From Rhodobacter aestuarii (GTDB lineage Bacteria > Pseudomonadota > Alphaproteobacteria > Rhodobacterales > Rhodobacteraceae): a DNA stretch of 64,000 bases. Below the pieces are notes generated by a model that was not told where the DNA came from, ran no database searches, and saw only the letters and a program-made list of their open reading frames with translations. The translations under genes were made by a program, and so were the position numbers. Below are positions 1-64,000 of the stretch, piece after piece. Within the stretch, counting starts at the first letter, position 1. Each line of letters begins with the position of its first letter. The stretch covers positions 1-64,000 of the forward strand of contig NZ_FTOG01000008.1 in the NCBI RefSeq assembly GCF_900156655.1, read 5' to 3'.

Positions 1-1
1 G

Positions 2-88
2 AACCGGGAGTTGCGCCAAGCGAACGAGATCCTTCGCAAGGCCAGCGCGTATTTTGCGATGGCGGAGCTCGACCGCCGGTCGAAGTGA
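2..88 (+). CDS. IS3 transposase OrfA, C-terminal end (partial)
   Basis: The open frame enters from the left edge and gives NRELRQANEILRKASAYFAM, then a short charged tail and TGA at 86-88. The LRxANEILRKASAYFA stretch is the usual leucine-zipper end of IS3-family OrfA (a HTH_Tnp_1-type protein that binds the terminal repeats). The orfB frame is -1 relative to it and overlaps the stop, as expected for IS3 elements that make an OrfAB fusion by frameshifting. No clear A-rich slippery heptamer is visible in the bases present, so TGATG re-initiation is another way orfB could be made. Confidence 0.85.
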   Translation, partial: NRELRQANEILRKASAYFAMAELDRRSK

Positions 89-993
89 TGGTGGGTTTCA
101 TCGATGCGCATCGGAATGCGCACGGGGTCGAGCCGATCTGCGAGATGCTGCCGATCGCCCCGTCCACCTATTACGCTCATCTGGCGAAGCGTTCCGATCC
201 GGCGCGTCTGTCGGATCGCGCCAAGCGCGACGAGGCGCTTCGGCCCGAGATCCAGCGTGTTTTCGATGCCAACTGGCAGGTCTACGGCGCACGCAAGATC
301 TGGCGGCAGCTGCGCCGGGAGGGTTTCGATGTCGCCCGATGCACGGTGGCAAGGCTGATGAAGAGCATGGGTATTCAAGGCATTATTCGGGGCAAGCCGC
401 ACAAGACGACCATCCCGGACAAGAAACAACCGTGTCCACTGGACAAGGTGAACCGCCAGTTCCGCGTGCCTGCGCCGAACATGCTATGGGTCAGCGATTT
501 CACCTATGTTGCCACATGGAAAGGGTTCGCCTATGTCGCCTTCGTTATCGATGCCTATGCCCGCAAGATCGTTGGTTGGCGTGTCAGCACCTCGGCGCAT
601 GCCGGGTTCGTTCTCGATGCTCTGGAACAGGCTGTTCACGAGCGGCGGCCGACAAAGGCGATGGGGCTTGTTCATCACTCCGACCGCGGCAGCCAATACC
701 TTTCGATCAAATACACAGAGCGGTTGGGAGAAGCTGGCATCGAGCCCTCTGTGGGCAGCGTCGGAGACAGTTACGACAATGCCTTGGCCGAGACGATCAA
801 CGGTTTGTTCAAAGCCGAGGTCATTCACCGCCGCGGCCCTTGGCGCAACTTCGAAGCCGTGGAATACGCAACGCTCGAATGGGTGGATTGGTTCAACAAC
901 CGTCGCCTGCTTGAACCAATTGGGAACATCCCGCCGGCAGAAGCAGAGGCCAATTTCTACGAAGCTCTGGAAGCTGAAGCCATGGCCGCGTAA
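85..993 (+). CDS. IS3-family transposase OrfB (DDE integrase)
   Basis: 302 residues from GTG at 85, with ATG at 88 as an equally good start. The N-terminal HTH_21-like region (to about residue 115, including the VYGARKIWRQL motif) is followed by an rve integrase core. The DDE triad is seen as D138 (WVSDFTY), D200 (HHSDRGSQY) and E236 (ALAETING), with the normal 35 residues between the second D and E. Length and motifs match an intact IS3 OrfB. It would join strands during transposition, most likely as an OrfAB fusion. Nothing in the frame is broken. Confidence 0.93.
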   Translation: MMVGFIDAHRNAHGVEPICEMLPIAPSTYYAHLAKRSDPARLSDRAKRDEALRPEIQRVFDANWQVYGARKIWRQLRREGFDVARCTVARLMKSMGIQGIIRGKPHKTTIPDKKQPCPLDKVNRQFRVPAPNMLWVSDFTYVATWKGFAYVAFVIDAYARKIVGWRVSTSAHAGFVLDALEQAVHERRPTKAMGLVHHSDRGSQYLSIKYTERLGEAGIEPSVGSVGDSYDNALAETINGLFKAEVIHRRGPWRNFEAVEYATLEWVDWFNNRRLLEPIGNIPPAEAEANFYEALEAEAMAA

Positions 994-1005
994 CTAACCC
1001 AAATA

Positions 1006-1032
1006 AGCCTCCGGCAAACCCGGGGCGGTTCA
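1006..1032 (-). repeat. Right terminal inverted repeat of the IS3 element
   Basis: Read on the minus strand the stretch begins TGAACCGCCCCGGGTTTGCC, which has the TG tip and GC-rich body usual for IS3-family ends. It starts 13 bases after the orfB stop. The partner repeat is outside the window, so the exact boundary is inferred from this tip alone. Confidence 0.7.
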
Positions 1033-1498
1033 GAAGGTCAGATCTCCATTATAGCAACGATCTAGGGAACTGCACCATAAGCAAACGCTTGCGCTCGACA
1101 GCAAACTTGATCGCCCAGGTTCTGGGAGCTTGAAGAAGAATCCGTAGTACGCTGCTCCGGTAGGCATAAGTGCCAGCACGGCTCAGCTTCTAGCTTTGGC
1201 AACATGGACTAGCCTTGAGCCACACCTACCCAAGCCAGAGTTAGATGTGTGTTCCCTTTCGCAAACGCCTCTGACATCGAAGTGTTCAGGTGGGGCGTCA
1301 GGAAAAACACGAAATTTCTGGTAGTTACAAGCTATTCACCAAATCGGCGCAGTCATGAGGTCTGGAGAATATCGGCCCTGAGAGAGCGCTTGCGAGCCTC
1401 CTGGCGCGGGAGCCGGTGCTCTGCCCCGCCCGCATAACCCTCGAAAACAACGGAAAAATCCGGCCGCAGCCGGATCGGGAGAACGCTTTCGTCAGGGC
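1033..1498. other. Region without a recognisable gene between IS and integrative element
   Basis: About 470 bases lie between the IS end and the left att copy. The longest open frames (for example 1249-1437 plus) are short and show no family motif. The sequence is less GC-rich than the core genes in its first half and contains no tRNA. Probably intergenic or decayed sequence. Confidence 0.5.
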
Positions 1499-1515
1499 AA
1501 GTGGCGGACGGGAAG
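1499..1515 (+). repeat. att site, tRNA-distal copy (17 bp)
   Basis: Identical over 17 bases to 8636-8652, the 3' end of tRNA-Ser; identity stops immediately outside on both sides. It lies 138 bases before the integrase start and marks the left limit of the element. Confidence 0.8.
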
Positions 1516-1653
1516 CCCGCCATGAAGGAGGTGCGAGGCTTCGCGGCTTGTCGCATTTAGTGTTTCCAGGCCAATGCCTTATCGGTTTTCCTGTCGCAAG
1601 CTGTTGCAATGAATCGCGACCATGCGTAGATTTTATGGAGGGTAAGAGTATGG

Positions 1654-2952
1654 GTGCGCGATATGCCGAAGATTGCCAAGGAACTTTCCCCCCTCGAAGT
1701 TAAGAACCTGCGCCACACCGGCAACGGGCAAAACGCTGTTTTTGCGGTGGGGGGCGTTGCTGGCCTTATGCTCCAGATCACCCGCAACGGTGGCCGCACA
1801 TGGCTGTTGCGCGTCAAGGTGGGGGCGAAGCGGCGCGAGATTGGCTTGGGCGGTTTCCCCGATGTGACGCTGGCACAGGCACGCGAGCGCGCGCGGGAGG
1901 TGAAGGACCAAATCCGGCGCGGTATCGACCCGGTGGAAGAACGCAAAGCCGCGCGGGCATCGCTGATTGCGGCGCAGCGGCGGGGGCTTTTGTTTCAAGA
2001 CGCGGTTGATCGTTGCCTTGCCTCTAAGCTGGATGGCTTCAAGAACGCTAAACACCGCGATCAGTGGCGCAACACGCTGGACAGTTACGCCGTGCCGGTG
2101 CTGGGCGGGATGATGGTGGACCAGATCACGGTGCAAGACGTGCTGCGCGTTCTGCAACCCATCTGGCAAGCCAAAACGGAAACCGCATCGCGGCTGCGCG
2201 GGCGTATCGAGGCGGTGTTGAGTTGGGCCACGGTGGCGGGGCATCGCACGGGCGACAACCCGGCGCGGTGGGCGGGCAATCTGAAAGAACTTTTGCCGCC
2301 GCCCGACAAGGTGGCCGAAAAGGGAAATCAACCGGCGCTTTCGCTGGATGATGTGCCCCGCTGGATGGCCGAATTGCGCAAGCGAGAAGGCTTTGGGGCG
2401 CGGGCGCTCGAATTTGCCGCGCTGACCGCTGCCCGGTCGGGTGAGGTGCGGGGCGCGACATGGGAGGAAATCGACCTAGAGCGCGCGCTGTGGGTGATCC
2501 CTGCCGAGCGCATGAAGATGAAGCGGGAACACCGCGTTCCGCTGGCCCCCGCCGCTGTGGCGTTGCTGGAGGCCCTTCCGCGCCTTGAAGGCTGCGCGCT
2601 TGTGTTCCCCTCAACCAAGGGCAAGCCGCTTAGTGACATGACCTTGAGCGCGACCATGCGGCGAATGCACGAAAGCGAAGTTGCCGCGCAGCGCCCCGGC
2701 TTCCTTGATCCCCGCAACAAGCGCCCCGCTGTGCCGCATGGGCTGCGCTCGACCTTCCGCGATTGGGTGGCCGAGGCGACAAGCTATCCCGGCGAAATGG
2801 CTGAGGTTGCGCTGGCACACCGCATCAGCAACGCGGTGGAGGCGGCGTATCGTCGGGGCGATATGATCGAAAAACGCCGCCGCATGATGCACGATTGGGC
2901 CGAGGCGCTGGGCGGCAAGCGCAAGGGCGGTAAAGTGGTGAGGCTGAGCTAA
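1654..2952 (+). CDS. P4-type tyrosine-recombinase integrase
   Basis: 432 residues, the usual size for P4-type integrases. An N-terminal DUF4102-like arm-binding region (about 10-95, with RTWLLRVKVGAKRREIGLGGF) precedes a core-binding domain and a C-terminal catalytic domain. The tyrosine-recombinase signature is complete: R261 (TAARSGE), H362-x-x-R365 (HGLR), H389 (LAHR) and nucleophile Y399. The GTG at 1654 is chosen because a GGAGG lies 12 bases upstream; ATG at 1663 is an alternative. It most likely inserts and excises the surrounding element at the tRNA-Ser 3' end. The next gene starts one base after its stop, suggesting co-transcription. Confidence 0.95.
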   Translation: MRDMPKIAKELSPLEVKNLRHTGNGQNAVFAVGGVAGLMLQITRNGGRTWLLRVKVGAKRREIGLGGFPDVTLAQARERAREVKDQIRRGIDPVEERKAARASLIAAQRRGLLFQDAVDRCLASKLDGFKNAKHRDQWRNTLDSYAVPVLGGMMVDQITVQDVLRVLQPIWQAKTETASRLRGRIEAVLSWATVAGHRTGDNPARWAGNLKELLPPPDKVAEKGNQPALSLDDVPRWMAELRKREGFGARALEFAALTAARSGEVRGATWEEIDLERALWVIPAERMKMKREHRVPLAPAAVALLEALPRLEGCALVFPSTKGKPLSDMTLSATMRRMHESEVAAQRPGFLDPRNKRPAVPHGLRSTFRDWVAEATSYPGEMAEVALAHRISNAVEAAYRRGDMIEKRRRMMHDWAEALGGKRKGGKVVRLS

Positions 2953-2953
2953 A

Positions 2954-3640
2954 ATGTTTGCGCCTAAAGGATGGATTTCCCTACGAGAGGTCTATGAATA
3001 CTTCGTATCGGCATATTCACAAAAAGATAAAATCGGCGACTTTCCATTCACGGGCGACGAGTGCTTTCAATTGACATGGTTCTTCGCGTTTGAGGCCGAA
3101 GAAGTCGCAGTTTGCACAGCCGATGGAAACGCCCTGCCAGTTTCTAGAAGCTTAGTCACAACCGAAAATTATTTCGATCACGAAAACGAACACATTGATC
3201 TGCATCTTGGAACCGTTGGCAGTGGCAGCATAAGAGGTTTGGAGGTGTTCCCCGGAAATTATTCCGTCTTGACCGAATATCTTAAGACGACCTACGGGCC
3301 ATTTCTTGATCTTCCAGTGATTTTTCGTAGGTCTGATTTTTTGGATTACCTTGATGATCTAGAGGCTGATCATAACAGCAGTGATCAGCATGAAAATTCT
3401 TTGCCTGAAATTGATCAAATTGATCTTTCACCTAGAGCGACTTGCGAAAAAATATTGAAGGCTTGGAGAAACGGCGAGGCAGCAACACGGGAAACGATCA
3501 GAGCTTTAGTTGCTCCCAATCATTCGGTGCGAAAGTTTCAACTTGCGTGGGAGCTTGCTCGTGAGCAAGCGCCCGAAATCTCTAGGCCGGGCAGGAAAAA
3601 ACAGAAAACCCAACGCCAATGTATCGAAACGGAAACTTAA
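2954..3640 (+). CDS. Hypothetical protein of the integrative element
   Basis: 228 residues, no family recognised. The protein is acidic and rich in aromatic residues to about residue 165, without signal peptide or membrane segment, and ends in a basic Lys/Arg tail. Its base composition is clearly AT-richer than the core genes, a sign of different ancestry from its neighbours and of transfer. It starts right behind the integrase stop, so it is probably co-transcribed with it. The region around residues 165-200 (RATCEKILKAWRNGEAATRE) looks helical and could be a small recognition or binding domain, but no function is claimed. Confidence 0.7.
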   Translation: MFAPKGWISLREVYEYFVSAYSQKDKIGDFPFTGDECFQLTWFFAFEAEEVAVCTADGNALPVSRSLVTTENYFDHENEHIDLHLGTVGSGSIRGLEVFPGNYSVLTEYLKTTYGPFLDLPVIFRRSDFLDYLDDLEADHNSSDQHENSLPEIDQIDLSPRATCEKILKAWRNGEAATRETIRALVAPNHSVRKFQLAWELAREQAPEISRPGRKKQKTQRQCIETET

Positions 3641-3718
3641 TCGCGACACCTATTTAGGCGTATGAACGCCATGCAGACTGCTGCCAATCGCGAAACCTTA
3701 CGATTGGAGCGCATCGCA

Positions 3719-3901
3719 ATGGCTGACACCTATCTTTCCGACCTTCAACTTGCCACCCGCTATGGGGTGCATCGAGCAACCCCTTGGCGCTGGGCGCAAA
3801 CAGGTAAATTCCCGAAGCCGGTGAGTCTCACACCCGGCTGCACCCGTTGGAAGCTCTCCGAAATCGAAGCATGGGAAGCTGCGCGCGCGGGCACGAAGTA
3901 A
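3719..3901 (+). CDS. AlpA-like helix-turn-helix regulator / excisionase
   Basis: 60 residues. ATG at 3719 is preferred over 3662 because GGAG lies 9 bases upstream and because the domain begins here. The motif LSDLQLATRYGVHRATPWRW followed by FPKPVSLTPGCTRWKLSEIEAW is the MerR-like winged HTH of the AlpA family. These proteins activate integrase expression or act as excisionases in P4-like and related islands. Its stop overlaps the next start (TAATG). The position two genes after the integrase fits a role in controlling excision. Confidence 0.82.
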   Translation: MADTYLSDLQLATRYGVHRATPWRWAQTGKFPKPVSLTPGCTRWKLSEIEAWEAARAGTK

Positions 3902-4452
3902 TGGGTCGGCATCGACAAAATGAAAACCGCACCGAGCAATTCGCAAAGTGGATATATCCGCACCGATTGTTACCCGCGTGGAAAAGCCTAACCTTTCCTG
4001 CAAGAGACGCCTACTTTCATTTGGCGGTGCGTTGCTTCGCCGAGACAGCCGAGAAAAGACGAAACGCGACCAACAACAATGGCGCGCTCTATCGCTCGTT
4101 GCGCTCCCTAGCCGACGACATGGGTTGCAGCGTAAAAACGGCAGGCGCGGCGCTAGCAGATTTACAGGCGAAAGGCTGGATCGTCTGCACCAACGAATGG
4201 GAGCGCGGCCTTGATGGAAAAGGAAAGACTGCGACTTTTAGGCTTACCATGATGCCCATGCCGGGGCGCACCGCGACAAAAGAACCGGAACGCTGGAGCC
4301 TAGGGCACGACTATCCTGTTCTTGTTTACGCAAGCTATTTGCCAAAGCCGCGATCAAGACGATTGGAGAACTTGTCGAGAAAACAAAACCCACCCCCCCA
4401 TTCGGGCACAGTGGTGCAACCGAAACGGACACAGTTGAAAGCGATAAAATGA
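3901..4452 (+). CDS. Winged-helix DNA-binding-type protein, possibly replication-related
   Basis: 183 residues from the ATG that overlaps the AlpA-like stop (TAATG), pointing to translational coupling; the longer frame from 3847 would run into that gene. The middle (about residues 60-100, with SLRSLADDMGCSVKTAGAAL then DLQAKGWI) reads as a winged helix-turn-helix. The beginning (P-x-AWKSL-x-FPARDAYFHL) resembles the N-terminal part of small replication or helix-turn-helix proteins found on mobile elements. The C-terminus is basic and proline-rich. A replication or regulatory role is inferred from fold and place only. Confidence 0.65.
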   Translation: MGRHRQNENRTEQFAKWIYPHRLLPAWKSLTFPARDAYFHLAVRCFAETAEKRRNATNNNGALYRSLRSLADDMGCSVKTAGAALADLQAKGWIVCTNEWERGLDGKGKTATFRLTMMPMPGRTATKEPERWSLGHDYPVLVYASYLPKPRSRRLENLSRKQNPPPHSGTVVQPKRTQLKAIK

Positions 4453-4460
4453 CCTGCTGG

Positions 4461-4519
4461 GCCCTAATCGGTCACGGAATTGCATGGCATCAAGCTAGCG
4501 AATGTGCCCTATTCGGTCA
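4461..4519 (+). promoter_or_regulatory. Pair of 14-bp direct repeats upstream of the XRE gene
   Basis: GCCCTAATCGGTCA at 4461-4474 and GCCCTATTCGGTCA at 4506-4519 match at 13 of 14 positions, 45 bases apart start to start. They sit in the 120-base gap before the XRE regulator at 4574. Likely operator half-sites for that regulator or another element protein. Confidence 0.55.
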
Positions 4520-4573
4520 TATATCTAATCGCCATGTGATATGCTCTTGCGGTTCGCAATGTGAGGACGTGCC

Positions 4574-5071
4574 ATGACTGGCCCAGAGTTGGCCGCAATC
4601 CGCAAAACTGCGGGCCTTTCGCAAGCCGAACTGGCCCAACGCGCAGGCATTGGTCGCCATGCGGTGAGCTACTGGGAAAACAGGCCATCCGTTGATCTTC
4701 GCGCATGGGCCATTTCGCGTATGGCAAAGGTGCTCGAACTGCCGAAGCCTCCCGCGCTAGGTTGGCGTTTGCGTTCAACTTGGGAGCGCGATTTGGAAGC
4801 GCAGGTTGAGGCGGCATTCATTGCTCGCGTGATACGCCTTAGGGCGCGCACTGAGGCGGCAGCGGCAAAGCGCAGAGTGATCTGCGAAGCGAAGACGCGC
4901 AAGGGCACCCCGTGCCGCTGCAAGAGTGAACCCGGCAAGCGTCGATGTAAATTTCATGGCGGCAAGAGCACCGGCGCTAAAACTCCCGAGGGGCGTGAGC
5001 GTATCGGTATGGCGCAGAGACAGCGCTGGGCTAAGTGGCGCGCCGAACGATTGAATAACTATCAAGCCTAG
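4574..5071 (+). CDS. XRE-family regulator with C-terminal Cys/His HGGKSTG domain
   Basis: 165 residues. Residues 4-57 form a canonical lambda-repressor-like HTH (LAAIRKTAGLSQAELAQRAG then VSYWE). The C-terminal part (about 100-165) has CEAKTRKGTPCRCK, a further Cys, then KFHGGKSTGAKTPEGRERI, the signature of the HGGxSTG family. The Cys and His spacing suggests a small metal-binding fold. HGGxSTG domains are common on phages and islands but their role is not established. Upstream are tandem repeats; about 230 bases downstream is the restriction-modification gene, so it could act as a controller of that gene, though it is longer than typical C proteins. Confidence 0.8.
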   Translation: MTGPELAAIRKTAGLSQAELAQRAGIGRHAVSYWENRPSVDLRAWAISRMAKVLELPKPPALGWRLRSTWERDLEAQVEAAFIARVIRLRARTEAAAAKRRVICEAKTRKGTPCRCKSEPGKRRCKFHGGKSTGAKTPEGRERIGMAQRQRWAKWRAERLNNYQA

Positions 5072-5298
5072 CCTCGCGGGGTGGGGTGATAGCCAAAATC
5101 AAAAACTACATCCCGGAAACAGAAATGCGAATGTCGGTTTCTGAGACCATTACGCGCGCACGCGGGCAAGGGGTGTTAGGCGTTGCCGGTTAATCTTGGG
5201 TCACACACGAGGAAGATTGACACACTAAGGCGCTGTTTGCCTTGGCACATGTTCTCCCATAAAGTCCGCAAAACACACATTGTCTTTCGATTGAGAAA

Positions 5299-8200
5299 AT
5301 GAACCTTTTCAACCGCAAAACCCTGCTACGGCACATCAAACCCGCCCCTATTCCGGGCGACCATCTCGCCGCGCTGGAAGCTTGGGCGGAAATGATCAGC
5401 TCCGGGCGCATCTACTCCTTGAAGGAAACCGCCCTTCACGGCCAATTCGCGGCCAAGATTATCGAGGGCGTTCTTGGCTACCATGGGCCTGCGGGCGGGG
5501 CCGAATACACCGTCGCCACCGAACAGGCGATCTTGCAGGGCAGTGTTGATCTGGCGCTTGGCCGGTTTGGTGGGGCAAAGCCTGAAATCCTTGCCCCGTT
5601 CGAACTGAAGGGCGCAAAAACCAGAGACCTCGACGCGATCATGCCGGGGCGCAACAAGACCCCGGTTCAACAGGCGTGGGAATACGCCATGAACGCGCGC
5701 GGGGTGAAATGGGTGCTTGTCTCGAACATGATCGAGCTGCGCCTGTATGGCTTTGGTGAGGGCACGAGCGCCTATGAAACCTTCCAGCTCGACCGGCTGA
5801 CCGATCCCACCGAATACGCACGGTTCATGCTGCTTCTGTCTGCCGAAAGCCTGCTTTCTGGCCGCACCCTCGATCTGCTGAAGCAAAGCCGCGCCGAAGA
5901 CCGCGACATTACCGACGCCCTCTATTTTGACTACAAGGCGCTGCGCCTGAAACTGATAAGGGCCGTGCAAGCGGCTGACGCCAGCATCGCGCCACTGGAC
6001 GCAATCGCCACCGCCCAGAAGATCCTCGACCGCGTGCTGTTCATCGCCTTTGCCGAAGATACCGGCCTGCTACCCGACAACACCCTTTCTCAAGCCTTTG
6101 TCACCCGAGACCTCTACAACCCCCGCCCGGTCTGGGAGAACTTCCGGGGCCTGTTCAACGCCATCGACAAGGGCAGCGATGCCCTTAAAATCCCCCGCTA
6201 CAATGGGGGCCTGTTCCGCCCGGATGCCGTTATCGACTCGCTCACGCTGCCCGATGACGTCTGCGAAGGCTTCAAGACCCTGGGCGAATATGACTTCGCG
6301 TCCGAAGTATCCGTCACCGTTCTGGGCCATATCTTCGAACAATCCATCGCTGACGTTGAACGCCTTCAAAAACAGGCGCGCGGCGAAGAGGTCGAAGAAG
6401 AACGGGCCACCGGCACGACCGGGCGGCGCAAGCGTGACGGGGTAGTCTACACCCCGGATTACGTCGCCCGCTTCATCGTGGCGGAAACCCTTGGCGCGCA
6501 CCTCGAAGAAGCCTTCACCGAGATTCTGCGCGCCCATGCCAAAGCCGGGGCCGATCTGTCCGACTATGCTGCGATCCCGTGGCGCAGAAAATCGGCAGAG
6601 CTGGAAGCGTGGCAAGCCTATCGCGACCGGCTGAAGACCCTGCGCATTGTCGATCCCGCCTGCGGATCGGGGGTTTTCCTGATCATGGCCTTTGACTTCC
6701 TGAAGGCCGAACTGTCGCGCGTGAATGACAAGATTGCCGAGCTGCAAGGCAAAGATCAGCACATCCAAGACCTTCTGGACCCCGACAGCGAAATCCTGAC
6801 GAACAACCTGTTCGGGGTAGACGTGAACGTCGAAAGCGTCGAAATCGCCAAGCTGTCGCTCTGGATCAAGACCGCGCGACGCGGCAAGGTGCTCGACAGC
6901 CTCGACGGCAATTTGCGTGTGGGGGATAGCCTGATCGAAGACAGCAACTTCGCCTATCTCGATCACGCTTTCACTTGGGAAACCGCTTTCCCAAGCATCT
7001 TTGCCGAAGGCGGCTTCGACGTGGTTCTGGGCAACCCGCCCTATGTCCGCATGGAATTTCTGAAGACTCTGAAGCCCTACCTCGAAAAGCGGTATGAGGT
7101 GGCCTCCGACCGCGCCGACCTTTACTGCTACTTCTACGAACGCGGCCTGCGCCTGCTGAAACCGGGCGGGCGGCTGGGGTTCATTTCCTCGAACACCTTC
7201 TTCAAGACCGGATCGGGCAAACCACTGCGCGACTACCTGCGGCGCGAAGCGACACTCGAAGGCGTGGTCGATTTTGGCGACCTGCAAATCTTCGAAGGCG
7301 TGACCACCTATCCGGCCATCCTGACCCTGAAACGCGGGGCTGCGCCAAAGGAGCATGAACTGCGCTTCTGGAAGGTGGATGCCCTGCCCGAAACCAACTT
7401 TCAGGCCACTTGGGGGAAGGTCGCAGGACCATATCCGCAAGCCGCCCTCGGGGCCGGGTCATGGGAGCTGGAAAACCCCGCCCTGCGCGCCCTGCGCGAC
7501 AAGATCAGGACGGGCAAGAAAACCCTGAAGGAGGTCTACGGCTCGCCGCTCTACGGCATCAAGACGGGCTTGAACGCAGCTTTTGTGATCGACAGCGCCA
7601 CCAAGGAACGCCTCTGCGCCCAAGACCCACGGTCTGCCGAGCTGCTGAAGCCCTTCCTCGAAGGCAAGGACCTGAAACGCTGGCGGGCCGAACCGCGCGG
7701 CCTTTGGCTTATTTACGTTCCGCAACGCCGCGTCAATATTGACGAATATCCGGCCATCCGGGATTGGCTTTTGCCATTCAAAAAGAAGCTGGAAGGCCGT
7801 GCTACGAAACAGGAATGGTTCGAGCTTCAGCAAGCGCAGGAAGCATATTCGCCCTTCTTCCAACCGCCAAAAATTGCCTATGGTCACTTCCAAGATCAGC
7901 CGATCTACTCAATGGAAACTACTGGGGCCTTCTCAAACAACAAAACCTACTTTGTCCCGAATGGTGGGTGGGATTTGCTTGCCGTCCTAAATTCAAAAGT
8001 GATCTGGTTTGATTTCTGTTCCAGAACGACGGCTGTTCGGGGTGGGTGGCGCGAAGCTACCGCGCAGCATATTGAACCCTTACCTATGCCTACAATAGCT
8101 GCGAGCGCCAAATCAGAACTAGAATGGCTGGCGAAAGCTGCCAGCGAAGCGGCACAGGAACGCTTGACCCTGCAAACCGCCCTAACTCGCCGCATTCCCG

Positions 8201-8484
8201 ATCTCTGCCCACCTGGCCGCGCCCCCAAGCTGACAACGCGGCTTCAGGAATGGTGGACCTTGCCCGACTTCGCCGCCTTCCGGGCCGAGGTGAAGAAGGT
8301 GTTCAAAGCCGATATTCCGCTGGCCGAGCGTTCCGAGTGGGAAGACTGGATCACCCGCGACCGCGCCGAAATCGCCCGTCTGTCCGCCGAGATTGCCAAG
8401 GCCGAAGCTCAGATCGACGCTATCGTCTACACCCTGTTCGATCTGACCCCCGACGAAATCGCGCTGCTCGAAAGCGCGGTGTAG
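5299..8484 (+). CDS. Type IIG restriction-modification enzyme (Eco57I/TaqI-like single protein)
   Basis: 1061 residues. The N-terminus has a PD-(D/E)xK nuclease pattern: D84 (GSVDLAL), E102-L-K104 (FELKG) and Q125. A helical linker leads to an adenine-methyltransferase domain with KRDGVVYTPDYVARFIV, motif I DPACGSG at 452-458 and motif IV NPPY at 579-582. The C-terminal third, starting near YGSPLYGIKTGLN, resembles the TaqI-C target-recognition domain and ends in a coiled helical tail. One polypeptide would thus recognise, methylate and cut DNA. It is the only large cargo of the element. Compared with BREX PglX it has its own nuclease motif and lacks partner genes. Recognition sequence cannot be read from the protein. 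Confidence 0.9.
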   Translation: MNLFNRKTLLRHIKPAPIPGDHLAALEAWAEMISSGRIYSLKETALHGQFAAKIIEGVLGYHGPAGGAEYTVATEQAILQGSVDLALGRFGGAKPEILAPFELKGAKTRDLDAIMPGRNKTPVQQAWEYAMNARGVKWVLVSNMIELRLYGFGEGTSAYETFQLDRLTDPTEYARFMLLLSAESLLSGRTLDLLKQSRAEDRDITDALYFDYKALRLKLIRAVQAADASIAPLDAIATAQKILDRVLFIAFAEDTGLLPDNTLSQAFVTRDLYNPRPVWENFRGLFNAIDKGSDALKIPRYNGGLFRPDAVIDSLTLPDDVCEGFKTLGEYDFASEVSVTVLGHIFEQSIADVERLQKQARGEEVEEERATGTTGRRKRDGVVYTPDYVARFIVAETLGAHLEEAFTEILRAHAKAGADLSDYAAIPWRRKSAELEAWQAYRDRLKTLRIVDPACGSGVFLIMAFDFLKAELSRVNDKIAELQGKDQHIQDLLDPDSEILTNNLFGVDVNVESVEIAKLSLWIKTARRGKVLDSLDGNLRVGDSLIEDSNFAYLDHAFTWETAFPSIFAEGGFDVVLGNPPYVRMEFLKTLKPYLEKRYEVASDRADLYCYFYERGLRLLKPGGRLGFISSNTFFKTGSGKPLRDYLRREATLEGVVDFGDLQIFEGVTTYPAILTLKRGAAPKEHELRFWKVDALPETNFQATWGKVAGPYPQAALGAGSWELENPALRALRDKIRTGKKTLKEVYGSPLYGIKTGLNAAFVIDSATKERLCAQDPRSAELLKPFLEGKDLKRWRAEPRGLWLIYVPQRRVNIDEYPAIRDWLLPFKKKLEGRATKQEWFELQQAQEAYSPFFQPPKIAYGHFQDQPIYSMETTGAFSNNKTYFVPNGGWDLLAVLNSKVIWFDFCSRTTAVRGGWREATAQHIEPLPMPTIAASAKSELEWLAKAASEAAQERLTLQTALTRRIPDLCPPGRAPKLTTRLQEWWTLPDFAAFRAEVKKVFKADIPLAERSEWEDWITRDRAEIARLSAEIAKAEAQIDAIVYTLFDLTPDEIALLESAV

Positions 8485-8635
8485 TGTGCAACGATCTAAG
8501 CCTAGGCCACAGACAAGGTGAATCACAGAGCCGATTGGCCTGAAAATTATCCTTGCACCCAAGCGCAAAATTAAAGGCGGGTGCTTTGGCGGGTATCGTC
8601 AAAAAATTGCGATTTTATCCAATTATTTCAATGCT

Positions 8636-8652
8636 AAGTGGCGGACGGGAAG
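8636..8652 (+). repeat. att site, tRNA-Ser 3' end copy (17 bp)
   Basis: Identical to 1499-1515. It covers the CCA end, discriminator base, 3' acceptor strand and first T-stem bases of the minus-strand tRNA-Ser plus three bases beyond, so insertion leaves the tRNA functional. Confidence 0.82.
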
Positions 8653-8728
8653 GGATTCGAACCCTCGAGACGGTTCCCCGCCTACACACTTTCCAGGCGT
8701 GCGCCTTCGACCACTCGGCCACCCGTCC
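8639..8728 (-). tRNA. tRNA-Ser (anticodon GGA)
   Basis: 90 bases on the minus strand. The 5' GGACGGG pairs with 3' CCCGTCC, followed by discriminator G and an encoded CCA. The D-arm GGCCGAGTGGTCGAAGGC, the anticodon arm with loop containing TGGAAA (anticodon GGA), the long class II variable arm and the T-arm GGTTCGAATCC are all present. Its 3' end serves as the integration target of the neighbouring element. Confidence 0.97.
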
Positions 8729-8814
8729 GCCGGCGGGTTTAACGGCAAAGGCGGGCGCTCGCAAGGGGATTTGCACCCCATTTTCGATTGCCCGCCTGCG
8801 GTTTGCACATTGCC

Positions 8815-11286
8815 TTAGCGGCCGTCTCCATCCTCTGTGCCGTCGTTATCGGAAAGCCGCGCCATCGGCCCAAGTTCTGTGGGCGTTTTGTTGGGGCTTG
8901 CTGCAACTGGGGCAGGGGGCTTGGCCTCGGGCGCTTGCCCCAGAAGCGTTTCGGGATTTTTGATCCAGATATCGCGCTGCGCGAAGGGGATTTCGATGCC
9001 ATGTTCGGCGAAGCGTTCGGCGATCTGGTGGTTCATCTCCGACATGACACTCAACTTGAAATTCACATCCGACAGGATCGCGCGAATTTCAAAATCCATG
9101 CTATCGGCGCCAAAGCCCCGGAACAGCGCATAGGGCGCAGGCGTCATCATCACCAGCGGATGCGCTTGTGCGATCTCGGTCAGGATTTTCTCGACCTTGC
9201 GGGTATCGGTGCCATAGGCCACGCCCACCGGCACGATCAAACGCCCGGTTTTGTTGCCACGGGTCCAGTTTGTCACCGTGCCGGAAATCAGGTCCGCGTT
9301 GGGCACAATTACATCGGTGCGGTCGAAGGTTTCCACCACGGTGGAGCGGACCGAGATGTTTTTCACAATCCCATGCTGGCCGCCGACCTCAATCCAGTCG
9401 CCTTCGGAAATCGGGCGTTCGATCAGCAAGATGATGCCCGAAACAAAGTTCTGCACGATGGTTTGCAGGCCAAAACCAATGCCGACAGAGAGCGCACCAG
9501 CGACGATGGCAAGCGAGGAAAGGTCAATCCCGGCGGTAGAAATGGCGATCAGTGCGGCCAAGAACAGGCCCAGATAGCCAATGCCCGAGGTGATGGCGTT
9601 TTGGCCGCCTTTGTCGAGCTTTGTCTTTGGCAAGATCGTGGTTTTGAGCGCGCCTTGAAACGCACGGGTGAGCGCATAGCCGATCCCAAAGACCACCGCG
9701 AAGGTGATGAACGAGGTGGGCGAAATCCGCACCCCGCCGACCGAAACCCCGTTTTTGAAAGCGGTCCAAAGCTCGATCAGGTCTTCGACGCGGGCGCCCC
9801 AGACCAAGGCCAGAACCGGCAGCGAGGCGAGCGAGATCAGGAAGCCGCCCAGAACCGGGATCAGCGCGTCACGGCGCACATCTTCGCCCCGTGCGATGGT
9901 GACGTAAAGCTCGGCGATGAAGCGTTGCAAGATCGCGACTGTCGCGAAAAGGCCAAGCGTCAGCACGGCGGGCCAAATCAGCGCATCGGCCGCACTGATA
10001 TAGCCGATCGTGCCCAGCACCGGGGCCGCGAGCGCAATCAAGATCAGCGCGGTGCCCAGCCAGCTGAGGAGTTTGCGGCGGAAAACGCCTTCTTCGTTCT
10101 CGGAGGTATTGCGGCTTTGCCGCCGCAGGAGTTGCGCCATCCGAAAAAGTGCAATTGCGGCAAAGATTTGCAACGGTGCTTGCAGGACAGAAAGCGCGGC
10201 ATCCGCGCGTTCGGCCACCGCTTGCGCTTTGTCTGCGGCCACATTGCCCGCGCCACCAAGGAAATTTTCAGCACGGGGGGCCACCCACAGCAACACCAAT
10301 TGATGCGTGGCAAGGGCAAGCCCAAGCGACAGCGCGTGAATGCGCCCCTCGGCGCGGCCTTCCTCGCCCAATTTGAGCGCGCTTTCCACACCGCCCCGCA
10401 TCGGGAAGATGCGGGTGCCAAGCCACCAAGCCATCATCACTGTGAAAAGAAGCGTGGGCGCAATTTCAAAAAGCTCGGTCAGGATCGGCCCGAAAAGGGA
10501 GGTCTGCTTGAGGGCTATGGTCAGCAAAATTGCGCCAAAGGTCGGCAAGATCACTTGGCCGAGGGAAACCAAGGCGGAAATCACGCCGCGCCCGCGCATC
10601 GCGGTTTTGCTCAGCAAAAAGTCCGTCAGCCGTACCATCCAGCGCCGACCGCGGGCTAAAAGCACCAGCGCCATCAGCACGAGGCCCAAGATCACCGGGG
10701 CATTGTTGCGCAGCTCATCAAAATTGATCGGCTGGGTGAAGCGCCAGCGGGTCTCGTCATAGATCCATTCGCCCATCCAGCGCAGAAGCGAGGCGGCAGC
10801 AGGCCAGTTCACCGGGTTCGCAGCCGAGGGCGAAAGCCGCAGCATTTTATCGGCCTGACGTTCGCGGATCAATTTATCAATTGCGCGGATCGTGCTGTCT
10901 GCGCGGCTCGCAGCCTCGGTCGCGGTGATGCCGGGGGCTTGCAGTTTCGCCAGTTGCTCGCTGAGCTCTGTGCGGCGTTTCGCAATGGCCTCGTCTTCCG
11001 TTGCCCCTTCTTCGGGGGCGGGGCCAAGGGCGGCCAATTGGTTTTTGACCGTGGTGATCTGATCGGTATTGGCGCTTTGGGCTTCGGTCAGGGTCGCGCG
11101 CCATTTGACCATTTCAGCGCGCAATTCGTTGAGCTTTGCATCGCTCATCGTGGCTTCGGAAACGGCCTTTTCCACCTGCGTGGAAAGCTTGTCGAAAGCT
11201 TTATAATCTGGTGCGACTTCGTCTTGCGCCGCGACCGGCAGCGCCAAAACCAAAAGCAAAAGAAAGGTCTGGAGCCAAATCCGCAT
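8815..11286 (-). CDS. MscS-family mechanosensitive channel (DUF3772-containing)
   Basis: 823 residues from ATG at 11286, which overlaps the cysK stop by one base (TGATG); the longer open frame to 11499 only shadows cysK. A signal peptide ([20 protein letters not shown]) leads to a periplasmic helical region with DUF3772 character, then about ten membrane segments. The MscS core near residues 560-780 contains [20 protein letters not shown] (pore helix and gate) and the beta domain with [13 protein letters not shown]. The protein should gate ions under hypoosmotic shock at the inner membrane. The C-terminal tail is Pro/Ala-rich. Coupling to cysK suggests a shared transcript. Confidence 0.92.
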
Positions 11287-12314
11287 CAGGCAAAGACCTC
11301 CGGCAGGCGGCGCGCGGGGGCCGACATCCAGCCGGGAACGGGCAAGCCTTTCTCTGCCAAGAACGCCGGGTTGAAGAGTTTTGACTGATAGCGAGTGCCG
11401 TAATCGCATAGCACGGTGACAATCGTGTGGCCCGGACCCATTTCGCGCGCCATGCGGATCGCACCTGCGATGTTGATCCCCGCAGACCCGCCGACGCATA
11501 GCCCCTCTTCGGCAAGCAAATCAAAGATGATCGGCAGGGCCTCGGTGTCGGGAATGCAAAAGCTCATATCCGGCGTGAACCCCTCAAGGTTTGCGGTGAT
11601 CCGGCCTTGGCCGATCCCCTCGGTGATCGAGGAACCCTCGGATTTCAGGGTGCCGGTGGTGTAGAAGCTGTGCAGCGCGGCGCCTTCGGGGTCAGCCAGC
11701 GCGATTTTCACGCCCTTCGGTTGCAGCGCCATACCGGTGCCTGCCAAAGTGCCGCCCGAGCCTACGGCGGCGACAAAGCCATGCACCCCGCCTTGGGTCT
11801 GCGCCCAGATCTCTGGCCCCGTTGTTTCGATATGGGCTTGGCGGTTTGCGGTGTTGTCGAACTGATTGGCCCAGATCGCGCCGTTAGGTTCGGTTTGTGC
11901 AAGTTCTTCAGCCAAACGGCGCGAGTAGTGGACATAATTGTTGGGATTTGAAAAGGGGGCCGCGGGCACTTCGACCAGTTCCGCCCCCGCTAGACGCAGC
12001 ATATCTTTCTTTTCTTGGCTTTGCGTCTTCGGGATCACGATCACCGTGCGAAAGCCCATCGAGGCCCCCACCAGCGCCAGCCCGATCCCGGTATTGCCTG
12101 CCGTCCCCTCGACAATCGTGCCACCGGGCGCCAGTGCGCCGCGCGCCACCGCATCGCGGATGATGTAAAGCGCGGCCCGGTCTTTCACCGATTGGCCGGG
12201 GTTCATGAATTCGGCTTTGCCAAGGATCGTGCAGCCGGTGGCTTCGGAGGCCTTGCGCAGGCGGATCAACGGCGTGTTGCCGATCATCGCGGCAAGGTCG
12301 GGGGAGAAGGTCAT
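11286..12314 (-). CDS. cysK: Cysteine synthase A (O-acetylserine sulfhydrylase)
   Basis: 342 residues. Makes cysteine from O-acetylserine and sulfide using pyridoxal phosphate in the cytosol. The PLP lysine is K44 in NPGQSVKDRAA; the substrate loop is GTAGNTG (70-76), where many CysK proteins have TSGNTG; GSGGTLAGTG binds the cofactor phosphate. Length is normal. It follows trgB by 74 bases and overlaps the MscS-type gene. In Rhodobacter sphaeroides cysK lies beside trgAB and contributes to tellurite resistance, so this order supports an oxyanion/thiol-stress cluster. Confidence 0.93.
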   Translation of the reverse strand: MTFSPDLAAMIGNTPLIRLRKASEATGCTILGKAEFMNPGQSVKDRAALYIIRDAVARGALAPGGTIVEGTAGNTGIGLALVGASMGFRTVIVIPKTQSQEKKDMLRLAGAELVEVPAAPFSNPNNYVHYSRRLAEELAQTEPNGAIWANQFDNTANRQAHIETTGPEIWAQTQGGVHGFVAAVGSGGTLAGTGMALQPKGVKIALADPEGAALHSFYTTGTLKSEGSSITEGIGQGRITANLEGFTPDMSFCIPDTEALPIIFDLLAEEGLCVGGSAGINIAGAIRMAREMGPGHTIVTVLCDYGTRYQSKLFNPAFLAEKGLPVPGWMSAPARRLPEVFA

Positions 12315-12388
12315 GGTCTTCCTCGGCTCGTAAAGGGTCGCGGGGAAGAGTAGGGCGCAACTCCGCCTCTCTCAAGGGCAGAGGCTGT

Positions 12389-13528
12389 TCATCCGCCCAA
12401 TGCATCGGCGCGGAGCGGTTCGCGTATCCGCTCCAGCCAAAGCGCCAGCACGAGAAGCGGGCCGTTTTCCACCTCACCGCTTTCGATCAGCGCCATCAGA
12501 TCAGCAAAGGAAATTCGGTGGGAGCGGATATCTTCGCCCTCTGCTTCCAGCCCGCCAAGCCCCGGCGCGCTGTCAGGAATGTCACACAAGCCAATGAAAC
12601 AATAGATATATTCAGATTTGGCGCCGGGGGAGGGATAGTGGTTCGGTGCCGCAATCAACCGCCCAAGCGTGATGCCTGCTTCCTCGCCCGCTTCGCGCCT
12701 TGCGGCCTCTTCGGGTGTTTCACCGGCATCGACGCGGCCTGCGATCGCCTCCAAAGACCAAGGGTTCACATCCCCGCGCGCCAAGGGGCCGGTGCGGAAT
12801 TGTTCGACCAAAAGCACCCGGTCGCGGATCGGATCATAGGGCAAAACCACCGTCGCATCGCCCGAGACGAACGCCGCGCGTTCAAGCGGTTGGGTCATTG
12901 TGCCGTCAAAGCGGCGATGGCGCAGGCGGTAATCTTCAACCGCAAAAAACTTCGCATAGGGCGTGCGCAAGCTTTCAATCTCGATATCCGCAGGGCCGGG
13001 TTGGAAACGCAGTTGCGCGGGGCGAGGTGCTTCGGTCGCACGCAGGCGGGATGCCGCGCGCACGCGGATCATCGGATAGCGCGCCAAGGCTTGCTCCATC
13101 GGCACTTGCCCACGCAAAGCGATCACCTCGGCCACGGCCAAGGTGGCGAGCGGGCCTTTCTCTGCGGCCCAAGCCTCAAGCGTCCACAAATCGCCCACGC
13201 CCCAGCGCGCGGTGTCGGGGATGTAGACCCAAGCTTGATGTGCCGCTCCTTCCGCATCGGTCACGCTGCGCTGTTCCTTGCGGTAGCCGATCTCGTACCA
13301 ATCCAGAAGTTCGGCCTCGGCTTCGCTAATCTGGGCGATGCCGCCCGTGGTCCCCGCAGGACCTTCCACCAGCAGCGGGTAGCCCAGATCGGTGCCGTCA
13401 GCATCAAGCGCGTGTCGGACCTCGTGGCCATCAAGGCGCGCGGGTTGCAAGGGCTTGGGCGCGCCAAGCACGGCGGCAAGAAGCGGTTCATGGCACAAGG
13501 TGCCGTAAAAGAAATAAAGCTCGGTCAA
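12389..13528 (-). CDS. trgB: TrgB-like tellurite resistance protein: GGCT-like domain fused to NUDIX hydrolase
   Basis: 379 residues with two domains. Residues 1-110 begin with LYFFYGTLCHEP, the gamma-glutamylcyclotransferase/AIG2-like signature. Residues 195-370 are a NUDIX hydrolase whose box (GRVDAGETPEEAARREAGEE, 264-283) keeps every catalytic Glu and is preceded by features of ADP-ribose pyrophosphatases. It would hydrolyse a nucleoside diphosphate linked compound such as ADP-ribose; the partner domain may act on gamma-glutamyl or glutathione-related substrates. The trgA-trgB-cysK order matches the R. sphaeroides tellurite locus. The biochemical link to tellurite is not known from sequence. 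Confidence 0.88.
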   Translation of the reverse strand: MTELYFFYGTLCHEPLLAAVLGAPKPLQPARLDGHEVRHALDADGTDLGYPLLVEGPAGTTGGIAQISEAEAELLDWYEIGYRKEQRSVTDAEGAAHQAWVYIPDTARWGVGDLWTLEAWAAEKGPLATLAVAEVIALRGQVPMEQALARYPMIRVRAASRLRATEAPRPAQLRFQPGPADIEIESLRTPYAKFFAVEDYRLRHRRFDGTMTQPLERAAFVSGDATVVLPYDPIRDRVLLVEQFRTGPLARGDVNPWSLEAIAGRVDAGETPEEAARREAGEEAGITLGRLIAAPNHYPSPGAKSEYIYCFIGLCDIPDSAPGLGGLEAEGEDIRSHRISFADLMALIESGEVENGPLLVLALWLERIREPLRADALGG

Positions 13529-13561
13529 TGTTTTGCGCCCTGTTCTGCCTCGGGCGCGGGC

Positions 13562-14038
13562 TTAGTGCCAGCGTTTCCACGCCCATTCGGCCAAGATAGC
13601 CGAAACCATGCCGCCGAGAAAGAGCACCGCGATCGTGTCAAAGCGTAGCACGGCCCCAGCCATTGTCATGCCTTGGGAGAGCACATCAACCAGCGCTTCG
13701 TTGGGCATGTCATAGCGGCCACGCACCATATTGTGCATGACCTGCACCGCGCCAAGAAACAGCATGGTCCAGAACACAAGGTAAATGACGGCATGCAGAC
13801 CCCGTTCGAGCGCCCGGACAACGCCACGTCCCGGGCGTAGGCCGATCACTCGCCAGCCGACCATCAGCCCGATCGAGGCGGCAATGCCCGCAAAGCCATT
13901 CACCGCAGCGCTGATGGGCAAGTTGCGCGCCATCAACTCGGCCCCGAAAAAGCCCGTAGCCGCAAGACCTAAGCCACCAAACAGCTTCGCTGTGGTGGGC
14001 AGCTTGATCTGCGAATCGCGTAGAACAACTTTCTGCAT
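13562..14038 (-). CDS. trgA: TrgA-family membrane protein (tellurite resistance)
   Basis: 158 residues with about four hydrophobic membrane segments (from residue 20 on: KLFGGLGLAATGFFGAELMA, then IAASIGLMVGWRVI, AVIYLVFWTMLFLGAV and IAVLFLGGMVSAILAEWAW). No enzymatic motif. It is recognised as TrgA by its sequence pattern and by its place directly upstream of trgB and cysK, 33 bases before trgB. TrgA is required with TrgB for high-level tellurite resistance in R. sphaeroides; its molecular role is unknown. Confidence 0.85.
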   Translation of the reverse strand: MQKVVLRDSQIKLPTTAKLFGGLGLAATGFFGAELMARNLPISAAVNGFAGIAASIGLMVGWRVIGLRPGRGVVRALERGLHAVIYLVFWTMLFLGAVQVMHNMVRGRYDMPNEALVDVLSQGMTMAGAVLRFDTIAVLFLGGMVSAILAEWAWKRWH

Positions 14039-14152
14039 GTCTTACCCCGGCCGACCCAACAAAATGCGCGTTGAAGCCTGAGCTTGCGGGCAGATTGTGG
14101 CGTGAATCGGGACGCAATCGTGGCAGGTTGGTAAACGATCCGTGTTCAGCGT

Positions 14153-15568
14153 TCAGTTTTTTTCGCGCGCCGCATAAGCATCGAGCGCGCGGGCACGCCC
14201 TTCGGCCAAATCAACCACAGGGTCGGGCAGCCGCGCGCCCGGCGTGAGGCCCCAGCTTTTGGGCACAGCGGCAAAGAAATCTCGCGCGGTATCGGGGGCG
14301 TGGCGGTTGCCCTCGGCAATCCAGCGGCGGCGATAGGCACCGTCTTTGTCGAATTTTTCCGCCTGCGAGGCCGGGTTGAAAACGCGAAAATAGGGCGCCG
14401 CATCCGGGCCACAGCCTGCCACCCATTGCCAGCCCATCGCATTGGCCGCCGGGTCATGGTCAATCAGGCAATCTTCAAACCATTTCAGCCCCACGCGCCA
14501 ATCGGTCATCAGATGTTTGGTGAGGTAAGAGGCGGCAATCATCCGCGCGCGATTGTGCATCCGGCCTGTCACGTACAATTCGCGCATCGCGGCATCGACC
14601 AAAGGCTCACCCGTCATGCCGCGCCGCCAGCGTTCTGCATCGTCATTGTCGCCGCGCCAGGGGAAGGCATTCCATTCCGAACGCCAGTTTTCTTGCGCTA
14701 AATTCGGGAAATGGAACATCAGATGCCAAGCAAACTCCCGCCAGACGAGTTCTTTGAGGAAATGCTCGGCGCCCGCCGCGCCCTCGTGCAGCGCGCGTTG
14801 ACCCGCGTGCCAGATTTGGCCGGGCGAAATCTCGCCCCAAGCAAGGTTTTCCGAAAGCTCGGAGGTCGCCGCCTCGCCCATGAAATCGCGCCGGATCTTA
14901 TAGTCTTCGATCGGGCCCTCAAGGAAACGTGTGAGCCGTGCCTGAGCGGCTGCCTCGCCGACGCGGGCGTGTTTCGCCACCACCGCCGCGCCGCGCCGCA
15001 TATCGCGCCCAAGCGCCAAGTCTTCCAATGTTTCGCCGCGCAGGGCTGGGCCGGGGCGCAGCGATTTCACCGCTGCGAGGGGGGGGGCCACGGGAAGGCC
15101 GCGCACCGCTTTCCAAAATGGGGTGTAAACGCGGTATGGCCCGCCTTGGCCGGTTTGCACCTCCCACGGCGGGAACATCACTTGCCCGGCAAAAGAGCGC
15201 GCCTCGATCCCTTCGGCTTTCAAGGCAGATTTGATCTCGGTGTCACGCTTGATCGCCGCCGGGTCCAGATCGCGGCTCCACCAAACCGCTGCGGCACCCG
15301 CTTCCTTGGCAACCGCGCGCAGGGTCTCTAGCGCTGGGCCGCGGCGGATCACCACCGGGCAGCCAAGTGCCTCCAACCGGGGCAGGAAATCGGCCAAAGC
15401 TTCTCCCAAACGCCAGCGCGGCGCGGCGCCATAGCGCGCGGCGAGATCGTCCAAGATAAACAGCGCCAGCACCGGCCGGCCGGAAGTTTCCGCCGCGGTT
15501 AGCATCGGATGGTCCGCCAGCCGCAGATCACGGCGCAGCCACAACAAGATCGGTTTTGCGTCACTCAT
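14153..15568 (-). CDS. phrB: Deoxyribodipyrimidine photolyase (class I CPD photolyase)
   Basis: 471 residues from ATG at 15568, where the conserved beginning (MSDAKPILLWLRRDLRLADH) starts; the frame to 15655 adds an unrelated extension. The N-terminal alpha/beta domain binds an antenna chromophore. The C-terminal FAD domain shows LVWREFAWHL, MHNRARMIAASYLTKHLMTD and the DPAANAMGWQWVAGCGPDAA block that holds FAD and contacts the pyrimidine dimer. It repairs UV dimers using blue light. The gene is divergent from the PotD-like gene and shows no operon partner. Confidence 0.95.
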   Translation of the reverse strand: MSDAKPILLWLRRDLRLADHPMLTAAETSGRPVLALFILDDLAARYGAAPRWRLGEALADFLPRLEALGCPVVIRRGPALETLRAVAKEAGAAAVWWSRDLDPAAIKRDTEIKSALKAEGIEARSFAGQVMFPPWEVQTGQGGPYRVYTPFWKAVRGLPVAPPLAAVKSLRPGPALRGETLEDLALGRDMRRGAAVVAKHARVGEAAAQARLTRFLEGPIEDYKIRRDFMGEAATSELSENLAWGEISPGQIWHAGQRALHEGAAGAEHFLKELVWREFAWHLMFHFPNLAQENWRSEWNAFPWRGDNDDAERWRRGMTGEPLVDAAMRELYVTGRMHNRARMIAASYLTKHLMTDWRVGLKWFEDCLIDHDPAANAMGWQWVAGCGPDAAPYFRVFNPASQAEKFDKDGAYRRRWIAEGNRHAPDTARDFFAAVPKSWGLTPGARLPDPVVDLAEGRARALDAYAAREKN

Positions 15569-15726
15569 GCGCGCCAAATTGGGGGCGGGGAGGGCATTCG
15601 GCAAGGGCAAATGGGCAAATCGAGCCGTGCCTATTGCCTGCGACCAAGCGTTCAAACTTTCCCTTGTCGCCGCCTTTGGCGCGGTCTAGCGTGCGGCAAA
15701 ACAACTTCAACAGGGAACCCCTCCGC

Positions 15727-16779
15727 ATGAAAAAAACCTCTGTTTTGCTGGCCTCTGCCGCCTTGGCCACGGCGCTTTCTGCCCCCGTTCAAGCGGGCGA
15801 TCCAGATTTTCTGGTCTTTGACTGGGCCGGGTTTGAGGTCGAAGGCATCTTGCAAGGCTTCATCGACAAAAACGGCGATCGCCCGAGCTATTCGTTCTAT
15901 GGCGATGATGACGAGGCCTATCAAAAGCTTGCCTCGGGCTTTAAAGCCGATGTGGCTCACCCCTGTTCGCAAATGGTTTCCAAATACCGCGATGCCGGCC
16001 TGATCGAGCCGTGGGATGTGTCGAAAATCCCGGCCTATGCCACCATCGACCCGAAATTCCTGAAGTCGAAGATCTTTGCGGATGACGAAGGGGTCTGGTT
16101 TATCCCGACCGATTGGGGCGCGAGCGCGATTGCTTACAACCCCGAAGAAGTGCCCGCCGAGGATGTGGCCTCGCTTCAGGTCTTTACCAACCCGAAATAT
16201 GCGGGCCGGATGTCGCTGCCGAACTCGTCGGATGATGTTTGGGCGCTTGCCTATTTGGCGACCGGCGTGACCGATTGGACCGAGGTCACCGAAGAGCAAT
16301 TTGAAGCTGCCGCCGCGTGGCTGCGCGAAGTGCACCCGAATGTGCTGAGCTACTGGAATGACCCGTCCGAACAAGCCCAGACGATGGCTTCGGGCGAGGT
16401 GCTGATTTCGTGGTCTTGGAACGACGGCGTGGCCTATCTGCGCGCCGACAATTACCCGGTGGAGTTCCAGCGGGAGGCGGCGGAAGGCTCTTCGACGTTC
16501 ATCTGCGGCTATGTGAACCTGAAAGATGGTCCCGGCGCGGAAGAAAAAGCCTACGACTTCATGAATTCGTGGCTGCGCCCGGAATCGGCGCCCGCGCTTT
16601 TGGAAGCGATTGGCTATGGTCACTCCAGCCTGACGGCGATGGAATCCATCCCGATGGAAGAACAAGTCGCAGCCGGTATCGGCCCGATTGATGCGCCGAT
16701 CTTGCCGCAAGTGCCGAACGACCCGGAACTGCGCGAGCGCCAACTGGCCGAGTTTGAAAAGATCAAAGCGGGCTTCTGA
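15727..16779 (+). CDS. PotD-type ABC transporter substrate-binding protein (orphan)
   Basis: 350 residues. ATG at 15727 starts a clear signal peptide (MKKTSVLLASAALATALS then AxA-like cleavage after PVQA). The mature part has the type II periplasmic binding fold of the spermidine/putrescine family (FDWAGFEVEGILQGFIDKNG, GVWFIPTDWGASAIAYNPE, LISWSWNDGVAYLRADNYPV). It should capture a polyamine or similar solute in the periplasm. No ATPase or permease gene is adjacent: photolyase and serS flank it. It presumably feeds a transporter encoded elsewhere. A strong hairpin with a T-run follows its stop. Confidence 0.88.
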   Translation: MKKTSVLLASAALATALSAPVQAGDPDFLVFDWAGFEVEGILQGFIDKNGDRPSYSFYGDDDEAYQKLASGFKADVAHPCSQMVSKYRDAGLIEPWDVSKIPAYATIDPKFLKSKIFADDEGVWFIPTDWGASAIAYNPEEVPAEDVASLQVFTNPKYAGRMSLPNSSDDVWALAYLATGVTDWTEVTEEQFEAAAAWLREVHPNVLSYWNDPSEQAQTMASGEVLISWSWNDGVAYLRADNYPVEFQREAAEGSSTFICGYVNLKDGPGAEEKAYDFMNSWLRPESAPALLEAIGYGHSSLTAMESIPMEEQVAAGIGPIDAPILPQVPNDPELRERQLAEFEKIKAGF

Positions 16780-16800
16780 TCCCGATTGAGCAAAAAGAAG

Positions 16801-16831
16801 CCCCGGACAAGAGGTCTTGTCCGGGGTTTTT
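16801..16831 (+). terminator. Rho-independent terminator after the PotD-like gene (likely bidirectional)
   Basis: An 11-bp perfect stem CCCCGGACAAG / CTTGTCCGGGG with an AGGT loop is followed by TTTTT. It lies between convergent genes; A-rich sequence on the other side could let it also serve serS. Confidence 0.9.
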
Positions 16832-16849
16832 CTTTTCAAGAGCGGCGTC

Positions 16850-18139
16850 TTAGACGAGCTTGCCGTCCACCAACCGGGTTTTGCCGCCAAGGTAGGGGTG
16901 CAGCGCGGCAGGCAGGGTGACGGAGCCGTCTTCCTCTTGCCCGTTCTCCAAAACCGCAATCAAGCAGCGGCCCACCGCGAGGCCGGAGCCGTTTAGCGTG
17001 GCCACAAATTCTGGCTTGCCGCCCGCCGTGGGTTTGAAGCGGCCATTCATCCGACGCGCTTGGAATTGCCCACAGGTCGAGACCGAGGAAATCTCGCGAT
17101 AGGTGTTTTGGCCGGGCAGCCAAACTTCCAGGTCATGCGTCTTTTGTGCGCCAAAGCCCATGTCGCCGGTGCACAGCACAATCCGGCGATAGGGCAGGTT
17201 GAGCCGTTCCAGCACCGCTTCGGCGCATTTGGTCATGCGCTCATGCTCGGCCAGCGCCTCATCGGGGTGGCAGATCGTGACCATCTCCACCTTTTCAAAC
17301 TGGTGTTGGCGCAGCATGCCCGCCGTGTCTTTGCCCGCAGAGCCCGCTTCCGAGCGGAAGCAATTGGTATGCGCGGTCATCCGGCAGGGCAGGGCGCTTT
17401 CCTCCCAAACCTCGCCCGCGATCACATTGGTCAGCGTCACTTCCGAGGTGGGGATCAGCCACCAGCCATTGGTGGTTTCATAGCTGTCTTCGGCAAATTT
17501 CGGCAATTGTCCGGTGCCAAGCATCGCTTCGGAACGCACCAAAACCGGGGTGATGGTTTCTTGCAGCCCGTGTTCTTCGGTGTGCAGATCAAGCATGAAC
17601 TGCGCCAGCGCCCGGTGCACCCGCGCGACGCCTGATTTCAGCACCACAAACCGCGCGCCCGAAAGTTTGGCGGCGGTTTCAAAATCCATGTTCCCGCCGA
17701 CAGCGGGGAGCTCATAATGCTCTTTCGGCGTGAAGGCGAACGTCTTGGGCGTGCCCCAGCGGTGCACTTCGACGTTTTGATCTTCATCCGCGCCCTCGGG
17801 CACTTCGGCGAGCGGGTTGTTCGGGATCGTCAGCAGCAGATCGCGAAGTTCGGCGTCGAGCGCTGCGGCCTCCGCCTGAAGGGCTGCCACTTCGGATTTC
17901 TTTTCAGCAACCAGCGCGCGCAGGCGCTCAAATTCCGCCTCATCCCCCTTGGCTTTCGCGGCGCCCACTTGCTTGGCGGCGGCGTTTTGTGCGGCTTGCG
18001 CGGTTTCGGCCGCCAAAATCGCGGCGCGGCGCTTTTCATCAAGCGCGAGCACCGGGCCCGAAAGCGCATCGGCCCCCCGGCGCGCAAGGTCAGCATCGAA
18101 CTGGGCGGGGTTTTCGCGAATGGCGCGGATATCGTGCAT
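16850..18139 (-). CDS. serS: Serine-tRNA ligase
   Basis: 429 residues from ATG at 18139 ([15 protein letters not shown]); the longer frame adds a non-conserved extension. The N-terminal long antiparallel coiled coil (about 25-105, Ala/Lys/Glu-rich) grips the tRNA-Ser long variable arm. The class II catalytic core follows, with motif 2 ([20 protein letters not shown] then FEKVEM) and motif 3 near the C-terminus ([14 protein letters not shown]). Charges tRNA-Ser in the cytosol. Normal length and single-gene unit; the neighbouring RND genes are divergent. Confidence 0.97.
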
Positions 18140-18365
18140 GGAAGCCTCCGAAACTGTTGCGAAGCGTTTAGCACAATTGCCGGGGCAGAAAAGCCCCGCG
18201 CGCGGGCAAAACGCGGCCCCTGTCATGCGAAAACATGGTGAAAAGAGCGACGGAAGTCATTGGCGGGGCTTGCGGGTCGGGCCTATACTAGCTTACATGC
18301 GCAGATATTCAAAAACCGGAATGTCAGGGCTTCCGGTCTGGCCGCCACAGGGAAGGGATGACGCC

Positions 18366-19346
18366 ATGAAAGCTTTCGTCGTGACGTTGGTAGCGCTTGC
18401 GGTCTTGGGGCCGCAGATCGCGCGGGCCGAGGGGGGCTTCAAGGTTGAACCCTCGATGCTGACCGATTGGAAAACCGTCTACGGCCAAGTCGAGGCAAAG
18501 GATTCGATCCCAGCGCGGGCGCGGCTTGGGGGCACCTTGGTGGAACTGAGCGTGACCGAGGGCGATCTGGTCGAGGCTGGGCAAGAGCTCGGCCGCGTGG
18601 TCGATGCAAAGATTGCCTTTCAGATCAATGCGATCGACGCGCAAATTGCAGCGCTTGAAAGCCAGATGGCAAATGCCGAGCGTGAATTGACCCGTGGCGA
18701 AGAACTCAAATCCCGTGGCGTGATCACCACCCAACAGCTCGATGCCCTGCGTACCCAAGCCGAAGTGGTCAGCCAGCAGCTTGAGGCGCAGCGCGCGAGC
18801 CGCCAAGTGACCGAGCAACAAGCGACCGAGGGCGCCGTGCTCGCCCCCGTCGCGGGCCGCGTGCTGGAAGTGCCGGTCGCCAAAGGGGCCGTGGTGATGG
18901 CGGGTGAAAGCATTGCGACCATTGCAGGCGGTGGCTTCTTCTTGCGGCTTTCCGTGCCCGAGCGTTTTGCCGGTACGATGAAAGAAGGCGATGCGATCAG
19001 CATCGACACGGCTGCGGGCGAGATCTCGGGCAAGCTTGCCAAAATCTACCCGCTGATCGAAGGCGGTCGGGTGAATGCCGATGTGGAAGTGGCTGATCTC
19101 AATTCCGAATTTGTCGGCGCCCGTGTGCTGGTGAAGCTGCCGCTCGCCGCGCGCGACGCGATCTTGGTGCCCGCAGAGATGGTCAAAACCCATTCCGGGC
19201 TTGATTTCGTGATCGTGGCGACCGCGCAAGGCCCGATGGAGCGTGCCGTGGTGCCGGGGCCGATGACCAAAGTGAACGGCCAGCCGATGATGGAAATCCT
19301 GTCCGGTCTGACCGGCGGCGAAGAGGTCTTGGCGCATGAGCACTAA
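18366..19346 (+). CDS. RND efflux periplasmic adaptor (membrane fusion protein)
   Basis: 326 residues from ATG at 18366, which begins a signal peptide ending ARA|EGG; the larger open frame shadows serS. A lipoyl half-motif (ARLGGTLVELSVTEGDLVEA), a short coiled-coil hairpin (about 75-150), the second lipoyl half (APVAGRVLEVPVAKGAVVMA) and a beta-barrel domain follow in the expected order. There is no lipobox, so membrane attachment would be through the permease. The stop overlaps the permease gene by 11 bases. Together they form a tripartite pump; the outer membrane factor is not in the window. Confidence 0.92.
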   Translation: MKAFVVTLVALAVLGPQIARAEGGFKVEPSMLTDWKTVYGQVEAKDSIPARARLGGTLVELSVTEGDLVEAGQELGRVVDAKIAFQINAIDAQIAALESQMANAERELTRGEELKSRGVITTQQLDALRTQAEVVSQQLEAQRASRQVTEQQATEGAVLAPVAGRVLEVPVAKGAVVMAGESIATIAGGGFFLRLSVPERFAGTMKEGDAISIDTAAGEISGKLAKIYPLIEGGRVNADVEVADLNSEFVGARVLVKLPLAARDAILVPAEMVKTHSGLDFVIVATAQGPMERAVVPGPMTKVNGQPMMEILSGLTGGEEVLAHEH

Positions 19347-22300
19347 TCCTCCCCCCTCGACGGGCGATGAATTTTCCGAAGACGCACCCGACATGGGCGA
19401 TGCGAAACTCGGCATTGCCGGGCGGTTGACGCAAAGCTTCATTGGCTCGGCGCTTACCCCGCTGTTCATTCTGGCCGCTTTGGCGGTGGGGCTTGTTGCG
19501 CTGGTCAATCTGCCGCGCGAGGAAGAGCCGCAGATTTCGGTGCCGATGGTCGATATCCACCTGCAAGCCCCCGGGCTGAAGGCGGAAGATGCGATGAAGC
19601 TCGTCACCGAGCCGATGGAGACGATCATCACCTCAATCAATGAGGTGGAACACGTCTACAGCCAGACGATGGATGATTATTCGCTCGTTATGGCGCGGTT
19701 CATCGTGGGCACCTCGTCCGATGCGGCGATTTTGCGGGTGCATGAGAAGGTGCGCGCCAATGCTGACCGCATCCCCAAGGGCATTGATGAGCCGATTATT
19801 GTCGGGCGTGGCATTGATGATGTGGCGATTGTCTCGCTGACGCTGTCGGGTAAACCGGGCTCGGAAATCGGGGCGAATGACCTGACCCGCATCACCCGCG
19901 AATTGCAGACCGAAGTCACCAAAATCGAAAACGTCGGCCTAACCTATCTGGTGGGCGAGGCGACCGAGGCGATCCGCATTGCGCCGGACCCGGAAAAGCT
20001 CGCGCTGTACGGGATCACGCTGCAGCAGCTTTCCTACAAGGTCGAACAGGCCAACCGTAGCTTCAACACCGGCAAGCTGCGTGATGGCGGCGAGGAAATC
20101 GACCTTGTCGCGGGCAAAACGCTGGTGGCGCCTTCTGAAATTGCAGGGCTGTTGCTGACCGCGCGCGATGGACGCCCGGTCTATGTCGCCGATGTGGCCG
20201 ATATTTCTTACGTGGGCGACACCTCGGACCATATCGTCGCCAATGTCACCCGGGAGGGCGACACCCTGCATCGTGCCCCGGCTGTCACGCTCGCCATTGC
20301 CAAGCGCGCCGGCGCGAATGCCGTGGTGGTGGGCGAGGCGATCTTGGAGCGGGTGCACGAACTGGAAGGGAGCCTGATCCCCGACAGTGTCGAGGTGCAG
20401 GTCACCCGCGACTATGGCGAAACCGCCAATGAAAAGGCCAATGAACTGCTGTTCCACTTGGGGCTGGCGACGATCTCGATCATCGCGCTGGTGCTCTTTT
20501 CGATTGGCTGGCGCGAAAGCATCGTGGTGGCGATTGTTATTCCTGTCACCATCCTGCTTACGCTTTTTGCCGCCAACACCATGGGCTTCACGCTCAACCG
20601 GGTGAGCTTGTTCGCGCTGATCTTTTCGATCGGGATCTTGGTCGATGACGCGATCGTGGTGATCGAGAACATCGCGCGACATTGGGCGATGAAAACCCCC
20701 GGTTCACGGGTCAAAAAGGCCATTGAAGCAGTGGCCGAGGTGGGCAACCCCACCATCGTCGCCACGCTCACCGTGGTGGCTGCGCTCTTGCCGATGCTCG
20801 CCGTGTCGGGGCTGATGGGGCCATACATGTCGCCCATTCCCTCGGTCGCCTCAGCGGCGATGATTTTCTCTTTCTTCGTCGCGGTGATGATCACGCCGTG
20901 GCTGATGGTGAAGATCGCGGGCCGGGCCGATATGTCGGCGCATTCGGAGGAGGATGCCTATGGCGGGCATCATCACGGCGGCAAGCTTGGCGCGATTTAT
21001 GCCGCCGTGGCACGCCCGATCTTGGCGACCAAGGGCACCGCTTGGATGTTCCTCTTGGCGACGATTGTGCTTTCTTTCGGTTCGCTCGGGCTGCTTTACA
21101 CCAAGCATGTTACGGTGAAGCTCCTGCCGTTTGACAACAAGTCCGAACTCGGCGTGGTGATTGACTTGCCCGAGGGATCGTCGGTCGAGGCCACGGATGC
21201 CGTCGCGCAAATGGTGGCCGCCGCGGTGACGGAAATGCCCGAGGTGATCTCGGTGCAAACGCATGCGGGCGCGGCCTCGCCGTTCAACTTCAACGGGCTC
21301 GTACGGCACTATTACCTGCGCGAATATCCGTGGCAGGGCGATGTTCAGATCAACCTCAAGGGCAAGGATGGGCGTGACCGCACCAGCCATGAAATCGCCC
21401 TCGAAGTGCGCGAACGCGTCACCGCGCTTGATCTGCCCGAAGGCACGGTGCTGAAAACGGTGGAGCCGCCGCCCGGTCCCCCGGTGATCTCGACCCTTCT
21501 GGCCGAGGTCTATGGCCCGGATGCCGAAACCCGCCGTGCCGCTGCGCGCCAGATTGAAGAGGCGTTCCGTTCGGTGCCCTTCATTGTGGATGTGGACAAC
21601 AGCTTTGGTACGGAAGCCCGCCGCCTGCGCGCGACGGTAAACCCGGACAATCTGGAGTTCTATTCGGTGCAGGAAAGCGATGTCTTTGACACGCTGGGTC
21701 TGCTCAATGGCGCCACCACGGTTGGCTATTCGCATCGCGGCCAAGAACGCGCGCCGCTGCCGATTGTGATGGAGCGCGCCAAAGGCGCCAAGGTGATGGA
21801 TGAGGCAACGCTCTCCACCCCGATCCCAGCCAATGTTCTGCCCGGCGCGCGCGGCGTGGTGGAACTGGGCGATGTGATCGAGGTGCGGGAGGAAAAAGCC
21901 TCTTTCCCCATCTTCCGCCACAATGGCCGCGAAGCGGAGATGGTCACTGCCGAACTTGCGGGCAGTTTCGAGGCGCCCCTTTACGGCATGCTGGCCGTGG
22001 GGGATGCGATCGAGGCGATGGATTGGGCCGATGGCATGAAGCCCGAGATTAGCCTGCACGGCCAGCCCGAGGATGAAAGCCATGTGACGCTGTTGTGGGA
22101 TGGCGAATGGGAAGTCACTTGGGTGACCTTCCGCGACATGGGCGGGGCCTTTGGCATCGCGCTGGTGGGGATTTACATCCTTGTGGTGGCGCAGTTTGGC
22201 AGCTTCCGCCTGCCGCTCGTGGTGCTGACGCCTGTGCCGCTGACCTTCCTTGGCATCATGCTGGGGCATATGATGTTCTCGGCGCCGTTCTCCGCCACGT

Positions 22301-22599
22301 CGATGATTGGCTTCATCGCGCTTGCCGGGATCATTGTGCGCAACTCGATCTTGCTGGTTGATTTCATCCGCCATGCAGACCGCACCGGCAAAACCGAGAT
22401 CGACATTTTGATCGAGGCGGGCTCGATCCGCTTCAAACCGATCTTGCTCACCGCTGTGGCGGCAATGATCGGCGCGGCGGTGATCTTGGCGGACCCGATC
22501 TTCCAAGGGCTGGCGATTTCGCTCTTGTTTGGTCTGCTGAGCTCGACCCTGCTCACCGTGCTGGTGATCCCGGCGATCTACCGCATCTTTAAGACCTGA
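19336..22599 (+). CDS. RND efflux transporter permease (AcrB/HAE family)
   Basis: 1087 residues, normal for RND permeases. TM1 at about 40-62 follows an unusually long acidic N-terminus. Two periplasmic porter loops alternate with TM2-6 and TM8-12. The proton-relay aspartates occur in GILVDDAIVVIENIARH. A His-rich cytoplasmic loop (GGHHHGGK) near residue 540 could bind metal, but the protein lacks the heavy-metal CusA signature. It should use the proton gradient to export substrates from the periplasm. Substrate unknown. Translated with the overlapping adaptor gene. Confidence 0.93.
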   Translation: MSTNPPPSTGDEFSEDAPDMGDAKLGIAGRLTQSFIGSALTPLFILAALAVGLVALVNLPREEEPQISVPMVDIHLQAPGLKAEDAMKLVTEPMETIITSINEVEHVYSQTMDDYSLVMARFIVGTSSDAAILRVHEKVRANADRIPKGIDEPIIVGRGIDDVAIVSLTLSGKPGSEIGANDLTRITRELQTEVTKIENVGLTYLVGEATEAIRIAPDPEKLALYGITLQQLSYKVEQANRSFNTGKLRDGGEEIDLVAGKTLVAPSEIAGLLLTARDGRPVYVADVADISYVGDTSDHIVANVTREGDTLHRAPAVTLAIAKRAGANAVVVGEAILERVHELEGSLIPDSVEVQVTRDYGETANEKANELLFHLGLATISIIALVLFSIGWRESIVVAIVIPVTILLTLFAANTMGFTLNRVSLFALIFSIGILVDDAIVVIENIARHWAMKTPGSRVKKAIEAVAEVGNPTIVATLTVVAALLPMLAVSGLMGPYMSPIPSVASAAMIFSFFVAVMITPWLMVKIAGRADMSAHSEEDAYGGHHHGGKLGAIYAAVARPILATKGTAWMFLLATIVLSFGSLGLLYTKHVTVKLLPFDNKSELGVVIDLPEGSSVEATDAVAQMVAAAVTEMPEVISVQTHAGAASPFNFNGLVRHYYLREYPWQGDVQINLKGKDGRDRTSHEIALEVRERVTALDLPEGTVLKTVEPPPGPPVISTLLAEVYGPDAETRRAAARQIEEAFRSVPFIVDVDNSFGTEARRLRATVNPDNLEFYSVQESDVFDTLGLLNGATTVGYSHRGQERAPLPIVMERAKGAKVMDEATLSTPIPANVLPGARGVVELGDVIEVREEKASFPIFRHNGREAEMVTAELAGSFEAPLYGMLAVGDAIEAMDWADGMKPEISLHGQPEDESHVTLLWDGEWEVTWVTFRDMGGAFGIALVGIYILVVAQFGSFRLPLVVLTPVPLTFLGIMLGHMMFSAPFSATSMIGFIALAGIIVRNSILLVDFIRHADRTGKTEIDILIEAGSIRFKPILLTAVAAMIGAAVILADPIFQGLAISLLFGLLSSTLLTVLVIPAIYRIFKT

Positions 22600-22630
22600 T
22601 CGGCGCACCGTTTCCGGCCGCGTTACAAAA

Positions 22631-22653
22631 CGCCCCCCGCTTGGGGGGCGTTT
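22631..22653 (+). terminator. Terminator after the RND operon
   Basis: 8-bp stem CGCCCCCC / GGGGGGCG with GCTT loop then TTT. Placed 31 bases after the permease stop. Confidence 0.8.
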
Positions 22654-22767
22654 CCATTTGCGGCGCAATCATGGCGGGAATGCGGCAAAACCGTGGCGAA
22701 ATCTTTGGACGAATCGCGCGTTAACCATTCTTAATTGGCCGGAATTTCAAAGACTTTGGAGAGTCTC

Positions 22768-24021
22768 ATGGTTACCGCTGCAACCCTTTATCAAATCGGC
22801 ACCGAAGGGGATGACTCCCTTGTCGGATCCAACTTTGACTTCAACGTACTTATTGGCCTTGGCGGGGATGACACGCTTGGTGTCCTCTACGGAGGAGACA
22901 ACCTGCTTGATGGTGGGGATGGGAATGATCTCCTCATCGGAGGCATAGGTGCCGACATCATGCTTGGTGGCGACGGGAACGATACGCTTATAGGAGGTAG
23001 TGGCTCCGACAGTCTTTGGGGCGATGACGGGGATGATATCCTCCGGGGACAAAACGGAAGCGTGCTTGATGGCGGGGCTGGGGATGACGTCCTGAGCTTT
23101 ATCCTGACCGGTATAGGGGCCCCTGTCGGCACAGGCGGGGCAGGGGCGGATACTTTCGTGCTTGAATGGGGCGGTCTCTATGCGGTTCATCATATGATCA
23201 CTGATTTGACGATCACTGATTTTGATCCGAGCGAAGACACGATCGATTTCGGCTTGGGCAAATCTGACTTTGCCCCCACCGCTATCATCTCTGTGGTCGA
23301 GACGGGCACCGGCACCTTGGTCGGGTTTGACACCGGCTCCACCGTCACCTTTGAAGGGCTCAGCCTGTGGGACACGCTGCACTTGACCGGGGCCGATGTG
23401 GACGGCGTTGCGCAGGGCACCGAGGGCGATGATCGGCTTTTGTTCGTTGACGGGCCGATCAATGGCGGGGCAGGCAACGATCTTATTCGCACCAATGCTG
23501 GCGATGACGTGATCTTTGGCGGGTCGGGCGATGACACGATCCAAGGCTTCCGTGGGAATGACTCGATTGATGGCGGGTCGGGCGATGACCTGATCTATGG
23601 CTGCGTTGGCAACAACGTGCTGCTGGGCGGCGAGGGGCAAGACACGATCCACTCCGGCAACCATAGTTCGCTGCTGGATGGCGGGGAGGGGGACGACCTG
23701 CTGGTGCTGCGCATGATCTCGGGCGGCGATCACACCGCCACGGGCGGTGCGGGGGCAGATACTTTCGACTTCAAAGATTTCACCAACAAACAGGGTGATG
23801 TGACAATCACCGATTTTGAGGTGGGTGTAGATAGCCTGTTGATCGAAAGCGTGGCCTTTGACGCCTATCTGCAGGGCGCGCCCACGACCACGCTCTTTGA
23901 CACCGATGCAGGGCTGTTGATCACGCTGGCCGAGGGGGACACGATCTTGCTGCAAGATCTGACGCTCGCCGAATTCAACGGCACCCTTCTGCCCGCAAGC
24001 AATGACTTTATGACGTCCTAA
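22768..24021 (+). CDS. RTX calcium-binding repeat protein, internally duplicated
   Basis: 417 residues from ATG at 22768 (GGAGA upstream). Two blocks of GGxGxDxLxG nonapeptides (about 12-110 and 215-300) form calcium-bound beta rolls. Each block is followed by the same modules: a GTGGAGADTF / ATGGAGADTF stretch, then LTITDFDPSEDTIDF / VTITDFEVGVDSLL, then a beta-rich domain. So the protein is a duplicated unit of about 200 residues. No N-terminal signal peptide; RTX proteins leave by a type I secretion system reading a C-terminal signal, but no such system is in the window. No enzymatic domain is seen. Confidence 0.88.
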   Translation: MVTAATLYQIGTEGDDSLVGSNFDFNVLIGLGGDDTLGVLYGGDNLLDGGDGNDLLIGGIGADIMLGGDGNDTLIGGSGSDSLWGDDGDDILRGQNGSVLDGGAGDDVLSFILTGIGAPVGTGGAGADTFVLEWGGLYAVHHMITDLTITDFDPSEDTIDFGLGKSDFAPTAIISVVETGTGTLVGFDTGSTVTFEGLSLWDTLHLTGADVDGVAQGTEGDDRLLFVDGPINGGAGNDLIRTNAGDDVIFGGSGDDTIQGFRGNDSIDGGSGDDLIYGCVGNNVLLGGEGQDTIHSGNHSSLLDGGEGDDLLVLRMISGGDHTATGGAGADTFDFKDFTNKQGDVTITDFEVGVDSLLIESVAFDAYLQGAPTTTLFDTDAGLLITLAEGDTILLQDLTLAEFNGTLLPASNDFMTS

Positions 24022-24043
24022 CCGTCATCCTTGCTCAAAACGA

Positions 24044-24075
24044 AACCGGCCACGGGCAACCGGGGCCGGTTTTTC
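24044..24075 (+). terminator. Terminator after the RTX gene
   Basis: AACCGGCC / GGCCGGTT stem with a 12-base loop followed by TTTTC. It lies 22 bases after the RTX stop and 20 bases before the end of the convergent regulator. Confidence 0.75.
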
Positions 24076-24093
24076 TTTGCGCGGGGGGCAAGC

Positions 24094-24501
24094 TTACGAG
24101 GCAGAGCAGAACTGCTCATAGACCGTTTGCACCACTTGGGCCGCACGCGGGTCAGATAGGGAATAATAGATCGTCTTGCCTTCACGGCGGCTGGTCACCA
24201 GCCCTTCAAGGCGAAGCCGTGCCAATTGTTGGCTGACCGCCGCCTGCCGGGTTTCAAGCCGGTTTTCCAGCTCGGTCACCGATTTCTCGCCCGAGGCGAG
24301 ATAGCACATGATCATCAGCCGCCCCTCATGGGCGAGCGCTTTCAGCAGGTTGGAGGCGGCGCGCGCACGGCCGATCATCTCCTCGGCATCAAGCGCGGCG
24401 CAGCGCTCATCCGGCGCCTCTTGCGACGGCGTCGCACCGGGCTGCGGGGTCACATCCAGCATATGTTCTTGTTGCGGGCTATCGCCCGATTCCATCTCCA
24501 C
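24094..24501 (-). CDS. ArsR-family regulator resembling the persulfide sensor SqrR/BigR
   Basis: 135 residues from GTG at 24501 (ATG at 24495 possible). The ArsR/SmtB winged helix spans 45-125, with LLKALAHEGRLMIMCYLASG and the recognition helix TRQAAVSQQLARL. Cysteines sit at 34, 66 and 132. The 66-132 gap of 66 residues and the 34-66 gap of 32 equal those of C41-C107 and C9-C41 in Rhodobacter capsulatus SqrR, a repressor that forms tetrasulfide bridges with reactive sulfur. This one therefore probably senses sulfane sulfur, with a 25-residue N-terminal extension. A perfect palindrome lies 23 bases upstream. No sqr or other sulfur gene is next to it; the family call rests on motif spacing. 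Confidence 0.82.
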   Translation of the reverse strand: MEMESGDSPQQEHMLDVTPQPGATPSQEAPDERCAALDAEEMIGRARAASNLLKALAHEGRLMIMCYLASGEKSVTELENRLETRQAAVSQQLARLRLEGLVTSRREGKTIYYSLSDPRAAQVVQTVYEQFCSAS

Positions 24502-24524
24502 GGAAACCGTTCCTCGATTGAGCG

Positions 24525-24544
24525 CGTCAGTCTATTGACTGACG
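24525..24544 (-). promoter_or_regulatory. Perfect palindrome upstream of the SqrR-like regulator (candidate operator)
   Basis: CGTCAGTC-TATT-GACTGACG, 8-bp arms with a 4-base centre, 23 bases before the GTG start. Position and symmetry suit autoregulation by the dimeric ArsR-type protein. It does not match the ATTC-N8-GAAT motif reported for SqrR. Confidence 0.6.
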
Positions 24545-24620
24545 AAATAACACGGTTACGCAGGGGAATCGAGAGGGCGAGGCGAATTCGTCACCTGTAA
24601 ACGCGCTAATTGACGCGGGT

Positions 24621-24752
24621 TTAGGCGCTGGCCGGGCCTTGGCTCGGTGCGCGGCGTGCAGCACGGATCAGGCGGAAGCGGGCCACTGTCTCGCGCAGGG
24701 CGACGAAAATGATGACCACAAGTGCCACCGTATCGAAACCGGGAATTGGCAT
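24621..24752 (-). CDS. Small single-span membrane protein (43 aa)
   Basis: ATG at 24752 is preceded by AAGGGGGG at suitable spacing; the longer frame upstream is a shadow. The peptide MPIPGFDTVALVVIIFVALR gives one hydrophobic helix, followed by a basic stretch (ETVARFRLIRAARRA) that would stay in the cytoplasm. No family recognised. It sits between the SqrR-like regulator and the divergent CorA-type gene. Too short for firm support, but the ribosome binding site and the clean membrane-anchor layout favour a real gene. Confidence 0.5.
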   Translation of the reverse strand: MPIPGFDTVALVVIIFVALRETVARFRLIRAARRAPSQGPASA

Positions 24753-24910
24753 TTCGCCCCCCTTCAGAACCGTTATTTCCCTAGGCGTGAACCGAAAATG
24801 TGGCGGATGCAGGGCGGGGGCGGGGCAAAACCGCGCCGGCTCTTGGTCTGGGGCTTGACCTTCGCCTGCCGCCCGCGCTTTTTGGCAGCACCCCAAATGT
24901 GAGCCCTTCC

Positions 24911-25879
24911 ATGCTTCACGCTTATGTGTCCCAGTCTCCCGGTCTTGCGCGGCTCGGCCAGCAGAGCCCGACCGACCCGCGCCCCGATCTGGGCCGCGCG
25001 ATCTGGATCGACCTTTATCGCCCGCTCGACAGCCAGTCCGCGGCAGTGGAGGCGCTGGGGCTGGAGGTGCCGACGCTCGCGGATATGGAAGAGATTGAGA
25101 TCTCGAACCGACTTTATCGCGAAGATGGCACCGATGTGATGACGGTGGTGATCCCCGGTCATACGCCCGATGGCGTGCAAGTCGCGGGCCCGGTGAGCTT
25201 TATCCTCACGCCCGAGCGGTTGGTGACGGTGCGCCACCATGCGCCGCGCAGTTTTATCACCTACCCAGACCGGGCCGCCCGCACCACGCCCGGCTGCGCC
25301 ACCCCAGAGCGGATATTTTTGGGGTTGGTGGAAGAGATTGTGGCGCGGCTTGCGGACCTTTTGGAAGGTGTGGGCCGAGTGCTTGATGCGGTGTCCGCGC
25401 GGGTTTTGGGCGATGCGGGGCCAGAGGAACTCAAGGCGAGCCTTGGCGAGGTGGGGCGGCAAGGCGACCTTTTAGGCAAAATCCGGCTGGCGCTTCTGAC
25501 CCTTGAACGTGCGCTGTCATTTTTTGATCAGACGCGGGCCGCGCAGGGGGCGGCGCATGAATTGCGACCGATTATCAAAGCCTTGATGCGCGATATTGCG
25601 GCGCTTTCGGTGCATAATGACTTTCTGTCATCGCGCGTGTCGCTCAGCGTTGATGCGACGCTTGGTATGATCAACCTCGCCCAAAACAACACGGTGCGGA
25701 TCTTGTCGGTCGTGACCGCGCTGTTCTTGCCGCCGACGCTGATTGCCTCGGCCTATGGGATGAACTTCGCCAATATGCCCGAGCTGAACCAAAGCTGGGG
25801 CTACCCGTTCGCTCTGGTGCTGATGGTCGCCTCTGCTGCGGGCACTTGGGCGTTTTTCAAGTGGAAGAAGTGGCTCTAG
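24911..25879 (+). CDS. CorA-family divalent cation transporter
   Basis: 322 residues from ATG at 24911. A soluble alpha/beta N-terminal domain and long stalk helix lead to two C-terminal membrane helices. The signature GMN motif (YGMNF) ends TM1 (IRILSV..FLPPTLIASA) and the MPE-type loop follows (ANMPELNQSWGYP). It forms pentameric Mg2+ or other divalent metal channels; ZntB-like members use the same fold, so the ion is uncertain. Acts at the inner membrane. Stands alone, divergent from the small membrane protein gene. Confidence 0.92.
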   Translation: MLHAYVSQSPGLARLGQQSPTDPRPDLGRAIWIDLYRPLDSQSAAVEALGLEVPTLADMEEIEISNRLYREDGTDVMTVVIPGHTPDGVQVAGPVSFILTPERLVTVRHHAPRSFITYPDRAARTTPGCATPERIFLGLVEEIVARLADLLEGVGRVLDAVSARVLGDAGPEELKASLGEVGRQGDLLGKIRLALLTLERALSFFDQTRAAQGAAHELRPIIKALMRDIAALSVHNDFLSSRVSLSVDATLGMINLAQNNTVRILSVVTALFLPPTLIASAYGMNFANMPELNQSWGYPFALVLMVASAAGTWAFFKWKKWL

Positions 25880-25915
25880 CCTTTCGCCCGCGCAGGGCTT
25901 GGGGCAGCGCGTGGA

Positions 25916-26491
25916 TCAGCGGGTAAGGATCATCCGGTTGCCGTCAAACTCGACCTTGGCAAAACGGGTGAGGTAGCTCATCCCCAAAAGCGAATCCGTA
26001 AGCTCGCCCCGGTTCACCACGGCGCGGACATTGCTGTCGCTAAAGGGGCCAATCGCCACGCTGTCTAGCCGCACCGGCGCGGTGGCCACGGTGCCATTGG
26101 CGGTTTGCGCCTGCCCGATATAGGCAAGGCTGCCGGTATCAAGCCCCACGCGCGCGGCATCTGCGCGGCTCAGCACGATGGAACTCGCCCCGGTATCCAC
26201 CACAAAGCGGATCGGCGTGCCGTTCACCTCGGCGGTCAGGTAATAATGCCCATCCATCGCCACAGGCGTTTCAATCCGCCCATCTTGATGCACGGCTTGG
26301 CGATTGAGCAGCGTGCGCTCAAACTCGGGCCAAAGCCCCGCTACCGCGACCACGCCCAAAAAGATCAGCGCCCAGATCATCATCTGCTGTACGGTCTCGC
26401 CGGGGCGGTGGCGCAGCTTGGCAATGACCGAGCCCGCCAGCACCAAAAGGAGCAGCACCAAATACACAAGGCGTTCAGGATCGTCGATCAT
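25916..26491 (-). CDS. Membrane-anchored retropepsin-like aspartic protease (TIGR02281 type)
   Basis: 191 residues from ATG at 26491 with GGAG 7 bases upstream; the longer frame is not supported. Two N-terminal hydrophobic segments (LVYLVLLLLVLAGSVIA and MMIWALIFLGVVAVAGLW) precede a periplasmic aspartic protease domain with the catalytic FVVDTGASSIVLS and the flap-like LLGMSYLTRF. Such single-lobe proteins dimerise like retroviral proteases. Substrate unknown. 83 bases after marC on the same strand. Confidence 0.85.
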   Translation of the reverse strand: MIDDPERLVYLVLLLLVLAGSVIAKLRHRPGETVQQMMIWALIFLGVVAVAGLWPEFERTLLNRQAVHQDGRIETPVAMDGHYYLTAEVNGTPIRFVVDTGASSIVLSRADAARVGLDTGSLAYIGQAQTANGTVATAPVRLDSVAIGPFSDSNVRAVVNRGELTDSLLGMSYLTRFAKVEFDGNRMILTR

Positions 26492-26574
26492 GGGCACTCC
26501 GGGCAGGGTTTGCTTGGGGCAGGGCTTTTCTTTGATGTAGGCAGCCACGGCTTCAATGTCACCGGGGCGGTGCG

Positions 26575-27198
26575 TCACGGCGCGGTGAGGAGCCCCGCGC
26601 CCATCAGCCCGTCCAAAATGAATTGCACGGCAAGCGCGGCCAAAAGCATCCCCAATAGCCGGGTGACAACCATCGTGCCGGTGCGCCCCAAAGCGCGCTC
26701 CAGCGGTGTGGCAAGCAAAAAGAGCACAAAGACACAGGCTAAAACCGCGAGCATCACCCCATGCACCGCAAGCAAATGCACCGTTCCCGTGCCGGAGCCC
26801 GCCAAAAGGATCATCGTCGCCATCGCGCCCGGGCCCGCCAAAAGTGGTGTGGCGAGCGGGAAAACAGACGGGTCGGGCGCATGCGGTTCGGCCGATTGCC
26901 CCTCCCGCCGCTGGGTGCGGCGTTCAAAAAGCATATCAAGCGCGGTGAGGAACAAAAGCACCCCGCCCGCAATACGGAAGGCGGGCATGGAAATGCCAAT
27001 GCCGCGCAAAAGCGCATCGCCAAAAAGCCCAAAGAGCGTGAGTAGCACCGTGGCAATGGCAAGCGCGCGCAGCCCCACGGCCCGGCGCATGCGGGCATCC
27101 ATGCCTTGGGTCAGCGCCAAGAAAAGCGGCACGAGGCCGATCGGATCGACCACGACAAACAGCGTGACAAAGGCGGTGATCAGTTCGGCGCTTCCCAT
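26575..27198 (-). CDS. MarC-family integral membrane protein
   Basis: 207 residues with six predicted membrane segments in two repeats. The family signatures VVVDPIGLVPLFLALT near the N-terminus and PLATPLLAGPGAMATMILL at mid-protein are present. MarC proteins were once linked to multiple antibiotic resistance but their transport function is unproven. It starts 9 bases after the DeoR/YafY-like regulator gene ends, so the two are probably co-transcribed. Confidence 0.9.
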   Translation of the reverse strand: MGSAELITAFVTLFVVVDPIGLVPLFLALTQGMDARMRRAVGLRALAIATVLLTLFGLFGDALLRGIGISMPAFRIAGGVLLFLTALDMLFERRTQRREGQSAEPHAPDPSVFPLATPLLAGPGAMATMILLAGSGTGTVHLLAVHGVMLAVLACVFVLFLLATPLERALGRTGTMVVTRLLGMLLAALAVQFILDGLMGAGLLTAP

Positions 27199-27207
27199 GG
27201 GGGCAGA

Positions 27208-27594
27208 TTAGCCGCTCGCCCCCGGGGGCGCCAGTGGGCTCTCGTCTTCCTCTTCGGGCTCAGGCGGCATCACCGCGCGGATTTTCGCGGCCAAGCTGCG
27301 CGCACCGGTGCCAATGCGGGTATCGGCATGGGCCTCGGCCAGCCGTAAAACATGGTTCAGCGCGGCCATTTCATCGGCGGAAAGCACCAAGGGCGGCAGC
27401 GCCACCGCGCGGCGCAGCACATAACCCAGGCCGCGCTCGCCCTCGACCGGGACGCCATAGTCAACGAGCGTTTTCATATCGCGCCAGATCGTGCGTTCTG
27501 ACACACCGAGCCGTGCCGCCATATCTTGCGCGCGCACCAATTGCCCGTCGCGCAAGAGCATCATGATCTGTTCCAATCGTTCATTGCGGGTCAT
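27208..27594 (-). CDS. YafY/DeoR-like helix-turn-helix regulator (short)
   Basis: 128 residues from ATG at 27594. An HTH_11 domain (MTRNERLEQIMMLLRDGQLV, then AARLGVSERTIWRDMKTL) and the GYVLRRAVALPPLVLSADEM segment match the first half of WYL-type regulators (YafY). The WYL ligand domain itself is absent: the chain stops in an acidic/proline tail near residue 128. It is therefore a truncated or naturally short member. A TGACA-N6-TGTCA palindrome lies 37 bases upstream. Likely represses itself and marC. Confidence 0.85.
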   Translation of the reverse strand: MTRNERLEQIMMLLRDGQLVRAQDMAARLGVSERTIWRDMKTLVDYGVPVEGERGLGYVLRRAVALPPLVLSADEMAALNHVLRLAEAHADTRIGTGARSLAAKIRAVMPPEPEEEDESPLAPPGASG

Positions 27595-27631
27595 GGTCTG
27601 CCTCCGCCTGCTTTCTAGCCGATCCGGGGGC

Positions 27632-27653
27632 AACTGACAAATAACTGTCAGTT
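27632..27653 (-). promoter_or_regulatory. Palindromic operator upstream of the YafY-like regulator
   Basis: AACTGACA-AATAAC-TGTCAGTT has perfect 8-bp arms with 6-base spacing. TGACA-N-TGTCA palindromes are typical of HTH_11/WYL regulators. It lies in the divergent gap between the regulator and tatA, so it could affect both. Confidence 0.7.
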
Positions 27654-27764
27654 ATCTGGCGGCGCAGCGGGGGGCGCGCCCAAATGGCGCTTTGCGCCGC
27701 CGCGCTGGCTTCGTAAAACCAGATCAAACGCAACAGGCGCCAGCGCGCGTAAGGAGTGGAAAAC

Positions 27765-27977
27765 ATGTTCAACAATATTGGTGTGCCCGGTCTTTTGCTG
27801 ATCGCCGTCGTGGTGCTGGTGCTCTTTGGCAAGGGCAAGGTCAGCTCGCTCATGGGCGAAGTGGGCAAAGGCATCACCTCGTTCAAAAAAGGCATGAACG
27901 AAGGCGCCAAAGAAATTGAAGAGGCCGCCGCCGAGGGGAGCAAAGATGCGACCCCCGAAGGCAAAGACAAGGTCTGA
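27765..27977 (+). CDS. tatA: Twin-arginine translocase subunit TatA
   Basis: 70 residues from ATG at 27765, with AAGGAG 8 bases upstream. One N-terminal membrane helix ([18 protein letters not shown]), the hinge GKGKV, an amphipathic helix ([20 protein letters not shown]) and an acidic tail are the full TatA layout. It forms the variable pore through which folded proteins cross the inner membrane. First gene of tatA-tatB-tatC-ATPase. Confidence 0.95.
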
Positions 27978-27992
27978 GGCTGAGCGCGGACC

Positions 27993-28415
27993 ATGTTCGA
28001 TATCGGGTGGAGCGAGCTTCTGGTGATTGGCGTTGTGGCGCTGATCGTGGTGGGCCCCAAAGACCTGCCGGTGATGTTCCGCAGCCTAGGGCGGATGACG
28101 GCGAAAGCCCGCGCGATGGCGCGCGACTTCACCCGGGCGATGGAAGATGCGGCCAAGGAAACGGGGCTGGATGACGCGGCCAAAGGCTTGGGCGACATTG
28201 CCCGTGCCAAGGCGCCGGGGATTTCGGCGCTGGAACGCGCCACCGAAAAATTCGAAAAATGGGAGCCGAAAATGTCTGCCGCCGCCAAGGCCGGTGCGGC
28301 TGCGGGGGCGGCGGCCTTTACGCCCGATCCGGAGTTGCAGGCGGAACTGGACGCGGCTGAACTGGCCGGAGAGCCGGAAGAGGCCCCCAAGCCCGCGCCG
28401 AAAGGTGATGCATGA
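27993..28415 (+). CDS. tatB: Twin-arginine translocase subunit TatB
   Basis: 140 residues. [30 protein letters not shown] is the family hallmark, with the conserved Glu in the membrane helix and the GPKDLP hinge. A long amphipathic helix and a Pro/Ala-rich tail follow. TatB and TatC form the receptor for twin-arginine signal peptides. It starts 15 bases after tatA and overlaps tatC by 4 bases. Confidence 0.95.
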
Positions 28416-29233
28416 GCCTTGATACCCCTGACGATACCGCCGCGCCGCTGATCGAGCATTTGGCGGAACTGCGCACGCGCATCCTGATTTCGCTTGGCGC
28501 TTTCGTTGTGGCGATGGTGGCGTGCTACGCGGTCTGGAAGCCGGTCTTCAACTTTCTGACGCAACCGATCTGCCACGCTTTGGCGGATCGCGGCCAGCAA
28601 TGCGGGCTTTACCTGATCAAACTGCAAGAAGGCTTCTTCGTTGCGGTGAATATCTCGTTCTTGGGCGGCTTTGCTTTGTCGTTCCCGATCATTGCTTGGC
28701 AGCTGTGGCGCTTCGTGGCGCCGGGGCTTTATCGCAATGAAAAGAACGCCTTCTTGCCGTTTCTGTTTGCCTCGCCTGCGATGTTCTTTGTCGGCGCGAC
28801 CTTTGCCTATTTCGTCGTGCTGCCGATGGCGTTTCGCTTCTTCCTGAGCTTCCAGCAAGGGGATATGGCGGCCGCGAATGAACTGGCCTCGATCGGCTTC
28901 CAAGGCTCGGTGCAAGAATACCTGTCGCTCACCGTCAAGTTCATCTTGGCCTTTGGGATTTGCTTCCAACTGCCGGTGTTGCTGACGCTGATGGGCAAGG
29001 CGGGGTTGATCACTGCGGCCTCTCTGTCGGGCGTGCGCAAATACGCGATTGTGGCGATTTTGCTCGTGGCTTCGGTTGCGACGCCGCCCGATGTGATCAG
29101 CCAGATCATGCTCTTCTCGGCGGTCTATCCGCTCTTTGAAGTGTCGATCCAACTCGTCAAACGCATCGAGAAAAAGCGCGAGGCGCGGATGCGGGCTGAG
29201 GGCACCTGGTTCGAGGATGAGGACGAAGAATGA
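28412..29233 (+). CDS. tatC: Twin-arginine translocase subunit TatC
   Basis: 273 residues with six membrane helices. The N-terminal [20 protein letters not shown] is the cytosolic binding site for the twin-arginine motif, and [20 protein letters not shown] is the conserved first periplasmic loop/TM2 region. The ATGA overlaps with tatB upstream and with the ATPase downstream indicate translational coupling through the whole operon. Confidence 0.96.
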
Positions 29234-30069
29234 GTGATCCCCTAGAGCGGATCGCGGCGGCGCTGGAGCGGATGGCCCCAGCGCCCGAACCCGCGCCTGA
29301 TTTCGCGCAGGCAGAGGCGTTTTTGTGGCATTCTGACACCGACCGTTTGGTGCCCGTGCCGCAAGTGAGCCGGGTGGATATTGCGCTTTTGCGTGGCATC
29401 GACCGGGCGCGCGATACGCTGTTGGCCAATACGTTGCAATTTGCGCGCGGGGCAGCGGCGAATAATGCGCTTTTGTGGGGCGCGCGCGGGATGGGGAAAT
29501 CCTCGCTCGTCAAAGCCGTGCAGGCGGCGGTGAATGCGCAGGGGCTCTCGCTCAAGCTGGTGGAACTGGCGCGCGAAGATCTGCCCTCGGTGGGGCGGCT
29601 GTTGAACCTGTTGCGCGCCGCGCCGCAAACCCGCTTTGTGCTTTTTTGCGATGATCTGAGCTTTAGCCATGACGATCAGCATTACAAATCGCTCAAGGCG
29701 GTGCTCGATGGCGGGATCGAAGGGCGACCTGCCAATGTGCTCTTTTATGCCACCTCAAACCGGCGTCATCTGATGCCGCGTGACATGATCGAAAACGAGC
29801 GCTCGACCGCGATCAACCCGTCGGAAGCGGTGGAGGAAAAGGTTTCGCTCTCGGATCGGTTCGGGCTGTGGCTGGGCTTCCACCCCTGCGATCAGGACGC
29901 GTATTTCGCGATGATCGAAGGCTATTGCGCGGCCTATGGGCTTGAGATCGACCCGGAGGTTTTGCGCGCCGAGGCGGTAGAATGGTATCGCACACGCGGC
30001 TCGCGCTCGGGCCGGGTGGCGTGGCAGTTCTTCACAGACCTCGCTGGGCGGCACGGCAAATCTGTCTGA
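29230..30069 (+). CDS. DUF815 AAA-type ATP-binding protein
   Basis: 279 residues. Walker [10 protein letters not shown] at 84-92, Walker [11 protein letters not shown] around 136-145 and a sensor-like region ([20 protein letters not shown]) mark a DUF815 P-loop ATPase. The function of this family is unknown. The gene overlaps tatC by 4 bases, so it is made with the translocase; a role in handling Tat substrates or in envelope assembly is conceivable but only inferred from position. No membrane segment. Confidence 0.88.
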
Positions 30070-30099
30070 AGGTGCGTCCGGTTTTCATGGATGAGAAGG

Positions 30100-30122
30100 G
30101 AGGGGGCGCTGCCCCCTCTTTT
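30100..30122 (+). terminator. Terminator of the tat operon
   Basis: GAGGGGGC-GCT-GCCCCCTC followed by TTTT, 31 bases after the ATPase stop. Confidence 0.85.
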
Positions 30123-30186
30123 GCTTTCGCCAAAATTCACCCCTGGGACATTTGGACAAAGTCGAAGGGCAGGGGCTTGTGTGATG

Positions 30187-30211
30187 AAAAAGGGGGCGCG
30201 TGGCCCCCTTT
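30187..30211 (-). terminator. Terminator of the AspT/YidE-like transporter gene
   Basis: Read on the minus strand: GGGGGC-CACGC-GCCCCC then TTTTTC, 23 bases after the transporter stop. Together with the facing tat terminator it insulates the convergent pair. Confidence 0.8.
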
Positions 30212-30233
30212 CGTTTGGCTATAGTTTCGCGCG

Positions 30234-31913
30234 CTAGACCATTAAGGTCAGCACAATGATCTGTGGCGCCAAGATCCGCATACACATCACCAGCGGATAG
30301 ACCGAGGCATAGCCAATGGCTGCGGCAGAGGTGCTGGACATATTGGTGGCAAAAGCGAGCGCCGGTGGGTCGGTCATAGACCCCGCCAACACGCCCGACA
30401 GGCTGAGGTAGTTTACCTTCCAAATGATCCGCGCGGCAAAGCCGACGATCATCAGCGGGATCGCTGTGATGAACATGCCGTAGAACATCCAGCTAAACCC
30501 GTCGCCGTTCATCAGCGTATCGACGAATTGCCCGCCCGCTTTGAGGCCAACAGCGGCCAAAAAGAGCACAATCCCCAATTCGCGCAACGCATGGTTGGCG
30601 ACCGGCGGCATAAAGAACACAAACGGCCCCAAGAACCCAATCCGCGAAAGCACGATGGCGGTCACCAGCGGGCCACCGGCAAGGCCAAGTTTCAAGGGTG
30701 CCGGAAGACCGGGGAAGGCAATCGGGATGGAGCCGATGCCGATCCCGATCAAGATACCAAAGAACACGCCCGCGAATTGCACCAGTTCAAGGCTTTTCGC
30801 TTGGTTGCCAAAGAGCGGTTTGACGGCATCCACGTCATTGGGGTGCCCCACCACGGTAAGGATATCGCCAAATTGCAGCGTCAGGCTCGCCTCGACAGGC
30901 AACTGCGTCCCCGCGCGCGTGCAGCGCGAGATTGACACGCCGCGTTCTTCCAACCCGAAATCGCGGATGCGTTTGCCAAGGGCTTTCTTGGTGGTCACGG
31001 CGATGCGTTGCCACGTCAGTTGCGATCCTTTGGTGGTGGTAAGGCTCACATCCACCTCTTCGCCCAAGATCAGCACCATCGCGTGCAGTTTATCTGCCGG
31101 GCCGACAAGGTGCAGCACATCGCCCAGATGCAGCACCATCTTGCGCGACGGGTGCATCAGCAGATCGCCACGTTTGAGCCGCGAGACCACAACGCCTTGG
31201 TCGTAAAGATCGGGCACCTCGCCCAAGGGCAGGCCCTCAAGGTTGGCGTTATGCACGACCACGTTGATTGCGGGCAGTTCTTGCGCCCCTTTTGCGCGGG
31301 CGTTTTCAAACTGCTCTTCTTCCGTTTCGATCTTGATGCGCAACACGGTGCGCACGGCGATCATGGTGATCAAAATGCCGATGATCCCGAAGGGATAGGC
31401 CACCGCATAGCCAAGCGAGGCCTCGGATATCACCTCAGAGGGAACACCTGCGTCTTTGAGCACCTGCGTGGCGGCCCCAAGGCCGGGCGTATTGGTCACC
31501 GCCCCCGACATGAGCCCCACAAGCGCGGGCACCGGAATATCGGCGATGAAATGCAGCGCGACAGTGGTGGTCACGCCCAATAACACAATCGAGGCGGCGA
31601 TCAGGTTGAATTGCAGCCCTGCCTTTTGCAGCGTCGCAAAAAAGCCGGGGCCGACCTGAATCCCGATCGTGAACACAAAGATGATCAGACCAAATTCACG
31701 CACGAATTCCAGCATCTCGGGCGACAGGTGTAGCCCCGCCGCCGAGGTGAAATGGCCGACAAACAACCCGGCAAACAGCACGCCGCCGATTCCAAGCCCA
31801 ATGCCGCGCCAATTGAGCCCTCCCAGCAGAAGCCCCAGCGCCCCGGCGAGCATCAATGCAGCCGATGCCAGAGCCACTTCTGACAGGGAATGTAGAAATT
31901 CCAATAGAGCCAT
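30234..31913 (-). CDS. AspT/YidE-family transporter with two TrkA-C domains
   Basis: 559 residues from ATG at 31913; GGAGGAGG ends 6 bases upstream, and a GTG two codons earlier is less well placed. About ten membrane helices in two halves flank a central cytosolic part holding two TrkA-C (RCK-C) domains (about 205-285 and 290-375). The duplicated SGAVTNTPGLGAA and AGSMTDPPALAFA motifs belong to the aspartate:alanine exchanger family. The real substrate may be another anion or amino acid. Stands alone. Confidence 0.88.
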   Translation of the reverse strand: MALLEFLHSLSEVALASAALMLAGALGLLLGGLNWRGIGLGIGGVLFAGLFVGHFTSAAGLHLSPEMLEFVREFGLIIFVFTIGIQVGPGFFATLQKAGLQFNLIAASIVLLGVTTTVALHFIADIPVPALVGLMSGAVTNTPGLGAATQVLKDAGVPSEVISEASLGYAVAYPFGIIGILITMIAVRTVLRIKIETEEEQFENARAKGAQELPAINVVVHNANLEGLPLGEVPDLYDQGVVVSRLKRGDLLMHPSRKMVLHLGDVLHLVGPADKLHAMVLILGEEVDVSLTTTKGSQLTWQRIAVTTKKALGKRIRDFGLEERGVSISRCTRAGTQLPVEASLTLQFGDILTVVGHPNDVDAVKPLFGNQAKSLELVQFAGVFFGILIGIGIGSIPIAFPGLPAPLKLGLAGGPLVTAIVLSRIGFLGPFVFFMPPVANHALRELGIVLFLAAVGLKAGGQFVDTLMNGDGFSWMFYGMFITAIPLMIVGFAARIIWKVNYLSLSGVLAGSMTDPPALAFATNMSSTSAAAIGYASVYPLVMCMRILAPQIIVLTLMV

Positions 31914-32093
31914 GGTCACCCTCCTCCAGAGTGGCGCCCTCCCTGCGACAAAATGTGCCGAACTGCTAGGTTCAGGTCAACCCTTTGTTCCCCGATGAAA
32001 AAAGGTGCAGATATGACGCTTTTCAGGCCTCTCTTAGCGTGAGAGGCCCGGTTATGCCTTGCGCCAGATCATCCGGGGGAGGATCGGAGGGAA

Positions 32094-33269
32094 TTATTGC
32101 AAATAGGGCATCGGATCGACCGAATCGTAGCCCTTGCGGACCTCGAAATGGACGAATCCGGTGTCGCCCGCGCGCACCTTGGCAATGGTTTGGCCACGGC
32201 TGACGCGGTCGCCCTTCTTCACCGTGATGCCGTCGATGTTGGCATAAACGGTGAGCAAGCCACCTTCGTGACGCAGCACCAAGATCGGCACTTGCTCGGT
32301 GTCTTTGGTGATCGCGGCGACGGTGCCTGCATCGGCGGCTTTCACCGGGGTGCCTGCGCTGGCGGAAATATCCACCCCGTCGTTTTTGCCCTTCACATAA
32401 GGCCGCAAGATCGCCCCAGAAACCGGCATGGCAAATTTGCCGCCACCAGAGGCCGCAGTACGGTTCGTGCCCAAATTGGGGGCCGCGGATCTATCAACCG
32501 GGGTCGATGCGGCGGGTGTGTGGTCCTCCGGCAGCGGTTGCGCGGCCGACGGCGGTTCGGGCGTGGGCGAGCCTTGTCCGGGTTGGGTAATTGCCGCTGT
32601 GGCCGGGGCCGGGGCTTTGCCCGCTGCCACGGGGATCAGCAGATATTGCCCTTCGCGCACGCTCATATCAGAGGGCAGGCCGTTCCATTCGGCCAAGGCT
32701 TTGGCGGAAACATTGTAATAGCGCGCAATCGAATAGGCGGTTTCGCCGCGCGCCACCTTATGGCGGATCGGTTCGGCGCCCACGGGCGGCGCCGGGGTGC
32801 TGGGCGCTGCGGCGGCGGTTTGCGTGCCTTCGGCACGGTCAATCGCGCCCGAAGCCAGCGAGGTGATATCAATCCGTTCCGTGCCTGCGCTTGTGGTCGC
32901 GGGCGCGCTCCCGGCCGGGGCATCGGCCACGCGGAACGGCAGCGAGACCACTTCGCCCCGGTTCAGCACGGTGGTCGGTTTGAGCGCGTTATACCGCGCC
33001 AGCCGCGCCCCATCGAGGCCAAGCCGGTTGGCAATATCGGCCACGGTGTCGCCTTGGCGCGCCACGGCAACTTGGTAATTCGGGTAAGAGATCACGCCGC
33101 GGCTATCAGGCTGGGGGCGCGCAACGGTGGCCTGGCGGGCGGCATTCGAAGTGTCGAAGCCCAAATCCCCAAAGCGGCGGAAATCCTCGTCCACGCAGCC
33201 CGCAACCGTCAGCAAAGCGATGCTGGATAGGGTCATGCGGATCATCGTCTTGCCGGGGAATGCTGGCAT
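32094..33269 (-). CDS. nlpD: NlpD-like lipoprotein: two LysM domains and degenerate M23 domain
   Basis: 391 residues from ATG at 33269 (GAGGA 8 bases upstream). The lipobox LLTVAGC predicts a lipoprotein. Two LysM repeats (about 65-112 and 170-215) bind peptidoglycan; a Pro/Ala linker leads to a C-terminal M23 fold. The usual zinc ligand His of HxGxD is replaced (KNDGVDIS) and the HxH is reduced (GFVHFEV), so it is probably not a peptidase but an amidase activator like NlpD/EnvC. It follows pcm and surE as in many proteobacteria, which supports the name. Confidence 0.88.
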   Translation of the reverse strand: MPAFPGKTMIRMTLSSIALLTVAGCVDEDFRRFGDLGFDTSNAARQATVARPQPDSRGVISYPNYQVAVARQGDTVADIANRLGLDGARLARYNALKPTTVLNRGEVVSLPFRVADAPAGSAPATTSAGTERIDITSLASGAIDRAEGTQTAAAAPSTPAPPVGAEPIRHKVARGETAYSIARYYNVSAKALAEWNGLPSDMSVREGQYLLIPVAAGKAPAPATAAITQPGQGSPTPEPPSAAQPLPEDHTPAASTPVDRSAAPNLGTNRTAASGGGKFAMPVSGAILRPYVKGKNDGVDISASAGTPVKAADAGTVAAITKDTEQVPILVLRHEGGLLTVYANIDGITVKKGDRVSRGQTIAKVRAGDTGFVHFEVRKGYDSVDPMPYLQ

Positions 33270-33350
33270 CGCTCGGTCCTCGTTCTTAGCCCCGTTACCC
33301 GGGGACGTTGCTCCATCGCGGTTTCTGTGCGGCCTTGGCCAGCCCATCAC

Positions 33351-34001
33351 TCAATCGCCCGCCATGCCTTCAATCAATGGCACAAAGCGCACCGGGCGTA
33401 ATTCTTCATAGTCAAACCCGTCTTCGGTCCGGGTCACGCGGATCAAGCTTTGCACGGTATCGGACTGCCCAACAGGCAAAACCATGATACCGCCGATCTT
33501 GAGTTGCGACAACAGCGGCCCCGGCGGGTCTTCGGCGGCAGCGGTCACGAGAATGCGATCAAAGGGCGCCTGATCGGGCAAACCGCGCGAGCCATCGGTG
33601 GCGAGCGAAACGATATTGGCCAGATCAAGCGCTTCAAACACCGCCTGCGCCTCGCGCGCCAAGCGGCGGTGACGGTCCACGGTGTAAACGCGCCGCGCCA
33701 ATACCGACAGAATGGCCGCCTGATAGCCCGAACCGGTGCCGATCTCGAGCACGGTATCGCGCGTGCCGACCTCAAGCGCTTGTGTCATCAGCCCCACGAC
33801 CGAGGGCTGGGAGATGGTTTGCCCGCAAGCGATCGGCAGCGGCATATCTTCATAGGCGCGCTCGGCAAAGATGCCGCGTACAAAGGCGCCACGGTCGATG
33901 CGTTCCATCGCGGCCAGCACGCGTGCTTCGGTCACGCCCTTGGAGCGCAACGCGAAAAGAAACTGCATCTTGCGTTGGGCCAACTCGTCCGCTTCGGTCA
34001 T
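33351..34001 (-). CDS. pcm: Protein-L-isoaspartate O-methyltransferase
   Basis: 216 residues. Uses SAM to methylate isoaspartyl residues so that damaged proteins can be repaired. The SAM-binding motif [16 protein letters not shown] is intact, and the family motif [17 protein letters not shown] is present. Start overlaps the surE stop by 4 bases (ATGA). Repair protein acting in the cytosol; normal length. Confidence 0.95.
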
Positions 34002-34786
34002 GCGAGCCGCCCCGTCAGATCAGTGAGCAGGTCATGCGCGGTAAGGTCCGCGCGCATCGGGGTGACCGAGGTATAGCCCTCAAGGTTGACCATTGCATCG
34101 GTGCCCGGCGCTGTTGCGCCATGCTGCGGGCCGCCCTTGATCCACAAAAACCGCCGCCCATTGGGCGAGTTTGCGGGTACGACGGAAAAGAAGCTGTCAG
34201 TGCGGTAGCCCTGCGCGGCGACGCGGTGCCCCTTCACTTGCGCGGCGGGCACGGGCGGAAAGTTCACGTTGTAAAACACCCGATAGGGGCCATCGTCCCA
34301 AATGCCGTTTTTCCAGATTTTGCGCACAAGTTCGGGGCCATGCACGCGTGCGGCCTCAAACGGGTCCAGCCCCGGTCCAAGGCAGGCGGGGCCAAGAAAT
34401 TGGCTCATCGCAATCGCCGGGATGCCTTGCAGCGCTGCTTCCATTGCGCCGCCCAAGGTGCCGGAATAAAGCGCATTTTCGGCAGAGTTATTGCCGCGGT
34501 TCACGCCCGATAGCACCAAATCGGGTCGCGCATCGGGCATGACCTCGTAAAGGCCCGCGAGCACACAATCCGCAGGGCTGCCCTCGGCGGCAAAGCGGTT
34601 CGGGCCGAGTTCGGCAAAAGACATCGGGCGATTGTAGCTGACGGCATGCCCCACGCCCGATTGCTCAAAGGCAGGGGCGACGGTGATCACCTCGCCCTCC
34701 GGCCCGGCCAAGCCGCGTGCAATCTCTTCAAGCACGGCCAGACCCGGCGCGTTGATCCCGTCGTCATTGGTGATGAGAATGCGCAT
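33998..34786 (-). CDS. surE: 5'/3'-nucleotidase SurE
   Basis: 262 residues. The metal site begins with [15 protein letters not shown], continues with [20 protein letters not shown] and ends in the TSVTPM motif region. SurE dephosphorylates nucleoside monophosphates and supports stationary-phase survival. First gene of surE-pcm-nlpD, with a 4-base overlap to pcm. Confidence 0.96.
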
Positions 34787-34895
34787 ATCCGCCCCTTCGC
34801 CGCCCTTTGGTTCTGCTTAGCAAGGCCCCGCAGGGGTAACAAGCAAAGCCAAACAATTGGCGCCAAGGTGTGCCCTTGTGGCCCCGGTTTGCGGC

Positions 34896-35555
34896 TTAAA
34901 GCACCTCGGCCAGAATCCGGCGGGCCTCTTCATGGCAATCATGCAGCGGGTCGCGGTCTTCGACCGGGTAAAACCGGGCCCGTACCGCCGTTTCCATCGG
35001 TTGCGGTTGCGCGATCACCACTTTCGGGCCGATTTTCGCGGTTTCAGCCTGCCAGCCGCGCACCAGCGACATTTGCGCGGCTTTGGTCGCGCCATAAGAC
35101 CCCCAGAAAGGCTGGCCGGTGTGGTCATCGTCAAAGAAGACTGCCGTGCCATCAACCGCACGCAGCAGCGGTTCGACCAGTGGGATCAGCGTGGTAACGG
35201 CGACATAGTTCGTGTTGACCGAGTTTTCGACATCTTCGGCATCAATATGCCCGGTCGGGCAAAGCGGTGCGGCGTGAATGGCGGCATGCACCCAAAGATC
35301 GGCCCCACCCCAGCGCGTGGCAATGCCCTGCGCCAGCGTGAGCATTTCTTCAGGCTTGGTGATGTCGAGCGGTGCGAGCGTGGCCGAGCCGCCTGCGGCT
35401 TGAATGCGGTCATCAAGCGCCTCAAGCCCGCCCACGGTGCGCGCAACGGCCATCACATGCCAGCCTTGTTTGCCAAGCTCTTCGGCGATGGCAAAGCCCA
35501 AGCCGCGCGACGCGCCGGTGACAAGGGCGAGTTTCTTTTTCGGCTGGTCGGTCAT
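34896..35555 (-). CDS. SDR-family oxidoreductase
   Basis: 219 residues. The Rossmann start TGASRGLGFAIAEELGKQG binds NAD(P)H and the catalytic YGATK (Tyr-x-x-x-Lys) is present. The usual NNAG is changed to VHAAIHAAP, and the active-site Ser before the Tyr is not obvious (VFFDDDHTGQPFWGSYGATK), so activity may differ from classical SDRs. It is short for an SDR. Substrate unknown; 109 bases downstream of surE start on the same strand. Confidence 0.85.
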   Translation of the reverse strand: MTDQPKKKLALVTGASRGLGFAIAEELGKQGWHVMAVARTVGGLEALDDRIQAAGGSATLAPLDITKPEEMLTLAQGIATRWGGADLWVHAAIHAAPLCPTGHIDAEDVENSVNTNYVAVTTLIPLVEPLLRAVDGTAVFFDDDHTGQPFWGSYGATKAAQMSLVRGWQAETAKIGPKVVIAQPQPMETAVRARFYPVEDRDPLHDCHEEARRILAEVL

Positions 35556-35650
35556 GGCATTCCTCCGGGATTTGCCCGGTTTCTAGGCGGGGCAGCAGGG
35601 CCGTGCAAGCGTCGGTTTGGCGCAGGTGGGCAGATGGTACGATTTGCGGC

Positions 35651-35965
35651 TCAGACGCGCGCAGGCAGGCGTTGGCGCGCTACGCGGGCGGAGACCTCTT
35701 GCAGGCCATGCACCAGCGAGATGCCCATGAAGCCGTGATAAACAATCGAGGCGCCAAGCAGGTGCAGGATGTAGATCCAGCCCGAGGAAATCGCGCCGCC
35801 AATGATCACGAAAATCGACACGACGACGGAGATCACAAGCGACAGCAGCATCGCCCGCCCATTGGGCCCGTAGCGGCGTTCATTGATCGCGCGGCGCTCA
35901 AGTTCTGCGGCGCCAAACAAAAGCCCCACCGAGAACAGCGTGTAGATCGTCAGCAGCCAGACCAT
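35651..35965 (-). CDS. Small membrane protein (104 aa), unknown function
   Basis: ATG at 35965 follows AAGGAG at 7 bases; the ORF upstream is not needed. Three hydrophobic segments are seen (MVWLLTIYTLFSVGLLFGAA, MLLSLVISVVVSIFVIIGGA and WIYILHLLGASIVYHGF). No known family recognised. Same strand as its neighbours but separated by about 90 bases on each side. Confidence 0.75.
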   Translation of the reverse strand: MVWLLTIYTLFSVGLLFGAAELERRAINERRYGPNGRAMLLSLVISVVVSIFVIIGGAISSGWIYILHLLGASIVYHGFMGISLVHGLQEVSARVARQRLPARV

Positions 35966-36054
35966 GATCAAACTCCTTCGCGCCGCGAATATAGGCACCG
36001 CAGAAAACTAGCACCGGGGCGTCGGTTGCGCAACGGCGCGCGGGCCGTGGTTCT

Positions 36055-36498
36055 TCACGTTTGGGCGCTTGATGGGGCAGGGGGCTCGGTGCCCTCGCAT
36101 TCGGCCTTCAGTCCGGCCAATGTCTGTGGCAAGCCCGCCTCAATCGAGCGCCCCGCCGTCATCGCAAACAAAAACGCCAGCGGACCGGTAAAGCTGATCC
36201 AGTGGGTGGTGGTGCAGCCGGTGTCGGTCGCTTCTAGCCGGTGGTGAAACCGCAGCGTGCCAAAGGGCAGCGGGCTTTCCACGGTGAAAGAGCGCCCATG
36301 ATCGACCTCGGTGACGATGATCGTGGATTTTGGCCCTTTGCGCGGTTTGAGCCAGCCGCGCGCCCCCGCCAGAAGCCCCTCGGGCAGATACACCTCAAGC
36401 ACCTCCGGGTCCCAGCGCGGCCAAGTTTCGACCGCTTCATAGCGGGCGAAAACGGCCTGCGGCGCGGCGGAAATGGCGATGCTGTGCGGCTGTCCCAT
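36055..36498 (-). CDS. SRPBCC/polyketide cyclase-like protein
   Basis: 147 residues. The pattern SIAISAAPQAVFARYEAVETWPRWDPEV followed by antiparallel strands and a C-terminal helix is the START-like SRPBCC ligand-binding fold. Such proteins bind lipids or other hydrophobic ligands; no function can be deduced here. ATG at 36498 is used. Confidence 0.82.
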   Translation of the reverse strand: MGQPHSIAISAAPQAVFARYEAVETWPRWDPEVLEVYLPEGLLAGARGWLKPRKGPKSTIIVTEVDHGRSFTVESPLPFGTLRFHHRLEATDTGCTTTHWISFTGPLAFLFAMTAGRSIEAGLPQTLAGLKAECEGTEPPAPSSAQT

Positions 36499-36576
36499 GC
36501 GATCCTCCGGTCGGTTTCCCGTTTAGAAGATAGCCGCTTTGAGCATCCGTCAAGGGCACCGATCCGCGCGATAAAA

Positions 36577-36605
36577 TACAAAAGGCCGGGTATCCCCCGG
36601 CCTTT
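36577..36605 (-). terminator. Terminator of gltA
   Basis: On the minus strand AAAGGCCGGG-GGATA-CCCGGCCTTT then TGTATTTT, starting 37 bases after the gltA stop. A 10-bp stem. Confidence 0.8.
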
Positions 36606-36642
36606 CGTCTCTTCCCCGTCTGTCGGAAACAGCGGTTCGGTT

Positions 36643-37938
36643 TTAGCGGTCTTTCACTTCCAGATAATCCCGCATCGTCTTGCCGGTATAGAGCTGGCGC
36701 GGGCGACCAATTTTGCCCGTCGGGTCGCCAAGCATCTCTTTCCATTGCGAAATCCAGCCAACGGTCCGCGAAAGCGCGAAGATCGGCGTGAACATGGCGG
36801 TGGGGAAGCCCATCGCTTCGAGGATGATGCCCGAGTAGAAGTCCACGTTCGGGTAGAGCTTCTTGGAGACGAAGTATTCGTCCTCAAGCGCGATTTTCTC
36901 AAGCTCTTTGGCGACTTGCAGGATCGGGTTGTCGTGGACGCCGAGCAGTTCCAGCACCTCGTCCGCCGATTCTTTCATCACTTTGGCGCGCGGGTCGAAG
37001 TTTTTGTAAACGCGGTGGCCAAAGCCCATCAGGCGGAACGGATCGTTCTTGTCTTTCGCGCGGGCGATATATTCCGGGATCCGGTCAACCGAGCCGATTT
37101 CACGCAGCATTTCCAAGCAGGCTTGGTTCGCGCCGCCGTGCGCCGGGCCCCAAAGGCAGGCAATCCCCGCCGCGATACAGGCAAACGGGTTCGCCCCCGA
37201 GGACCCCGCCAAACGCACCGTCGAGGTGGAGGCGTTTTGCTCGTGATCGGCGTGCAGCATCATGATCCGATCCATGGCTTTCGCCAGTTCCGGTTTCACC
37301 ACATAGGGTTCGGCCGGGACCGAGAAGCACATGTGCAGGAAGTTTTCCGCGTAGTTCAGATCGTTGCGCGGATAGACCATCGGCTGACCGATGGAATATT
37401 TATAGGCCATCGCGGCGATCGTCGGCAGTTTGGCGATCATCCGCATCGCGGCGACTTCACGCTGCCACGGGTCGTTGATGTCGAGGCTGTCGTGATAGAA
37501 GGCCGACATCGCGCCCACAACGCCCACCATCGTGGCCATCGGGTGGCTGTCACGACGGAACCCACGGAAGAACATGTGGATTTGTTCGTGCAGCATCGTG
37601 TGGCGGGTGATGCGGTATTCGAAATCGTTCATCTGTTTTTCGTTCGGCAATTCGCCGTTCAAAAGCAGATAGCAAACTTCGAGGTAGTGCGATTTCTCGG
37701 CCAGTTGCTCGATCGGGTAGCCACGATAAAGGAGTTCCCCTTTATCGCCGTCGATATAGGTGATTTCCGACTCGCAAGCCGCAGTCGAGGTGAAGCCGGG
37801 GTCAAAGGTGAACACATCCGCTTGGCCATAAAGCTTGCGGATATCGAGCACATCGGGCCCCACACTGGGCGAAAGCACGGGCAGTTCGTAGGTCTTGCCG
37901 TCGAGCGTAAGCGTGGCAACGCGTTGGGTTTCAGCCAT
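36643..37938 (-). CDS. gltA: Citrate synthase (type II)
   Basis: 431 residues, the usual size of the hexameric bacterial enzyme. Condenses acetyl-CoA with oxaloacetate at the entry of the TCA cycle. The conserved regions [40 protein letters not shown] with the active-site His, the signature [10 protein letters not shown], and [17 protein letters not shown] with substrate ligands are intact. RBS AGGAGAGGG precedes ATG at 37938. Own terminator; 70 bases downstream of gltX. Confidence 0.97.
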
Positions 37939-37996
37939 ATGTCCCTCTCCTGTAGCCGGCGAGCGTGCCGGAGCATCTGATCCGGTTTCCCGGGGG

Positions 37997-38021
37997 AGGT
38001 GGGCTGAAAATTAGCCCACCT
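37997..38021 (-). terminator. Stem-loop overlapping the gltX stop
   Basis: AGGTGGGCT-7 bases-AGCCCACCT, perfect 9-bp arms, spans the TAA at 38011-38013. No T-run follows, so it may be a pause or mRNA end-stabilising hairpin rather than a full terminator. Confidence 0.5.
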
Positions 38022-39411
38022 GATCTGCCAGCCGGGCCAGCACTTCTTCGCGGCCCAGCAATTCCATCATGTCGAACACCGAAGGGGTCGCGGTGCGCCC
38101 GGCCAGCGCCGCACGCAAGGGCGCGGCAATTTTACCGAGGCCCAGATCATGCGCTGCGGCAATCTGTCCTGCGACACTTTCGAGGTCTTCCCGCGTCCAG
38201 CTAGCAGTTTGCAACTGCTGCGTCAATTCTTTCAGTATACCACGGGATACCGGGTCAAGCGCTTTGGCCGCTTTCTCATCCACGTCCACCGGGCGCGAGA
38301 TTAGCGCGAAGCGTGCTTTTTCAAGAAGTTGCCCAAAGGTTTTCGCGCCGGTTTTCACCAAAGGCAGTGCCGCTTTCAGCGCCACTTTCTGTGCATCGCT
38401 CAACGGCTCCTGTGCAGCTGCCGCAAGGTAACCTTCGATCTGCGTCAGCAGGCTGTCATCTTCAATCTGCGCCATATGCTGGCCGCAGATGTTTTCGAGC
38501 TTCTTGAAATCAAGCCGGGCGGGGGCACGACCGATTCCTTCAAGATTGAACCACTCGCGCGCCTGCGCATCGGTGAAGAACTCGTCATCGCCGTGGCTCC
38601 AGCCAAGGCGGGTCAGGTAGTTGCGCATCCCCGCTGCCGGGTAGCCCATCGCCTGATATTCCTCGAGCCCCACAGCACCGTGGCGTTTCGAGAGTTTCTT
38701 GCCATCCGGCCCGTGGATCAGCGGAATATGCGCGAAGGTGGGCACGTCCCAGCCCATCGCGGTATAGACCTGCACTTGGCGCGCGGCATTGGTCAGGTGA
38801 TCATCCCCCCGGATCACATGGGTCACACCCATGTCATGGTCGTCGACGACAACCGCCAGCATATAGGTCGGTGTGCCATCCGAACGTAAACAGACCATGT
38901 CATCAAGCTGGTCGTTGCGGAAGGTTACATTGCCCTGCACCTTATCCTCAATCACCGTCGCGCCCTCATTCGGGGCCTTCAGGCGCACCACATAGGGCGC
39001 ATCGGGGTGAGTGGAAGGGTCCGCATCACGCCAAGGCGAACGGAACAGGGTGGATTTGCCCTCAGCCCGCGCCGCTTCGCGGAAGGCTTCAATCTCGTCT
39101 TGGGTCGAGAAGCATTTATAAGCCATGCCTTTGGCGAGCATTTCATGCGCCACTTCGGCATGGCGGTCGGCGCGTTCAAACTGGCTGATCGGTTCGCCGT
39201 CGTAATCCAGGCCGAGCCATTCCAGCCCCTTCAAGATCGCCGCCGTCGCCTCGGGGGTGGAGCGCGCCCGGTCGGTATCTTCGATACGCAGCAAAAAGGT
39301 GCCGCCGTTGCCGCGGGCATAAAGCCAGTTGAAAAGTGCGGTACGCGCGCCGCCGATATGCAGATAACCGGTGGGCGAGGGGGCGAAGCGGGTGACGATT
39401 TTTTGCGACAT
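38011..39411 (-). CDS. gltX: Glutamate-tRNA ligase
   Basis: 466 residues from ATG at 39411, at the conserved beginning [20 protein letters not shown] (HIGH-like HIGG at the active site). The KMSKS-like loop reads [10 protein letters not shown]-terminal helical domain reads the anticodon. The longer open frame adds an unsupported 50-residue extension. Charges tRNA-Glu and, in alphaproteobacteria, often tRNA-Gln for amidation; which role applies is not visible here, and a second GltX elsewhere is possible. Confidence 0.96.
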
Positions 39412-39481
39412 AGCGGCCTTTCTCGCAGGCCCCGATGGGGCTGCATTAACCTTTTGGAAACCATGATGCCCGTAGGCTTTC

Positions 39482-41653
39482 TTGAGGGGTTCTCTAATCC
39501 ACGAAAGGGGGCCGGGACAAGTGGCGCGGGGGAGCGCAGCACAGCCCGAAGACCTGCCCAAGCGGCCCCAGCGCCGGGTGGTTCCCTTTTTTTACGCCGT
39601 TTCAAAGGCTTGTTTTGCAGGGCTTGACGACCCGTTTGGGGCGCTGGATCGGGCCCAAATCAACTGGGTGCTTTGGGCGCCCTTTGCCTTGGGGCTGGGG
39701 ATCGGGTTTTATTTTGCACTACCTGTTGACCCTTCCGGCCCGCTCTTGTGGGGCCTTGGGGCTGCGGGCATTGGTGCGCTTTTGCTGTGGCTGCGCGGCC
39801 CGGGCTATACGCATCTGCCTGCGGTGTTTCTTCTGTTCGTGGCGTTGGGGCTGTTGCTGGCCAATCATCAAGCGCATTCCGTCGCCGCGCCGGTGCTAAG
39901 CTCTCGCTATTACGGCCCGGTTGAGGGGCGGATCATACGGATTGATCGGTCCTCGCGCGATGTGCTGCGGCTCACGCTCGATCAAGCCCGACTGCTCGGT
40001 AAACCCGCCAATGCAACACCCGTAAAACTGCGTATCGCCCTGCATGGGCCGCTGCCCCGCAACCCGTTGGAGCCGGGTCAGCGCGTAATGACCACGGCGC
40101 ATCTGAGCCCGCCCAATGGCCCAACCGAGCCCGGCGCGTGGGATTTTCGTCGCAATGCGTGGTTCGCGCAGCTTGGTGCTTTGGGCTATACGCGCAGCCC
40201 CGTTTTGCTGATTGCCCCGCCAAAACCAGATGATTGGGGGCTTGCCGCGCATCGTTGGCGCATGGCGCTTTCCTCGGCGATGCAGGCGCGGATTGCGGGG
40301 CAGGCGGGCGCTGTGTCCGCCGCGCTGATGACGGGAGATAGGTCGGGGATCACCGAGGCTACGAATGACATGATGCGGGCCTCAAACCTCTATCACATGG
40401 TCTCGATCTCTGGGCTGCATATGGGGATGCTCGCGGGCTTTGTTTTTGCCGCGATCCGACATGGGTTGGCGCTTTGGGGCTGGGGCGCGCTGCGCCTGCC
40501 CACGAAAAAGATCGCCGCCGCTGTCGCCCTTGTGGCGGCCACGCTTTACCTCTGGATTTCGGGGGCTGATATCGCCACGCAACGCTCGTGGATCATGATC
40601 GCGATCATGCTCACGGCTGTGCTGTTGGACCGGCGGGCACTTTCGCTGCAAACGGTGGCGCTCGCGGCGCTGGTGCTACTGGCGCTTTGGCCAGACTCGC
40701 TTCTGGGGCCGGGGTTTCAAATGAGCTTTGCCGCCACCACGGCGCTCATTTTGATCGCCAAACCTTGGCCCCGGCTGCAAAATCACATCCCCCAGCTGTT
40801 GCGCCCGGTGGCGCTGCTGGTGCTGACCTCGGCCGTGGCGGGGCTTGTCACCGCGCCCATTGCAGCGGCGCATTTTGGGCGCATGGCGCATTACGGGATC
40901 TTGGCAAACCTTTTGGCCGTGCCGGTGATGGGGCTTGTGGTGATGCCGGCTGGCGTGCTCGCCGCCTGTCTTGCCCCCTTTGGCCTTGCAGGCCCCGCGC
41001 TTTGGGCGATGGGCAAGGGCACAGACTGGGTGCTTTGGGTGGCCGACTGGGTCGCAGGGCTGGGCGGCGCGCAAACCGCGCTGGTTGCGCCGCCCGGATG
41101 GGTGCTGCCGGTGCTCGCTTTGGCGGCGGCGGGCTTGGTGCTGGGGCGCGGTATTTTGCGCCTGCTTTCGCTTGGCGCGCTCGTGGTTGCCACTTTGGGC
41201 TGGTCGCTCACCCCGCGCCCGATGTTGTTGATCGCGCAAGAGGGCGCGCTGGTCGGCCTGATGACGCCTGCGGGCCGGGCGCTTTCCAAAGCCTCCCCAA
41301 GCTACACGGCAGAGCGTTGGCTTGAGGCCGATGGAGATACCGCCACGCCCGAGCAGGCGGCAGAACGCGCGGGCTTCACCGGGCCAAAGGGGCAGCGGCA
41401 GGCGATCTGGCAAGGCCGCCCGCTGGTGCATCTTAGCGGAAAAGGCGCATTGGACGCGCTGCCGATGGCTTGCCAAAATGCGGCTTTGGTGGTTTTGGCA
41501 GCCCCCGCGCCCAAAGGCTTCCAAGGCGATTGCACCGTGCTCGATACCCGCAGCTTAGCGCGCAGCGGGGCACTTGCCTTTGATGCGCTGGGCCGCAGCC
41601 ATAGTGTTGCGCAATTGGCAGGGCACCGGCTATGGACCGATCCGCCAAAGTAA
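39482..41653 (+). CDS. comEC: ComEC/Rec2-family membrane protein
   Basis: About 710-723 residues. The first codon would be TTG at 39482; GTG at 39521, behind AAAGGGGG, is an attractive alternative. A DUF4131-like region with three helices precedes the Competence domain, with the signature [20 protein letters not shown] then [14 protein letters not shown]. About ten membrane helices follow, but the C-terminal beta-lactamase-like nuclease domain is reduced to a short remnant. ComEC forms the inner-membrane DNA channel for transformation; retained copies without known competence are common in this family. Divergent from gltX. Confidence 0.88.
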
Positions 41654-41683
41654 AACCGCCGCCCCATAGGAGGCGGCGGTTTT
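41652..41683 (+). terminator. Bidirectional terminator between comEC and lexA
   Basis: AAAACCGCCGCC / GGCGGCGGTTTT 12-bp stem with an 8-base loop between convergent genes; both strands carry the T-run. Confidence 0.88.
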
Positions 41684-41699
41684 GCATTTCTTTTCCCAC

Positions 41700-42416
41700 T
41701 CAGTAGCTGCGGATCAGCCCAACAAGCCGCCCCTGTACCTTCACCTGATCTTCGCGCAGCATTCGCGTTTCATAGGCCGGGTTCGCAGCTTCCAGCGCGA
41801 TCATTCCGCCGCGGCGATAGTATTTCTTCAACGTGGCTTCATGATCTTCGACCAAAGCCACGACAATATCGCCGTTGTCGGCGGTGCCTTGGCTGCGGAT
41901 CACCACGATATCGCCATCGTTGATGCCCGCCTCGATCATCGAATCCCCTTTGACCTCAAGCGCATAATGCTCACCCTTGCCCGACAGCATCGAGCCCGGT
42001 ACCGCCACGTGATGCGAGACTTGGGCAATTGCTTCAATCGGCACACCCGCCGCAATGCGCCCCATCACCGGCAGTTCCATCGCGGTTGCCGTCACCTCCA
42101 GCGCGCCGCGCGGCGGATCCACCTTGTCGCCCGCAATCACTTTCGGCGTAAAGCCGGGCGGTTGCGTGGCCTCGGCTTGCAGTTGCGCGGCACGTTCCAT
42201 CGACTCGGGCAGCTTCACGATCTCCAGCGCCCGCGCCCGATGCGCCATGCGCCGAATGAAGCCCCGTTCTTCCAGAGCGGTGATCAGCCGGTGGATGCCG
42301 GATTTGGAGCGCAGATCCAGCGCATCTTTCATTTCGTCAAAAGAAGGCGGCACTCCGTCGCGCGCCATCCGCTTTTGGATAAAATCCAAAAGCTCCAACT
42401 GCTTGCGTGTCAGCAT
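41700..42416 (-). CDS. lexA: LexA repressor
   Basis: 238 residues. An N-terminal winged HTH ([17 protein letters not shown], then [19 protein letters not shown]) binds SOS boxes. Residues 75-110 are a linker longer than in E. coli LexA, as usual in alphaproteobacteria. The self-cleavage bond is A123-G124 (GRIAAGVP), with catalytic S159 (KGDSM) and K197 (ATLKK). It represses the DNA-damage response until RecA-triggered cleavage. Three GTTC half-sites in its promoter imply autoregulation. Confidence 0.97.
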
Positions 42417-42449
42417 TCCTGTATCCTCACTGGGGCCGCCGCTTCGGGC

Positions 42450-42475
42450 GTTCTTGTCTTGTTCTAACCCTGTTC
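42450..42475 (-). promoter_or_regulatory. LexA operator: three GTTC half-sites at 11-bp spacing
   Basis: GTTC at 42450, 42461 and 42472, each separated by exactly 7 bases, gives two overlapping GTTC-N7-GTTC boxes, the alphaproteobacterial SOS consensus, 34-59 bases before the lexA start. Confidence 0.88.
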
Positions 42476-42521
42476 TCGTTTCGTGTCAACGAATCCGAGG
42501 CGGAACCTGCATGCCGATCCG

Positions 42522-43700
42522 TTAAAGCGGCAAGTAGCTGACGGTTTCGCCCCTGCGGCGCGGGCGATCTTGGGCCGGGCGAATAAGCAGCGCTTCAGAC
42601 TCGGCCAACACGCTCAACAGCGCGGAATCTTGGCTGGAAAAGGGGGTGATCACGGGCAAGCTTTCGCCGGGTGTCAGGCGCGCGCGCTGGTAATGCTGGC
42701 GTGGGCCTTCGGGCGGCAGATCGCAGCCCAAAACCGCCTTTGCAAGCGTGAGCGGCGTCTCAAGCCCTTGGAATTTCATAAGCATTGGGCGCAAGAACAC
42801 ATCGGCGCAAACCGCCGCTGCGACCGGGTTGCCGGGCAGCCCCAAAAGCGCCGCCTTGCCAAGCCGCCCCGCCATCAGCGGTTTGCCGGGCTTCATCGCC
42901 ACTTTCCAAAATGACCGCTCCAGCCCCATCGTCGCGGCCACTTTCCCGACAATGTCATGGTCCCCCACCGAGGCCCCGCCCGAGGTCAGCACCAGATCGG
43001 CGCCTTCGGCCTGATCCAGCACCGCGCGCAGGCTGGCCTCATTGTCGCGCGCAATTGGCAGCATCCGCGCCTCGGCCCCGTGGCGCGCCACCTCGGCGGC
43101 CAAAAGATAATTGTTCGAGCAGATGATTTGGTCCGCGCCCGGCGTTTCGCCCGGTTCCACCAATTCATCCCCTGTGGCGATAATCGCCACCACGGGGCGG
43201 CGATGCACCGCGACCTGCGCCACATTCATGGCCGCCAAAAGCCCGATGTCGCGGGCATTCAGTCGCCTACGTGGGAAATGCGCGGCTCCTTCCGCAAAGT
43301 CCTGCCCACGCGGGCGGATATGCGTGGTTTTGGGCAGTTTGCTTAGCGTGATTGTGTCGCCCGCGCGTGTCACATCCTCTTGCGGGATCACCCGGCCCGG
43401 GCGCGCGGGGCAGGGGGCGCCCGTGAAAATGCGCAACGTATGGCCGGGGGGGATCTCGTCACTAAAGCCGTGGCCCGCTGCCGCTTCGCCTGCCACGATG
43501 AGCGTGGCGCCCGGTCGGGCATCGCTTTCGGCCAGCCAATAACCATCCATCGCCGAGGCATCAAAGGGCGGTTGGGTCAGCTGTGCTACCGCAGGTTCGG
43601 CCAAAACGCGCCCTGCCGCTTGTGGCAAAGGCTCGGTTTCGCACGGCAAAGGCGCAACGAGCGCCAAGACATGCGCAAGCGCCTCTTCAACCGAAATCAC
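42522..43700 (-). CDS. moeA: Molybdopterin molybdenumtransferase
   Basis: 392 residues. Inserts molybdate into adenylylated molybdopterin. Signatures include [43 protein letters not shown], and [13 protein letters not shown] with [22 protein letters not shown]. Starts 4 bases inside the moaC end (ATGA) and so is coupled to it. Together they supply the molybdenum cofactor. Confidence 0.95.
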
Positions 43701-44170
43701 GGGGCAGCCTCATAGCGGCCCGATTTGCCGCCGTCTTTCATCACCAAACGGATGCCTTCAATCTGCATCCCCTTTTCGGCGGCTTTGAGCATGTCATAAA
43801 GCGTGAGCGCCGCGCCGGAAACGGCGGTCAACGCTTCCATCTCCACCCCGGTCTGGCCCGAGGTTTTGACGGTGGCGCGAATGCGCACGCCGGGCAGGCT
43901 TTCATCGGGGGTGAGGTCCAGCGCCACTTTGGTGATTGGCAGCGGATGGCAAAGCGGAATGATCTCGGCGGTCTTTTTCGCCGCCATAATCCCCGCCACG
44001 CGGGAAATGCCCAGCACATCGCCTTTTTCGGCGGTGCCTTGGGTGACAAGGGCAAGCGTTTCCGCCGCCATCACCACGCAGCCCTCTGCCACCGCTTCGC
44101 GCGCGGTGACCGGCTTGCCGGAAACATCGACCATATGCGCCTTGCCCGCGCCGTCGAAGTGGCTCAGCAT
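43697..44170 (-). CDS. moaC: Cyclic pyranopterin monophosphate synthase accessory protein MoaC
   Basis: 157 residues. Converts the MoaA product to cyclic pyranopterin monophosphate. Conserved [33 protein letters not shown] and [20 protein letters not shown] are complete. Overlaps trpC by 7 bases upstream and moeA by 4 downstream, so tryptophan and molybdopterin genes share a transcript. Confidence 0.96.
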
Positions 44171-44958
44171 GTAAGCAGCGCTTTCGTGGCGGCGGCGACA
44201 TCGGCTTGCCGCATCAGGCTTTCGCCAATGAGGAAGCGGCGCGCGCCGACCTCGGCCATATCGGCCAAATCTTGCGGTGTGAAAAGCCCGCTTTCACAGA
44301 CCAACTCGCGCCCCTCCGCCAAGATCGTGGGGGCCAGTTCGCGGGTGACATCCAGCGTCACCTCAAAGGTTTTGAGGTTGCGGTTGTTCACCCCCAAAAG
44401 CGGCGATTTCAGCACTTTGAGCGCGCGATCAAGCTCGGCGCCGTCATGCACCTCAATCAGCACATCCATGCCCCAGCCAAAGGCGGCGTCTTCCAGTTCC
44501 GCGGCCAAGCTGTCCTCGACCGAGGCCATGATGATCAAGATGCAATCACCGCCCCAAGCGCGTGCCTCGGCCACCTGATAGGTGTCATAGAGGAAGTCTT
44601 TGCGCAAAGCGGGCAGGGTGCAGGCATCGCGCGCCGCCGTCAGAAACTCGGGCGCGCCTTGGAAGCTTGGCGTATCGGTCAAGACCGACAAACACGCCGC
44701 GCCGCCTTCTTCATAGGCTTTGGCGAGCGCGGGCGGGTCAAAATCGGGCCGGATCAACCCTTTGGAGGGCGAGGCTTTCTTGATTTCCGCAATCAAGCCA
44801 TAGCCTTGCGCGGCTTTTGTGCGAAGCGCTTCGGCAAAGCCGCGGGTTGGGGCTTGGGCCTTGGCGGCGGCTTCAACCTCCGTAAAAGGCACACGGGCTT
44901 TGGCTGCGGCCACTTCCTCTAGCTTATAGGCTTTGATCCGGTCGAGGATATTGGTCAT
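44164..44958 (-). CDS. trpC: Indole-3-glycerol phosphate synthase
   Basis: 264 residues, a TIM barrel catalysing the ring closure before tryptophan synthase. [39 protein letters not shown] and the C-terminal [12 protein letters not shown] are characteristic. It is a stand-alone TrpC, without PRAI fusion. Overlaps trpD by 4 bases and moaC by 7. Confidence 0.97.
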
Positions 44959-45965
44959 GCGCTCAGCACCGCTTTCAGTGCTTCAAGCTTTGCTGAGGCC
45001 GCGCCGCTATCAATGCTTTCGGCCGCGAGCGCTGCGCCCTCTTTCAGATTGCCCGCTTTGCCCGCCACAACGAGCGCCGCAGCGGAGTTCAGCAGCACCG
45101 CGTCGCGATAGGCATTGCGTTCGCCCGCCAAAAGCGCGCGGAACGCGGCGGCGTTCTCAGAGGGTTCGCCACCGATGATCGCCTCGAACGGATGCGCGGG
45201 CAGGCCAGCCTCTTCCGGATGCACCTCAAATTCGGTGATCTCGCCATTCACCAGCGCCGCGACCCAGCTTACGCCACAGATCGACAGCTCATCTGTGCCA
45301 TCCGAGCCATGCACAAGCCATGCGGACTCGGACCCGAGCGCCTTGAGCACCTCGGCCATCGGGCGGATCCAATCGCGCGAAAACGCGCCGGTCAATTGGC
45401 GCTTCACGCCTGCGGGGTTGGTCAGCGGTCCGAGCAGGTTGAAAACGGTGCGGGTGCCAAGCTCAACTCGCGCGGGGCCAATATGCTTCATCGCCGGGTG
45501 GTGCATCGGCGCCATCAGGAAGGTGATGCCCACATCTTTGAGCGCTTGCTCGGCCAAAGCCGGGCCTTTCATCACATCAAGCCCCAGCGCGGTCAGCGCA
45601 TCTGCCGCGCCGGATTTGGACGATAGGTTGCGGTTGCCGTGCTTCGCAACCGGAACGCCCGCGCCGGCCACGACAAAGGCGGTCGCGGTCGAGATATTCA
45701 GCGTGCCTTTGCCATCGCCCCCGGTGCCGACAATATCCATCGCACCTTCAGGCGCGTTCACGCGGGTCATTTTTGCGCGCATCACCGAGGTGGCGGCGGC
45801 GATTTCATCCACCGTTTCGCCACGCGTGCGCAAGGCCATCAACAGCCCGCCCATTTGCGCGGGCGTGGCCGCCCCTTCAAAGAAAATCTCAAAAGCGGTT
45901 TCGGCCTCGGCACGGGTCAGGGCACGGTCGGCGGCAAGGCCGATCAGGGGTTTCAACTCGCTCAT
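44955..45965 (-). CDS. trpD: Anthranilate phosphoribosyltransferase
   Basis: 336 residues from ATG at 45965 ([17 protein letters not shown]); the longer frame invades trpG. Transfers phosphoribose from PRPP to anthranilate. [17 protein letters not shown] binds [24 protein letters not shown] and [10 protein letters not shown] are conserved. ATGA overlaps with trpG upstream and trpC downstream. Confidence 0.97.
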
Positions 45966-46549
45966 GCGCTCACCTTCACCTTTGCTTCTTCGAGGAAATT
46001 GCGCAGCAACTGATGGCCGTGCTCGGAGGCGATCGATTCCGGGTGGAATTGCACCCCTTCGATCAGTTTTTCTTTGTGCCGCAGCCCCATGATCATGCCT
46101 CCGTCCAGCCAGGCCGTGACCTCTAGGCAATCGGGCAGGCTTTCGCGTTCCACGATCAAGCTGTGATAGCGGGTCGCTTGGAAGGGCGAGGGCAGGCCGC
46201 GAAACACGCCTTTGCCGGCATGTTCGATTGTGCCCATCTTGCCATGCACGATCTCGCCCGCGCGCACCACTTTGCCGCCGAAAGCCTCACCAATCGTTTG
46301 GTGACCCAAACAGACGCCCATCAAGGGCACGCCCGCCTCTGCCGCCGCCAGCGTCAGCGGAATGCAAATGCCCGCTTGCGCAGGGTCACAGGGGCCGGGC
46401 GATAGGATAATCGCCTCTGCGCCAAGGCCCATCGCCTCTTGCACATCCATCGCGTCATTGCGCACGACTTTTACCTCGGCCCCAAGGCCGCCAAAGTAGT
46501 GCACAAGGTTGTAGGTAAAGCTGTCGTAGTTGTCGATGAGCAGCAGCAT
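45962..46549 (-). CDS. trpG: Anthranilate synthase component II (glutamine amidotransferase)
   Basis: 195 residues. Class I glutamine amidotransferase with catalytic Cys in [16 protein letters not shown] and His/Glu in [14 protein letters not shown]. It delivers ammonia to Trp[17 protein letters not shown] and [11 protein letters not shown] mark the TrpG/PabA group. First gene of trpGDC-moaC-moeA, separated from trpE by a divergent gene. Confidence 0.96.
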
Positions 46550-46691
46550 GGGCTTTCCTTCCGTGTCCGGCGCAATCTGGGGGTGAACAGGGCCGGATGT
46601 CGCGGTATAGATGTTCAGAGCGCGCGGCCCGGGTCAAGCCCGCAAGGTAAAAGCGAGGCGCGGCCCGCGCGCACAGGCAAGGAGTGGCAGT

Positions 46692-48104
46692 ATGGCACGT
46701 GGCATGATCGCGGGGATCTTTGCGGGGGTGGTTGTCTCTGGATTGGGGCTTTCCACGGCTGCGGTGATGGTGCCGCCGCCCGGTCGTGGGCCGGTACTCC
46801 CGGTGCCGGGGCAAGGGGCACAGCCGGTTGCGCGCCCTGAGGTGGCCTCTCGCGCAGGTCCGGCAGAGGGCGTGCCGCTGCCCGCGGGTTCCGAATTCGC
46901 GCGCACGGATGGGGAGCAATTGCCCGCCGCCACAAGCGATATTCCGGCGCCCGATAGCCCTGAAAATCCGCCCAAAGCTCCGCCAAGCGAAGCGATGACC
47001 GGGGCAGAGATTGCCGCGCTTGACGATCCGGTGACCGCGCCGCCCGCGCGCCCGCAGCCCGATATTGCGCCACCAGTGGCCCCCGTGGCGCCGCAAACGC
47101 CCGAGGCAGCGCTGGAAAGCGCGCCTTCGGCGGAACCGTCGATGCCCGTGCCGCCGCCCGGTGAAGCGGTTGCGCCCGATCTGCCGCCTGCGGAGGTGAT
47201 CCCCGAACCGGGGCAGGAAATCACCTTGATGCCCGATGGCGCCTTGGTGCCGGTGAGCCCGGCATTGCCGCGGATGCTGAACCCCGGTGAGGGGAGCGGA
47301 TTTGCCGATGCCGAGGGCACGAAGGTGAACCGCTTGCCGCAGGTTGGCGCGGATCCGCAAGCGGCCCCGGCCACAGCCACTGCAGAGCCCCAAGAAGATG
47401 AGACGGTTACTGCCGCCTCTGCGCCCGCCGCGCTTCCGGCGATTGAGCGTTTTGCCGCGAGTTACACCGCCAAACCGGATCAGCCGTGGTTTTCTGTGAT
47501 GCTTTTGGACCAGGGAGCAGCGGTGGGGGGCTTGGATCGAGAGACGATCAAGGCGCTTGGCTCTTGGGTGACGGTGGTCATTGATCCCGCTGCCCCGGAT
47601 GCCGCGCAAGCGGCGCGCGATTATCGCGCGGCGGGGATGGAAGTGGCGATCTTGGCCGATCCTTTGCCCGATGGGGCGGAACCGAAAGATGTGGAGATCG
47701 CCCTTGCGGGCTGGCGCGCCGCAGTGCCGGAGGCGCTGGCGCTCGTGGAGCCCGAACGCCCGGTGTTGCAGGGTCAAAGCCGTTTGGCCGAACAGGCGCA
47801 AAAGGCGCTTGCCGCCGAGGGGATGGCCTATGTGACGCAATCGGTGGGCATGGGCGCGCGCACCGAGGGGGGCTTGCAAGCCACGATTTGGCGGGTGCTG
47901 GATGCGCGGCGTGACAAGGCGACGGTGATCGCGCGCACGCTGTCGCGCGCGGCTTTTGAAGCCAAGCGCGATGGATCGGTGGTGGTGATGCTGTCCGCTT
48001 GGCCGGAATCGGTGGCCGGGCTGCAAGAATGGCGCGCAGAAGCCGAAAACGGCCTGAACCTCGCGCCGCTTTCAGCGACGGTGCAAGCGATGGCCCGGCC
48101 CTAA
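46692..48104 (+). CDS. Divergent polysaccharide deacetylase family protein
   Basis: 470 residues from ATG at 46692, with AAGGAG 7 bases upstream; earlier Met codons are not supported. An N-terminal hydrophobic anchor (GMIAGIFAGVVVSGLGLSTA) is followed by a long Pro/Ala/Glu-rich stretch (to about 260) and a C-terminal YibQ-like deacetylase fold (from about residue 300, with VTVVIDPAAPDA, GMEVAILADPLPDGAEP). Catalytic metal residues are not clearly visible. It may modify envelope or periplasmic glycan. It splits the trp genes by lying between trpG and trpE on the other strand. Confidence 0.78.
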   Translation: MARGMIAGIFAGVVVSGLGLSTAAVMVPPPGRGPVLPVPGQGAQPVARPEVASRAGPAEGVPLPAGSEFARTDGEQLPAATSDIPAPDSPENPPKAPPSEAMTGAEIAALDDPVTAPPARPQPDIAPPVAPVAPQTPEAALESAPSAEPSMPVPPPGEAVAPDLPPAEVIPEPGQEITLMPDGALVPVSPALPRMLNPGEGSGFADAEGTKVNRLPQVGADPQAAPATATAEPQEDETVTAASAPAALPAIERFAASYTAKPDQPWFSVMLLDQGAAVGGLDRETIKALGSWVTVVIDPAAPDAAQAARDYRAAGMEVAILADPLPDGAEPKDVEIALAGWRAAVPEALALVEPERPVLQGQSRLAEQAQKALAAEGMAYVTQSVGMGARTEGGLQATIWRVLDARRDKATVIARTLSRAAFEAKRDGSVVVMLSAWPESVAGLQEWRAEAENGLNLAPLSATVQAMARP

Positions 48105-48109
48105 GGGGG

Positions 48110-48130
48110 GCCCGGGCTTGTGGCCCGGGC
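48110..48130. terminator. Stem-loop between the deacetylase and trpE ends
   Basis: GCCCGGG-7 bases-CCCGGGC in the short gap of convergent genes. No T-run, so a factor-independent terminator is doubtful. Confidence 0.4.
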
Positions 48131-48138
48131 GCATTGAC

Positions 48139-49647
48139 TTAGCTATTGCCGCGCCGCACGAACAGGCCTGCATCCTCCGCCGCGCGGCGGAGTGCTTTGG
48201 ATTTGTTCACGGTTTCTTGGAACTCGGATTCTGGGTCGCTGTCATAGACAACGCCACCGCCTGCTTGGATGTAAAGCGTCTCATCCTTCACCACCGCCGT
48301 GCGCAGCGCGATGCACATATCCATCTCGCCATTGGCCGCAAAGTAACCCACGCCACCGCCATAGATGCCGCGCTTTTCGGGCTCTAACTCGTCGATGATT
48401 TCCATCGCGCGGACCTTGGGCGCGCCCGAAACGGTGCCAGCCGGCAGGCCAGCCAGCAGGGCCGAAAGGGCATCTTCGCCCTCGGCCAATTCGCCCACCA
48501 CGTTCGAGACGATGTGCATCACATGCGAATAGCGCTCGATCACAAACTGCTCGGTCGGGCGCACGGTGCCGATTTGCGCGACCCGGCCCACATCGTTGCG
48601 GCCAAGGTCCAAGAGCATCAAATGCTCGGCCAGTTCCTTTTTGTCGGCCAGCAGATCAAGTTCCAGCGCCTTATCTTCTTCGGGCGTGGCGCCACGGGGG
48701 CGGGTGCCGGCAATCGGGCGGATCGTCACTTCGTTTTCGCGCAGGCGCACCAAAATTTCGGGGCTCGCGCCCACAATCTGGAACCCGCCAAAGTTCAAAA
48801 AGAACATGAAGGGGGAGGGGTTGGTGCGGCGCAGAGAGCGGTAAAGCGCAAACGGCGGCAGCGGGAAATCGGCCGCCCAGCGTTGCGCGGGCACGACTTG
48901 GAAAATATCGCCCGCACGGATGTATTCTTTCGCCTTTTCAACGGCGGCTTTATAGCCCTCGGGCGTGAAGTTTGACCGCATCGGGCCGACTTGCGCCGCC
49001 TCGCCCATTTCGCGGCCTTGCGCGGGGGAACGGTCCAGATCGCGCAGCGCATCCATCACCCGCTCTGCCGCTTGCGCATAGGCCGCGCGCGCGGTGAGCC
49101 CCGAGCCTTGGAAGGCGGGCGCGCACAAGATCACATCGCCCTTCACACCATCGAGCACCGCCACGACCGAAGGCCGCATCAGCACCGCATCAGGCACGCC
49201 AAGCGGGTCGGGGTTCACATTGGGTAGATGCTCAACCAAGCGGATCGTGTCATAGCCCAAATAGCCAAACAGCCCCGATGCCGCCGGAGGCAGATCATCG
49301 GGAATATCAATCCGGCTTTCGGCAATCAGCGCGCGCAGGCTTTCAAACGGATGGCCGGGCAGGTCTTCAAAGGCATCATCAAACCGCGCTTGACGGTTGA
49401 TGCGCGCCTGATTGCCCCGGCATTCCCAAATCACATCGGGCTTCATGCCAATCATGGAATAGCGCCCGCGAACCTCGCCGCCGGTGACGGATTCCAGCAT
49501 GAAGGAGTTCTTCTGCGCATCCGCGAGCTTCAGCATCAGCGAGACAGGCGTATCCAAATCGGCGGCAAGCCGCGCATAGACCAGTTGGTTTTTGCCCTCG
49601 GCCCAGGCTGCCTCGAACACCTCGTAACTGGGAGAAAGGGCAACCAT
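48139..49647 (-). CDS. trpE: Anthranilate synthase component I
   Basis: 502 residues. Forms anthranilate from chorismate with TrpG. The chorismate-enzyme motifs FMFFLNFGGFQIVGASPEIL, IRPIAGTRPRG, HLMLLDLGRNDVGRVA and AGTVSGAPKVRAMEIIDELE are intact. A Trp-binding LLES-type region (SFMLESVTGGEVRGRYSMIG) in the N-terminus predicts feedback inhibition. GGAGG precedes ATG at 49647. It begins 11 bases after ppiD, so it is probably cotranscribed with it. Confidence 0.97.
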   Translation of the reverse strand: MVALSPSYEVFEAAWAEGKNQLVYARLAADLDTPVSLMLKLADAQKNSFMLESVTGGEVRGRYSMIGMKPDVIWECRGNQARINRQARFDDAFEDLPGHPFESLRALIAESRIDIPDDLPPAASGLFGYLGYDTIRLVEHLPNVNPDPLGVPDAVLMRPSVVAVLDGVKGDVILCAPAFQGSGLTARAAYAQAAERVMDALRDLDRSPAQGREMGEAAQVGPMRSNFTPEGYKAAVEKAKEYIRAGDIFQVVPAQRWAADFPLPPFALYRSLRRTNPSPFMFFLNFGGFQIVGASPEILVRLRENEVTIRPIAGTRPRGATPEEDKALELDLLADKKELAEHLMLLDLGRNDVGRVAQIGTVRPTEQFVIERYSHVMHIVSNVVGELAEGEDALSALLAGLPAGTVSGAPKVRAMEIIDELEPEKRGIYGGGVGYFAANGEMDMCIALRTAVVKDETLYIQAGGGVVYDSDPESEFQETVNKSKALRRAAEDAGLFVRRGNS

Positions 49648-49658
49648 TTTGGCCTCCG

Positions 49659-51512
49659 TTATTGAATTTGTGCCTGCACCGCGTTGATCGCAGCGCTATC
49701 AAGGGTAATGCCCGCTTCGCTTTGCGCGGCAGCGGCGTAAAAATCGACCAGGTCATTGCCGATCATCTGCCCCAGTCGCGACGAGAAGGTCTGCGAAAGC
49801 TGTTGCATCTCTGGGCTGTTCATATCGGCGGCATGTACGGCCATGGGCGTGACGACAAAGACGGTCTGTGCATCGCTCACCACCGCGCCTTTGTCCGGCT
49901 CCGTCGCAAAGGCGGTTTCGGCCAAGCCTTGCGGTGCGCCTTCCACAAAGGCCCCCCGGATCAGCGCATCTTCACTGCGCACCTCAAGCCCTTGGTCGAC
50001 CAAGCTGGTGCCAGCCTCGAGCGCGGCCACAACCTGATCGGCTTGCTCTTTCTTCAGCCGCATCAGTTCGGCTGCCGCCCAAGCCTCACTCACCCGATCG
50101 CTGACCTGATCAAACGGGATCGGCGTGGCGGGAGTGATGCCATCAAGGCGCAGCGCGAACACGCCGCCATCGGCCAAATTGCCAAGTTCAGGGAAGTCTT
50201 GCGCGGTCACAGCCGTCGCCGCCTCGCGGAAGGCTTCATAGCCGGCAATGCCATCGGTCGTTTCCGCGCTAAACGCGATATGACCAAGCTGCATCGCGGT
50301 TTCTTTGTCCATTTCCTCAAGCGTGGCGCCCGAGGCGAGCCGGTCTTCCAGATCGGAGGTCACGTCGGAGATCATCCGCCGCCCGCGTTCTGCGGCCAGC
50401 TCTGCCGCAATATCGCCGCGCGCATCTTCGAAGCTGGTTTCTTCCCCGGGATAAATCGCATCAACCGAGAAAAGCGCCGGGCCAAGGTCCGTTTCAAACG
50501 GGCCGATAGCGCCCAGATCGGTGGCCGCAAAAACAGCAGCCCCTGCCGTGCCGCCAATATCGGCTTCGCTTTGTTCGCTCATGGAAATGTCGGTGGCCGA
50601 AAGGCCGCGCTCTTCGGCCAGATCCGCCAAAGTCGCTTCGCCTGCCGCGATGCGGGCCATCCCGGCATCGGCTTCCTCTTGCGTCGGGAAGACCAGCTTG
50701 GAGACATCGCGCCGCTCGGGTTGAACAAACTCGTCCTTGCGGCTGTCATAGGTCTCGCGCAGCGTTGCCTCGTCAATCTCGACGGCTTCGGCCATCATTT
50801 CGGGCGTGAGCCACGCATAGGTGATTTCACGCGCCTCGGGGCTGGTGAAATCGGAGATATGCGCCTCGTAATAGGCTTGCAGCGCCGCGTCATCGGGCGT
50901 GCCGACGGGGGCGGGCAGGCTGTCTTCGGTGATCTCGGCAAAGGCGATATCACGGGTTTCGCCCAAATAGGCGGTGTAGGTGTTCACCAGTACCTCGGGG
51001 GCAACCGCGCCACCAGCCACCGCGCCTTGCAAGATCGAGCGCGCAATATCAGCGCGCAGGCGCGCTTCAAAGGCAGCTTCAGTATAGCCCTGACGGCGGA
51101 TCATGTCGCGGTAGGCGGTCCGGTCAAACTGACCCGTCGGGCCTTGGAAGGCTTGGGCCGATGTGATCTGGCGGCCCACTTCTTCATCCCCAACCGACAG
51201 ATGCAGCCGGTTTGCCTGCTCGCTCAGCCCTGCTGCGCCAAAAAGCTGGCCCTGGACGGCACGATCAAGCCCAATCGCTCGGGCTTCCTCCATGCGCAGA
51301 GGGCGGCCAAATTGCGCGGCTGCGGCGTTCATTTCTTGGCGCAGCGCATTGGCGTAATCTTGCACGGTGATCTCGGTTTCGCCCACCGTGCCGATGGATT
51401 TTACCCCGCCCGAGAAGTTGGAGACCCCATAGCCGCCCAAGCCGAAGATCAGCATCGCAAGCAAGATCCACACCACAACGCTTTTGCCGTGGCTGCGCAG
51501 CTTTGTCGACAT
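49659..51512 (-). CDS. ppiD: PpiD/SurA-type peptidyl-prolyl isomerase, membrane-anchored
   Basis: 617 residues from ATG at 51512. One N-terminal membrane helix (VVVWILLAMLIFGLGGYGVS), a SurA_N-like chaperone domain (to about 240), then a parvulin-like domain (near 270-380) that looks poorly conserved at the active site, and a C-terminal helical region. PpiD helps periplasmic folding of proteins leaving the Sec translocon. Longer upstream frame not supported. Confidence 0.88.
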   Translation of the reverse strand: MSTKLRSHGKSVVVWILLAMLIFGLGGYGVSNFSGGVKSIGTVGETEITVQDYANALRQEMNAAAAQFGRPLRMEEARAIGLDRAVQGQLFGAAGLSEQANRLHLSVGDEEVGRQITSAQAFQGPTGQFDRTAYRDMIRRQGYTEAAFEARLRADIARSILQGAVAGGAVAPEVLVNTYTAYLGETRDIAFAEITEDSLPAPVGTPDDAALQAYYEAHISDFTSPEAREITYAWLTPEMMAEAVEIDEATLRETYDSRKDEFVQPERRDVSKLVFPTQEEADAGMARIAAGEATLADLAEERGLSATDISMSEQSEADIGGTAGAAVFAATDLGAIGPFETDLGPALFSVDAIYPGEETSFEDARGDIAAELAAERGRRMISDVTSDLEDRLASGATLEEMDKETAMQLGHIAFSAETTDGIAGYEAFREAATAVTAQDFPELGNLADGGVFALRLDGITPATPIPFDQVSDRVSEAWAAAELMRLKKEQADQVVAALEAGTSLVDQGLEVRSEDALIRGAFVEGAPQGLAETAFATEPDKGAVVSDAQTVFVVTPMAVHAADMNSPEMQQLSQTFSSRLGQMIGNDLVDFYAAAAQSEAGITLDSAAINAVQAQIQ

Positions 51513-51591
51513 CCCATCCTCCCGGTCTTTGGGGGCCCGTTTTGAGGGCCTTCTGGCGGTGTTTAGGGCTTTGGGCGCGGACCCGCAAGGC

Positions 51592-52773
51592 TCACAGCGG
51601 CAGGGCGGCAAGCCGTCTCATCAATTCCGCGATTTGTGTGGTGTCGATATTGGCAAAAGCGATGCGCAATTGGCGCTGCCCGGCGGGGTCGGTTTCGGGC
51701 ATGAACATCGTGCCGGGCAGCAGCAAAACGCCCGCCTCATGCACCAAGCTTTTGGCAAAATCGGGCGCAGGCAGCGGGGAGGGGTGTTCGACATAGGCGA
51801 AATAGGCGCCGACGCCCATCAATCGCCAGCCTTCAAGCGCATTGAACCCGTCAGAAATCGTGGCGCGGCGGGCCAGAATTTCCGCCCGCTCGCCCGCCAC
51901 CCATTGTGCGAGGTTCTGCATCCCCCAAAGCGCGCCAATCTGGCCTAGTTGGCTGGGGCAAATGGCGACGGTATCAAGGAATTTCTCCACCTCCGCCAAG
52001 CGCTCGCTTGAGGTCACAATCGCGCCAACGCGGTGCCCGGTAAGCCGATAGGCTTTGGAGAAAGAATAAAGCTGGATCAGCGTATCCGCCCAATCCGGGT
52101 CGGTGAACAGATCATGCGGCGCGCCGCTGCGGGCGTCAAAATCGCGATAGGTCTCATCGACAATGAGCGCGATCTTGTATTTGCGGGCGAGGTCAAAAAA
52201 CGCGCGCACCAATTCGGCCGGGTATTCCACCCCGCCGGGGTTGTTGGGGGTGACGAGCACAATCGCTCGCGTGCGGTCCGTGATCAGCGCTGCGGCGGCC
52301 TCTGGGTCGGGCAACAGCGTGGCCCCGGTGGGCAGCGGCACTGTGCGCACACCAGCCATATCGAGCCACATTTTATGGTTGAAATACCAAGGCGTTGGCA
52401 GAATGACTTCATCCCCCGCGCCTGCCAAAGTGGCGAGTGCTGCGCAAAAGGCCTGGTTGCAGCCTTGGGTGATCGCAACTTGGTTCACGGCCACCTCTTC
52501 CCCATAGGCCGCCGACCATTGCGCCGCGACTTCTGCACGCAATTCGGGAAGGCCCAGCACCGGGCCATAAAGATGCGCGGCAGGGTTTTCGAGTGATGCG
52601 GTGGCAATCGCTTGGCGCAGGGCAAGCGGCGGCGGCTCTACCGGCGCGGCTTGGCTGACATTGAGCAAGGGCCGTTCGGGCGGAAAAGTGACCCCCTCAA
52701 TCCAGCGCCGCGCCTCCATCACCGGAGGGGCAAAGGTGTTTGCAAGCGCGGGGTTGAGCGGCGAAAGGGTCAT
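51592..52773 (-). CDS. Class I/II pyridoxal-phosphate aminotransferase
   Basis: 393 residues from ATG at 52773. Fold type I with PLP-lysine in LYSFSKAYRLTGHRVG, the NNPGG turn (LVTPNNPGGVEYP) and DETYRDF. C-terminal LLLPGTMFMP also fits. Substrate cannot be told; aspartate/aromatic-type or methionine-related aminotransferases are possible. 79 bases upstream of ppiD start on the same strand. Confidence 0.88.
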   Translation of the reverse strand: MTLSPLNPALANTFAPPVMEARRWIEGVTFPPERPLLNVSQAAPVEPPPLALRQAIATASLENPAAHLYGPVLGLPELRAEVAAQWSAAYGEEVAVNQVAITQGCNQAFCAALATLAGAGDEVILPTPWYFNHKMWLDMAGVRTVPLPTGATLLPDPEAAAALITDRTRAIVLVTPNNPGGVEYPAELVRAFFDLARKYKIALIVDETYRDFDARSGAPHDLFTDPDWADTLIQLYSFSKAYRLTGHRVGAIVTSSERLAEVEKFLDTVAICPSQLGQIGALWGMQNLAQWVAGERAEILARRATISDGFNALEGWRLMGVGAYFAYVEHPSPLPAPDFAKSLVHEAGVLLLPGTMFMPETDPAGQRQLRIAFANIDTTQIAELMRRLAALPL

Positions 52774-52834
52774 GGCATCCTCTGGCAAATGTTGCGCCAC
52801 ATGAGCATTGGGCCAAGTCCTTGGCAAGAGGTGG

Positions 52835-52960
52835 CGCCTCCGGCGGGGATATTTGCGGCAAGATGAAAGTCAAAGCATTCAAAATGAAACCGGCGCCTTT
52901 TGCGGAGCGCCGGTGCGGGTTCTTCTTGGCAAAAATACCTCCGCCGGAGGCTGCGCCTCA
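52835..52960. repeat. Inverted pair of REP-like elements with central hairpin
   Basis: GCGCCTCCGGCGGGGATATT at 52842 and, in reverse complement near 52930-52960, GCCTCCGGCGGAGGTATTTT share a GC-rich palindromic head (CCTCCGGCGG) and an A/T-rich tail ending in AAGAxGAA. Between them, ACCGGCGC / GCGCCGGT forms another stem. Probably a repetitive extragenic unit or terminator between convergent-like transcripts. Confidence 0.6.
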
Positions 52961-53464
52961 ATCGGTGCCGCGATAGGGTTGAACGTATTGCAGCGCCATA
53001 TCCCAGGGGAAGAAAATCCACGTGTCTTGGCTCACCTCGGTGATGAAGGTGTCCACCTGTTCGCGGCCTTTGGGTTTGGCGTAGACGGTGGCGAAATGCG
53101 CTTTGGGGTAGAGTTTGCGCACCAGTTCCAGCGTTTTGCCGCTGTCGACCAGATCATCGACAATCAAAATGCCTTCGCCGCCATCGCCCATCAGATCTTC
53201 TTGCGGGGCTTTGATCACCATCGGATCCGATTGGGTTTGGTGATTGTAGCCTTTGACCGAGATCGTATCGATCACCCGGATGTTGAGTTCGCGCGCAACG
53301 ATGGCGGCGGGCACCATGCCGCCGCGGGTGATGCCGACGATCGCGCGCCAATGGCCGTTGCCCGGGCCTTTGCCATCAAGCCGCCACGCGAGCGCCCGCG
53401 CATCGCGGTGCAACTGGTCCCAGCTTACGTGAAAGCCTTTTTCATGCGGCAGAAATTCGGCCAT
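52958..53464 (-). CDS. gpt: Xanthine phosphoribosyltransferase
   Basis: 168 residues from ATG at 53464 ([20 protein letters not shown]). The PRPP-binding motif [16 protein letters not shown] is intact and [16 protein letters not shown] is typical of XPRT. Salvages xanthine and guanine to nucleotides. 10 bases after the LysE-type gene, same strand. Confidence 0.92.
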
Positions 53465-53474
53465 GGATGCCCCC

Positions 53475-54092
53475 TTAGGTGAGCGCGAGCTTGAGGCCCA
53501 ACAGCCCCAAAAGCCCGCCAAAGACGCGGTCGATATGCGTTTTCAGGCCGATATAAATCGCCCGCGACCGCGCGAGTGAAAAGATACGCGCCATCACCAC
53601 GTTCCAGCCCGCATCATTGAAGAACACGATCCCCAAAATCACTGCATAGGCCCAGACAGGCGCATGGGGCGGAATGAAGGTGAGGAAAATCGTGCCAAAG
53701 AAAACGGCGGGTTTGGGGTTGGCAAGCTGCGTGGCAATGCCTTGCCAAACCAGCCCAAGGTTGGAGCGTGCCGAGACAACCTCATCCAACTCCGTGGTCA
53801 TCGGCTCGGCGGCATGGCGCCACATTTTGAAAGCCAGATAGAGCAGATAGGCCGCGCCCGCGAATTTGAGCGTGGTGAGCAGCGCGGGGGCGATCTTGAA
53901 CAAGATCGCCAGCCCAAACATGGCTGCCGCCGCCCAAACACAAGCGCCAAGGCCGATCCCTACCGCCAGCCATGTGCCGCGCACAAAGCCTTCTCGCAGG
54001 CTGGTGCGCACGCCCAAAAGTACGGCAGGGCCGGGGCTCATCGCCGCCGCCAAATGCACGAAATAGATCGCAACGAAGGCGGCGAGCGTCAT
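53475..54092 (-). CDS. LysE-family amino-acid exporter
   Basis: 205 residues with about six membrane helices. The N-terminal [20 protein letters not shown] and [12 protein letters not shown] are the RhtB/LysE signatures. Exports an amino acid or its derivative; substrate unknown. 18 bases downstream of fabI and 10 upstream of gpt, so probably one transcript. Confidence 0.9.
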
Positions 54093-54110
54093 TTTTCTGG
54101 GTCTCCGGGC

Positions 54111-54932
54111 TTAGTCCTTGCGGCCCGTTACCACATCAATGTCGGGCGCATCCACCGCTTTCATGCCGACAACGTGATAGCCCGCATCCACGTGCAGGTT
54201 TTCGCCGGTGGTGCCCGAGCCGAGATCCGAACACAGGTAAAGCGCGGCTTTGCCGACTTCTTCTTGCGTCACGTTGCGGCGCAGCGGCGAGTTCAGCTCG
54301 TTCCACTTCATGATGTAGCGGAAGTCGCCAATGCCCGAGGCGGCGAGTGTCTTGATCGGCCCGGCCGAAATCGCGTTGCAGCGGATGCCGATTTTGCCAA
54401 GGTCTTCGGCAATATATTTGACAGAAGCCTCCAGCGCGGCTTTCGCGACGCCCATCACGTTATAGTGCGGCATCACCTGTTCGGCGCCGTAATAGGTGAG
54501 CGTGAGCAGCGAGCCACCGTTGGGCATCAGCTCCGCCGCACGGGCGCAAACGGCGGTGAAGGAATAGACCGAGATGTCCATCGTCATGGTGAAGTTGCCG
54601 CGCGAGGTGTCCACATAGCGGCCGCGCAACTCGTTCTTATCCGAGAAGCCAATCGCGTGGACCACAAAATCCACCGTGCCCCAAGCGTCTTTCAGACCCG
54701 TAAACAGCGCATCGAGGCTGTCTTCATTGGCCACGTCGCATTCAAACAAAAGCGGCGTGCCAAGGGAGGCCGCCAGCGGCTCGACGCGTTTTTTCAGCGC
54801 ATCGCCTTGGTAGGAGAAGGCCAGTTCCGCCCCCGCATCGGAGAGCGCTTTCGCGATGCCCCAGGCGATCGACTTGTCATTGGCCAGCCCCATGATGAGA
54901 CCACGTTTTCCCGCCATCAGGCCCGTCGTCAT
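54111..54932 (-). CDS. fabI: Enoyl-[acyl-carrier-protein] reductase (NADH) FabI
   Basis: 273 residues from ATG at 54932 (GGGAGAAA upstream). The NADH-binding GKRGLIMGLANDKSIAWGIA and the catalytic Tyr-x6-Tyr-Met-x2-Lys-like element (TYYGAEQVMPHYNVMGVAKAAL) are complete. Reduces the final double bond in type II fatty-acid elongation. Triclosan target family. Followed by lysE-type and gpt genes. Confidence 0.96.
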   Translation of the reverse strand: MTTGLMAGKRGLIMGLANDKSIAWGIAKALSDAGAELAFSYQGDALKKRVEPLAASLGTPLLFECDVANEDSLDALFTGLKDAWGTVDFVVHAIGFSDKNELRGRYVDTSRGNFTMTMDISVYSFTAVCARAAELMPNGGSLLTLTYYGAEQVMPHYNVMGVAKAALEASVKYIAEDLGKIGIRCNAISAGPIKTLAASGIGDFRYIMKWNELNSPLRRNVTQEEVGKAALYLCSDLGSGTTGENLHVDAGYHVVGMKAVDAPDIDVVTGRKD

Positions 54933-55071
54933 ATCGGTTTCTCCCGCTTCCCTCTGGTAAGTGCGCAAGCATTAGGCGAAGAATGAAACGGCATCAAGGC
55001 AGCTTGACGTTGGGGTAGGGGGGCCGCGTCGTCGCAGCCTGTGGGCGCTTTGCAGCAAGAAGGAGCAGGCG

Positions 55072-55695
55072 ATGAGTGACAGAACCGGAATCTTCGCGGG
55101 CGAGGACCCTTTCGTTTTGGCGCAGGCTTGGCTGACGGAAGCCGAGAAAACCGAGCTCAACGACCCGAATGCGATCGCGCTTTCGACGGTTGATGCATCA
55201 GGGATGCCAAATGCACGAATGGTGCTTCTAAAAGAGATCGAAGGCACCGATGCCCCCTCGGGTGGGGCCTTTCTGTTTTACACCAATTATGGATCAACTA
55301 AGGCGGGTGAGCTCGATCAGGCGGGCAAAGCTGCATTTGTGATGCACTGGAAAAGCCTGCGCAGACAGATCCGCGTGCGTGGACAGGTGAGCCGTGAAGA
55401 TGGGGTGCAAGCGGATTCCTATTATGCAACACGGTCTCTCAAATCGCGACTGGGTGCTTGGGCATCTAAGCAAAGTCAACCACTTAGCTCGCGTGGGTCG
55501 CTGATGGCGGAAGTTGCAAAAGTGACGGCTCAGCATGGTCCGAACCCGAAACGACCGCCTTTTTGGGGTGGTTATCGGCTGATTCCGACCGAAATCGAGT
55601 TTTGGGCGGATGGTGCCTTCCGTTTGCATGACCGATTCCGGTGGGCTCGGGTAAATTCAACCGATACTTGGGAGGTTGTTCGGCTCAACCCGTAA
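55072..55695 (+). CDS. pdxH: Pyridoxamine 5'-phosphate oxidase
   Basis: 207 residues; AAGGAG 6 bases before ATG at 55072. Uses FMN to make [51 protein letters not shown] and C-terminal [10 protein letters not shown] are the family motifs; the last binds the substrate phosphate. The gene is noticeably less GC-rich than neighbours and uses rarer codons (CTA, AGA, TCA), hinting at a different origin or relaxed bias. Confidence 0.95.
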
Positions 55696-55874
55696 AGCGT
55701 GTGCCGTTAACGTCACCCGACCCTGCAAAGCCGCACAGTTCACGCTTCGTGAATGGTTAATTGCCTTTAAGGACAGGCGATTTCGGCTTGAATCTCCCCG
55801 AAGAGATGTGACAAGTGGGCCTGCAAGCGCAAGAGACCGAACATGGCCAGCGCATAACAAGTGGACGGCAGCAT

Positions 55875-56405
55875 ATGGTCGAGACAGAGAGCACTTCCCG
55901 CGAAGTCAGCGGGCGCGTGAAATGGTTCGATGCGGGTAAGGGCTTCGGTTTCATCCTCGATGGTGAGGGTGGTCCGGATATCTTGCTTCACGCCAATGTT
56001 CTGCGGAACTTTGGTCAAGGCTCCGTTGCTGACAATGCTGGCATCCGCGTGATCGTGCAGGCGACGCCGCGCGGCGCGCAGGCGATTGAAGTGCTCGAAA
56101 TCTCTCCACCCGATCCGGAAACACGTCTTGCCCCGATCGAGGATCTGGGCGATGCCGACCCGGCGATGGTGGCGGAACTGCCGCTTGAACCGGCGCGCGT
56201 CAAATGGTTCGACAAGGCCAAAGGTTTTGGCTTTGCAAATGTCTTCGCCCGGCCTGAAGATGTGTTCATTCATGTTGAGGTGTTGCGCCGGTCTGGTTTC
56301 GCCGATCTGGCGCCGGGGGAGGCCGTATGTCTGCGCGTAATCGAGGGACGGCGTGGCCGCATGGCGGCGCAAGTCATCAGCTGGGAAGTGGCGTTGCGCC
56401 CCTAA
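55875..56405 (+). CDS. Double cold-shock-domain protein
   Basis: 176 residues from ATG at 55875. Two CSDs in tandem: first GRVKWFDAGKGFGFILD with DILLHANVL, second ARVKWFDKAKGFGFANV with DVFIHVEVLRRSG; a linker of about 40 residues joins them. They bind single-stranded RNA/DNA and may act as RNA chaperones. Its last 79 bases overlap the next gene in another frame. Confidence 0.92.
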   Translation: MVETESTSREVSGRVKWFDAGKGFGFILDGEGGPDILLHANVLRNFGQGSVADNAGIRVIVQATPRGAQAIEVLEISPPDPETRLAPIEDLGDADPAMVAELPLEPARVKWFDKAKGFGFANVFARPEDVFIHVEVLRRSGFADLAPGEAVCLRVIEGRRGRMAAQVISWEVALRP

Positions 56406-56872
56406 TCCTTTTCGTTCTTTGCCTTCTGATGAGCCCGGGGCTTGTGCAAGCACAGCCTGCGGGCTGTTCGCATGTTGATGCGGTCCATGCGCAAGAAAAT
56501 GCGGTGCCGCTATGTGTGTTGTCGCCAGAAGGTGGGTTGGTTGCGCGCTTCAGCGTTGAGATTGCCGATACGGACGAGAAGCGGGCGCAGGGGCTGATGG
56601 GGCGCACCCAGCTCAAGCCCGGGGCGGGGATGCTTTTTGTCTATCCGTCCCCGCGCCCAGTGGCGTTTTGGATGCACAACACGCTCATTCCGCTTGATAT
56701 GATTTTTGTCGATGACGCCGGGCGCATTACCAATGTGCATGCCAATGCGCGCCCGCTTGATGAAACGCCGATCCCGTCGCGCGGCCCCGCACAATATGTG
56801 CTTGAGATCGGTGGCGGGCAGGCCGCCAGGCTTGGTTTGCTGCCCGGGATGGTGCTGCAACCGCTGCCGTGA
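56327..56872 (+). CDS. DUF192 family secreted protein
   Basis: 181 residues. ATG at 56327 lies inside the cold-shock gene, with GGGGGAGG 5 bases upstream. An N-region of about 24 residues leads to a signal core (LILFVLCLLMSPGLVQAQ). The DUF192 part (FSVEIADTDEKRAQGLMGRT, then VAFWMHNTLIPLDMIFVDDAG) is complete. Function of DUF192 is unknown. No in-frame start exists between 56327 and the hydrophobic core, so the overlap is genuine. Confidence 0.85.
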   Translation: MSARNRGTAWPHGGASHQLGSGVAPLILFVLCLLMSPGLVQAQPAGCSHVDAVHAQENAVPLCVLSPEGGLVARFSVEIADTDEKRAQGLMGRTQLKPGAGMLFVYPSPRPVAFWMHNTLIPLDMIFVDDAGRITNVHANARPLDETPIPSRGPAQYVLEIGGGQAARLGLLPGMVLQPLP

Positions 56873-56920
56873 GGCATTTCCTCTTTTCAGCGCCGCGCGC
56901 GACATATAGAGAGGGCGCAT

Positions 56921-56997
56921 CGGGGCGTAGCGCAGCCTGGTAGCGCGTCTGTTTTGGGTACAGAAGGTCGTGAGTTCGAATCTCGCCGCCCCGACCA
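56921..56997 (+). tRNA. tRNA-Pro (anticodon UGG)
   Basis: 77 bases. CGGGGCG pairs with CGCCCCG, discriminator A and encoded CCA. D-arm GCGCAGCCTGGTAGCGC, anticodon loop TTTGGGT (TGG), T-arm with GTTCGAATC. All stems form. Confidence 0.97.
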
Positions 56998-57102
56998 ATC
57001 TCTCCACATGCTCAATTTTACATCATCCGGGATGTCCGGTGCATTTTGGTCCCGAATCTGGCGCATACGCCTTTTGGATAGCTGTGCGGCCAAAGGGGTA
57101 TA

Positions 57103-57120
57103 CATACTACATATAGTATG
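57103..57120 (+). promoter_or_regulatory. Palindrome with NrdR-box-like core
   Basis: CATACTA-CATA-TAGTATG. The core CTACATATAG fits the NrdR core CwAtATaTwG at 9 of 10 positions. It is 560 bases before nrdJ, so its target is uncertain. Confidence 0.45.
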
Positions 57121-57283
57121 TGATCTGCCGCGTTTAAGCGCGTGTTGCTGGCCCCAGATATGGTGTGTTTCGGCGAATCTCTCTTTCGTCATTTGCGCCG
57201 AATTTGCCAATTCTTACGCGATCCTGTGGCGTGAAAGCTGCAGTTTCGTGACAGGGCGACGAAAGCTGCACTGCAGCGCATAG

Positions 57284-57315
57284 TTCTCCACAACATCTTG
57301 GGGGGCTGTGGATAG
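57284..57315. promoter_or_regulatory. Two DnaA-box-like sequences in opposite orientation
   Basis: TTCTCCACA at 57284-57292 and TGTGGATAG at 57307-57315 each differ by one base from the DnaA consensus TTATCCACA (or its complement). DnaA control of nrd genes is known in E. coli; here it is only suggested. Confidence 0.4.
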
Positions 57316-57497
57316 CTTTGAAAAAGCTTGCAACTTCGCGCCGTAAAACAGGCGTTCCCAAGGGAAATTCGCCAATCTTGCAGGCTGTGGGCGGGGTGGG
57401 GGCGATGTGGAAGAATCTGGGCGAAATTTCCCCATCCCCCCGTCAACCGAAAAACGCACAATGAGAAGGTGAAAATTCCGTTGACGATAGCGGTCGC

Positions 57498-57545
57498 ACA
57501 CGGCAGTTTGTGTCTCGTCGGAAGTTACTCCACCAGATATAGTAT
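57498..57545 (+). promoter_or_regulatory. Candidate tandem NrdR boxes upstream of nrdJ
   Basis: ACACGGCAGTTTGTGT at 57498-57513 keeps the ACAC/GTGT edges and CCACCAGATATAGTAT at 57530-57545 keeps the ATATAG core. They lie exactly 32 bases apart start to start, the spacing of paired NrdR boxes. 132 bases before nrdJ. Confidence 0.5.
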
Positions 57546-57676
57546 CGGCGGAAGATCGAGACAGCCAACCAGAACGGTCGGCCCTGACGGGCACGATCCA
57601 TCCTTGCTGAAGGAAAGGCGAGGGGGGGTTGTCTTCGCATCTGCGCCGCAACCAGACAAAGGGACGGGACGGGCAG

Positions 57677-60600
57677 ATGAAGATCGAGCGCAAGTTCACC
57701 ACGGCGGAAAGCGGTGCTTATGGCACCATCGCCTTCACCACGACCACGTCTGAAATCCGCAATCCCGATGGCAAGATCGTTTTCCGCAACGATTGCGTCG
57801 AGGTGCCGGAGCAATTCAGCCAGGTCGCCTCGGATGTGATGGCGCAGAAGTATTTCCGTAAAGCTGGTGTTCCCGCAGCGATCACGCGTGTGGCCGAAGA
57901 GGGCGTGCCGGAGTTCCTGTGGCGCTCGGTGCCCGATACCGAAGTGCTTGAAGCGCTGCCCGAAGAACAACGCTTCACCGGCGAAACCTCGGCCAAGCAG
58001 GTCTATGACCGGATGGCAGGCGCCTGGACCTATTGGGGCTGGAAGGGCGGCTACTTCAGCACCGAAGAAGATGCGCAAGCCTATTACGACGAAATGCGCT
58101 ACATGCTGGCCACGCAAATGGCTGCGCCGAACTCTCCCCAATGGTTCAACACTGGTCTGCATTGGGCTTATGGCATCGATGGGCCAAGCCAAGGCCATTA
58201 CTATGTTGATTTCGCCACCGGTGAGTTGGTGAAATCGGCGTCGGCCTATGAGCATCCGCAACCCCATGCCTGCTTCATCCAATCGGTGAAAGATGATCTT
58301 GTGGGCGATGGCGGCATCATGGACCTGTGGGTCCGCGAGGCGCGTTTGTTCAAATACGGCTCGGGCACCGGCACCAACTTCTCCAGCCTGCGTGCAGAAG
58401 GCGAGAAGCTTTCTGGCGGCGGCAAATCCTCGGGCCTGATGGGCTTCCTCAAAATTGGCGACCGTGCCGCGGGCGCGATCAAATCGGGCGGCACCACGCG
58501 CCGCGCTGCGAAAATGGTGATCTGCGATATGGATCACCCCGATATCGAAGAATTCGTGAACTGGAAGGTGATCGAGGAGCAAAAGGTTGCCTCGCTCGTT
58601 GCCGGTTCCAAAATGCACGAACGCGAATTGAACAAGATCTTCGAGGCGATCCGCGCATGGGATGGCACCGAAGACGGCCGCGTTGACCCGGCGGTGAACG
58701 AGGGGCTGAAAGCCGCGATCCGTTCCGCCAAAAAGGCGATGATCCCGGAAACCTATGTGAACCGCGTGCTGCAATACGCGCGCCAAGGTTTCACCTCGAT
58801 CGAATTCCCGACCTATGACACCGATTGGGACTCTGACGCCTATATCTCGGTTTCGGGGCAAAACTCGAACAACTCGGTCCGCGTCACCAACGCCTTCTTG
58901 AAGGCTGTGAAAGATGATGCCGATTGGGAGCTGCTGCGCCGCACCGATGGCAAAGTCGCGAAAACCGTGAAAGCGCGCGATCTGTGGGATCAAGTCGGCC
59001 ATGCCGCTTGGGCCTGCGCCGATCCGGGCATCCAGTTCCACGACACCGTCAATGAATGGCATACCTGCCCCGAAGATGGGCCGATCCGGGGCTCGAACCC
59101 CTGCTCGGAATATATGTTCCTCGACGACACGGCCTGCAACCTTGCGTCGATGAACCTGCTGACCTTCTATAATGATGGCCAGTTTGACGCCGATGCCTAT
59201 GTTCATGCCTCGCGGCTGTGGACGGTGACACTCGAAATCTCGGTCACGATGGCGCAATTCCCGTCGAAGGAAATCGCGCAGCGGTCTTATGACTTCCGCA
59301 CGCTCGGCCTTGGCTATGCCAACATCGGCGGCTTGCTGATGAACATGGGCCTTGGCTACGACAGCGATGAAGGCCGCGCTTTGTGTGGGGCGCTCACCGC
59401 TGTGATGACCGGCATCGCCTATGCCACCTCGGCCGAGATGGCGGCGGAACTCGGCGCCTTCCCGGGCTATGCGAAAAACCGTGAACATATGCTGCGGGTG
59501 ATCCGCAACCACCGCACCGCCGCCTATGGCAAGTCGCGCGGCTATGAAAAGCTTGAAGTGCTGCCGGTGCCGCTCGACCTAGCCAACTGCCCCGATGAGG
59601 CGCTGCTGACGCTTGCCAAAACCGCTTGGGATGAGGCGCTGGCTCTGGGCGAGGCGCATGGTTTCCGCAACGCGCAAGTCTCTGTGATTGCGCCCACCGG
59701 CACCATTGGCCTTGTGATGGATTGCGACACCACCGGGATCGAGCCCGATTTCGCGCTGGTGAAGTTCAAAAAACTCGCGGGCGGTGGCTACTTCAAAATC
59801 ATCAACCGTTCGGTGCCCGGCGCGCTGGAAACTTTGGGTTATTCCTCGGCGCAGATCGCGGAAATCATCGCCTATGCGGTGGGCCACCAAAGCTTGGGCA
59901 ACTGCCCCGGCATCAACCATACGGCGCTGATCGGCCACGGCTTCGGCCCACGCGAGATCGAAAAGATCGAAGCGGCGCTGCCCTCGGCGTTCGATATTCG
60001 CTTTGTCTTCAACCAATGGACCTTGGGCGAAGAGTTCTGCACCAAAACGCTTGGCATCCCGGCAGAAAAACTCAACGATCCGACCTTTGATCTGCTGCGC
60101 CACCTTGGCTTTACCCGCGCGCAAATCGAGGCCGCGAATGACCATGTTTGCGGCACGATGACCTTGGAAGGGGCACCGTTCCTCAAGCCTGAGCATCTGA
60201 GCGTGTTTGATTGCGCCAATGCCTGCGGCAAGAAGGGCAAGCGCTATCTGTCGGTCGAAAGCCACATCCGTATGATGGCGGCGGCGCAGTCCTTCATCTC
60301 GGGCGCGATCTCGAAAACGATCAATATGGCGAACGACGCTAGCATCGAAGATGTGAAGGCGGCTTACGAGCTTTCGTGGAGCCTGGGCATCAAAGCGAAT
60401 GCGCTTTATCGCGATGGCTCGAAACTGAGCCAACCGCTCGCCGCCGCGCTCGTCGAAGACGATGAAGAGGCCGAGGAAATCCTCGCCACCGGTAGCCAAG
60501 CCGAAAAGGCTGCGGTGCTGGCCGAAAAGATCGTTGAGAAAATCGTCGTGAAAGAGATCGTGCGCTCGCATCGCGAGAAACTGCCCGATCGTCGCAAAGG

Positions 60601-61369
60601 CTATACGCAAAAAGCCGTGGTCGGCGGCCACAAGGTCTATTTGCGCACCGGCGAATATGGCGATGGTAGCTTGGGCGAGATCTTCATCGACATGCACAAG
60701 GAAGGTGCTGGCTTCCGCGCGATGATGAACAACTTCGCCATCGCGGTCTCGGTCGGCCTTCAATATGGCGTGCCGCTGGAAGAGTTCGTCGATGCCTTCA
60801 CCTTCACCAAATTCGAGCCTGCGGGCATGGTGCAGGGCAATGACAGCATCAAGAATGCGACCTCGATCCTTGACTATGTGTTCCGCGAACTGGCGGTGAG
60901 CTACCTCGACCGCACTGATCTGGCCCACATCAAACCCTCGGGCACGATGTTCGACGATCTGGGCGGCGGTAAGGACGAGGGCAAGCGCTCCAATGTCGAG
61001 CCGGTGAGCGAGAGCGCCGCGTCGAAATCGCTTGAAGTGCTGCGCCAAATCTCGTCGACCGGCTATCTGCGCAAGCGCCTGCCGCAAGATTTTGTCGTGC
61101 TGCAAGGCGGGGCGGCGGAGCTTGATCCGGTGGCCGCGCTGAACACGCTGGTGCCCGAAACGGTGAAGGCGATGGCGGTGGGCAGTAATGTCTCTGTCAC
61201 CTCTTCCACCGCGGTCGCTTCTGGCGTGGTGACGATGGATGCGCGCGCCAAAGCAAAGATGCAGGGCTATGAAGGCGATCCCTGCGGTGAATGCGGCAAC
61301 TACACGCTGGTGCGCAACGGCACCTGCATGAAGTGCAACACCTGCGGCTCCACGAGCGGCTGTAGCTAA
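57677..61369 (+). CDS. nrdJ: Vitamin B12-dependent (class II) ribonucleotide reductase
   Basis: 1230 residues from ATG at 57677; the frame to 57629 has no support. Reduces ribonucleotides to deoxyribonucleotides using adenosylcobalamin. The active-site loop [19 protein letters not shown], the NSNNSVRVT segment and [12 protein letters not shown] are characteristic. The C-terminus carries a Cys-rich zinc-ribbon-like tail ([10 protein letters not shown] then [13 protein letters not shown]) that delivers reducing electrons. It works without oxygen, so it supports growth in varying oxygen. NrdR-like and DnaA-like sites precede it. Confidence 0.96.
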
Positions 61370-61379
61370 GAAAAGACTG

Positions 61380-61399
61380 GGCCGCCCTGCGGGGCGGCC
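61380..61399 (+). terminator. Hairpin after nrdJ
   Basis: GGCCGCCC / GGGCGGCC 8-bp stem, 11 bases after the stop, then TCTTAA; weak T-run. Confidence 0.5.
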
Positions 61400-61408
61400 T
61401 CTTAACCG

Positions 61409-61699
61409 ATGCGACCCTTGTCTGAACAGAAAGAGCCCAAAGTGCACCTGATCGTCGGCACCAAAACCCTGCCTGAAATCGCCCTACGCCGCATTCCCGG
61501 CGGCTATGAGGCCGTGGCGGCAGGCGACGCGTTGCGGCGTTTGATTGATGCGAGCTTTGCGGGCGCCTCGATCGAGGTGATGGGCGCGGGCGCAGAAGGG
61601 GCGGCCCCGGTGCAGGGGCTGGATGTGACCGATATCCGCATGGCGGGGGCCACCACCACGGTGACCTTGATGAAGAGTACCACCCACGCGGTGCATTGA
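61409..61699 (+). CDS. Hypothetical protein (96 aa)
   Basis: ATG at 61409; GTG at 61442 would give an 85-residue form. No family recognised. Reads as a small soluble alpha/beta protein (KVHLIVGTKTLPEIALRRIP, then GAAPVQGLDVTDIRMAGATT). Lies 40 bases after nrdJ and could share its transcript if the hairpin between is leaky. Confidence 0.55.
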   Translation: MRPLSEQKEPKVHLIVGTKTLPEIALRRIPGGYEAVAAGDALRRLIDASFAGASIEVMGAGAEGAAPVQGLDVTDIRMAGATTTVTLMKSTTHAVH

Positions 61700-61791
61700 A
61701 ATCCGGGGCAGGTGCGCTTGCCCTTGACGTCGAGAAGGCCCAGGCGAAACCAAAACCTCGGGCACCAATGATGAGCCTGATCGACGAACCT

Positions 61792-61821
61792 GACCCCCGT
61801 CTGCAAAGATGGGGGTCTTTT
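61792..61821 (+). terminator. Terminator-like hairpin with T-run
   Basis: GACCCCC...GGGGGTC stem (with internal TCT/AGA pairing) followed by TTTTCC, 93 bases after the hypothetical gene. Likely ends its transcript or that of a short RNA from this gap. Confidence 0.75.
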
Positions 61822-61824
61822 CCT

Positions 61825-62184
61825 TTAGCGCAGTGACAGGGTGAAGCTTTCGTTCGCCCCCAAAGCGCGCACGCGCGCGAGTTCGCCTTTCTCCAAATGG
61901 CCGACAATCATTTGATCGCGGTAGCTTTTGGATTGCTCTTGGCCTGCGAACAAAATTGCAAACCAGCCGCCGCCGTAAAGCAGATCGCCGTTTGTCCAGC
62001 CGTCTTGCAATTCGGCCGGATTGGTCTCAAGCGCGGTGCGAGCGATGCAGCAATAGTCAAACTCGGCGCGCTGGCCTTCTACGGTCATCGGCAAACGGGC
62101 GGCCAAGGCGCGCGCAGTGGTTGTGTCGTTTAAAACGGCGTTCAGCACCGTTTGACCGGCGGTAATCTGGATCGGGATCGGCAT
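61825..62184 (-). CDS. Cyclophilin-like fold protein
   Basis: 119 residues. The pattern IQITAGQTVLNAVLNDTTTARALAARLPMTVE followed by the GDLLYGGGWFAILFAG strand and a GHLEKGELARVRAL loop is the cyclophilin-like (TM1367-type) fold. No active-site residues of true cyclophilins. Function unknown. Confidence 0.8.
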   Translation of the reverse strand: MPIPIQITAGQTVLNAVLNDTTTARALAARLPMTVEGQRAEFDYCCIARTALETNPAELQDGWTNGDLLYGGGWFAILFAGQEQSKSYRDQMIVGHLEKGELARVRALGANESFTLSLR

Positions 62185-62326
62185 GAAGCATCTTTGCGTT
62201 GCAAGGCCGCCGCAGCGGCTGGAAGGGATGAGTGTAAGAATAACTCATCTCAGCCAAAGCGTTAGGGGGCGATCGTGACTGGCAGTTATGAGCGGGCTTC
62301 ATAACGTCCGCGCAGGACGCTTCGCG

Positions 62327-64000
62327 TCAGGCGATCTTTCGGGTTTTTTGCCGCATCGCCAAGAAGTCTTCCGCCGAAAGTGGCACCGAGAACAGATAGC
62401 CTTGCAGCACGTCGCAGCCCAATGTGCGCAAAATCTCCGCCTGATCTTCGGTTTCAACGCCCTCGGCCACCGTGCCGATGCCCAAGGTCTCGGCGATTTC
62501 GACAATCGCTTTGACAAGGTTGGCCGCGCGCGGGTCCCGCGCCACGGGGGCGACGATGCGCTGGTCGATCTTGAGCGCGGAGGGCGCGATCTGCATCAGG
62601 CCAATGATCGAGGCATGACCCGAACCGAAATCGTCAATCTCGATCTCAATCCCCGCTTCGCGGATCGCATCAAGGTGGAAGCGGAACGCGTCGCTTTCCT
62701 CTTCGACAAGGATCGATTCCAAAAGCTCAAACGTTACATGGGTCTTGCCGCGCGCCAAGCTGCGGGCCGATTCAACGACATCTGGGTCATGCATCCGCCC
62801 CGCCGAGACGTTGAAGCTGATCTTCGGCATCAAGAGCCCGTTTTGCTCCCAGAAGCTCAGTGCATCGCGGGATTTTTCCATCATCACCCGGTCAATTTCG
62901 GGAACGATGCGGAGTTGTTCCGCCACATGCATGAATTTGTCCGGCGCAAGGGTGCCGCGTTCCGGGTGGCGCCAGCGCAACAGCGTTTCGACGCCGGTCA
63001 GGCTGCCATCTTTGGCTGAAACCTGCGCTTGGAAGAACGGCACGAATTCAGAACGATCCAGACCCTCTTGCAATTCGGCGGCGATGCGGCGGTCTGCTTG
63101 CAGGTTTTGGTGCAGTTCGGGGGTAAAGAACTCGAGCCGGTTGCGCCCGCCTTCCTTGGCGCGGTAAAGCGCGGCATCGGCGAAAAGCTGAATTTCTGTG
63201 CCCATTTGCGCGATGTTATCCGCCACCGCGATCCCGAAAGAGGCCCCAAAGCGGCATTGCCGTCCTTCATACATCAGCGGTTCGGCCAAAGCCGATTGCA
63301 TCCGTTCCACGATCTCTTCGGCATCGTGGCGGCCACTTCCCGGTGCCAGCAAAATCGAGAATTCATCCCCGCCAATGCGCGCGGCAAAATCAGAGGCGCG
63401 CAGCGTCTTGCGCAGCACCTCAGCCACCCGCACCAGCACCAAATCGCCCGCCTCGTGCCCGAGCGTGTCATTCACATGCTTGAAGTGGTCAAGGTCGATG
63501 CGGATCAAGGTGCAATCTGGCGTCTCGCCCGCAGCACCTTGGGCAATACGGCGCGCCAGCATTTGGTCATAATAGCGCCGGTTGGGCAGGGCGGTCAGCC
63601 CGTCGTGCAGCGCTTGATGTTCGTTCTCGGCACGCATGTCTTCGGCCATGCGGTGCGCGCGGCGCAGCTCCGCCTCGCGCCGCACATCGGCGGTGACATC
63701 ATGGATCGCGCCGGTCCAGACCACCGAGCCATCGTCGAGCGTTTTCGGCGTGGCGGAATTGGCAAGCCAAATCTCGCCCCTTGTCGGATGGTTGACGCGG
63801 AACCGCTGGCTCCAAAACTCGAGCGTTGGGTCGCGCTCGTTGTCGGCGGCAAGGAAGTTTGGCAGATCATCGGGGTGGACATTGGCAAAAATATCCGTGG
63901 TCGCGCTGCCTTCGGCAAAGACGCCATAGCCCACGCCCATCAGGTCTTCAAAGAACGGGCTGGCATAGGGCACCGAAGTGGTGCCATCGGCGGCCAGTTT
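62327..64000 (-). CDS. PAS-GGDEF-EAL cyclic-di-GMP protein (N-terminus outside window)
   Basis: The frame stays open to the right edge through codons KLAADGTTS before the GTG at 63973, so the start is probably beyond the window. The visible part has a PAS fold (about the first 100 residues), an intact GGDEF domain (RIGGDEFSILLA, DLDHFKHVND) and an EAL domain: GVETLLRW in place of EAL with catalytic Glu kept, LKIDQRIV, DDFGSGHAS, VAEGVET. It could make and/or break c-di-GMP. No transmembrane helix in the visible part. Confidence 0.92.
   Translation of the reverse strand, partial: KLAADGTTSVPYASPFFEDLMGVGYGVFAEGSATTDIFANVHPDDLPNFLAADNERDPTLEFWSQRFRVNHPTRGEIWLANSATPKTLDDGSVVWTGAIHDVTADVRREAELRRAHRMAEDMRAENEHQALHDGLTALPNRRYYDQMLARRIAQGAAGETPDCTLIRIDLDHFKHVNDTLGHEAGDLVLVRVAEVLRKTLRASDFAARIGGDEFSILLAPGSGRHDAEEIVERMQSALAEPLMYEGRQCRFGASFGIAVADNIAQMGTEIQLFADAALYRAKEGGRNRLEFFTPELHQNLQADRRIAAELQEGLDRSEFVPFFQAQVSAKDGSLTGVETLLRWRHPERGTLAPDKFMHVAEQLRIVPEIDRVMMEKSRDALSFWEQNGLLMPKISFNVSAGRMHDPDVVESARSLARGKTHVTFELLESILVEEESDAFRFHLDAIREAGIEIEIDDFGSGHASIIGLMQIAPSALKIDQRIVAPVARDPRAANLVKAIVEIAETLGIGTVAEGVETEDQAEILRTLGCDVLQGYLFSVPLSAEDFLAMRQKTRKIA

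Follow-up and report, generated by a model that had tools for sequence, protein, structure and literature searches.

The element and its empty sites

Six open reading frames, all reading rightward, lie between two copies of an exact 17-bp direct repeat, AAGTGGCGGACGGGAAG, at 1499-1515 and 8636-8652 of the window, the whole 64,000-nt stretch of Rhodobacter aestuarii DNA analysed here. Both copies are on the + strand, they are the only two in the 3.84-Mb genome, and they stand at the two ends of the element, 7,137 bp apart from repeat start to repeat start (7,154 bp with both copies included). The proximal copy (8636-8652) coincides over 14 of its 17 bp with the 3' end of the target gene, tRNA-Ser(GGA), since ARAGORN places this gene, which also matches Rfam RF00005, at 8639-8728 on the minus strand. 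The chromosomal right flank continues with a mechanosensitive-channel gene recognised by Pfam (8815-11499, minus strand), which is found near tRNA-Ser(GGA) in congeners too.

The first gene inside the distal repeat is int (1654-2952, +), encoding a 432-aa P4-type tyrosine integrase (Pfam PF00589, PF22022 and PF13356). It is followed by orf2 (2954-3640, +), which begins one base past the int stop, has no family match in Pfam, phrog and further profile searches, and has a weak predicted structure (pLDDT 71). An AlpA-like regulator or excisionase comes next (3662-3901, +; Pfam PF05930, E 4e-6; phrog_66, E 2e-10), and its stop is overlapped by the TAATG start of a winged-helix protein (3901-4452, +). 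The latter is a candidate replication initiator, with a Pfam HTH_36 match at E 2e-6 on a longer reading (3847-4452) and weak phrog replication-initiation matches (best E 1e-4).

The fifth gene (4574-5071, +) encodes a candidate regulator with an XRE-type HTH and an HGGxSTG motif (Pfam HTH_31, E 4e-8; NF041373, E 9e-16). Its AlphaFold model has a mean pLDDT of 87.9, and the folds closest to it belong to XRE regulators, with no match reaching E≤0.001. The idea that it is a small terminase, raised by a Bacillus phage homologue (43% over 60 aa) encoded directly upstream of a terminase gene, is disfavoured by these folds and by there being no terminase among the 50 structure matches listed. A tRNA-Gly(CCC) that ARAGORN calls inside this gene, at 4714-4793, was judged spurious, there being no Rfam tRNA match at that place.

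The last gene (5299-8484, +) takes up about half of the element length and encodes its cargo, a probable type IIG restriction-modification enzyme of 1,061 aa matched by PADLOC model PDLC03609 over aa 38-1060 (E 2e-133). It carries Eco57I, TaqI_C and MmeI-type Pfam domains, and its methyltransferase core gives weak matches to RM.BsaXI and MmeI chains. Judged from these profile matches, the single chain fits type IIG models from end to end, with a predicted methylase core and target-recognition domain. Between this gene and the proximal repeat lies the tRNA-proximal element end (8485-8635), a presumed P' arm, which holds an A/T-rich TCAA-type motif common to relatives and a stretch of 40 bp at 90% identity to one of them (L099). 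Neither Pfam nor phrog recognised a primase, terminase, capsid or other virion or packaging gene in the window copy.

Much of the first-pass annotation is borne out by these searches. The whole-genome repeat search and ARAGORN agree with its exact repeat having one copy at the tRNA-Ser(GGA) 3' end, the list of open reading frames agrees with its six same-strand genes, and Pfam agrees with its P4-type integrase just inside the left repeat; its type IIG cargo enzyme agrees with the PADLOC and Pfam matches along that protein, and, as it had described, no virion or packaging gene was recognised.

It had also predicted an empty site joining 1498 to 8653 around a single repeat copy, and such sites are present in four of the 17 congeners. 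The two element flanks were joined and used as a query against 147 genomes (the element's own genome, the 17 congeners and 129 more distant ones). The four congeners match across the flank junction at tRNA-Ser(GGA), and in each the mechanosensitive-channel gene lies close by. The match is at 92% over query positions 1-282 of 304 in G017, and over positions 1-252 at 91% in G004, 88% in G013 and 88% in G011; the 17-mer is exact in the first three and has one mismatch in G011. Each of these genomes has one core copy at no more than one mismatch, and the joined flanks with a single core indicate that the element is absent from the tRNA-Ser(GGA) site there. Near-complete matches to the joined flanks in G006 and G009 were at tRNA-Ser(GCT). 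Among the 17 congeners, the best matches to the type IIG enzyme are 77% over 86 aa (G003) and 35% (G008), and integrase relatives at E≤1e-40 occur in nine, elsewhere in the genome, the closest at 71% (G010).

These empty sites also bear on whether the repeat is a chance or unrelated match within ordinary chromosome. GC-rich DNA can give short repeats by chance, but shuffled windows contain a mean of 0.01 matches to the 17-bp repeat at ≤2 mismatches, 64 delimited relatives exist (see below), and the empty sites in congeners refute the idea, which we consider scarcely credible. With a tyrosine integrase, direct repeats of which one lies in a tRNA 3' end, and empty sites in relatives, the comparisons identify the region as a tRNA-targeted integrative element.

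The left flank

The window opens contig C6, of which it takes up the first 64 kb, and the contig start falls inside an IS3-type transposase gene (85-993), which is likely an assembly break. This start leaves only about 500 bp of non-IS flank to the left of the element. The IS3-type transposase, at 1-993 of the window, has an ALIL frameshift pseudoknot at 46-162.

The left flank is not ordinary chromosome: its outer part at 1322-1498, here called F, is a conserved end, of about 180 bp, of an older island, and follows tRNA-Ser genes in many genera. With two candidates scored for each genome, 132 of the 394 family genomes have a match to F at E≤1e-10; identities among the matches listed are 78-91%. 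Of 30 inspected loci, window included, 14 abut a tRNA-Ser gene, and all four isoacceptors are covered; in 28 of the 30, the exact core AAGTGGCGGA adjoins F. Plain chromosome was rejected as a description on the grounds that F follows several tRNA-Ser isoacceptors and is also found away from tRNA genes. F being a conserved island end, the window element is a tandem insertion between tRNA-Ser(GGA) and the older island. F stands left of the distal attachment site in 11 of the 64 delimited elements, window included, 59 of which have more than 200 bp of sequence there. A further copy of F was seen at L055 9802-9967.

F-core junctions in complete genomes can stand in tandem arrays, as in G174, and the genes beyond F, read from the sequences rather than by a family-library scan, vary by genome, are often restriction-like and include restriction and helicase operons. 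Searches of the stretches beside F do not support the idea that it terminates an ordinary P4-integrase element. Across eight stretches of 18-60 kb left of F, the integrase model matched in G067 only (E 5e-27) and no second core was found at ≤2 mismatches; the G011 and G017 stretches each have one core match at 3 mismatches. Nine further stretches gave a second F-core junction 6-60 kb away in G174, G261, G312 and G166 and one in inverted orientation in G353, with integrase matches only in G248 (E 9e-25) and in the G353 element of the window's own family. The integrase search of the stretches beside F thus found no recombinase to explain its spread. An RNA was also considered and rejected, F having no Rfam match; the segment 1200-1515 folds no better than shuffles (z -1.4, 10/100), and 1440-1498 can form a terminator-like hairpin (z -2.7, 2/200 shuffles).

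Relatives and their attachment sites

Of 394 family genomes, 88 contain a match to the window integrase at E≤1e-80. We examined 60 of the 100 integrase matches listed, the window apart (the best 56 and four lower ones). In 35 of the resulting 61 integrase regions, window included, a direct repeat of at least 14 bp links the integrase side to a tRNA 3' end. In one further region (L205) the tRNA is right of int and the repeat is only 9 bp, and the remaining 25 have no such tRNA gene in the stretch, 12 of them with at least 15 kb beyond int and the rest being cut short. Because selection required a repeat of 14 bp or more together with a tRNA to the right of int, the int-distal layout and the lower limit of repeat length are partly built in; in L115 a tRNA-Ser is on the opposite side of int. 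The 35 att-bounded elements measure 4,939-16,806 bp (median 11,152). Their targets are tRNA-Ser genes with anticodons TGA (9), GGA (7), CGA (5) and GCT (3), tRNA-Arg with ACG (3) and CCG (1), tRNA-Glu (2), tRNA-Gly (2) and one each of tRNA-Ala, tRNA-Met and tRNA-Cys. Among the matches listed, 80 loci on genome contigs gave 29 further att-bounded elements and 80 on bacterial-virus contigs gave 6; 64 distinct elements, window included, were left after removal of duplicates. In two of them, L321 and L339, the repeats are unusually long and the delimitation is less sure. The genome loci are mostly from Rhodobacterales. The closest integrases among the matches listed, at 82-83%, are those of two Defluviimonas strains, with no att call at those loci.

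The gene order of the window element runs int, a gene touching int, alpA, a replication-type gene, cargo and target gene. Much of this recurs: an open reading frame of at least 150 aa starts at the int stop (-63 to +120 nt) in 44 of 64 elements, at an offset of -4 in 15 and -1 in 9, and 28 of the 29 genome loci bounded by att sites have alpA at a distance of 1.6-2.5 kb from the start of int. Among the 35 elements, a primase-type cluster (Prim-Pol, DUF3987) is present in 14, Toprim in 7 and VapE in 2. The existence of relatives with primase-type genes, set beside the lack of a recognised primase in the window, is what one would expect of a decayed remnant, a former satellite that has lost its replication genes, is now fixed and is kept only by its type IIG enzyme. 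Yet int, orf2, alpA and the winged-helix, HTH and IIG genes are all uninterrupted and both att copies are identical, and we regard such decay as improbable.

Scans of a minority of the proteins revealed restriction, methylase or Cas9-like genes in at least 10 of the 35 elements. They include the type IIG enzyme of the window element; a type III methylase, seen in L105 and indicated by cluster membership in L110, L112, L116 and L210; type I genes (L109, L211); the D12 methylase of L099; and a 1,078-aa Cas9-like protein (L213 5886-9122) in a 12.9-kb element at tRNA-Ser(TGA). Other cargo is not of the defence kind: L217 has glycosyltransferases, L226 and L225 have metabolic or transport genes, and L220 has a histidine kinase. 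Some elements bear packaging or virion-type genes: L189 has a terminase large subunit and HK97-type capsid genes, and shares with L194 the terminase cluster and one unannotated cluster; L208 has a major-head match whose cluster also occurs in L225; and L218 has a tape-measure match. L189, L194, L208, L225 and L218 have element sizes of 10.8-16.8 kb and 9.8 kb.

Type IIG enzymes recur on the same plan. A second element of the family in the same genome (L393; G000:C15, about 178,000-189,000), at tRNA-Glu(TTC), is 9,488 bp long, has an 18-bp repeat and holds a type IIG enzyme different from that of the window. In G004, a 9,552-bp element at tRNA-Ser(TGA) encodes an HTH-HGGxSTG protein 78% identical to the window's and, just downstream, again a different type IIG enzyme. 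A 9,238-bp element of Gemmobacter sp. UBA12163 (L389), at tRNA-Ser(CGA), comprises int, orf2, alpA, the HTH-HGGxSTG gene and a type IIG enzyme. Relatives of the window enzyme itself also occur in 42 PLSDB plasmid records at E≤1e-50, with up to 86% identity, and 25 of these cover at least 80% of its length. An 8,946-bp contig (L062, G043:C16) carries, besides a type IIG enzyme with 85% identity to that of the window, open reading frames of ParA, recombinase and replication type, as read from the sequence; its ends overlap by 127 bp, so it is probably a circle, a plasmid.

The first-pass proposal to look for the same gene set next to other tRNA genes is borne out, similar sets being found at several in related bacteria. 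Its suggestion of a class of mobile defence elements in Rhodobacteraceae stands as regards a recurring family and falls short as regards defence, given that the relatives are not all recognisable defence carriers. No earlier description of this element family was found in the accessible parts of the literature searched, which is not proof of absence.

The delimited elements define the attachment site more closely. Distal-site identity with the tRNA, counted inward from the acceptor end, is 14 bp in 38 of 64 elements, 15 bp in 23, 16 bp in 2 and 24 bp in 1, a distribution whose lower end, unlike its sharp upper end, is partly set by the 14-bp cut-off. In all 52 Ser elements bases one to seven read TGGCGGA; the six positions after these differ according to the tRNA, and the fourteenth is always G. 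The Ser distal sites continue into an inverted half-site, CCGCCA, each base of which is 79-98% conserved (n=52). We infer that the distal site consists of a 7-bp acceptor half-site and an overlap of about 7 bp; in the window, whose exact repeat was compared in architecture across the 64 elements, these would be 1502-1508 and 1509-1515 (+), followed by the putative inverted partner half-site CCCGCCA at 1516-1522 (+).

Target choice was compared with an integrase tree of 64 sequences, made by a quick short search and having several long branches and X in 14 rows. Changes of Ser isoacceptor number at least 25 (52 rows) against a shuffled mean of 28.9, with 5 of 200 shuffles as low; over all isoacceptors there are 34 changes against 40.6 (1 of 200 as low), and amino-acid class changes 9 times against 11.8 (0 of 200 as low). 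From these counts, isoacceptor use appears almost unconstrained, if still short of random, and amino-acid class is the better conserved of the two.

Phage satellites, islands and a possible mechanism

The boundaries, empty sites, attachment-site layout, family and gene order, all drawn from comparison of sequences, can be set against published elements. The first-pass annotation likened the layout to that of P4-like satellites; the gene order fits PICMI of Vibrionaceae better, and these are the closest published layout found. In the PICMI report (PMC10803314), the element is bounded by fis and by a direct repeat that lies upstream of int; int is often overlapped, by ATGA, by another gene, and the stretch between prim and fis houses the defence genes. 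Both PICMI and the window element are small and carry int next to the outer repeat, at the end away from the target, along with alpA and a gene that touches or overlaps int; orf2 is comparable in position to the PICMI iolg/icg genes. A replication gene in most, with defence genes in the slot that separates it from the target gene, completes the likeness (PMC10803314). The two differ in target (fis versus a tRNA 3' end) and in host (Vibrionaceae versus Rhodobacterales), in the window copy the cargo enzyme makes up about half of the element, and this copy has int and alpA but no recognised primase among its six proteins; 14 of 35 relatives have a primase-type cluster. The same report calls fis integration a PICMI hallmark and reports no complete PICMI outside Vibrio (PMC10803314). 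Since its target is not fis, the window element is not a PICMI by that published definition; we think that it probably works like one.

P4-like satellites (PMC8628076) likewise have a P4-type integrase (28% identity to that of P4), AlpA and a defence hotspot, but their gene order differs, and the window element has no Pfam match to Psu or delta at E≤0.1; a third P4 gene, Sid, is published as a custom profile. Gram-negative PICIs (PMC6092414) are alike in int, alpA, a replication gene and cargo that interferes with host phages. Neither terS nor another packaging gene is recognised in the window element, and for the HTH-HGGxSTG protein there is only a weak positional hint of such a role.

IntY/tmRNA islands supply the main rival. 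As described in PMC12595487, they too combine a tyrosine integrase with alpA and defence cargo, have a repeat of 14 bp at the 3' end of an RNA gene and lack transfer genes, but intY is at the tmRNA end with alpA at the other end, and the three prototypes measure 23-55 kb. By this account the window element would be a plain transducible island, moved rarely by Int and AlpA, spread by general transduction, natural transformation or conjugation in trans, and beneficial solely through its defence cargo. The shared short repeat and gene content of the IntY islands (PMC12595487) and the lack of a recognised packaging gene in the window copy agree with it. The replication-type genes and, in some relatives, the terminase or head genes fit a satellite better, and the gene order follows PICMI, and we think a plain island rather unlikely.

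Because some relatives carry terminase or head genes, a phage-satellite lineage is the best reading, and the window element is probably an integrative element of the phage-satellite kind. Counting against this, the copy has no recognised primase, terminase or capsid gene, neither a helper nor a circular form nor virion DNA was seen, and 25 of the 61 integrase regions have no tRNA to the right of int in the stretch. For such a satellite, we infer excision, the roles of AlpA, orf2 and the winged-helix protein, packaging by a helper and restriction, as follows. Int would recombine a circular attP with the tRNA-Ser 3' end through the acceptor half-site TGGCGGA and its inverted partner, and strand exchange across the overlap of about 7 bp would restore the tRNA and leave int at the tRNA-distal end. 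Excision would be driven by AlpA, perhaps assisted by orf2, once a helper phage or another signal switches alpA on, the winged-helix protein would start replication, and the helper phage would package the element DNA. The type IIG enzyme, in the slot between the HTH-HGGxSTG gene and the tRNA, would shield both host and element.

More tentatively, and as a possibility in which we place less trust than in the satellite reading itself, the family may be a phage-satellite lineage widespread in Rhodobacterales. Its integrase would chiefly recognise the 7-bp acceptor end common to many tRNA genes and tolerate exchange of the overlap of about 7 bp, and so would hop near-freely among the four tRNA-Ser isoacceptors; its members would range from minimal defence carriers such as the window element to bearers of their own terminase and capsid genes. 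The integrase clade makes target switching testable, as related integrases with a 14-15 bp common core are found at different isoacceptors. If the satellite reading is right, the minimal plan of the Vibrio satellites (target gene, defence slot, replication gene, alpA, int-adjacent gene and int) would also exist in Rhodobacterales, with tRNA genes as targets, and the element family would be a route for the spread of restriction systems in Rhodobacterales.
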